From: Deltaproteobacteria bacterium
GTDB taxonomy: Bacteria; Desulfobacterota; GWC2-55-46
Length of the DNA: 36,190 nucleotides
Assembly: GCA_016234855.1 (NCBI GenBank)
Contig: JACRNO010000046.1
Coordinates: 1 to 36,190 of the forward strand
Direction of reading: 5' to 3'
Positions within the stretch are counted from its first letter, which is position 1. Every line of letters begins with the position of its first letter. The position numbers and the translations under genes are program-made. Under the pieces are notes generated by a model. The model saw only the letters and a list, made by a program, of their open reading frames with translations, ran no database searches and had not been told where the DNA came from. Positions 1 through 36,190 of this stretch are shown piece by piece.

Positions 1-85
1 CCGGGGTGAATGCAATCTTGCCGCGCGGCACGGTAACGCCGTATTTAGCGAGTATCTGCTTTGCCTGGTACTCGTGAATGTTCAT
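1..85 (-). CDS. sucC: succinyl-CoA synthetase beta subunit, N-terminus only (runs off window)
   Basis: Reverse complement of 1-85 translates as [28 protein letters not shown], the typical SucC ATP-grasp N-terminus; GGAGGGG Shine-Dalgarno just upstream. Not in the supplied ORF track. Confidence 0.9.
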
Positions 86-185
86 GTAGAAGGCCCCTCC
101 AATCGGTTTTTACGGGTTTTTTCCACCAGAAGTTATACTAAAAAACAAGGCTCTATGCAAGGACGTTTTAAAAACAGTACGACTT

Positions 186-292
186 GGGAGGTGGGGGGTG
201 GGAGGTGGGTGGTAAGAAGCAGGGGGGAGGAGGTAGCAGATTGGTGCTATGAGACTACTTCCCACATCCCACTCCCTGCCTCCCACCTAACA
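186..292. repeat. G-rich / C-rich imperfect inverted repeat with a potential G-quadruplex on the + strand
   Basis: GGGAGGTGGGGGGTGGGAGGTGGG (186-209) has four G3+ tracts with short loops; a C-rich partner (acttcccacatcccactccctgcctcccacc) follows. Lies between sucC and frdA. Confidence 0.5.
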
Positions 293-296
293 AACC

Positions 297-1952
297 CTAT
301 CCCCACTGGCGCGCGCGGACATGGTCCGGCGCATAGTTCGGAAGGAGCAGAGGCGCGACTACCGCGTCCTTTATACCGGCCGCGTCAAGCTCGCGGTTGA
401 AGGCGTCTACATGACCGAGCGTCAGCTTGGCAGAAGGCTTTGCCGACTTGGCGTATTCAGCGGCGTACAGGCCCGCCCTCCTGCCGAAGACAAGGACGTC
501 GAGGAGCGAGTTGCCCATGAGGCGGTTCCTGCCGTGCACCCCGCCAGTGACCTCTCCGGCGCTGTAGAGGCCCGGAATCGTGGTTTCGGACCTCTCATTG
601 ATGCCTATGCCGCCGTTCTGATAATGGAGCGTCGGATAGATGAGCATCGGCAGCTTGCTGATGTCGATATCGTAACGCTTGAACTGGATATACTTGGCCG
701 GAAGCTCCTTTCTGACCGTGCCCTCGCCGTGAAGCGCGTCTATCATGGGGGAATCGAGCCATACGCCGTATCTGCCGGTGGGCGTTACCACGCCCTTGCC
801 GATGCCGATATCAAGGCATTCCCTGATGATGCAGGCCGACTCGACGTCGCGCGGCTCAAGCGGGAAGCAGAACTGCTCGCCCGCCGTATTGAGTATCTGC
901 GCCCCGAGGCCGCGCACCTTCTCGGTGATAAGGAGCCCGACGTTCTGCTCCGGGTATATCGCGCCGGTCGGATGGTACTGGGTAGAGTCCATGTCAACCA
1001 ACTTGACCCCGGCCCTGTAGGCCATGACCACGCCGTCGGCGGTCGCGCCGTAATGATTGGTCGTTGGAAAACCCTGTATGTGCAGCCTGCCGAAGCCGCC
1101 CGTTGCAATAACCACGGCCTTTGCGTGGACTACATAATACTCTTTGGTCTCAAGGTTATAGAGTACCGCGCCGCCTGCGCGGCCGTTGGAGTCGAGTATC
1201 AGCTCGACCGCCGGGGCGAACTCAAGAACCTTTATCTTATCAGGCCTGTTGCGCACCTCGTCCTTCAACACGCGCATTATCTCCGCGCCGGTCATGTCTC
1301 CGGCCGAATGCATGCGCTTACGGGAGGTGCCGCCGCCGTGCCTGACCATCATCCTGCCGTCCGGGTGCTTGTCGAACATCATCCCGAGACGCTCAAGCCA
1401 GTGGATGATAACCGGCGCATCGTTCGTAAGCGCGGCAACGAGGTCCGGCTGGTTGGAAAAATGCCCGCCGCCGATTACGTCAAGATAATGGTAGTACGGC
1501 GAATCGCCCTCCTGGTCGGCGCCCTGTATACCGCCCTCGGCCATGACGGTGTTGGAATCGCCGTGACGGAGCTTCGTTGACATAAGGACGTCGAGACCGG
1601 CCTCCTGAGCCACGAGCGCGGCTGCCGCGCCCGCGCCGCCCGCGCCTATGACGAGAAGGTCGGTAGTGTAATCAGCCTTTGAAAGGTCAATAGAAGCCGG
1701 GTTGAGCCTTGAGCGCGACTCAAGCACGGTGGAGACCTCTTCGGGCAGTACCGCGCCCTTGTTCGGGCCGACGTTAACCGCCCGCCTGCCGTCGCTCTTG
1801 TAGTCGGGATGGTATTTGCGCAGCCACTCCTTGCGCTCGTCCATGGTAAGGGCCGGAAAATGCTCGCCCCGGCGCGCCTTCTCAAGACGGGCCGCCCTCG
1901 TGGCCTCGACGTTTTTTATAATTTCCATCAACTGCGGCGTATATCCGCTCAT
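297..1952 (-). CDS. frdA: fumarate reductase / succinate dehydrogenase flavoprotein subunit, soluble type
   Basis: 551 aa; FAD motif LLVIGAGGAGAAAALVAQEAG, SNTVMAEGGIQG, QYHPTG, HGRNRLMGNSLLDVLVFGRRAG; SD GGAG upstream of ATG. Confidence 0.93.
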   Translation of the reverse strand: MSGYTPQLMEIIKNVEATRAARLEKARRGEHFPALTMDERKEWLRKYHPDYKSDGRRAVNVGPNKGAVLPEEVSTVLESRSRLNPASIDLSKADYTTDLLVIGAGGAGAAAALVAQEAGLDVLMSTKLRHGDSNTVMAEGGIQGADQEGDSPYYHYLDVIGGGHFSNQPDLVAALTNDAPVIIHWLERLGMMFDKHPDGRMMVRHGGGTSRKRMHSAGDMTGAEIMRVLKDEVRNRPDKIKVLEFAPAVELILDSNGRAGGAVLYNLETKEYYVVHAKAVVIATGGFGRLHIQGFPTTNHYGATADGVVMAYRAGVKLVDMDSTQYHPTGAIYPEQNVGLLITEKVRGLGAQILNTAGEQFCFPLEPRDVESACIIRECLDIGIGKGVVTPTGRYGVWLDSPMIDALHGEGTVRKELPAKYIQFKRYDIDISKLPMLIYPTLHYQNGGIGINERSETTIPGLYSAGEVTGGVHGRNRLMGNSLLDVLVFGRRAGLYAAEYAKSAKPSAKLTLGHVDAFNRELDAAGIKDAVVAPLLLPNYAPDHVRARQWG

Positions 1953-1996
1953 AATATATTCTCCGTGCGCTTCAATGTTCAGCTTCCGCTACTTGC

Positions 1997-2287
1997 TTAT
2001 TCCATTACTTTCTGCTTTTTTAATGCTTTTGTATATTCAAGCGACTTGCCTAACGTTCCACGACGTATGGTTATTCTATCATGATAGGAACGCGCAAGGA
2101 TTATTTCATAGTTACACAAATCATCAATGCGCTCTAATCTCTTAAAGTCCTTACTGTCAAAAAGCAATGCGTATCGCTTGCCTTGTTTATCAACAAAACA
2201 CACATTCCCGGTATTTTTAATTAGCGTTAATTTCAGATGCTTCATTACGATATCTCTGTCAGATTCATCCGGTTTTAGATTTGTCAT
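1997..2287 (-). CDS. small hypothetical protein
   Basis: ORF 1997-2317; internal ATG (MTNLKPDESDRDIVMKH...) has a good SD (AAAGGAGGCTTGATG). Family not recognised. Confidence 0.55.
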   Translation of the reverse strand: MTNLKPDESDRDIVMKHLKLTLIKNTGNVCFVDKQGKRYALLFDSKDFKRLERIDDLCNYEIILARSYHDRITIRRGTLGKSLEYTKALKKQKVME

Positions 2288-2324
2288 CAAGCCTCCTTTA
2301 CTCAAGCCGTATTTCATACAGAAC

Positions 2325-2564
2325 TTACTTGCGCCTTAATTCCTCAAACTCACCCATCGTGATGCCGGCGGCTGACAGTATCGCCTTCAGTGTGCGCCGC
2401 TTGATAACCTTGCCGGCATGAACCGGGACGTTCGTCCTTTTCCTGTCCGATTCCCTGTAATATATCGCGTGGCTGGTTCCCGATTGTCTCTTAAAGAGAA
2501 AACCGGCTTTCTTAAGAATCCTTATGACCTCAGCCGAAGTCGCCGCCGGGAACCTCTTGCTCAT
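2325..2564 (-). CDS. hicA: HicA-like type II toxin (YcfA/HicA family)
   Basis: Internal start in ORF 2325-2723: MSKRFPAATSAEVIRILKKAGFLFKRQSGTSHAIYY...RTNVPVHAGKVIKRRTLKAILSAAGI; conserved G-S-H and HxGK segments; overlaps the HicB-like gene by 4 nt (ATGA). Confidence 0.88.
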   Translation of the reverse strand: MSKRFPAATSAEVIRILKKAGFLFKRQSGTSHAIYYRESDRKRTNVPVHAGKVIKRRTLKAILSAAGITMGEFEELRRK

Positions 2565-2794
2565 ATCGCAACTTTCAGGGTTGTGACAGTGACATGGTCG
2601 TCCGGGACCGGTTCCTTCTCTGCCTTGTAATCCTCGATAAAGGCGTCTATGGCGCTCTTCATCTCCTTGAGCGTCTCCTCGTAGGTCTCGGCTTGGACAT
2701 GACATCCCGGCAATGCAGGACACATGGCAAAATAGCCGCCCTCATCGCAAGGTTCGATTACAACCGTAAAGCTGTGTTCTTTTTTTCTAGCCAT
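2561..2794 (-). CDS. hicB: HicB-like antitoxin
   Basis: FTVVIEPCDEGGYFAMCPALPGCHVQAETYEETLKEMKSAIDAFIEDY: HicB partial RNase H-like domain. Confidence 0.88.
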   Translation of the reverse strand: MARKKEHSFTVVIEPCDEGGYFAMCPALPGCHVQAETYEETLKEMKSAIDAFIEDYKAEKEPVPDDHVTVTTLKVAI

Positions 2795-2821
2795 AAGAAG
2801 CCTCCGTCATCTGCGCGCCAT

Positions 2822-3610
2822 CTACAGCTTCGTCGTGTCCTTGGGCATCCACTTCCCGCTCTCGGCCAGGTCAGGCTCACGCTCGCGCTCGACGTAGAGC
2901 TTCTTGACGTCCTCTTCCTTCATGGTGAGGAGTTCCTTATGCATCTTCTCGTACTTGCCGCTCCTGACCTCTTCAACGCGCTTTGCAAGATGGGCGGCCG
3001 GAGGGAGTATATACCTGCCGAAGAGGCGCCTGACGAACATAGCGGCCGTGAACTGGGATATCTGAGCAGGACAGCGCGAGGCGCAAAGACCGCACATGAC
3101 GCAGTCGAAGCTCTTGTGCGCCGCGCCCTTCAGGTCGCCGCGCTTCATGAGCGCTATATAGTCCATGACGTCTATGTCCATCGGACAGGTGCGCGTGCAC
3201 GTGCCGCAGCCCACGCACTTGAAGACCTCGGGGTAGATGGCGCGCAACTCCTCGTGCGGGTCGCCGGTAATCTTCTCAAGGTCGTAATCCGGCCTGTTGG
3301 ACGGGAAGAACGGCAGCTGCATGATGACCATGTTCGGCTCGGCAACGGTCTGGCACGCAAGACCGGAACGGAGCCTGTAGTCGCCGAGAAAACGGTAGAA
3401 GGTGCCGCACGCCCCGCAGATGCCGCCCCTGCACCCGCAGCCGCGCACATACGCATAACCCGCGTACTCGACGGCCTTCATGATGGTGAGCGTCTCCGGG
3501 ACGATGTACTCTCTGCCCATGATGTAGATGGGTATCATCTTCGCGCCTTCGGGCGGAATGGTGCGGTCTCCGGTCGCCAGCGGTTTCAGCGTTTTTTTCT
3601 CGTCTGCCAT
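2822..3610 (-). CDS. frdB: fumarate reductase iron-sulfur subunit
   Basis: Start refined to MADEKKTL... with GGAG SD. 2Fe-2S motif (CGCRGGICGAC...C) and two cysteine clusters CVGCGTCTRTCP and CVMCGLCASRCP. Confidence 0.88.
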   Translation of the reverse strand: MADEKKTLKPLATGDRTIPPEGAKMIPIYIMGREYIVPETLTIMKAVEYAGYAYVRGCGCRGGICGACGTFYRFLGDYRLRSGLACQTVAEPNMVIMQLPFFPSNRPDYDLEKITGDPHEELRAIYPEVFKCVGCGTCTRTCPMDIDVMDYIALMKRGDLKGAAHKSFDCVMCGLCASRCPAQISQFTAAMFVRRLFGRYILPPAAHLAKRVEEVRSGKYEKMHKELLTMKEEDVKKLYVEREREPDLAESGKWMPKDTTKL

Positions 3611-3832
3611 AGCTCCACTCTCCTGCCCTTCTCGGTTACCTGCGCGGCGCATACCCAAATAATGCCGGCTTGCGTCCGTGCCAACCTTCATCTTATATTA
3701 TATTACAATCAAAAACCGTTATAAACAGATTACATTATTTGTTTTTCGCGGCTCAGACCTTCGATCTCGACTTTACAAACGCGCACATGACCATCTTTTT
3801 CAGGGCTGAAGCCCTGAGCTACTGTAGAGCAG

Positions 3833-3871
3833 TTAAAAATCATTGTACAGCTTCTTTACTTCCGCGGCCGT
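3833..3871 (-). pseudogene. remnant or duplicate of the flxA 3' end
   Basis: Reverse complement encodes TAAEVKKLYNDF*, nearly identical to the flxA C-terminus TAAEVKKMYNDL* at 3913-3951. Confidence 0.7.
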
Positions 3872-3912
3872 TTTTTTTACAATTTGCCTGACCCGCCTCA
3901 ACTTCGATATAT

Positions 3913-4746
3913 CTAAAGATCGTTATACATCTTCTTGACTTCGGCAGCCGTATATACCGGCCCTTCCTTACATATATAGACGTCGCCGACGTTGCATCTG
4001 CCGCACTTACCAACCCCGCACTTCATCTTGTTCTCAAGGGTCGTATAGATGCTCTCATCCGTGAAACCGAGCTTGCCGAGCGCGGCGATGACGTATTTTA
4101 TCATTATAGGAGGCCCGCAGGTCACTGCCACCGCGTTCTTGGCGGACGGGGCGGCCTCTTCAAGCACCATGGGCACGAAACCTACCTTGCCCTTCCAATC
4201 CGGCGTCTGTCCGCCTGGATCTACGGCCTGAATAACCCTTACGTCAGTTCTGTCTTCCCAATGCGCAAGCTCGTTCTTGTAGACAAGGTCGGCGACCGTG
4301 CGCGCGCCGTAGACGATGGTTATCCTGCCGAAGTCTTCGCGCCTGTCGAGGCAGTTCCAGATGACGGAACGCACTGGTGGCAGGCCGATGCCCCCGGCTA
4401 TAAAGACGATGTCCTTGCCCTTCCACTCATCAAGAGGGAATGAGTTGCCGTACGGCCCCCGAAAGCCCATGGTGTCGCCGATGGAAAGCTGAGCGAGCCC
4501 GCCGGTGACCCTGCCGCTCTTCCTGAACGTGCATTGGATGTAGCCCTTGCGCGTTGGCGAGGACGCGATGCAGAACGTGGACTCGCCCTGTCCGAATGCA
4601 GAATAGAGGCCGAACTGGCCGGTCTTGAACTCGAACGAGTCCCGCAAGCCCGCGTCCTTGAACACGAGCCTGAAACTGCGCACGTCCGGCGCCTCTTCGT
4701 AGATATCTTCTATTGTCACCAACTGCGGCAGATATATGTTGTTCAT
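3913..4746 (-). CDS. flxA: FAD/NAD(P)-binding oxidoreductase, FlxA / hydrogenase gamma-subunit-like
   Basis: Ferredoxin reductase-type FAD and NAD domains; C-terminal 2Fe-2S cysteines (MKCGVGKCGRCNVGDVYICKEGPVYTAAEVKK). Confidence 0.85.
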   Translation of the reverse strand: MNNIYLPQLVTIEDIYEEAPDVRSFRLVFKDAGLRDSFEFKTGQFGLYSAFGQGESTFCIASSPTRKGYIQCTFRKSGRVTGGLAQLSIGDTMGFRGPYGNSFPLDEWKGKDIVFIAGGIGLPPVRSVIWNCLDRREDFGRITIVYGARTVADLVYKNELAHWEDRTDVRVIQAVDPGGQTPDWKGKVGFVPMVLEEAAPSAKNAVAVTCGPPIMIKYVIAALGKLGFTDESIYTTLENKMKCGVGKCGRCNVGDVYICKEGPVYTAAEVKKMYNDL

Positions 4747-4750
4747 AATT

Positions 4751-4780
4751 GGTTGTCGGTTATTCGGTTATCAGTAATCG
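4751..4780 (-). repeat. 30-nt GGTTATC-type repeat, 4 nt upstream of flxA ATG
   Basis: ggttgtcggttattcggttatcagtaatcg. Confidence 0.8.
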
Positions 4781-4793
4781 AAAAAAACCTATG

Positions 4794-4930
4794 GAAGCTC
4801 TGATTAATTCCGTTTTTGTCATTTCGAGGAGCGCTTTTGCGACGAGAAATCTTGTAACTGTTGATTTTCCTCAGCATAAGATTTCTCGCTGCGCTCGAAA
4901 TGACACTTCAGTATAATTAATCAGAGCTTC
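4794..4930. repeat. MITE-like element with 16-bp perfect terminal inverted repeats
   Basis: GAAGCTCTGATTAATT (4794-4809) and AATTAATCAGAGCTTC (4915-4930); internal inverted copies of gtcatttcgag...gagaaatct. Confidence 0.85.
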
Positions 4931-4945
4931 TCTATATTCTTACGC

Positions 4946-5368
4946 TCAACTATTCGCTTCTAAAAAACGATCCATGGTTTTATTCTTTAAGTTACCGCCA
5001 CTAAAGCGATAAGATTCTTTTTTTATTAAATACCCACTCTTAATCTCTTCACGCGGGATTTTATATCTTGTAATTGTCTTGATGTCCTCTGTCTCCCTAT
5101 ATTTCTTAATATTACAGACTACAAAAAGAAAATCTGCTTTCAGAGGGAATTCCTTGCTAAAATCAAAGTTACTTGAACACGCATCTGGTATGCCACGTTC
5201 TCTTTGGGAGCCTTTCACTTCATAAGTTTCTTTCTTCCCGTTCCTAAAAGTCACTTCATAATCATAGCCAACGCCTTTTTTGCTGACGTCTTCAAAACAT
5301 CCACCATTGTCCTTAACCCATATCTCGAAAAAAATGAGTGCCATTTTTTCTGTGCGCATTTTTTCCAT
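4946..5368 (-). CDS. hypothetical protein with putative PD-(D/E)XK nuclease-like fold
   Basis: ORF 4946-5491; likely start MEKMRTEKMALIFFEIW; YDYEV...KETYEVKGSQRERG resembles a D-(E)xK core. Confidence 0.5.
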   Translation of the reverse strand: MEKMRTEKMALIFFEIWVKDNGGCFEDVSKKGVGYDYEVTFRNGKKETYEVKGSQRERGIPDACSSNFDFSKEFPLKADFLFVVCNIKKYRETEDIKTITRYKIPREEIKSGYLIKKESYRFSGGNLKNKTMDRFLEANS

Positions 5369-5409
5369 TTGTTTCCTCTGATAACGAATTGTTGTTAAGC
5401 GCGTTCGTA

Positions 5410-6426
5410 TTACTTTGACAATGCCTCCATCGCCTCGGTTATATCCAGCCTTACGGGACATACGCGTATACACCTTCCGCACCCGACGCATCCCGTTGAC
5501 TTGAACTTCTCAGGATAGAAGTTGAACTTGCACATGAAGCGGTTGCGCCATCTCTTCCACTGCACGTCCCTTGGATTGTGCCCGCTCGCGTGCAGGGTGA
5601 ACATGTCAATCTGGCAGGCGTCCCAGTTCTTGCGCCGCTCTCCCTCGAAGGCCGTGCCCTCGTCTATGATATCGAAGCAATGGCAGGTCGGGCAGACGTA
5701 CGTGCACGCGCCGCAACCGATGCATTTGCGCGTCAGCTCGGCCCATATCGGGTCTTCGTAATGGCCCCGGTCTTTCAACCGGCCGCCTATCCTCGCAAGG
5801 TCGATGCCTTCTATCGGAGCCGGGTTATAAAGCGTGACCGCATCCGTGTCCGCCGATTGAGCGCCAAAGACAACCTCGTGCGCCGCGACAAAGGCCTTGC
5901 CTTTGTCCGTCACGCTATGGACGAGCCAGCCGCCCTTTGTAGTCTCGTAGAGCATGATGTCGGAGCCTGCCACGGATTCAGGCGACAGGCCGACGGTAGT
6001 GCAAAAACATGCGTCGTCGCCATTCGTGCAGGCAACGGAGATGACCACCGTCTTGTCCTCGCGCTTGGTGTAGAACTCGTCAACAAAGTCCCATGTAAAG
6101 ACCGAACGGAGCGACGCGACCGATGCCGCCTCGCACGGACGGCCGCCGAAGACCACGGTATCAACGGCCTTGACATCCCTTGCGCGAAGCTCTACCCCGT
6201 CCTTACGGATACTGAAGTCGGCCACGACCTCGGTCTGCGGGAAGAGAAACTCCTTAAAAGAGTTGCGCGCGAGTATGTAGCCGGTCGCAACCTCGTCCGC
6301 CGTTATAACCTCTTTAAAAACGGTCTGACGCGCCACGGTCGCGGGCGCAATAAACCTGCCGCCCTTGCCAATAACGGAAGAGATGAGTTTCGCAAGCCCG
6401 TCTTTATCTAAGTATCTATCTGCCAT
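5410..6426 (-). CDS. flxB: 4Fe-4S dicluster protein, FlxB / AsrA-like
   Basis: CIGCGACTYVCPTCHCFD and CVGCGRCIRVCPVRLD ferredoxin-type clusters with the long N-terminal domain seen in this family. Confidence 0.8.
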   Translation of the reverse strand: MADRYLDKDGLAKLISSVIGKGGRFIAPATVARQTVFKEVITADEVATGYILARNSFKEFLFPQTEVVADFSIRKDGVELRARDVKAVDTVVFGGRPCEAASVASLRSVFTWDFVDEFYTKREDKTVVISVACTNGDDACFCTTVGLSPESVAGSDIMLYETTKGGWLVHSVTDKGKAFVAAHEVVFGAQSADTDAVTLYNPAPIEGIDLARIGGRLKDRGHYEDPIWAELTRKCIGCGACTYVCPTCHCFDIIDEGTAFEGERRKNWDACQIDMFTLHASGHNPRDVQWKRWRNRFMCKFNFYPEKFKSTGCVGCGRCIRVCPVRLDITEAMEALSK

Positions 6427-6430
6427 AAAT

Positions 6431-6460
6431 GGTTATCGGTTGCCTGTTATCGATTATCGG
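6431..6460 (-). repeat. 30-nt GGTTATC-type repeat, 4 nt upstream of flxB ATG
   Basis: ggttatcggttgcctgttatcgattatcgg. Confidence 0.8.
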
Positions 6461-6528
6461 TAAATACGTAAGCCGGAATTCCTTGTCCCTGTAGCGCAGA
6501 CCAACTTGTATTTTGGCGGCGAATCTTT

Positions 6529-6604
6529 GTAGCTCAGACCTTCAGGTCTGATTGTTGTCAGCGCCTACGGAAAGGCCATCTCAGGGCTAAAGCCCTGAGC
6601 TACT
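6529..6604. repeat. REP doublet (two outward-facing GTAGCTCAG... palindromes)
   Basis: tgtagctcagaccttcaggtctg...ctcagggctaaagccctgagctac; related copies at 3801, 18817, 23327, 26739 and 31199. Confidence 0.75.
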
Positions 6605-6639
6605 TTCAGGATGATTTGCAACGGCTACGCCGTTGTAAA

Positions 6640-7533
6640 TCACTTTATAAAATCGTCCTTGTCATCCGGCTTGAATACTATCATCGGCGGATGGGTCTTC
6701 TCATCGTAGCCGGACTTGAACTCAAACGCCGAGTCCACCACCTGTATCATCTTCTGGTTCACGAGATTGAGAGGGATATTCACCGGGCACGCCCGCTCGC
6801 ACTCGCCGCAAAATGTGCAGCGTCCCACAAGGTGCATTGCGCGCGTAAGATTCCACGATAGGTTGCCGCGCGGATGCGCGCTCGTCTCTATCCACTGCGG
6901 CATGTTCTTCTCCGTGATGCAACGCTCGCAATAACAGAGCGAGCAAACCTGACGGCACGCGTAACACTTGATACAGCGCGAGAACTCGCCAACCCAGAAG
7001 TTCCAACGCTCTGAGGCGTCCATCGCGTCTATGGCCTTTATCTTATCGAAGACCATGCCGGTCGGCGTCTCCGGCGGCGTAAACGTCGAGCGCTCGCCGA
7101 TTGTAAAATCGCTCACGTGCGGGTTCCTCACGTCGCAGTTGTGGCACTTGGTCGGCATCATCTCAGGCTTCAGCCCGCCCTTCCACAACTCCTGCCTGTA
7201 GACGACGCCCTCGCAAGTCATGCCGATTATCACCGCGTCTTCGCGCTTTATCTGCGCTTCGGTTATAAGGACGACGATATTCCTGATATCGCAGCCCTTG
7301 GCAACTATGGCGGGCTTGCCAAGCGCCAGGATGTCCTTGAACTTACGCGTCAGATAAATGGAGAGGTTGTTGACGCACAGCGGGTTCCAGACGAGCTTGT
7401 CCACGTCAGCCGGTCTCGTAATGAATACCGGTGTGGTGCGCGTCTTCGCCCTATTCCAGCCATAGCCGATGACGACCTTTACGTCGCCGGACTCAAGGAG
7501 CTCTTTTGCTTTTTGTCTTAATGCATTTTCCAT
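6640..7533 (-). CDS. flxC: FrhB/FdhB-like iron-sulfur protein, FlxC-like
   Basis: CIKCYACRQVCSLCYCERC and CTFCGECERACPVNIP clusters; position in the flx/hdr cluster. Confidence 0.8.
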   Translation of the reverse strand: MENALRQKAKELLESGDVKVVIGYGWNRAKTRTTPVFITRPADVDKLVWNPLCVNNLSIYLTRKFKDILALGKPAIVAKGCDIRNIVVLITEAQIKREDAVIIGMTCEGVVYRQELWKGGLKPEMMPTKCHNCDVRNPHVSDFTIGERSTFTPPETPTGMVFDKIKAIDAMDASERWNFWVGEFSRCIKCYACRQVCSLCYCERCITEKNMPQWIETSAHPRGNLSWNLTRAMHLVGRCTFCGECERACPVNIPLNLVNQKMIQVVDSAFEFKSGYDEKTHPPMIVFKPDDKDDFIK

Positions 7534-7540
7534 TGACGCT

Positions 7541-7978
7541 CTATCTGCTCAAGTCAAAGTCTATGTAGACCGGTTTTTCGAGGTTGACCGCCATCGTCCA
7601 GAAATACGCGCGCCCCTTTGATATCCTGAACGGAGTCCACATCGCGTTGTCATGGGTGCCGATGATATTCTTAAGCCAGTCTATCTTCTTGAATATGGCC
7701 TCTTTCTCTTTCATATCCGTTATGAACTCGACCGTTCCCTCGACCCTCATTGACCTGGCCTCCTTCTGCGAGAAGAAACAGACCTCGGTCTTGGGGTTAA
7801 TCTTAAGCTGAACGTGCATGCCCTTAAAATTGCCGGTGGTGAAGTGAAACCCCCTCTCGTTGCAAAAGAGCATGTGCATCCCCCTGACCCTCGGCTGTTC
7901 CCCGTCAATCGTTGCGAGGAAACAACGCGGATTCTCGTTTGCAAAATTAATGCACTCCTCAAAGTCCATCTTACCCAT
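7541..7978 (-). CDS. pyridoxamine 5'-phosphate oxidase-related FMN-binding protein
   Basis: NENPRCFLATIDGEQPRVRGMHMLF...GFHFTTGNFKGMHVQLKINPKTEVCFFSQKEARSMRVEGTVEF: PNPOx-like split barrel. Confidence 0.82.
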   Translation of the reverse strand: MGKMDFEECINFANENPRCFLATIDGEQPRVRGMHMLFCNERGFHFTTGNFKGMHVQLKINPKTEVCFFSQKEARSMRVEGTVEFITDMKEKEAIFKKIDWLKNIIGTHDNAMWTPFRISKGRAYFWTMAVNLEKPVYIDFDLSR

Positions 7979-8006
7979 CCCCTGTTTTCGTCTTTACCGT
8001 TGCCAC

Positions 8007-8252
8007 CTACGCCACCTTAAAACTCTTTCCAACGGCCTTCAAACCTCTTACGTTCTCACTTTTGAGTTTTTCCCGTATCACTTCAAACCTCTTGACAATA
8101 TCCGGGGCATAAAGCCTTTCGCCGCACCGAAGACACACTTCTGCCTTAACCTTTATTGATGCCGTATTATTGCCCCCGCGAAGCAGCTTCTCGACGTTTT
8201 TACTTAATACCTCGCCCCCGCATACAGGGCATTTCGGGAAAAGAATCTTCAT
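8007..8252 (-). CDS. YgiT-type (MqsA N-domain-like) zinc finger protein
   Basis: MKILFPKCPVCGG...VCLRCGERLYAPDIVKRFEVI; two CxxC pairs; 4-nt overlap with the upstream DUF4258 gene. Confidence 0.75.
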   Translation of the reverse strand: MKILFPKCPVCGGEVLSKNVEKLLRGGNNTASIKVKAEVCLRCGERLYAPDIVKRFEVIREKLKSENVRGLKAVGKSFKVA

Positions 8253-8560
8253 TTTTTCCTCCTCTTCCATCCAATCCACTTACCAGGCTCCGGCCTGTAA
8301 ACGGTTATCAAGACGCTTGCGCCTGTTTCTTTATTGCAAGCCCATACGCTGTGAATAGGCTCGCTTTTGTAATTTTCCCCGTATATCAAACAACTCGGAT
8401 AGGGGTTGTCATCCGGATAACTTTCAATTACTATTCCGTTTAACACCGACGTGAAGATTTCATCAAACGTCAAGCCGTCATTATGAGCCTCTTCGTCCGC
8501 ATGGTCGGTTATACGAATTTTCCCGTTCCTTATGCTTTCGATTATCTCGTCTATAGTCAT
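8249..8560 (-). CDS. DUF4258 family protein (candidate toxin partner)
   Basis: IRITDHADEEAHNDGLTFDEIFTSVLNGIVIESYPDDNPYPSCLIYGE...HSVWACNKETGASVLITVYRPEPGKW. Confidence 0.78.
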   Translation of the reverse strand: MTIDEIIESIRNGKIRITDHADEEAHNDGLTFDEIFTSVLNGIVIESYPDDNPYPSCLIYGENYKSEPIHSVWACNKETGASVLITVYRPEPGKWIGWKRRKK

Positions 8561-8581
8561 ACGAAAGCCTTAAATCATCCT

Positions 8582-9046
8582 CTACTTCAGCCCCTTATAC
8601 TCCATGAACGGGCCAAGGTTCTTTATCTCGTCGGTGACGTTGTTTATCAGGTCAACCCACTTTATCGCCTCCGACGCTGAGACCCATGAAAAATGGAGCC
8701 TCCGCATGTCGATGCCCGCGAACTCGAGGAGTTTTTTAAAGCCTATCCAACGCCGTCTGGCGTGATAGTTGCCTGTAGTATAATGACAATCGCCCGGATG
8801 GCAGCCTGAAACCAAAACGCCGTCGGCCCCGTTCTCGAACGCCTTAATGATGAAGAGCGGGTCTATCCTGCCCGTGCACGGCAGTTTTATTATGCGCACG
8901 TTCGGCCTGTACTCCATGCGCGAGGTTCCGGCAAGGTCCGCGCCCGCGTACGTGCACCAGTTGCAGACGAAGGCCATGATTTTCGGCTCGAATGCGCCAG
9001 ACTGCGTAGTCCCGGAATGGCCTGTCGTATCGGTATGTCCGCTCAT
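8582..9046 (-). CDS. flxD: MvhD-like hydrogenase/heterodisulfide reductase iron-sulfur subunit (FlxD)
   Basis: IMAFVCNWCTYAGADLAGTSRMEYRPNVRIIKLPCTGRIDPLFIIKAFENGADGVLVSGCHPGDCHYTTGNYHARRR. Confidence 0.9.
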   Translation of the reverse strand: MSGHTDTTGHSGTTQSGAFEPKIMAFVCNWCTYAGADLAGTSRMEYRPNVRIIKLPCTGRIDPLFIIKAFENGADGVLVSGCHPGDCHYTTGNYHARRRWIGFKKLLEFAGIDMRRLHFSWVSASEAIKWVDLINNVTDEIKNLGPFMEYKGLK

Positions 9047-9111
9047 GACTAATAATCCCTTATAAGATTATACATCTGCCAGCAACAACATATTATAAAC
9101 GCCCAGCCTCA

Positions 9112-9230
9112 CAAGCGCGAGAAATGGCTTTAGACAAGGCGGACGACGAGTAAAACCGCAGGCGTACTCTTTTGTACGTCGAGGATTTTACGAGGAGTCC
9201 AACGCGGTATAAAGGCATTTATCGCGCTTG
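9112..9230. repeat. MITE-like inverted repeat between flxD and hdrA
   Basis: caagcgcgagaaatggcttta (left) versus tataaaggcatttatcgcgcttg (right) are imperfect inverted copies; related sequence at 17958-18056. Confidence 0.75.
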
Positions 9231-9231
9231 G

Positions 9232-11205
9232 TTAGAATGCGGCCAACGCCGCAAACACCTGCTCGTCCGTATACCCCTTGAGATCAATCGACTTGCTCCT
9301 GCACGCGGCCACGCAGACCCCGCATCCCTGACAGACGCCCTCGTTCACCTTTGCAAGAAGCCTTACGACCTCGCCCTGCCTGTTCTTTACCGCGTCTCTT
9401 TCTATCGCGGAGTATGGACACGCGGTCACACAATCCCAGCATGCGTTGCAAGTGACCTTGTTCACAAGCGCGGTTATCGGCTCGCGGGTCATCTCGTTTG
9501 CGGAAAAGAGCGCCAAGACCTTTGACGCGGTGGCAGAGCCCTGCGCAACCGAATCCGGTATGTCCATCGGCCCCATGCATGTTCCGGCAAGGAATATACC
9601 GGCGGTTACCGTCTCAACCGGACGGAGCTTCGGGTGGTACTCGTTATAGAATTTATACTTGTCATAGCCGATGCCGAGCTTCTGCGCAAGGCTGTCCGCG
9701 CCCGGGCGCGATACCAGGGCCGTGGCCATGACAACCATGTCCGCCTCTATCTCGACCTGCGAGTTACTGAGGGTATCCGCGCCCTGGACGATAATCCTGC
9801 CATCCTTCTCATATACACGCGAGACGCGGCCGCGCAGATACATTGCGCCGTCGTGCTCTATCGCGCGCCTTACGAACTCTTCATAGCGCTTGCCCGCGCA
9901 GCGTATGTCCATGTAGAAGACATACGACTTACCGCCGTGCACCTTGTGGTTGTAGAGCATCGTATGCTTGGCCGTATACATGCAGCATACCTTCGAGCAG
10001 TAGGAAACGCCCTTCTGCTCGTCCCTTGAGCCGACGCACTGGATGAATACGATGCTCTGCGGGACCTTGCCGTCCGACGGCCTCCTTATCTCTCCGCCGG
10101 TCGGGCCGGACGAGGAGGCAAGCCTCTCAAACTGCATCCCGTTTATAACGTCCTTTATCCTGCCGTAACCGTACTCGCCGAAGCGCTCGTTGGGCATCAG
10201 GTCGTAGCCGGTCGCGACGATTATCGCGCCAAACTCCTCGGTGACAATCTTGTCTTCCTGCTTGAAGTCTATGCACTTGGGGCCGCATACAACGGCGCAC
10301 GCCCCGCACTTGTCCTTCTGAATCTTGGGACAATTGGGCGCGTCGATTACCGGTATGTTCGGCACGGACTGCGGAAACGGCGTGTAGATAATCTTGCGCT
10401 TTGCAAGCCCGAGCTCGAACTTGCTCTCGGCATTGAACGGGCATTTTTCGATGCACTCGCCGCAGCCGGTGCAGCGGTCTTCATCCACGTAACGCGCCTT
10501 CTTGCGTATCTGCACGGTAAAATTGCCGATGTATCCGTCTACCTTCTCGACCTCTGAATAGGTATAGAGCTTGATATTCTCGTTCAGCTCTGCCTCGACC
10601 ATCTTCGGCGTAAGTATGCACTGCGAGCAGTCCATCGTGGGGAAGGTCTCGGAAAGACGCGCCATGTTGCCGCCTATGGAAGGCTCGCGCTCCACGAGCA
10701 CGACCTCGATGCCGCCCTCGGCAATATCAAGCGCGGCCTGTATGCCTGCTATGCCGCCGCCGATGACCAAGGCGCGCTTCTTTATCGGTATCTTGATCTT
10801 ATTGAGCGGCTGGTTGCGCTTGAGCCTCTCGAGCGTCATGCGGGTAAGGTCGGTTGACTTTACCGTGCCCACGGCCCTGGTCTTGTCGTGATGCACCCAC
10901 GAGCACTGCTCGCGTATATTCGTTATCTCGACCCTGTAAGGGTTCAACCCGGCGGCCTCGCCCGCCTTTCTGAAGGTCTTCTCGTGCATGTGCGGGGAGC
11001 AGGCCGCTACTATGATGCTGTCGAGCTTGTTATCCTTGATCGTCTGCTTGAGCATCTCCTGGCCCGGAGACGAGCACATGAACTTGTAGTCGCACGTGTA
11101 TACGACGCCGGGGAGTTTTAACATTTCCTCGGCGACCTTTTTTGTATCGACCGTCGCGGCGATGTTATTGCCGCACTGACATACGAAGACACCTATGCGT
11201 GGCAT
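9232..11205 (-). CDS. hdrA: heterodisulfide reductase subunit A-like flavoprotein
   Basis: 657 aa; MPRIGVFVCQCGNNI, VIGGGIAGIQAALDIAEGG, multiple 4Fe-4S motifs, C-terminal diferredoxin. Confidence 0.95.
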   Translation of the reverse strand: MPRIGVFVCQCGNNIAATVDTKKVAEEMLKLPGVVYTCDYKFMCSSPGQEMLKQTIKDNKLDSIIVAACSPHMHEKTFRKAGEAAGLNPYRVEITNIREQCSWVHHDKTRAVGTVKSTDLTRMTLERLKRNQPLNKIKIPIKKRALVIGGGIAGIQAALDIAEGGIEVVLVEREPSIGGNMARLSETFPTMDCSQCILTPKMVEAELNENIKLYTYSEVEKVDGYIGNFTVQIRKKARYVDEDRCTGCGECIEKCPFNAESKFELGLAKRKIIYTPFPQSVPNIPVIDAPNCPKIQKDKCGACAVVCGPKCIDFKQEDKIVTEEFGAIIVATGYDLMPNERFGEYGYGRIKDVINGMQFERLASSSGPTGGEIRRPSDGKVPQSIVFIQCVGSRDEQKGVSYCSKVCCMYTAKHTMLYNHKVHGGKSYVFYMDIRCAGKRYEEFVRRAIEHDGAMYLRGRVSRVYEKDGRIIVQGADTLSNSQVEIEADMVVMATALVSRPGADSLAQKLGIGYDKYKFYNEYHPKLRPVETVTAGIFLAGTCMGPMDIPDSVAQGSATASKVLALFSANEMTREPITALVNKVTCNACWDCVTACPYSAIERDAVKNRQGEVVRLLAKVNEGVCQGCGVCVAACRSKSIDLKGYTDEQVFAALAAF

Positions 11206-11226
11206 AGCAAACCTCTATCTTTCCTT

Positions 11227-12096
11227 TCAGGCCAAACCCTTCTTCTTCAAAAGCGGCATAGCGTCCCAGACGTTCTTTTCAAAACCGAGCGTCTCAACCG
11301 GCTGGCCAAGGGCCAGGCCGAGGAGCTGCGTGAAATAGATTATCGGCATTGGCTTGTAATCGCCTGTGGCCGAGGCGAGCGCGGTCTGACTCTGCTCAAG
11401 GTTATACTGACAGAGCGGACAGGACGTGACGATTATCTCGGCCCCGTTGTCCGCCGCGGACGTCATTACGTTACCCGAAAGTTTCGTTACAAGCCCGGTG
11501 TTGCTCATGGCAAGGTGCGCGCCGCAGCACTCGATCTTATTTGGAAACTCCACAGGTTCCGCGCCCACGGCCTTGAGCATATCCTCGAATATGACAGGCC
11601 TTTCCGAATCGTCGATGCCCCTGTCCTCGAACGGCCTCAGGAGCATGCAACCGTAATACGCCCCCGTCTTCAAACCCGTAAGCGGTTTCTTTACAGCGGC
11701 CTTTACCTTGTCAAAGCCGACCTTGTCGCGCAGTATCTCCAGATAATGGATGATGCTGAGGCTGCCGTCATACTCTTCGTTTATAAAACCGTTTATGACG
11801 CTGCGCTTTTCCTTGTCGCCCTTCATCACGGCGTTGGTGCGCTTGAGGACGTTGTAGCAGACCGAACAGAGCGTCGTCAGCTCTTCGCCGCCCTTGCGCG
11901 CGTTGGCCAATACCTTGGCAGGCGCGCTCAAGGCGATAAGGTTATCCGGCGAGAGCGGAAAGGTCGCGCCGCAGCAGTTCCACTGCGCCAACTCCTCCAT
12001 CTCAAAGCCGACGGAGCGTGCGGACGCCCTTGCCGAAAGGTCGAAGCCTTTGGATACGGTATTTAAAGTACAGCCTGGATAATAGGGTATCTTCAT
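11227..12096 (-). CDS. hdrB: heterodisulfide reductase subunit B-like (two CCG domains)
   Basis: KIPYYPGCTLNT...WNCCGAT...CSVCYN and YYGCMLLRP...ECCGAHLAM...CPLCQYNL. Start refined to MKIPYYPGC. Confidence 0.93.
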   Translation of the reverse strand: MKIPYYPGCTLNTVSKGFDLSARASARSVGFEMEELAQWNCCGATFPLSPDNLIALSAPAKVLANARKGGEELTTLCSVCYNVLKRTNAVMKGDKEKRSVINGFINEEYDGSLSIIHYLEILRDKVGFDKVKAAVKKPLTGLKTGAYYGCMLLRPFEDRGIDDSERPVIFEDMLKAVGAEPVEFPNKIECCGAHLAMSNTGLVTKLSGNVMTSAADNGAEIIVTSCPLCQYNLEQSQTALASATGDYKPMPIIYFTQLLGLALGQPVETLGFEKNVWDAMPLLKKKGLA

Positions 12097-12131
12097 AGAT
12101 TCCGTGAACCGTGACTGTGTAAAAGAACCAA

Positions 12132-12345
12132 GCAAGCTCTGATCAAGGAAACCCTGATTTATTAAACTGAATTGTCATTTCGAGCGAAGCGAGAAATCTT
12201 GTTTTTAAATAATTCAGTAAGTTACAAGATTTCTCGTCGCTTGTGCGCTCGTGTGCGCTAACGTTATGTCTTCGGCGCAACGTTGTGCTTTGGCGCCAAA
12301 AGCGCTCCTCGGAAATGACAGACATAGGAATTAATCATAGTTTCC
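12132..12345. repeat. degenerate copy of the 4794-4930 element, carrying an internal insertion
   Basis: Shares gcaagctctgat, gtcatttcgagcgaagcgagaaatcttg, gttacaagatttctcgtcgc...aaaagcgctcctcg-gaaatgac and ttaatca(t)ag with 4794-4930. Confidence 0.7.
12241..12297 (+). repeat. 10-mer/19-mer modular cassette, copy A
   Basis: ttgtgcgct-cgtgtgcgct-aacgttatgtcttcggcgc-aacgttgtgctttggcgc-c; splits the flanking repeat at cgtcgc^aaaagcgc. Confidence 0.8.
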
Positions 12346-12373
12346 ATAACGTTAACGGTCTGCGAACGCAGCC

Positions 12374-12781
12374 TCACCCGACGAACTTCCGAAACCCGCA
12401 GACAAGCGCCTGTTGCGGCGCCTTGCGGAGGAACGGGATTGGGATATCCTTTATCAGCGTGGGGCCAGTGCCCTTGCGGAGTTGAATCTGCCTCATGCCT
12501 TCAAGCACCGAGGCCACGCTGCAACCCTTGGGACAGCGCGCATAACACTGCACGCATCCCACACAGACCCACATGGTGTTGGCGGCCTCGACGTCGTCCA
12601 CCCTGCCAAGCTGCAACAAGCGCATGACCCGGGACGGCGGCACTTCCATAAGGTACGAGACCGGGCACCCTGCGGAACATTTGCCGCACTGGTAACAGTG
12701 TTTGAGGTCTTCGCCGGTTACGCGCTCTATATGTTTTACACGAGGGCCGTCTATGTCAGCCCCTGAAAGCCTTATCTTCAT
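12374..12781 (-). CDS. hdrC: heterodisulfide reductase subunit C-like 4Fe-4S protein
   Basis: HCYQCGKCSAGCPVSYLM and CVGCVQCYARCPKGC. Confidence 0.92.
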   Translation of the reverse strand: MKIRLSGADIDGPRVKHIERVTGEDLKHCYQCGKCSAGCPVSYLMEVPPSRVMRLLQLGRVDDVEAANTMWVCVGCVQCYARCPKGCSVASVLEGMRQIQLRKGTGPTLIKDIPIPFLRKAPQQALVCGFRKFVG

Positions 12782-12802
12782 CTTAATACCCCGTTTTGCG
12801 CC

Positions 12803-13369
12803 TCAGTCTCGCGGCGCCCTTCTGTACTTTTCAACGCCCTGCTGGAAGAGGTCGGCGCCGTAAGCGTCGTTGACCACAATTGCGGGAAAGTCCACAACCT
12901 CAAGCCTTCTGATGGCCTCGGCCCCAAGGTCTTCGTATGCAACGATCTCGGCCTTCTTTATCGAACGCGCGATGAGCGCGGCCGCGCCTCCGACCGCCGC
13001 GAAGTAGACGGCCTTGTACTTCTTCATGGCCTCGATAACCTCTCTGTTGCGTGCTCCCTTGCCTATCATCCCGCGTAGCCCCAGCGAAAGGAGCTTCGGC
13101 GTGTAGGCGTCCATCCTGCCGGAGGTCGTCGGCCCGGCAGAGCCTATCACCTGACCGGGCTTGGCAGGCGTGGGGCCGACGTAGTAGATGACCTGGCCGT
13201 TAAGCTCAAGAGGCAGTTCCTTCTCCCTGTATATCAGCTCGATGAGCCTCTTGTGGGCCGCGTCCCTTGCCGTGTATATGACGCCGGAGATCAGCACCTT
13301 GTTCCCTGCGTGCAACTTCATCACGTCTTCTTCGGACAGGGGCGTGGTTATCTTGATAGGTTCCGTCAT
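12803..13369 (-). CDS. fumB: class I fumarate hydratase, beta (C-terminal) subunit
   Basis: Fe-S hydro-lyase beta family: KVLISGVIYTARDAAHKRL...YYVGPTPAKPGQVIGSAGPTTSGRMDAYTP. Confidence 0.92.
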   Translation of the reverse strand: MTEPIKITTPLSEEDVMKLHAGNKVLISGVIYTARDAAHKRLIELIYREKELPLELNGQVIYYVGPTPAKPGQVIGSAGPTTSGRMDAYTPKLLSLGLRGMIGKGARNREVIEAMKKYKAVYFAAVGGAAALIARSIKKAEIVAYEDLGAEAIRRLEVVDFPAIVVNDAYGADLFQQGVEKYRRAPRD

Positions 13370-13373
13370 AAAA

Positions 13374-13403
13374 GGTTACCGGTTGTCAGTTATCGGTTAT
13401 CGG
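13374..13403 (-). repeat. 30-nt GGTTATC-type repeat, 4 nt upstream of fumB ATG
   Basis: ggttaccggttgtcagttatcggttatcgg. Confidence 0.8.
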
Positions 13404-13469
13404 CAAAGGGAATATTCCGCTGCAATGGTGTTGCGCCACTAACAGTTTGTTGAAAAACACTCATCCGTT

Positions 13470-13592
13470 CAGGCTGTTCAAAAAGCTCCAGCTACAAGGC
13501 ATCGAGGAGCGAGGAATGAGGCGTATTTTGTCCATACGCCGCAGTGACGAACGACGAAGATAACGCAGTAGATGGACTTTTTCAGCAGCCTG
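13470..13592. repeat. MITE-like element between fumarase alpha and beta genes
   Basis: caggctgttcaaaaagctcc (left) versus ggactttttcagcagcctg (right) terminal inverted repeats; internal hairpin gaggcgtattttgtccatacgccgc. Confidence 0.75.
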
Positions 13593-13597
13593 ATATT

Positions 13598-14434
13598 TCA
13601 GATTACCACTTCCTTATGCCTTCCCGCATGACACTGTATGTTGATGGCAACAGGCAAAGACGCGATATGGCACGGATGGGTCTCTATATGCACGCCAAGC
13701 GCGGTTACCGTGCCGCCGAAGCCCATCGGCCCTATGCCGAGTTCGTTTATCAGACCGAGTAATTCGACCTCCATGGCGTTGACCTCCGGGTCTGGGTTCG
13801 GCGCCCCGACCTTGCGCAGGAGCGCCTTTTTGGAGAGTATGGCCGAGACCTCGAAACTGCCGCCTATGCCAACGCCGACTACTATGGGCGGGCACGGGTT
13901 GCCGCCGGCCTCCCTTATCGTCTCAAGCACAAACGTCTTGATGCCGATGGGGCCTTCGGAAGGCTTTAACATCTTAAGGCGGCTCATGTTCTCGCTGCCC
14001 GCGCCCTTGGGAGCGAACTTTATCGTGAGCCTGTCCCCGTCGACAATGGATGTATGGATGATGGCCGGGGTGTTGTCGCCGGTATTCACCCTGGTGAGAG
14101 GATGGCAGACGGATTTACGAAGGTAGCCGTCCTTATAGCCCTGGCGCACGCCCTCGTTTACCGCGTCCGCGAGCGAACCGTCGATGACGGCCTCGCGTCC
14201 GATATCGATGAAGAATACAGAGATGCCGGTATCCTGGCACATGGGCACGCCCTCTTTCCCGGCTATCTCGAAGTTGTCGATAATCTGGCCGAGGACCTCT
14301 TTGCCGAGCGGGGATTGCTCGGTATCGCGCGCAGTGCGCAGCGCAGCTGCAACGTCAGGCTCAAGGATGCAGGCCGCGCTGATGCAGAGTTCCCTGACCT
14401 TCTTCGTTATCTCTATGGCTGAGATTGTCCGCAA
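13598..14434 (-). CDS. fumA: class I fumarate hydratase, alpha (N-terminal) subunit
   Basis: Fe-S hydro-lyase alpha family: MCQDTGISVFFIDIG...GVGIGGSFEVSAILSKKALLR; start TTG. Confidence 0.92.
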   Translation of the reverse strand: MRTISAIEITKKVRELCISAACILEPDVAAALRTARDTEQSPLGKEVLGQIIDNFEIAGKEGVPMCQDTGISVFFIDIGREAVIDGSLADAVNEGVRQGYKDGYLRKSVCHPLTRVNTGDNTPAIIHTSIVDGDRLTIKFAPKGAGSENMSRLKMLKPSEGPIGIKTFVLETIREAGGNPCPPIVVGVGIGGSFEVSAILSKKALLRKVGAPNPDPEVNAMEVELLGLINELGIGPMGFGGTVTALGVHIETHPCHIASLPVAINIQCHAGRHKEVVI

Positions 14435-14508
14435 TGCAGTATCCTTTGTTTGAGCTTTACTGAAAATATATCCGTTTAATGCGTCGTCATCAACAGACTT
14501 CAGGCGAT

Positions 14509-15447
<939 letters not shown>

Positions 15448-15711
15448 TTATACTGCGCTGAATTGTTCAATGACCACGCATGACTGCCCGCATTCAATCA
15501 AAAAAAGGTCTGCATAGAGGCACATGGAACGGCGCAAGACTTACCGCCGATTCTTCCGACCCTGTAAAATCAGCCCTGAGGGTCTGATTACGGGAGCTTA
15601 AAAGTTCTTTAAAAGACGCCGAGACAGATATGGTTCGAGAGTACTTGGCGCATCTTCAAAAATCGCATTTGAGCATACAATACATACGGCAATACGTAAC
15701 ACACTCCCCTC

Positions 15712-15745
15712 TGTATACAGTATACAAAATACCTGAAACTGTCAA
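15712..15745 (-). promoter_or_regulatory. candidate promoter with overlapping palindromic operator upstream of mdh
   Basis: Minus strand: TTGACA (15745-15740), then TACTGT at 17-bp or TATACT at 15-bp spacing, overlapping the palindrome TGTATAC-N-GTATACA (15712-15726). Confidence 0.55.
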
Positions 15746-15922
15746 GAAAAATACATCGTACACGACCGCGATGCGAGAGAGGGCATTTTATACATAAAAT
15801 CCGCCATCCGCCCCCTCGTGTGCCGGGTTATGGTCGATTCTTGACCATAATCCGACATCTGCCAATCCAAGAAAAGACTTGCAAACCGAGAAAAATATGT
15901 GGTAATTTATATGACTATTCTA

Positions 15923-15999
15923 CGGGGCGTAGCGCAGTCTGGTAGCGCGCCTGCTTTGGGAGCAGGATGCCGGAGGTTCGAATCCTCTCGCCCCGACCA
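15923..15999 (+). tRNA. tRNA-Pro (TGG), CCA encoded
   Basis: cggggcg...cttTGGgag...ggttcgaatcc...cgccccgacca; full cloverleaf. Confidence 0.96.
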
Positions 16000-16140
16000 T
16001 TTTTATAATACATCAGCAGCGGCCCTGACCTCTTCCGTCTTCACTTGACCTGTCAAGGCCGGTCTTGATTCGGCCCTGCGATACACGGGTGAGCGCATCT
16101 TACATCAACCGCCTTCACCCTGCCAAGATATCAATCCCAT

Positions 16141-16217
16141 GCGCCTGTAGCTCAGTCGGATAGAGCAACTGCCTTCTAAGCAGTAGGCCACTGGTTCGAA
16201 TCCAGTCAGGCGCACCA
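16141..16217 (+). tRNA. tRNA-Arg (TCT), CCA encoded
   Basis: gcgcctgtagctcagtcggatagagc...ctTCTaag...ggttcgaatccagtcaggcgcacca. Confidence 0.96.
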
Positions 16218-16296
16218 ATAATAGTAAGGGGTTGCGGCTTTTGCCGCACCATCTTTCTCACAAAAAAGACCAACCGGCTCTCAGCTCAAACACAAA

Positions 16297-16331
16297 AAAA
16301 GGCCGCCTCCGTTTTACGGAGGCGGCCTTTT
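16297..16331. terminator. bidirectional intrinsic terminator between tRNA-Arg and glnA
   Basis: aaaaggccgcctccgttttacggaggcggcctttt; stronger T tract on the minus strand. Confidence 0.88.
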
Positions 16332-16439
16332 AACTCCACTTTTGATATGACCTGCCGCTTGTCAACAGGTCGAAGGGGGACTTGAGAACGGCGCGGGGTT
16401 ACGAGAGGATGAGGGACGGTCGTGAAAGACCCATTTGAA

Positions 16440-16490
16440 GAATCCCCCTCAGTCCCCCTTTGAAAAAGGGGGGTTGTGGGGGGGGGGATT
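16440..16490. repeat. CCCCC/GGGGG hairpin repeat downstream of glnA
   Basis: gaatccccctcagtccccctttgaaaaaggggggttgtggggggggggattc; six-G and ten-G runs. Confidence 0.7.
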
Positions 16491-16496
16491 CTTCCC

Positions 16497-17909
16497 TTAG
16501 CAGTCGTAGTAGAGGTAGAACTCGTGCGGCACCGGACGAAGCCTTACCGGGTCGAGTTCCTTCTCCTTCTTGTACTCTATCCAGGTCTCGATGACGTCTT
16601 TGGTGAAGACGTCGCCCTTCAAGAGGAACTCGTGGTCGGCCCTGAGCGCGGCAAGCGCCTCTTCAAGCGAGCCGCAGGCAGACGGCACCTTGGAGAGCTC
16701 TTCCGGCGACAGACCGTATATGTCCTTGTCGAGCGGCGCGCCCGGATTGATCTTGTTCTGTATGCCGTCGAGCCCGGCCATGAGCATGGCCGCGAATGCG
16801 AGATAGCCGTTGCAGGACGGGTCCGGGAACCTGACCTCTATCCTCTTGGACTTCGGCGAGGGCGAGTACATCGGTATCCTTATGGACGCGGAGCGGTTCC
16901 TGCTGGAATACGCGAGGTTGATCGGCGCCTCGAAGCCCGGCACGAGCCTCCTGTACGAGTTTGTGCCTGGGTTGCAGAACGCGTTCAACGCGCGGGCGTG
17001 TTTTAGAATTCCGCCTATATAGTACATGGCCATCTGGGACATGCCGCCGTATTCGCTGCCCGCGAATAGCGGCTTGCCGCCCTTCCATATCGACTGATGG
17101 ACGTGCATGCCGCTGCCGTTGTCGCCGAATATCGGCTTGGGCATGAAGGTCACGGTCTTCTTCCATCTCTTTGCCACGTTCTTTACTATATACTTGAACC
17201 ACATGAGCTTGTCGCCCATCTTGACGAGGCTGTCGAAGCGCATGTCTATCTCGGCCTGGCCCGCGGTCGCAACCTCGTGGTGCTGGCGCTCAATCTGTAT
17301 GCCTATCTGCTCCATGATGAGACACATCTCGGTGCGGATGTCCTCCTGACTGTCGGTCGGCGGCACGGGGAAGTACCCTTCCTTGTGCTTGGGCTTGTAC
17401 CCGAGGTTCGGCATCTCCTCGCGGCCGGTGTTCCAGGTGCCCTCTTCCGAGTCGATATAATAAAAGCCGTGATTGGCCCCCTGGCTGTAACGGATATCGT
17501 CGAATATGAAGAACTCCGGCTCCGGGCCGAAGTACGCGACGTCGCCGATGCCCGTGGACTTGAGATACGCCTCGGCCTTGATGGCGATATTGCGCGGGTC
17601 TCTCGTATACGACTCCTTTGTGATGGGGTCGACTATATTGCAGATGAGGCTCATCGTCGTCGTCTCGCTGAACGGGTCGATGACGGCGGTGGCCGGGTCA
17701 GGGATAACGAGCATGTCGCTGGCGTGTATCGGCTGCCAGCCGCGAATGGAGGAGCCGTCGAAACCAAGCCCCTCCTCGAAGATATCCGCACTCAATTCGG
17801 AAACCGGTATGGAGAAGTGCTGCCAGATGCCTACGAAGTCGAGAAACTTCATATCCACCATCCTGGCGTTCTTCTCCTTTGCAAATTGCAAGACTTCCTT
17901 CGGTGTCAT
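16497..17909 (-). CDS. glnA: glutamine synthetase type I
   Basis: 470 aa; [19 protein letters not shown]-like [25 protein letters not shown]. Confidence 0.97.
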
Positions 17910-17957
17910 ATTATGCTCTCCTCCTTCATTTAGATGTTTTCATCCTGTTTTTTTACA

Positions 17958-18056
17958 ATATGAAGACATTTATCGCGTTCGTTACCACCTCGCACGAACG
18001 TGAGAAATGGCTTTAGACGAGTTCAACGCGGTATAAAGACATTTATCGCGTTCGTC
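17958..18056. repeat. repeat related to 9112-9230, between glnA and glnB
   Basis: gaagacatttatcgcgttcgt ... acgaacgtgagaaatggctttaga ... ataaagacatttatcgcgttcgt. Confidence 0.7.
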
Positions 18057-18461
<405 letters not shown>

Positions 18462-18811
18462 TCATTGCCTTCGCGGGATTTGACTGAAAAACTAACACAC
18501 CGGCGGCCCGATGTAAATCTCTTTTACGCACAACCAGTTCAATCCGCGCCTGACTATTGATATAAGCAATTTTCATGCCGCGCCAAAACCGCTAAAACCC
18601 GGGTAAAGCTTCAAGAATAACCGCGGCGCAGGTCACCGAAGGCTATTTTTTATGCACGCCGTCTCTTGACTGCCTATTATTTGAACAACCAGGCGCGCGA
18701 AAGGTTTTGACACGGCCAGGGTCGTGGAGTAAGATTTCAACAGACCGTGCCATCGACCAAACAGAGCAACGGGTTCATTGACTCGACAGGAGAAAAAAAG
18801 ACCCTCCTTGT

Positions 18812-18954
18812 CTTGTGTAGCTCAGGGCTTTAGCCCTGGATAAACGGCGTTGGACGCGGCGCCAAAGACACAACAATAGCGCACAAGCAATATCAGGCCT
18901 GAAGGCCTGAGCTACAGACATACGTCATTTCCGCGTGTCTCTGGCGGGAATCCA
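18812..18954. repeat. composite REP doublet plus hairpin, carrying cassette copy C
   Basis: ttgtgtagctcagggctttagccctgg...atatcaggcctgaaggcctgagctacagacatacgtcatttccgcgtgtctctggcgggaatccag. Confidence 0.75.
18859..18887 (-). repeat. 10-mer/19-mer cassette, copy C (single 19-mer and single 10-mer)
   Basis: gcgccaaagacacaacaat-agcgcacaag is the reverse complement of the copy A/B units. Confidence 0.7.
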
Positions 18955-19108
18955 GCGTCTTTACGTCTTTGTGAGTATCGCAGGAGACGCTGGATTCCCG
19001 GCTAAAGCCTCGGGAATCACAGATTTACAAAGCGGCTCTATTCTTACTTTTTGCTTGAGCCGGGCGGACGACGCGCATATATTTTTAGCGGACACTACTT
19101 GAGGCAAG

Positions 19109-19615
19109 ATGACCCATCGCATCGTCATAGACGGCTACAACGTACTTGGCCAAGGCGCGGACGCAGGGCTGCGCGATATCGAGGCCGGGCGCGACAACCT
19201 GATTTCGCGCCTGCTCATATATAAGAAGGTCAGGCGCGTAAAGCTCGCCGTCGTCTTTGACGGCACGCGCTCCGGCAACCTTGCCGAAGGCCGCGAAAGC
19301 CGGGCCGGAATAGATGTAATATTCTCCAGAGACGGGGTTGACGCGGATACCGTGATAAAGAGGATGGCCGGCGAGCGAGGCGAAGGCTTGACCGTCGTCA
19401 CCTCGGACCGCGGCCTCGCCTCTTATTGCGCGGGACGCGGGGCGGTCGTCGTATCGTCAGCCGAGTTCGAGGGCATCCTCGACGCCGCGGCCTACGAAGA
19501 GCTGAAGGGCGTCATTCCGGAAGACGAAGAGGACGCGCCCGTGGAGAGAAAAGGACAATCAAAGAGACTACCAAAGGCGGAACGGAAAAAGAGACGGCGG
19601 TTGAAGAAGATGTAG
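19109..19615 (+). CDS. YacP-like NYN domain (PIN-like ribonuclease fold) protein
   Basis: RIVIDGYNVLGQG...VKLAVVFDGTRSGN...IDVIFSRDGVDADTVIKRMAGE...LTVVTSDRGLASYC. Confidence 0.88.
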   Translation: MTHRIVIDGYNVLGQGADAGLRDIEAGRDNLISRLLIYKKVRRVKLAVVFDGTRSGNLAEGRESRAGIDVIFSRDGVDADTVIKRMAGERGEGLTVVTSDRGLASYCAGRGAVVVSSAEFEGILDAAAYEELKGVIPEDEEDAPVERKGQSKRLPKAERKKRRRLKKM

Positions 19616-19802
19616 GGCGGGCAAGGCAGCCTGATACAACCCCAAAAAAAACAGGCTGAACGCAACGCACAAAGATGCGTCTCGGGCAACCTGATGGGCG
19701 GTGTGCCGAAGCAATTAAATACTACTTGACAAAAGCGCCGTTCAGGATTACGATTCAAGGCATATGTGGTGGTAAATTCCCCGTTAGGGAGGGTATAACC
19801 CG

Positions 19803-20000
19803 ATGAAGAGAATGTTGGCAGTAGCAGCACTCGCAGTAACCGTAGCCTTTGGCACAATGACCCTGGCAACGGCAGCAGACAAGGCAGCAGCGCCTGCACC
19901 ACCGGCACCTGCGGCAGCAGCACCGGCAGCAGCACCGGCAAAGGCTGAGAAAAGGCCCCTGAGGCCGCAAAGAAGTAACCCCGCAATAACGCAACAATAA
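19803..20000 (+). CDS. small exported Ala/Pro-rich protein (3' end possibly frameshifted)
   Basis: MKRMLAVAALAVTVAFGTMTLATAADKAAAPAPPAPAAAAPAAAPAKAEK...: signal peptide then AP-rich tail; preceded by gggaggg SD. Confidence 0.7.
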   Translation: MKRMLAVAALAVTVAFGTMTLATAADKAAAPAPPAPAAAAPAAAPAKAEKRPLRPQRSNPAITQQ

Positions 20001-20012
20001 CAAACAACAGAC

Positions 20013-20057
20013 AAAGGCGCCACAAATGACCGTTTTAAGCGTCATTATGGCGCCTTT
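20013..20057 (+). terminator. intrinsic terminator-like hairpin
   Basis: aaaggcgcca...aaatgac-cgttttaagc-gtcatt...tggcgccttt. Confidence 0.7.
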
Positions 20058-20292
20058 ATCTTTGGGCGTTTTGCAGGGCGGCGCCCACCTTGCATATTGG
20101 AGACAGCAGCTTTGAATGCAGTTACGGTGTGCCTCTCATTCCCAAGCTCTGTCTGGGAATGCAATTATCCGGAAGCTAAGCTTCTCAAGCAAATCCGTTC
20201 CCAAGCCGGAGCTTGGGAACGAGAGGAAAATAAACTCAAACTCCCGCTCAGCAAACCCCGCGTCTTCATTCACACTACACATGCCCCTGAAA

Positions 20293-20328
20293 TTATAAAA
20301 GGGGGGACTTTCGTCCCCCCTTTATAAT
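20293..20328. terminator. terminator downstream of gcvPB (bidirectional hairpin)
   Basis: attataaaaggggggac-tttc-gtccccccttttataat-like hairpin. Confidence 0.8.
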
Positions 20329-20351
20329 CGCATTAAATTAGTTCTCCACCC

Positions 20352-21842
20352 CTACGCCCCTGGCCTCCATCTTAATATCGGCTCCCTTGCGGCGCGAACC
20401 TCGTCAACGCGCTGGACCTTCGTGTTGACCGGCGCGCTCTTCAGGAGGTCAGGGTTGGCGCGTGCCTCTTCGGCGATTTCCTTCATCGTCTCGATAAAAC
20501 CGTCGAGCGTGGCCTTTGTCTCGGTCTCGGTCGGCTCTATCATTATCGCGCCGTGGACAACGAGCGGGAAATAGACCGTTGGCGGGTGATAGCCGTAGTC
20601 GATGAGCCTCTTGGCCATGTCTATCGTGGTTACGCCGTAGGCCGATTGCGCCTTGTCCGAAAAGACGCACTCGTGCATACACGGCTGGTCGTACGGCAGA
20701 TGGAAGGTCCCTTTCAGGGATTCTTTGATATAGTTCGCGTTGAGTATGGCCGTCAGGGCGGCCTTGCGTATGCCGTCGGGGCCCATCCGCCTGATATACG
20801 CATACGCCTTGACCATGACGCCGAAGTTGCCGTAGAAGGCCTTTACCCTGCCGATGGACTTCGGGTTATCGCGCACGAACTTGTATTTATTGCCCGACTT
20901 CTTTATCCTCGGGCCGGGCAGGAACGGCACAAGCGCCTTACCGACGCCGACCGGACCGCTGCCCGGGCCGCCGCCGCCGTGCGGGGTGGAGAAGGTCTTA
21001 TGCAGGTTGAACTGCACGACGTCGACGCCCATCTCGCCGAGCTTCATGATGCCCATGATCGCGTTGAGGTTTGCGCCGTCGCAATATATAAGCCCGCCCT
21101 TCTTATGGACGTAAGCGGCTATATCGTGGATATTCCGCTCGAATATGCCGATGGTGTTAGGATTGGTCAGCATCAATGCGGCCGTGTCGTCGTCCATCAC
21201 GGCCTTAACCGCGTCGAGCGTCAGGACGCCGTTAGACTCCGACTTTATCGGCACGACCTTGAAACCCGCAAGGGCCGAGCTTGCCGGGTTGGTGCCGTGC
21301 GCCGTATCCGGTATGATTATCTTGTGGCGCGGCCTGCCCTTTGCCTTGAAGTAGGCCGCTATCATCAAAAGCCCGGTAAGCTCGCCCTGCGCGCCCGCGG
21401 AAGGCTGCAGGGTGATGGCGCTCATGCCGCTTATTTCCGCAAGGTAGTCTTCCAGCTCATAAATAAGCCGGAGCGCGCCCTGCGAAAGCTCCTCAGGCTG
21501 ATACGGGTGTATGGCGGAAAGGCCTTCGAGCCGGGCCGCGTCCTCGTTGATTTTGGGGTTGTACTTCATGGTACACGATCCGAGCGGATAAAAACCCGTG
21601 TCAACGCCGAAGTTCCACTGCGAGAGCCTCGTGTAATGGCGCACCGCGTCTATCTCCGAGACCTCTGGAAAACCCGCCATGGGGTCGTTAGCGCCCCTTA
21701 GCATGGCGGCCGGGATGACCTTTGCGGCATCAACCACCGGCACATCGCACACGGCAGGCTCGACGCCCTTTCTCCCGGCTGACGAGACCTCGAATATCAA
21801 CGGCTCGTCAAGCACAAGCCCTTTGGTTACGATATGTCTCAT
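20352..21842 (-). CDS. gcvPB: glycine dehydrogenase (decarboxylating) subunit 2
   Basis: SAGAQGELTGLLMI...IIPDTAHGTNPASSALAGFKV...NLHKTFSTPHGGGGPGSGPVGV (PLP lysine region). Confidence 0.96.
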   Translation of the reverse strand: MRHIVTKGLVLDEPLIFEVSSAGRKGVEPAVCDVPVVDAAKVIPAAMLRGANDPMAGFPEVSEIDAVRHYTRLSQWNFGVDTGFYPLGSCTMKYNPKINEDAARLEGLSAIHPYQPEELSQGALRLIYELEDYLAEISGMSAITLQPSAGAQGELTGLLMIAAYFKAKGRPRHKIIIPDTAHGTNPASSALAGFKVVPIKSESNGVLTLDAVKAVMDDDTAALMLTNPNTIGIFERNIHDIAAYVHKKGGLIYCDGANLNAIMGIMKLGEMGVDVVQFNLHKTFSTPHGGGGPGSGPVGVGKALVPFLPGPRIKKSGNKYKFVRDNPKSIGRVKAFYGNFGVMVKAYAYIRRMGPDGIRKAALTAILNANYIKESLKGTFHLPYDQPCMHECVFSDKAQSAYGVTTIDMAKRLIDYGYHPPTVYFPLVVHGAIMIEPTETETKATLDGFIETMKEIAEEARANPDLLKSAPVNTKVQRVDEVRAAREPILRWRPGA

Positions 21843-23188
21843 CTCGTCACCTTCCCCGCCTCTTCGGCAAACCTGTCAATATCCGCCTTGGAGTTCATCT
21901 CGGTAGCGCTGACTACTATATGACGGGCAAGCTCAGGATAGAACCGTTTAAGCCCCACCCCTGCCATGATGCGCTTTTTAAGGAGCGCCTTCATAAACGC
22001 GTCCGGGTCTGTATCAAGCTTGAACGTAAACTCATTGAAGGTGGGAGAGGTGAACGCCGGGGCAATCCCAACGGAGCTGAGCCTTGCCTTGAGATACTCG
22101 GCCTTTGAGAGATTGAGGTTTGCAAGCGCGCAAAGACCGACCCTGCCGAGGCTTACGAGATGAATGGCGGCCGCAAGCGCGCAAAGGCCGTGATTGGTGC
22201 ATATATTGGATGTGGCGCGCTCGCGGCGTATGTGCTGCTCGCGGGTGGCAAACGTCAGGCAGTATGCGCGGCTTCCGTTCTTGTCAACGGTCTGGCCAAT
22301 GAGCCTGCCCGGCATCTGGCGCACGTATTCGGTCTTTGTGGCCATGAAGCCGAGATACGGCCCGCCGAAGGCGAGCGGGTTGCCGAAGGACTGGTTCTCG
22401 CCCACCGCGATATCGGCGCCAAGCTCGCCAGGCGGTTTTAAAAGCCCGAAAGAGACCGGCTCGGCCGTTACGACAATAAGGAGACCCTTTTTCCTGTGTA
22501 TGACCTCTGCAAGCGTGGCGAGGTCCTCGATGGAGCCGAAGAAGTTAGGATGTTGGACGACCAGACAGGCCGGGGCATCGCCGCATGCGGCCTCAACTGC
22601 CTCCGGGAGCGTGGTTCCGGCCTCGGTGCAGTAAAGGGCTTCAGTCACATGATTGCCCGCGCCAACGAGATAGGTCCTGACCGTCTCCCTGTACTCCGGG
22701 TGCAGGGCCGCGCTCATGACGACGGTATCCCTGCCCGTGATGCGCCTTGCCATGAGCACGGCCTCGGCAGTGGCCGAGGCGCCGTCATAGAGCGAGGCGT
22801 TGGCCACGTCCATTGCCGTCATCTGGCAGACGAGCGTCTGATACTCGAATACCGCCTGCAAGGTGCCCTGGCTTATCTCAGGCTGGTACGGGGTATATGC
22901 CGTGTAAAATTCCGAGCGGGAGGCGAGGTGGCCGACTGTGGCGGGTATGTAATGGTTATACGCGCCCGCTCCTAAAAAAGACGCATACCCGTTGACCGTG
23001 GAATTACGGGCGGCGATGGAGCGCAACTCGGCGGAGAGTTCCTGCTCCGAGAGGCCGTCCGGCAGGTTCAGCTTTCCTTTGAGCCTGAGCTCTTCAGGAA
23101 GGTATTTTAAAAATTCCTCGGTCGACGCGGCGCCGACGGTCTTTAATATATCCGCTATGTCTTTGTCTGAATGGGGGATGTATGGCAA
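21839..23188 (-). CDS. gcvPA: glycine dehydrogenase (decarboxylating) subunit 1
   Basis: MPYIPHSDKDIADILKTVG...FLGAGAYNHYIPATVGHLASRSEFYTAYTPYQPEISQGTLQAVFEYQT; 4-nt overlap with gcvPB. Confidence 0.96.
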   Translation of the reverse strand: MPYIPHSDKDIADILKTVGAASTEEFLKYLPEELRLKGKLNLPDGLSEQELSAELRSIAARNSTVNGYASFLGAGAYNHYIPATVGHLASRSEFYTAYTPYQPEISQGTLQAVFEYQTLVCQMTAMDVANASLYDGASATAEAVLMARRITGRDTVVMSAALHPEYRETVRTYLVGAGNHVTEALYCTEAGTTLPEAVEAACGDAPACLVVQHPNFFGSIEDLATLAEVIHRKKGLLIVVTAEPVSFGLLKPPGELGADIAVGENQSFGNPLAFGGPYLGFMATKTEYVRQMPGRLIGQTVDKNGSRAYCLTFATREQHIRRERATSNICTNHGLCALAAAIHLVSLGRVGLCALANLNLSKAEYLKARLSSVGIAPAFTSPTFNEFTFKLDTDPDAFMKALLKKRIMAGVGLKRFYPELARHIVVSATEMNSKADIDRFAEEAGKVTR

Positions 23189-23457
23189 TTTATACCTCTA
23201 AAAGTAGTTACCGGCAGCCGTCTCCGGCTGCCGGTAAAGTTGTTTTGTCCTGAAACTCCATTATACAAGCGAGCGCCGGAAGGATGCATGCCGGCGTCCG
23301 CACAACCGCGACATCTCACATCTTCATATCTCAGGGCATTAGCCCTGAATAATCAGACTTGAAGGTCTGAGCTACAAATACAGACCGCGTGAGGGTGAAA
23401 AAATTACGCCACAAACAACCGAGGCCCTTTACATTTTCACCCATAGGCCGCCTTCGA

Positions 23458-23844
23458 TTACTTCTCTTCCTCGATGAACTTCTGATATTCGTCGGCGGAC
23501 ATAAGGTCGTCAAGCTCGTCCAGGCTTGCCACATCGACCTTTATCATCCATGCGTCGCCGTACGGGTCTTCGTTAATAGCCTCGGGCGTATCGACTATGG
23601 CGTCGTTGACCTCGGTAACGCTCCCGCTTATCGGCGAGTACAGGTCTGAGACGGCCTTTACCGACTCGACCACCCCGAAAGGCTCGTTCTTCGTAACGGT
23701 GCCGCCTTCCTGCGGCAACTCGACGTAGACGACGTCTCCGAGCGAGTCCTGAGCGTAGTCGGTTATGCCTACCGTAGCCACGTTGCCGTCGAGCTTGACC
23801 CACTCATGCTCTTTCGTGTATTTGAGGTCCTTCGGAAAATCCAT
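23458..23844 (-). CDS. gcvH: glycine cleavage system H protein
   Basis: GDVVYVELPQEGGTVTKNEPFGVVESVKAVSDLYSPISGSV (lipoyl-lysine motif). Confidence 0.96.
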   Translation of the reverse strand: MDFPKDLKYTKEHEWVKLDGNVATVGITDYAQDSLGDVVYVELPQEGGTVTKNEPFGVVESVKAVSDLYSPISGSVTEVNDAIVDTPEAINEDPYGDAWMIKVDVASLDELDDLMSADEYQKFIEEEK

Positions 23845-24154
23845 TGTCGGCTCTCTCCTTTCTGTAGTGAAGAACCCGGCTGAAACAATACGGGTTCATG
23901 GCGGGGACCCGGCGCTGGGCCGTCTCCCCTGAATATTCTCAAAATACTTTGTAAGTATCCGTCAAAAAAACCGTCAAGGCAAGCCTTAAATAAACACGAG
24001 GCCTGCTTCGGACGCCCCTCTGTCAGACTGTTAGACTTTATATGTCATTCCCGAGGTCTCAGTCGGGAATCCGGTCTTTTGGGCGCGCTGGGTTCCCGCT
24101 AAAGCTTGCCCTCGAATGGTTTAGTCGGGGGTCATAATCCTTGCAAAGAAGACC

Positions 24155-25264
24155 TCAGTGCGCCCCAGCCATCTTTTTGTTATAAAAAGGCAGAGTTGCG
24201 GTCTGCGCCTGCACCGGCCTGTTCCTTATGACGACGGCCAGCCCGGCCGTGTCTTTTATACCCGCGTCGATAAAACCCATGCCGATGCCGATGCGCAGCG
24301 ACGGCGACATGGTGCCGCTCGTTACCGCCCCGGCTTTGGCGCCGTTGACTGTGATATCATAACCCTGGCGCGGCACACCCGGCCCGGTGAGGGTGAACGC
24401 TATTAGTCGCTTCTTAAGCCCTCCGTTGGGCCCCTTCTGACTGACAAGCGCATCTTTGCCGACGAACTCCGGCTTGTCAAGCCTGACGTACCTGTCGAGA
24501 CCGGCCTCAAGCGGGGTGATATCGTCTCCCAGCTCATGGCCGTAGAGCGAGTACCCCATCTCAAGGCGCAGAGTATCGCGCGCCGCAAGCCCGACCGCGA
24601 AGATGCCGCAGCGCCTGCCGGCTTCCATAAGGGCCTGCCAGACGGTGACGGCCTCATCCGGCTCGCAGTATATCTCAAAACCGTCCTCGCCCGTATAACC
24701 CGTCCTTGAAACGACGGCGTCGCAACCGGCAACCACTGCCATGACAAAGTGGAAGGGTTTTATCTTTGCCGGTTTTACGTCGATGAGACCGGCGATAACC
24801 TCGGCGGAGCGCGGCCCCTGAAGGGCAATCTGAGCGTATGCCGAACTTACGTCCTCGACGGTAACGGTCGAGGGCCTTTGCTGTGCGTTTATCCAGTCGA
24901 ACGCCTTGGCGGTATTGGAGGCATTGACGCAAAATATGACGCGCTCGGAGTTGAAACGGTAGATGATGGTGTCATCGACAACGCCGCCGTCCGGCCTGCA
25001 AAGGAGCGTGTACTGGCACTGGCCGTCAACGACCCTGCCCGCGTCGTTGGTGGTTATCCGCTGGACGAATTCGAGGGCGCCCTTGCCATAGACCTCTATC
25101 TCGCCCATGTGGCTTACGTCAAAGAGCCCGCAGGCGGAACGCACCGCGAGATGCTCTTCTATCACGCCGCTGTACTGCACCGGCATCTGCCATCCTGCGA
25201 ACTCAACCATCCGCGCGCCGAGCGCGACGTGTGTATCGTATAGCGGCGTCTTCTTGACCTTCAA
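24155..25264 (-). CDS. gcvT: glycine cleavage system T protein (aminomethyltransferase)
   Basis: KKTPLYDTHVALGARMVEFAGWQMPVQYSGVIEEHLAVRSACGLFDVSHMGEI; start TTG. Confidence 0.96.
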   Translation of the reverse strand: MKVKKTPLYDTHVALGARMVEFAGWQMPVQYSGVIEEHLAVRSACGLFDVSHMGEIEVYGKGALEFVQRITTNDAGRVVDGQCQYTLLCRPDGGVVDDTIIYRFNSERVIFCVNASNTAKAFDWINAQQRPSTVTVEDVSSAYAQIALQGPRSAEVIAGLIDVKPAKIKPFHFVMAVVAGCDAVVSRTGYTGEDGFEIYCEPDEAVTVWQALMEAGRRCGIFAVGLAARDTLRLEMGYSLYGHELGDDITPLEAGLDRYVRLDKPEFVGKDALVSQKGPNGGLKKRLIAFTLTGPGVPRQGYDITVNGAKAGAVTSGTMSPSLRIGIGMGFIDAGIKDTAGLAVVIRNRPVQAQTATLPFYNKKMAGAH

Positions 25265-25609
25265 TATTGTGCGCCGCCGCGTTGCGGCGGCTGCCTCCGT
25301 TTATGATTTACCCGGCGTGAATCCACGAGCGGACAGATGCAAATTGACGGGCGTCCTTAAGATACCGGCCGCAGCGGGTTGGATGACCTGTCAGCTTTGC
25401 TTTTTGAATTATTACCAAACGGGATAAAAATGTCAAAGAAAAAAAACGAGATGGGGAAGTTTTTTTTGAGGGGTCGAGGGGCGTTTCAAGCGGACGCGGG
25501 CGCGGCGCTCAGGCGAACGCCTCTTGCGCGCCTCGCCCTGCGGCTTGTCCATATCAAGGCGGCCTTGAGCTTGAGACTGAACGTCCATGTAAAGCAATGG
25601 CCTGCCCGT

Positions 25610-26494
25610 CTACTTTAGCAGAACCGAGAGCCTGACCACCTCGACGCCGTCAATCGTTGAGACGGACTCTTGCAAGGCCTTTATCGTCTCAGGGTATGGA
25701 TGGCCTATGGCTATGGCGCTGCCGCGCTTCCTTGCAAGGCGCACGGCCTCGGCTATGCGCGCCTTTATCTTCACCACGTCCCGCTCGTTGTCCAGGAAGA
25801 CGTCCCTGTCGGACGTGGCAACGCCCATCTCGCGGGCAATGCCTGATGCGACCGAGTTCGGGGTCGTGCGGCTGTCAAGGAAGAAGAGCCTCTTCTTCTT
25901 TGCCACCGCAAGCACCTCGCGCATAAGCGGGCCGTCCTCGGTGAACTTCGAGCCCATGTGGTTGTTCATCCCGATGGCGTAAGGCACTGCCTTGATATCG
26001 CCGTCCATCTGCCCCCTGACCTCATCCGGCGTCATGGCGGTCCACAGGGCGCCCTTGCCCGGGTCGTTCTCGTCGGACTTCGGCTCCATGGGCAGGTGCA
26101 GGATAACCTCCATCCCCCTTTTATGCGCCCTGACAGCGGTATCCGTTGAATGGACAAGGTGCGGCAGCACCGCTATGGTTATGGGCACGCCCATATCGGA
26201 AAGCTCGTCGAGCTTTCTCAGATCCTGGCCCATGTCGTCTATGACTATGGCGAGCCTCGGCAGGCCGGCCAACGGCGCGACGGCAACCGGCGGCACAGGG
26301 GTCGTAACCGGCGGCGCAGGCGGCACAACAACCGGTGGCGGCCGATGGATGATAGGCGGCGGCACAACCGGGCCAGGGGCCGGAGCGGGCCTGCGGTAGT
26401 TAAAAAAGGCAATGACCACCGCAGCCCCGATTATCAGACCGATGGCCCACAGTACCCATGCGGGCATCCCTTTGCCGCGTCTTTTCCTTGCCAT
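25610..26494 (-). CDS. divergent polysaccharide deacetylase family protein (YibQ-like)
   Basis: LPRLAIVIDDMGQDLRKLDEL...ITIAVLPHLVHS...MEVILHLPMEPK...GMNNHMGSKFT...GHPYPETI; N-terminal TM and proline-rich linker. Confidence 0.9.
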   Translation of the reverse strand: MARKRRGKGMPAWVLWAIGLIIGAAVVIAFFNYRRPAPAPGPVVPPPIIHRPPPVVVPPAPPVTTPVPPVAVAPLAGLPRLAIVIDDMGQDLRKLDELSDMGVPITIAVLPHLVHSTDTAVRAHKRGMEVILHLPMEPKSDENDPGKGALWTAMTPDEVRGQMDGDIKAVPYAIGMNNHMGSKFTEDGPLMREVLAVAKKKRLFFLDSRTTPNSVASGIAREMGVATSDRDVFLDNERDVVKIKARIAEAVRLARKRGSAIAIGHPYPETIKALQESVSTIDGVEVVRLSVLLK

Positions 26495-26663
26495 AACCCT
26501 CTTATTTTTCAGCAGATTACTGGAAAAATCCCAAAACGTCATTCCCGAGGTCTTTGTCGGGAATCCAGTCTACGTACAATCAACGGCTTATGGATTCCCG
26601 CTTTCGCGGGAATAACGATTTAAGGCGGCAGCGCCGAATTTTTCAGCAGCCTGTTAGTCAATC

Positions 26664-26695
26664 AAAATCCCCTGCGGCGCGCCGCAGGGGATTTT
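26664..26695. terminator. 32-bp perfect palindrome, bidirectional terminator-like
   Basis: AAAATCCCCTGCGGCGCGCCGCAGGGGATTTT. Confidence 0.7.
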
Positions 26696-26738
26696 ACGAT
26701 ACGATTCTCGTTCCCAAGCAGAGCTTGGGAACGAGAGG

Positions 26739-26805
26739 ATATCAGGCCTGAAGGCCTGAGCTGCGGATATACGTCATTCCCGCATGTCTCCTGGCGGGAA
26801 TCCAG
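26739..26805. repeat. composite REP plus hairpin repeat copy
   Basis: atatcaggcctgaaggcctgagctgcggatatacgtcattcccgcatgtctcctggcgggaatccag; same order as 18891-18954 and (inverted) 31157-31220. Confidence 0.75.
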
Positions 26806-26945
26806 TTTTCCGGTGTTGCGTATGCGATATGGATTCGTCCCCGAATGTTTTAGGCCCCGACTTAGACATTCGGGGACGGACTAATACATCGGGAATGACG
26901 GTGTTAATCAGAGTTTCCTTAACAAAGACGCGCACGGCCGCCCTC

Positions 26946-27353
26946 TCAGACAATCCCCCTGTCTTTGAAGAACTGTCCGTACTTTTTATCGGTCACGAGG
27001 ATATGGTTTATGAGCCAGTCCTTGAGAAAGTTCATGGTCTCTATGGTTATGGTGTTGTCCCCGGCATCGTGCTTGCCCTTGAGTTCGACGACCTTCGCCA
27101 CCAGCCTCTCATGCTCGACCTTATGGGCGGAGTAATCAGGATAGCTGAACGTGGTCATCTGGCGCTCCTCGTCGGCAAAGTGCATCCGCGTGTAATCGAG
27201 AAGTCCCTTGAGGGTATCTCCGAGGACCTCGCGCCCCTTTGCCGCGCGCATGGCGTCGTGCAGGTCGTTTATAAGGTCGACGAGTCTCTTGTGCTGGGTG
27301 TCAAACATATAAACACCGACGCTGTACTTGTCGCTCCAGTTAAACAGCGGCAT
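26946..27353 (-). CDS. bacteriohemerythrin
   Basis: FNWSDKYSVGVYMFDTQHKRLVDLIND...YTRMHFADEERQM...YSAHKVEHERL...WLINHILVTDKKYG. Confidence 0.94.
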   Translation of the reverse strand: MPLFNWSDKYSVGVYMFDTQHKRLVDLINDLHDAMRAAKGREVLGDTLKGLLDYTRMHFADEERQMTTFSYPDYSAHKVEHERLVAKVVELKGKHDAGDNTITIETMNFLKDWLINHILVTDKKYGQFFKDRGIV

Positions 27354-27506
27354 TGTCTGCTCTCCTCATTATCAATTCTAATCGCGCGGCACACGGCCAT
27401 CGCGCACGGTTTACAGGCATGGATGCGGACAGACATCGGCTCCAATCCCGCCGTTCATAACCGTCGTCTCAGGCCCTTCTACACGCGCACGGGCCAGGCG
27501 CGCTAA

Positions 27507-28826
27507 TCAGGCGGCCTTCCTGGAGATGGCCTGGAATATATACCAGCTCTTGAGGTACTCAAGGGCGCGGTTCAACTGGATATCCTCGCCGTTCTGCCCT
27601 GTTTCGACGGAGACGCTCCTGCCCGGTTTCTCGTCCTTGACAGCCGTCTTGTCGGCCTTGTCCGAACCGTCCTCAGCCGCGAGGTGCCCGTCGAGGTCCT
27701 TCTCCTTCATGTGCGACTTGGTCACGTCGCCGACGATGATATCCGGCTCTATGCCCTTTGCCTGAATGGAGCGGCCCGAAGGGGTATAGTACTTCGACGT
27801 GGTGAGCCTGAGCGCTCCACCGTCCGGCAGCGGCATGACGGTCTGGACCGAACCCTTGCCGAAACTCGGCGTGCCCAATATGGCCGCCCTCTTGTGGTCC
27901 TGGAGCGCGCCCGCGACTATCTCGGATGCGCTCGCGCTGCCGCTGTTGACGAGGACTATCATGGGATAATCAGGCTGGTGCTTGACCCCGTCCGCGTTAA
28001 ATGTCATGTCCTGACCGGCCACCCTGCCCTTTGTGGAGACTATCAGCCCCTTGTCTATAAAGACGTTGGAGACCGAGACCGCCTCGGCAAGCAGGCCGCC
28101 GGGGTTGTTGCGCAGATCCAGCACAAGCCCCTTCAGCTGACCTTCCTTCGGGGTAAGTTCGGCAAGGGCCTTTTCAAGGTCGATCGTCGTATTCTCCTGG
28201 AACTGGGTTATCTTTACGTAACCGAAACCGTCCTCAAGGGCCTTTGACTTGACGCTCTTGACCTTTATGACGTCGCGGGTAAGGGTAAACGGCTTTGGTT
28301 CGTCAAAGGAGTCGCGCATTATATGTATGGTCACCTGCGTGCCCTTCTGCCCCCTCATCTGGCCCACGGCCTCGGTGATGGTCATATCTTTCGTATACTT
28401 CTCGTTTATCTTGATTATCCTGTCGCCTGCAAGCAGTCCCGCCTTTGACGCCGGGGTGTCGTCTATCGGGGCGACGACCATGAGCACCCCCTCCTTCATG
28501 CTTATCTCTATGCCTATGCCGCCGAATACGCCCCTTGTATCGACCTGCATCTCCGCGTACTCCTGCGGCGTCATGAAACTCGAATGCGGGTCAAGCCCCT
28601 TGACCATGCCCTTTATCGCGTTATCGATAAGGGTCTTGGTCTCCACCGGCTCGGCGTAATTATCCTGCACCATGGCCAACACGTCCGCGAAGCTCCTCAG
28701 GCTTTCGTAGGTCTCGTTCGGGACCGCCACCACCCTGCGCGAGGCTCCGAATGAAACGGCCAGCACCACCGCCACAACTATCATGACCCCGCCTGCGAAC
28801 CTGAGACCGAAAAATCGCTTTATCAT
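27507..28826 (-). CDS. ctpA: S41 family C-terminal processing peptidase with PDZ domain
   Basis: GLDPHSSFMTPQEYAEM...GVFGGIGIEIS...VLDLRNNPGGLLAEAVSVSN...NSGSASASEIVAGALQDH...GTPSFGKGSVQT. Confidence 0.95.
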   Translation of the reverse strand: MIKRFFGLRFAGGVMIVVAVVLAVSFGASRRVVAVPNETYESLRSFADVLAMVQDNYAEPVETKTLIDNAIKGMVKGLDPHSSFMTPQEYAEMQVDTRGVFGGIGIEISMKEGVLMVVAPIDDTPASKAGLLAGDRIIKINEKYTKDMTITEAVGQMRGQKGTQVTIHIMRDSFDEPKPFTLTRDVIKVKSVKSKALEDGFGYVKITQFQENTTIDLEKALAELTPKEGQLKGLVLDLRNNPGGLLAEAVSVSNVFIDKGLIVSTKGRVAGQDMTFNADGVKHQPDYPMIVLVNSGSASASEIVAGALQDHKRAAILGTPSFGKGSVQTVMPLPDGGALRLTTSKYYTPSGRSIQAKGIEPDIIVGDVTKSHMKEKDLDGHLAAEDGSDKADKTAVKDEKPGRSVSVETGQNGEDIQLNRALEYLKSWYIFQAISRKAA

Positions 28827-28906
28827 CTAACGTCTCCTCCGTGCCGACATGCTGAAGAATGTAATCATCTCCGCGTTATACTTATTGATGTGCCGCCCCA
28901 CCGCCC

Positions 28907-30070
28907 TTACTTCGCCCTTGCAACGAACCATGCCTCCGGGTCCCTCGGCACCCCCTTCTGTCGTATCTCAAAATAAAGCCCGGGCAAGCCGGTCGGCCCG
29001 CTGTCGCCTACAAGCGCCACGGTCTCGCCAACGGCCGCCTCCGCGCCCTTATCCTTCAATATCCTGGAGAGCTGGGCAAAGAGCGTATAATAGCCGCCCC
29101 CGTGGTCTATAATCATCACCTGACCGTAACCGCGAAGCCAGCCGACATACGCAACCTTGCCCGGGTAGACGTTCTTGACGGGTACGCCAAGCTCAGATTC
29201 AATTATTATACCATTATTGAAGACCTCGGTGTTATATTTCTGATTCCTGACCTTCCCGTACCTTGAGGAGACCATGCCGGCCACCGGCATATCGAGCCGT
29301 CCCTTCATTGAGGCGAACCCGTCGAGGCCCGCGGCCTGCGTCTCACCGGTTCGGAGCCTGGCTATCAAATCCGTAAGCTCGGCCGCGGCCTCGGTAAGCT
29401 CCTTTACGACCTTGAGCCTGCGCCTCTTCTCGTTCTTAACGCCGGCCAGCAGCGCCGTCTTCTTTTTCTTAAGCGACTCGGCCTCGGCCTTCTTCGTCAA
29501 CGCCTCGGCGGCCGCCGCGTTCATCTGGACGCCAAGGGAGGCCAGGCGCGCCTTTTCCGCATCAAGACCGTTGAGATTCCTCTCATAACCGTCGATAAGG
29601 CTGGCGTCCGAATCCATGATCAGCGTAAGGTACTTATGCCGCCTCCCGAGCTCTCCCATCGTATCGGCGGTAAAGACGGCCGCAAGCGCGGTCCCCTTCC
29701 TTATCTTATACATCGCCCGCACCCGGCGGCTGAGCCTTCCGGCCAGGACCTTCTTCTCATCCTCAAGCGCGGCTATGGCCGAGGCGGTCTCGCGCGATTT
29801 GCCATCGAGCTCGGCCTTTGCCTTCCGGGCCGTCTCAAGGGCCTGCCTCTTCGCGGCAATACCCTTGTTGATATCGTCAAGCGCGTCGAGTATGGAGACC
29901 TCGCGCTCCGTAGCCGCGCCAATGGCCTTCTTCTCCTCGCGAATCTTCCGCGTTACGTCCTCAAGCCTCTTCTCCTTCCTTATCGTCTCCCTCGACTGCG
30001 CGGCCGCAACCGGCTGGCCTGACGCCAGAAAGACAAAGGCGGTTACAAAAGGGACGATGGCCTTCAACAT
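28907..30070 (-). CDS. envC: murein hydrolase activator EnvC-like (coiled coil and LytM domain)
   Basis: Start refined to MLKAIVPFVTAFVFLASGQPVAAAQ (signal peptide), overlapping ftsX end by 7 nt; C-terminal degenerate LytM (GMVSSRYGKVRNQKYNTEVFNNGIIIES...GQVMIIDHGGGYYTLFAQL). Confidence 0.9.
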   Translation of the reverse strand: MLKAIVPFVTAFVFLASGQPVAAAQSRETIRKEKRLEDVTRKIREEKKAIGAATEREVSILDALDDINKGIAAKRQALETARKAKAELDGKSRETASAIAALEDEKKVLAGRLSRRVRAMYKIRKGTALAAVFTADTMGELGRRHKYLTLIMDSDASLIDGYERNLNGLDAEKARLASLGVQMNAAAAEALTKKAEAESLKKKKTALLAGVKNEKRRRLKVVKELTEAAAELTDLIARLRTGETQAAGLDGFASMKGRLDMPVAGMVSSRYGKVRNQKYNTEVFNNGIIIESELGVPVKNVYPGKVAYVGWLRGYGQVMIIDHGGGYYTLFAQLSRILKDKGAEAAVGETVALVGDSGPTGLPGLYFEIRQKGVPRDPEAWFVARAK

Positions 30071-30987
30071 GACTTCAGGAACCTCGACGTTGAGAGCAGG
30101 CTGCCCGCGGCGCCGAGGACGATGCCGAAGGCGAAGACCGCGGCAACGGCCATCGTCCAGCTTACCGGCACGTCGACCACGAACCGGAGATAGACGGGCA
30201 TGCGGCTGAGGAGCGCCCAACGCCCGGCGTATATGATGAAGACTGCCAGAAGCCCGCCGATAAGCCCCTGTAGCACCCCCTCGACGAAGAACGGGAGTTT
30301 GATATAATTATCGGTCGCGCCAACGAGGCTCATTATCTCTATCTCGTCCTGCCTCGCGTAGACGGTAAGTCTGACCGTATTCGATACGATAAAGACGGTC
30401 ACGCCAACGAGGAAGATGCCCGCGCCAAAGGCGGCCACCTCGAAGAACCTCAGGAACGCGGCGAACTTCTCCACCCACTCCTGGCTGTACTGAACCTCCT
30501 CGGCCCAGTCCATCTTCTTGAACCGCTCCACCACGCCCGCGGCCTTCGCACCCTCCATATACTCCGGGTCGAGGCGCAGTTCAATCGAGGCGGGCAGCGC
30601 CCCTGCGTCCACGCCCGCAAGCACCGCCTCATGCCCCTTCATCCCGGCCTTGAGCTCGGCATAAGCGTCGTCTTTGGATATATACGCCACGCTCTTGATG
30701 CCCGGCACGGCAAGAGAAGCGCCCTTTATCCTCTCTATGGAGCCGGGCCCGCGCATGGCCGTATCTTTGATATAAACGACGATATGGGTGCGGTCGCCCC
30801 AGGTCGAGACCGCCGCATCAAGGTTGATAAAGACGAAGAGGAACTGGGCGAGGATGGCCAGCGAGAACCCCACGGTAAGCGCCGTGACCACGGTCGTAGC
30901 GAGGTTGTCCCTGACCGAGCCTGTTGCCGAGCCGAGCAGATGAACGATGTTTGAGCCTTTTGACATATCCTTATCAACCTTCCGCAA
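30064..30987 (-). CDS. ftsX: cell division protein FtsX
   Basis: 4-TM permease topology; NTVRLTVYARQDEIEIMSLVGATDNYIKLPFFVEGVLQGLIGG. Confidence 0.94.
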   Translation of the reverse strand: MRKVDKDMSKGSNIVHLLGSATGSVRDNLATTVVTALTVGFSLAILAQFLFVFINLDAAVSTWGDRTHIVVYIKDTAMRGPGSIERIKGASLAVPGIKSVAYISKDDAYAELKAGMKGHEAVLAGVDAGALPASIELRLDPEYMEGAKAAGVVERFKKMDWAEEVQYSQEWVEKFAAFLRFFEVAAFGAGIFLVGVTVFIVSNTVRLTVYARQDEIEIMSLVGATDNYIKLPFFVEGVLQGLIGGLLAVFIIYAGRWALLSRMPVYLRFVVDVPVSWTMAVAAVFAFGIVLGAAGSLLSTSRFLKSC

Positions 30988-31082
30988 CCACGGGATTGCT
31001 TCGCGGAGTTTATCCTGAGCGAAAAACCGAGATTCCTCGCTACGCTCAGAATGACATAGCGAAGGACTCTGTTAGACTCTAT

Positions 31083-31390
31083 TTGTCATTCCCGAGGTCT
31101 TAGTCCCCGACTAATACTTTCGGGGACGAATCCATACCACCCAAAGACACAAAAGACTGGATTCCCGCCAAAAACACGCGGGAATGACGTATATCTGTAG
31201 TTCAGGCCTTCCGGCCTGATACTGCGCGTCCAGCGCCCGTTATTCAGGGCAAATCCCCCGACCCACGCCAATGGGCGTGGGTGCCCCGCCCCCGTGTGCG
31301 CTCGTGTGCGCTAACGTTATGTCTTTGGCGCAACGTTATGTATTTGGCGCCTTTTTCAAAGGGGGAAGTTTAAGCCCTGAGCTACACAAG
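31083..31390. repeat. nested repeat island between ftsE and ftsX
   Basis: CATTCCCG hairpin repeat, REP doublet, inserted CCCCC/GGGGG element, and inserted 10/19-mer cassette. Confidence 0.8.
31293..31351 (+). repeat. 10-mer/19-mer modular cassette, copy B
   Basis: (cgtgtgcgct)x2, then aacgttatgtctttggcgc and aacgttatgtatttggcgc, then c. Confidence 0.85.
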
Positions 31391-31464
31391 ACGACGCACG
31401 TATAATCCAAACCGGCAGGTCTGAGTCTTCACAATAACGGGTTAAGGAATTAATCAGCGGTTCT

Positions 31465-32121
31465 CTAACCTGAGACCACCCTGCCCTGTTCAAGCACAAT
31501 CGCCCTCTTCGCGAACCTGTCGATAAGACCCTGGTCGTGAGTGGCCACTACCACGGTGGTGCCTTTGTTGTTGACCTCTTTAAACAGCTCGATAGTCTCA
31601 AGGGACAGATGCGGGTCGAGGTTGCCCGTCGGCTCGTCGGCGAGTATGATGGCCGGTTCCTTGACAACGGCCCTGGCTATGGCCACGCGCTGCTGCTCGC
31701 CTCCTGAGAGGGTCTCGACCTTGAAGTTGGCCCTGTGCTGCAGCCTGACGTAGCTGAGCGCCCGCGCCACGCGCTTTTTCAGCTCGCCAGTCTCCACCCC
31801 CATGACGCGAAGCGCAAGGGCGACGTTGTCGAAGACGGTCTTGTCGTGCAGGAGCTTGAAGTCCTGAAAAACGAAGCCGATGCGCCTTCGCAGGTAAGGC
31901 ACATCGGAACGCGGTATCTTTATATAATTCCTGCCGTCTATTATGAGCTGACCGCCGGTGGGGGCTTCCGAACCGAACATGATATTGAGAAGGGTGCTCT
32001 TACCCGCGCCCGAAGGGCCGGTGATAAAGACGAACTCGCCCTTTGCCACCTTGAGCGTCACGTCATGGAGCGCCGTGCCGGCGCCCTCAAACGTCTTGTA
32101 GACATGGAATAATTGTATCAT
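31465..32121 (-). CDS. ftsE: cell division ATP-binding protein FtsE
   Basis: Start refined to MIQLFHVYKTFEG; Walker A GPSGAGKST, LSGGEQQRVAIARA, ILADEPTGNLD. Confidence 0.93.
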   Translation of the reverse strand: MIQLFHVYKTFEGAGTALHDVTLKVAKGEFVFITGPSGAGKSTLLNIMFGSEAPTGGQLIIDGRNYIKIPRSDVPYLRRRIGFVFQDFKLLHDKTVFDNVALALRVMGVETGELKKRVARALSYVRLQHRANFKVETLSGGEQQRVAIARAVVKEPAIILADEPTGNLDPHLSLETIELFKEVNNKGTTVVVATHDQGLIDRFAKRAIVLEQGRVVSG

Positions 32122-32365
32122 CACGCTCTGGGCCCGGCGTAGAGCCGGGAGACGGGGCCGGCCCCGGTAATCCGGAAAAACCGGCCTCGACCCTTTCATT
32201 ATCCCAATTGCGATATTTCATGTCAAACGAAATCAGGGCAATCCTATCCTTGATTTTTAGGATTAACATGTATATCATTTAAGTTCACCCGGCGGATACG
32301 CCTGAATGACCGCCCTGAATCCCGCTGACGTCTTGCGCGAGACAAACGCTCCACCACGAAGATTA

Positions 32366-33685
32366 ATGAGAAAGAACATCATCATAATGGGGGCCGCGGG
32401 CCGCGACTTTCACAACTTCAACTGCCTCTACAAAGAGAACATGGAGTGCCGCGTAGCCGCGTTCACGGCCGCTCAGATACCGTTCATCGACGCCCGCACG
32501 TATCCGCCGGAACTCTCCGGCTTTCTCTACCCCAGCGGCATACCCATACACCCGGAGGCCCGGCTCGCGGAACTGATAAAGTCCGAGCGCATCACCGAGG
32601 TGGTCTTCTCGTACAGCGACGTATCCCACGACTACGTCATGCACAGGGCGAGCATCTGCACGGCGCTGGGCGCCGACTTCGTCCTGCTCGGCGCGGAGCA
32701 GACCATGCTCAAATCCGCCAAACCCGTCATCTCGGTATGCGCGGTGCGCACGGGGTGCGGCAAGAGCGGTGTCACGCGCTTTATCGCGAAGACCCTAATG
32801 AGCGCGGGCATAAAGGTCGCAGTCATACGCCATCCCATGCCCTACGGGAATCTCGTCAAACAACGCGTCCAGCGCTTCGAGACCCTCGATGACATAAAGA
32901 ACGCCGAATGCACCATCGAGGAGATGGAAGAATACGTGCCCCTGATAGAGGCCGGGATAAGCGTTTGGGCCGGGGTCGACTACAAAGACGTGCTCTTCAA
33001 GGCGGAACGCGACTGTCAGGTCATAATCTGGGACGGCGGCAACAACGACCTGCCCTTCATCAAGCCCGACCTTGAGATATGCGTGGCCGACGCACTGCGT
33101 CCGGGCCACGAGATATCGTACTACCCCGGGGAGGCGAACCTGCGCAGAGCCCACGCCGTCGTAATCAACAAGACGAATACCGCCCTGCCCGACGACCTCG
33201 ATCACGTGGTCTCCAACATCAGCGCGGCAAACCCCGGCGCAAAGATCGTGACCACCGCCTCCATCGTAAGCATCGAAGGGGGCGCGGATATAAAAGGCAA
33301 AAAATGCCTCGTCATAGAAGACGGCCCCACCCTCACCCACGGCGGCATGACCTACGGCGCCGGGATCATAGCCGCGCGTAACGCCGGAGCCGTGCCCGTT
33401 GACCCGGCGCCGTACGCGGCCGGCTGCATAAAGAAGACGCTTGACGCCTTTCCGAAGATAAAAAACCTTCTGCCGGCCGTCGGCTACTCCAAAGGACAGA
33501 TACACGACCTTGAAACAACGGTCAACAACACGCCGTGCGACATAGTCCTCATAGCTACGCCCGTCGACCTCGCCTCTATCCTCGCCATCAACAAGCCGAG
33601 CGTGCGCGTGAGCTATGAAATTGCCGAAACCACATCGCCTGGGCTTGCCGACATTGTCATCGACTTCGCAAAGGCGCTGAAATGA
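32366..33685 (+). CDS. cyclic 2,3-diphosphoglycerate synthetase-family P-loop protein (COG2403-like)
   Basis: MRKNIIIMGAAGRDFHNFNCLYKEN...VVFSYSDVSHDYVMHRAS...VCAVRTGCGKSGVTRFIAKTL...IWDGGNNDLPFIKPDLEICVADALRPGHE. Confidence 0.85.
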   Translation: MRKNIIIMGAAGRDFHNFNCLYKENMECRVAAFTAAQIPFIDARTYPPELSGFLYPSGIPIHPEARLAELIKSERITEVVFSYSDVSHDYVMHRASICTALGADFVLLGAEQTMLKSAKPVISVCAVRTGCGKSGVTRFIAKTLMSAGIKVAVIRHPMPYGNLVKQRVQRFETLDDIKNAECTIEEMEEYVPLIEAGISVWAGVDYKDVLFKAERDCQVIIWDGGNNDLPFIKPDLEICVADALRPGHEISYYPGEANLRRAHAVVINKTNTALPDDLDHVVSNISAANPGAKIVTTASIVSIEGGADIKGKKCLVIEDGPTLTHGGMTYGAGIIAARNAGAVPVDPAPYAAGCIKKTLDAFPKIKNLLPAVGYSKGQIHDLETTVNNTPCDIVLIATPVDLASILAINKPSVRVSYEIAETTSPGLADIVIDFAKALK

Positions 33686-34527
33686 GGCTATTATCTCTTT
33701 TTGCAAAGAGATATATCGCCGGTATAACCATAGACGACGCGATACGCGCCGGACGCGGGCTTAACGACGCGGGGCTGGCCGCTGCAATAGACAACCTCGG
33801 AGAGGACGCGGCAAGCGTTGAAGAGGCCGCTTCAGCCGTGGCCGAATACCTCTCACTCATCGACGCCATCGCAGCAAGCCGCATCGACGCCGACATCTCC
33901 CTCAAACTCACCCACCTCGGGGCCGGCATATCCGCAGCCATGGCCGAACGAAACGCGGGCATCATCCTGAATAAGGCCGCGGAACACGGCATCTTCGTGC
34001 GCTTCGACATGGAAGGCTCGCGCCACACGCAGACGATAATCGACGTCTTCCGCTCGCTCCATGAACGTTACCCCAACTCAGGGCTTGCCATCCAAAGCTA
34101 TTTGAGGCGCAGCGCCTCGGACATAGCCATGCTCACCGGGCTCGGCGCGAGCATCCGGCTCGTCAAGGGCGCGTACAAAGAGCCGCCCGATATCGCGTTC
34201 GCGGATAAGCGCGAGGTCGACGCAAACTTCTCCGCCCTTATGAAGACGCTTCTGGTCTCAGGAACGAACCCGGCCATAGCCACGCACGACGAGCGGCTGA
34301 TAGAAGAGACAAAGAGGTTCGCCGTTGCCAACGGCATCTCCAAAGACCGTTTTTCGTTCGAGATGCTCCTCGGTATAAAGAGGTCTTTGCAAAGACGCCT
34401 CGCCGCCGAAGGCTACCGGGTGCGCATCTACTGTCCTTACGGCCCGGACTGGATGGCCTACACCGCGCGAAGACTCCGCGAGAGGAAAGAGAATATCTGG
34501 TTCGTCGTGAAAAACATCTTCGATTGA
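33682..34527 (+). CDS. proline dehydrogenase
   Basis: ISLKLTHLGAG...FVRFDMEGSRHTQTIIDVFRSL...LAIQSYLRRS...IRLVKGAYKEPPDIAF...ATHDERLIEE...FEMLLGI...YCPYGPDW; 4-nt overlap with the preceding gene. Confidence 0.92.
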   Translation: MRLLSLFAKRYIAGITIDDAIRAGRGLNDAGLAAAIDNLGEDAASVEEAASAVAEYLSLIDAIAASRIDADISLKLTHLGAGISAAMAERNAGIILNKAAEHGIFVRFDMEGSRHTQTIIDVFRSLHERYPNSGLAIQSYLRRSASDIAMLTGLGASIRLVKGAYKEPPDIAFADKREVDANFSALMKTLLVSGTNPAIATHDERLIEETKRFAVANGISKDRFSFEMLLGIKRSLQRRLAAEGYRVRIYCPYGPDWMAYTARRLRERKENIWFVVKNIFD

Positions 34528-34560
34528 CGGGATTTGCGAGCGATCAGTGGTCTCTCCCGA

Positions 34561-34695
34561 CTGTATCAGCCCGGCGGGCGGCGGGAGGAAACTCCCGCCG
34601 CCACATCAGCGCCATTTTGTGCCGTCAGGAGTTTCCTCCTGACGGCATCACCACACGTATGACGGCAACAACCCGTTCCTGCCGCGCTGATACAG
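34561..34695. repeat. REPIN/MITE-like element with terminal inverted repeats and two internal hairpins
   Basis: CTGTATCAGC ... GCTGATACAG; hairpin GGCGGCGGGAG-GAAA-CTCCCGCCGCC (34577-34602) and GCCGTCAGGAG-TTTC-CTCCTGACGGC (34621-34646). Confidence 0.85.
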
Positions 34696-34776
34696 CCGCG
34701 AAACGCAGCCTATCTATTGCCATAACTCGTATTTTATATAATAATTAAAGGATATGCGGGAGGCTGCGGGATATTA

Positions 34777-35559
34777 ATGCACAGAAACGGTTGGCGCACC
34801 ATAACCGTGACCACGGGACTGTCCTGGCTCATGAAGCTCATGATGACGGGACTCATACCCTATGAGATCTCCAGGGGCGAATACCTCTTCGTCGTCGGCA
34901 CGGTCGCGGCAGTCGGCATATCCCTTGTGCCGAGCATAGTCGAGAGGAATTACCGCGTAACGCTCCCTTTCGAGCTCGACCTGCTCATTACCCTCTCTCT
35001 CTTTCTCCATACATTTCTCGGCGAGGGCATGGACTTTTACCAGCGCTTCCACCATTGGGACAAGCTCCTGCACCTCTACGGCGGCTCGGTCGTGGCCGTG
35101 CTCGGCTTCGTAACCGTCTACACGCTCCATTATACGCGCAAGGTGCGCCTGTCCATCCCGCTCATCGGTTTTTTCACCATCATCTTCGCCCTCGCCGTCG
35201 GCGCGCTCTGGGAGATAGGCGAGTTCACCGTGGACAGCATCTTCATACGCCACACGCAGGACGACCTGCCCGACACCATGTGGGACCTTATTGACGACCT
35301 TATCGGCGGAACCATGGCCGCGGGCCTGGGCATGCTCTATGTAAGATACACCAACAAGGCCGCCAGAAAAAGACTGGCAAGACCGCTCGGCGAGGTCTTC
35401 GGCCTCGGCGCAAGGATAGACAGGGTGCGCCAACGGTTCAAACGGCGGAAACACTCCCGCCATTACGACGCGGAACAGGCCCAGGGCGGGCCGAACGGGA
35501 CGCGCATCCCGGCGACGGATAAGAAAAAGCCCGGCGCCCCGCCGGATGTTAATCATTGA
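34777..35559 (+). CDS. DUF2238-like integral membrane protein
   Basis: Multi-TM; RFHHWDKLLHLYGG...ALWEIGEFTVD...DTMWDLIDDLIGGTMAAGLGMLY. Confidence 0.8.
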   Translation: MHRNGWRTITVTTGLSWLMKLMMTGLIPYEISRGEYLFVVGTVAAVGISLVPSIVERNYRVTLPFELDLLITLSLFLHTFLGEGMDFYQRFHHWDKLLHLYGGSVVAVLGFVTVYTLHYTRKVRLSIPLIGFFTIIFALAVGALWEIGEFTVDSIFIRHTQDDLPDTMWDLIDDLIGGTMAAGLGMLYVRYTNKAARKRLARPLGEVFGLGARIDRVRQRFKRRKHSRHYDAEQAQGGPNGTRIPATDKKKPGAPPDVNH

Positions 35560-35624
35560 CGCCGGAAGCCTGACAAGACCCTCAAATCATCTTCACATAT
35601 CGACAACCCAAGAGGAGGCACCAG

Positions 35625-35957
35625 ATGGAGACCTACTACAACCCGGCGGACCTCGGCAAGTTCGCCTCAGTCGGCGAGGGCGCGCCGGAACTCTGGAAGA
35701 AGTTCAACGAATGGTACGGCGCGGTCTTTGCGGAAGGCGCGCTCACAGAGCGCGAGAAGGCGCTCATCGCGCTTGCGGTGGCGCACGCGGTGCAATGCCC
35801 TTACTGCATAGACGCCTACACCCAGGCCTGCCTTGAGAAAGGCTCGAACAACGAGCAGATGACCGAGGCCGTGCACGTGGCCGCGGCCATCAAAGGCGGG
35901 GCCGCGCTCGTCCACGGTGTGCAGATGAAGAACGCCGCCGAAAAGATAGGGATGTAG
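35625..35957 (+). CDS. carboxymuconolactone decarboxylase/AhpD-family protein of the arsenosugar-associated peroxidase-like type
   Basis: YYNPADLGKFASVGEGAPELWKKFNEWYGAVFAEGALTEREKALIALAVAHAVQCPYCIDAYTQACLEKG; CxxC. Confidence 0.88.
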   Translation: METYYNPADLGKFASVGEGAPELWKKFNEWYGAVFAEGALTEREKALIALAVAHAVQCPYCIDAYTQACLEKGSNNEQMTEAVHVAAAIKGGAALVHGVQMKNAAEKIGM

Positions 35958-35959
35958 CC

Positions 35960-36190
35960 GTGGATACGACCGTGACGGCGGAAGAAATAATACTCAACCA
36001 ACCCGGTCGGTTTGACGCCGCGCTTGCGGCGTCAAACCTCTATCCTCTGACGGCCTCCGGTATAACGACCCTGCAGATGAACCTCGGCAAGCGCTGCAAC
36101 CTTGCGTGCAGGCACTGCCACGTGCAGGCCGGGCCGCACAGGATAGAACAGATGACGCGGGAGACGATGGAGGCGTGCGTGGAGACGCTT
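35960..36190 (+). CDS. radical SAM protein, ArsS-like, N-terminus only (runs off window)
   Basis: GTG start; translation ...LTASGITTLQMNLGKRCNLACRHCHVQAGPHRIEQMTRETMEACVETL with CxxxCxxC. Not in the supplied ORF track. Confidence 0.85.
   Translation, partial: MDTTVTAEEIILNQPGRFDAALAASNLYPLTASGITTLQMNLGKRCNLACRHCHVQAGPHRIEQMTRETMEACVETL

Follow-up and report, generated by a model that had tools for sequence, protein, structure and literature searches.

Repeats within repeats between ftsE and ftsX: a GTAG-type REPIN, a C5/G5 element and a self-nesting 29-bp unit

The means by which REPs and other very small repeats spread is a long-standing question: the movement of REPs has largely been inferred, and we know of no enzyme for the small dispersed repeats (SDRs). 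According to papers citing Elhai 2008, from which the SDR definition used here was taken, the SDRs of Nostoc, for instance SDR5, measure about 20 bp and occur both dispersed and in tandem, with SDR5 inserting precisely inside the HIP1 repeat (PMC4390886, PMC3116915, PMC2884548). TnpAREP of E. coli and Stenotrophomonas cuts at CT and the Marinomonas enzyme at CT and CA (PMC8266576). REP dimers inserted in palindromes have been described as GTAG-23 of T. roseum, GTAG-15 of A. variabilis and CGTC-1 of H. neapolitanus (PMC3733652), and ISPpu9, ISPsy8, ISRm22 and other insertion sequences target REPs (PMC1525189).

The anatomy of the repeat stack that lies between ftsE and ftsX in the genome studied here is almost beyond doubt, and the stack is best explained as non-autonomous mobile repeats inserted one into another. 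The outermost of them is an ordinary GTAG REPIN, and the genome has a RAYT (REP-associated tyrosine transposase) gene flanked by such REPs (PMC3116915, PMC3733652, PMC8266576). As in the REP dimers mentioned above, a small palindromic repeat is found within another palindrome, but there the REP is the insert, whereas here it is the outer host and there are further layers and self-insertion. As with the REP-targeting insertion sequences, insertion into the REP is site-specific; those are however full elements with a transposase gene, whereas the inserts described here are non-coding and measure 29-120 bp.

The window, i.e. the whole stretch of 36,190 nucleotides that was analysed, corresponds to contig C43 in a draft genome of 2.30 Mb and 95 contigs that is about 95% complete. 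Repeats fill a spacer of about 498 bp (30967-31464) between ftsE (31465-32199, minus strand) and ftsX (minus strand, from the ATG at 30966). Read on the plus strand, positions 31197-31385 form two REPs in inverted orientation, a REPIN of the GTAG type, adjoined by a CGTC-tagged palindrome on the minus strand (31161-31189; CGTCATTCCCGC...GCGGGAA) that agrees in both features with the CGTC superfamily (PMC3733652). REP1 (31197-31221, plus strand) consists of the GTAG tag (31197-31200) and the hairpin TTCAGGCCTTCCGGCCTGA, and is separated by a spacer (31222-31243) from REP2 on the minus strand. The hairpin of REP2 is split into a left half, TCAGGGC (31244-31250; ...TTATTCAGGGC to 31250), and a right half, TAAGCCCTGAGCTAC (31371-31385), the GTAG tag of which reads CTAC on the plus strand at 31382-31385, so that a GTAG tag stands at the palindrome foot in both REPs. 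A second inverted pair occupies 18817-18916, and the GTAG REP family is present in high copy, with 175 matches in the genome versus none for the control.

A sequence-only reading had described a REP doublet whose right arm is split by a CCCCC/GGGGG element, with about 120 bp inserted at the hairpin apex, and the anatomy at 31197-31385 agrees: the insert is exactly 120 bp (31251-31370; AAATCCCCC...GGGGGAAGTT, also read AAATCCCCC ... TTTTTCAAAGGGGGAAGTT) and its C5/G5 element sits at the apex of the REP2 hairpin. The intact equivalent that it quoted, at 18812-18846 on the minus strand, has the sequence given; the intact form TCAGGGCTAAAGCCCTGAGCTAC occurs at several loci, and the second REP hairpin is uninterrupted at other loci as TTATTCAGGGCTAAAGCCCTGAGCTAC. 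The left part of the C5/G5 element (AAATCCCCC...GCCCCC; 31251-31293) contains a hairpin, CCCACGCC-AATG-GGCGTGGG (31260-31285), which is itself a repeat, and the right part (TTTTTCAAAGGGGGAAGTT) lies at 31352-31370. Between these parts is the composite GTGTGCGCT [CGTGTGCGCTAACGTTATGTCTTTGGCGC] AACGTTATGTATTTGGCGCC, in which an outer 29-bp unit, all pieces being on the plus strand, is divided into its left 9 bp (GTGTGCGCT; 31294-31302) and right 20 bp (AACGTTATGTATTTGGCGCC; 31332-31351) by an inner 29-bp unit (31303-31331) that interrupts it at GCGCT^AACG. A cassette, here placed at 31294-31351, does split the insert as had been read, but what had been taken for a 10-mer and a 19-mer proves to be one 29-bp unit cut in two by a second copy. 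The nesting is thus deeper than that reading saw, the evidence supporting at least four levels, REPIN > C5/G5 > unit > unit, with the CCCACGCC hairpin as a further layer. Across the genome, 69 matches to the 211-bp region were counted, and the DNA fold of the repeat block has a z of -4.6; a search of the window with Rfam gave two tRNAs only.

Intermediates of this nesting are preserved elsewhere in the genome. Bare REPINs are found at L012, L016, L017 and L018, and the cleanest intermediate, a REP with only the bare 40-bp C5/G5 element, at L118 (3187-3242). The CCCACGCC hairpin is added, without the unit, at L025 (C51:22100), a single unit at L010, and the nested unit in the window and at L002. 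C5/G5 elements with a unit and without the CCCACGCC hairpin also exist (L026), the hairpin being likewise missing from the L118 element, and C5/G5 elements bearing units occur outside REPs at L005, L009, L023, L029 and other loci. Because these intermediates come from several loci rather than one, they give the order REP > C5/G5 > unit > unit, and the relative chronology proposed from the sequence, with independent copies of the middle element lacking the cassette, is supported. The C5-in-REP junction is identical at about 15 loci, therefore either the composite itself has multiplied or the apex is a favoured insertion site, and what the nesting gives is a local chronology rather than a single dated event for each repeat family. 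That the C5/G5 element is a MITE with a TA duplication seemed possible from the copies in REPs but was rejected on the copies outside them. At L027 (about 224-272) the apex of a REP hairpin holds a near-perfect palindrome, AACTTCCCCCTTTTTCAAAGGGGGAAGTT, forming one long hairpin.

The 29-bp unit has the consensus (T/G)TGTGCGCTAACGTTATGTCTTTGGCGCC, also given as KTGTGCGCTAACGTTATGTCTTTRGCGCC, and contains an imperfect inverted repeat. Its 28-nt core, with at most three mismatches, has 170 matches in the genome while the reversed control pattern has none, hence its abundance is far beyond chance; the same search of 62 further genomes from the class gave no match. For the 19-nt right half there are 199 matches versus one for the control, and exact matches to the unit were absent from viral contigs. 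Unit statistics were taken from stretches around matches, which cover about 152 of the roughly 170-199 copies. These 152 units form 87 clusters, of which 43 are single and the rest self-nested or tandem, with self-nesting at two fixed sites, S1 (GCGC^TAAC) and S2 (TGTC^TTTRGCG). Cluster length plus one equals 29, 58, 87 or 116 in 86 of the 87 clusters, a rule that is partly conditional, as the matcher allowed substitutions only and indel-bearing units were counted as flank. The stricter test of the rule is that excising exactly 29 bp restores an outer unit or a known host repeat. Identical composites recur across different host repeats, which suggests that the composite moves as a whole. Within the window, a self-nested pair on the plus strand (12241-12297), the outer copy of which has a 1-nt deletion, is inserted at GTCGC^AAAAGCGC, and the empty host repeat is found at 4829-4859; in the REPIN at 18817-18916, the spacer between the REPs holds a single unit on the minus strand (18857-18886).

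With a length within 20-100 bp, dispersed copies, precise insertion in repeats and no coding capacity, the unit has the properties of an SDR as characterized in the papers cited above. It resembles the Nostoc SDRs, as there described, in being very short, dispersed or tandem and precisely inserted in another repeat; it differs from that description in its 29-bp length, imperfect inverted repeat and CT/CA target, in inserting into itself at two fixed points and in appearing to move as 29n composites, and we did not find it in Cyanobacteria. With GTAG REPs it shares size, hairpin, lack of target duplication and CT/CA junctions, whereas its consensus has neither a GTAG nor a CGTC tag, it does not form inverted doublets (41 neighbouring pairs have the same orientation, three the opposite) and no RAYT of its own adjoins it. 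Our search of an open-access library gave no earlier account of a 29-bp unit nesting in itself at fixed points and continuing to move as 29n composites.

Units are inserted in a fixed orientation relative to each host repeat, the main hosts being the C5/G5 element (32 copies), CCCTC/GAGGG (13) and GTCGC^AAAAGCGC (11). A C precedes 141 of the 142 raw copies; since the last C of the unit is the same as the C that precedes it, the junction is ambiguous by one base, and no target duplication was seen beyond at most this one ambiguous C. A MITE of a DDE-type insertion sequence, with terminal inverted repeats and target-site duplication, was rejected on account of the missing duplication. Junctions in 19 distinct contexts comprise 14 CT, four CA and one CG, against a window background after C of about 22% CT and 18% CA. 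Joining at CT or CA, as in RAYT-type movement and as judged from the junctions themselves, is thus seen in 18 of the 19 contexts, with a binomial probability, calculated by hand, near 8e-7, which is a guide only as the contexts were defined by hand. About 40% of unit copies start with G instead of T, giving a CG left junction that plain CT cutting does not predict. The first base varies with the site: all copies have G at GCGCT^AACG, nearly all G at TGTC^TTT and all T at GTCGC^AAAAGCGC.

The unit lies at the 5' edge of the hairpin loop in the C5/G5 element, in CCACGCC^AAGTGG, in GTCGC^AAAAGCGC and at its own S1 site. Strict apex targeting by the unit is rejected, other hosts showing positions in the arm, at the foot or without a hairpin (the rpsD site, L114). 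A strand bias was not accepted either: mean GC skew on the unit strand is -0.018 (p = 0.016, 72 loci), which is weak and confounded with gene direction, and this weak orientation bias against G-rich strands could stem from lagging-strand preference or from gene direction.

At the ftsE/ftsX junction, five relatives have none of the repeat block and so present empty ortholog sites: the two genes abut or overlap in G001, of the same genus, and in G002, G003, G004 and G014, of the same family. The nearest named relatives of the FtsX protein are about 32% identical to it. The rpsK-rpsD spacer (L111 972-1139; G000:C24:10271-10438, G000 being this genome) holds two units, one of which immediately precedes the ribosome-binding sequence of rpsD (...CAAAA[29 bp]GGGAGGATAAGG); this site is empty in G014 and G002 (...TTTAAAGGGAGGAGAAG), and the ftsE-ftsX and rpsK-rpsD spacers compared in relatives contain no units. 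Of the genomes searched, this one and G004 alone have GTAG REPs in abundance, and both have Y1 genes. G004 has a Y1 gene, 207 GTAG REPs of the same sequence and no units, whereas a search of G001 detected no Y1 gene, GTAG REPs or units, and this patchy distribution of GTAG REPs suggests horizontal gain or loss. The C5/G5 hairpin has 80 matches in this genome and is found in 28 of the 40 genomes searched. In G010 and G017, relatives of another genus, the middle element's hairpin part, AAATCCCCCGACCCACGCC..GGCGTGGGTGCCCCG, recurs dozens of times without the 29-bp unit (L031-L051).

Four RAYT genes, on contigs C5, C23, C88 and C93, pass the NCBIfam REP_Tyr_transpos cut-off. The gene on C88 (NF047646, 98.5 bits, cut-off 80) is flanked by GTAG REPs of the family in the window (L123 at 1352, 1381 and 1921), which would explain the outer REPIN layer, while those on contigs C5, C23 and C93 have their own, unrelated inverted repeats. 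At L197 (1394-2075) the fourth RAYT gene stands between long inverted repeats (CGTTCCCACGCTCTGCGTGGGAACG...). None of these four candidates has the 29-bp unit beside it, and no cognate RAYT for the unit was found.

RAYT-type single-strand HUH chemistry is suggested for the unit by its size and hairpin, by its clean insertion and by the CT/CA junctions. The REPIN layer would have been moved by the resident RAYT flanked by GTAG REPs; into it came the C5/G5 element at the apex of one REP hairpin, then a unit in the C5/G5 stem and a second unit inside the first. The 29-bp unit would be a minimal REP-like passenger: a RAYT-like HUH tyrosine transposase would excise it as single-stranded DNA by cutting at a C^T at both ends and would join it to a C^T or C^A elsewhere; a unit that had swallowed another copy would keep its ends and move as a 58, 87 or 116-bp composite. 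Because the unit flanks none of the RAYT genes and carries no REP tag, we put this forward as a leading hypothesis and not as a demonstration, with about an even chance of being right. That the unit is a standard REP is contradicted by its lack of a tag and of a cognate gene and by the copies that begin with G. The same points count against the RAYT mechanism, as do the lack of inverted doublets, the one-base ambiguity of the junction, the unrelated inverted repeats of three of the four RAYT genes and the relatives that have Y1 genes without the unit.

Part of the evidence would also suit accounts of another kind. A few ancient 29-bp insertions might have been spread by homologous recombination or gene conversion, with nested and tandem forms produced by replication slippage and no active transposition, as could be expected from the many copies in the same few hosts, the recurring identical composites and the tandem arrays. 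Yet the same boundaries are found in about 19 distinct contexts, some of these are single-copy sites (the ribosome-binding region of rpsD and the spacer between rpsK and rpsD, for example), slippage does not lodge one copy within another at two fixed points while restoring the ends, and the CT/CA bias would go unexplained, all of which makes this account unlikely. That the junctions stem from assembly or binning is most improbable: contigs C25, C27, C91 and C92 of this 95-contig draft do end in or near units, but the same junctions appear on many contigs with different flanks, cluster lengths follow 29n, and units adjoin ordinary genes (ftsE/ftsX, rpsD) with orthologs in relatives.

The absence of a cognate gene among the four RAYTs, a genome that is only about 95% complete in its 95 contigs, and a unit without a REP tag would be expected if the unit were moved by something other than a RAYT, be it an unrecognised recombinase, a transposase that was lost or left unassembled, or an RNA-templated process. 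We regard this as a minority possibility, though a real one, given that absence of target duplication, hairpin and CT/CA targeting all fit the chemistry of TnpAREP (PMC8266576) and that a search, which was not systematic, gave no positive evidence for another enzyme.

It is conceivable, if on balance doubtful, that a RAYT mobilises a tagless hairpin that does not flank its own gene, that the ends of the unit alone define the transposition unit and that each self-insertion creates a larger functional element (29, 58, 87, 116 bp). If true, the 29-bp unit would count among the smallest mobile DNA elements known to target themselves. With about 170 near-identical copies and none in relatives, the genome represents a recent burst and offers a useful system, in which all nesting intermediates are preserved, target sites are clean, four candidate transposase genes are at hand and the CT/CA rule is directly testable in vitro. 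It also shows that a tight operon junction, that of ftsE/ftsX, can absorb about 500 bp of stacked repeats, which may affect ftsE-ftsX coupling.
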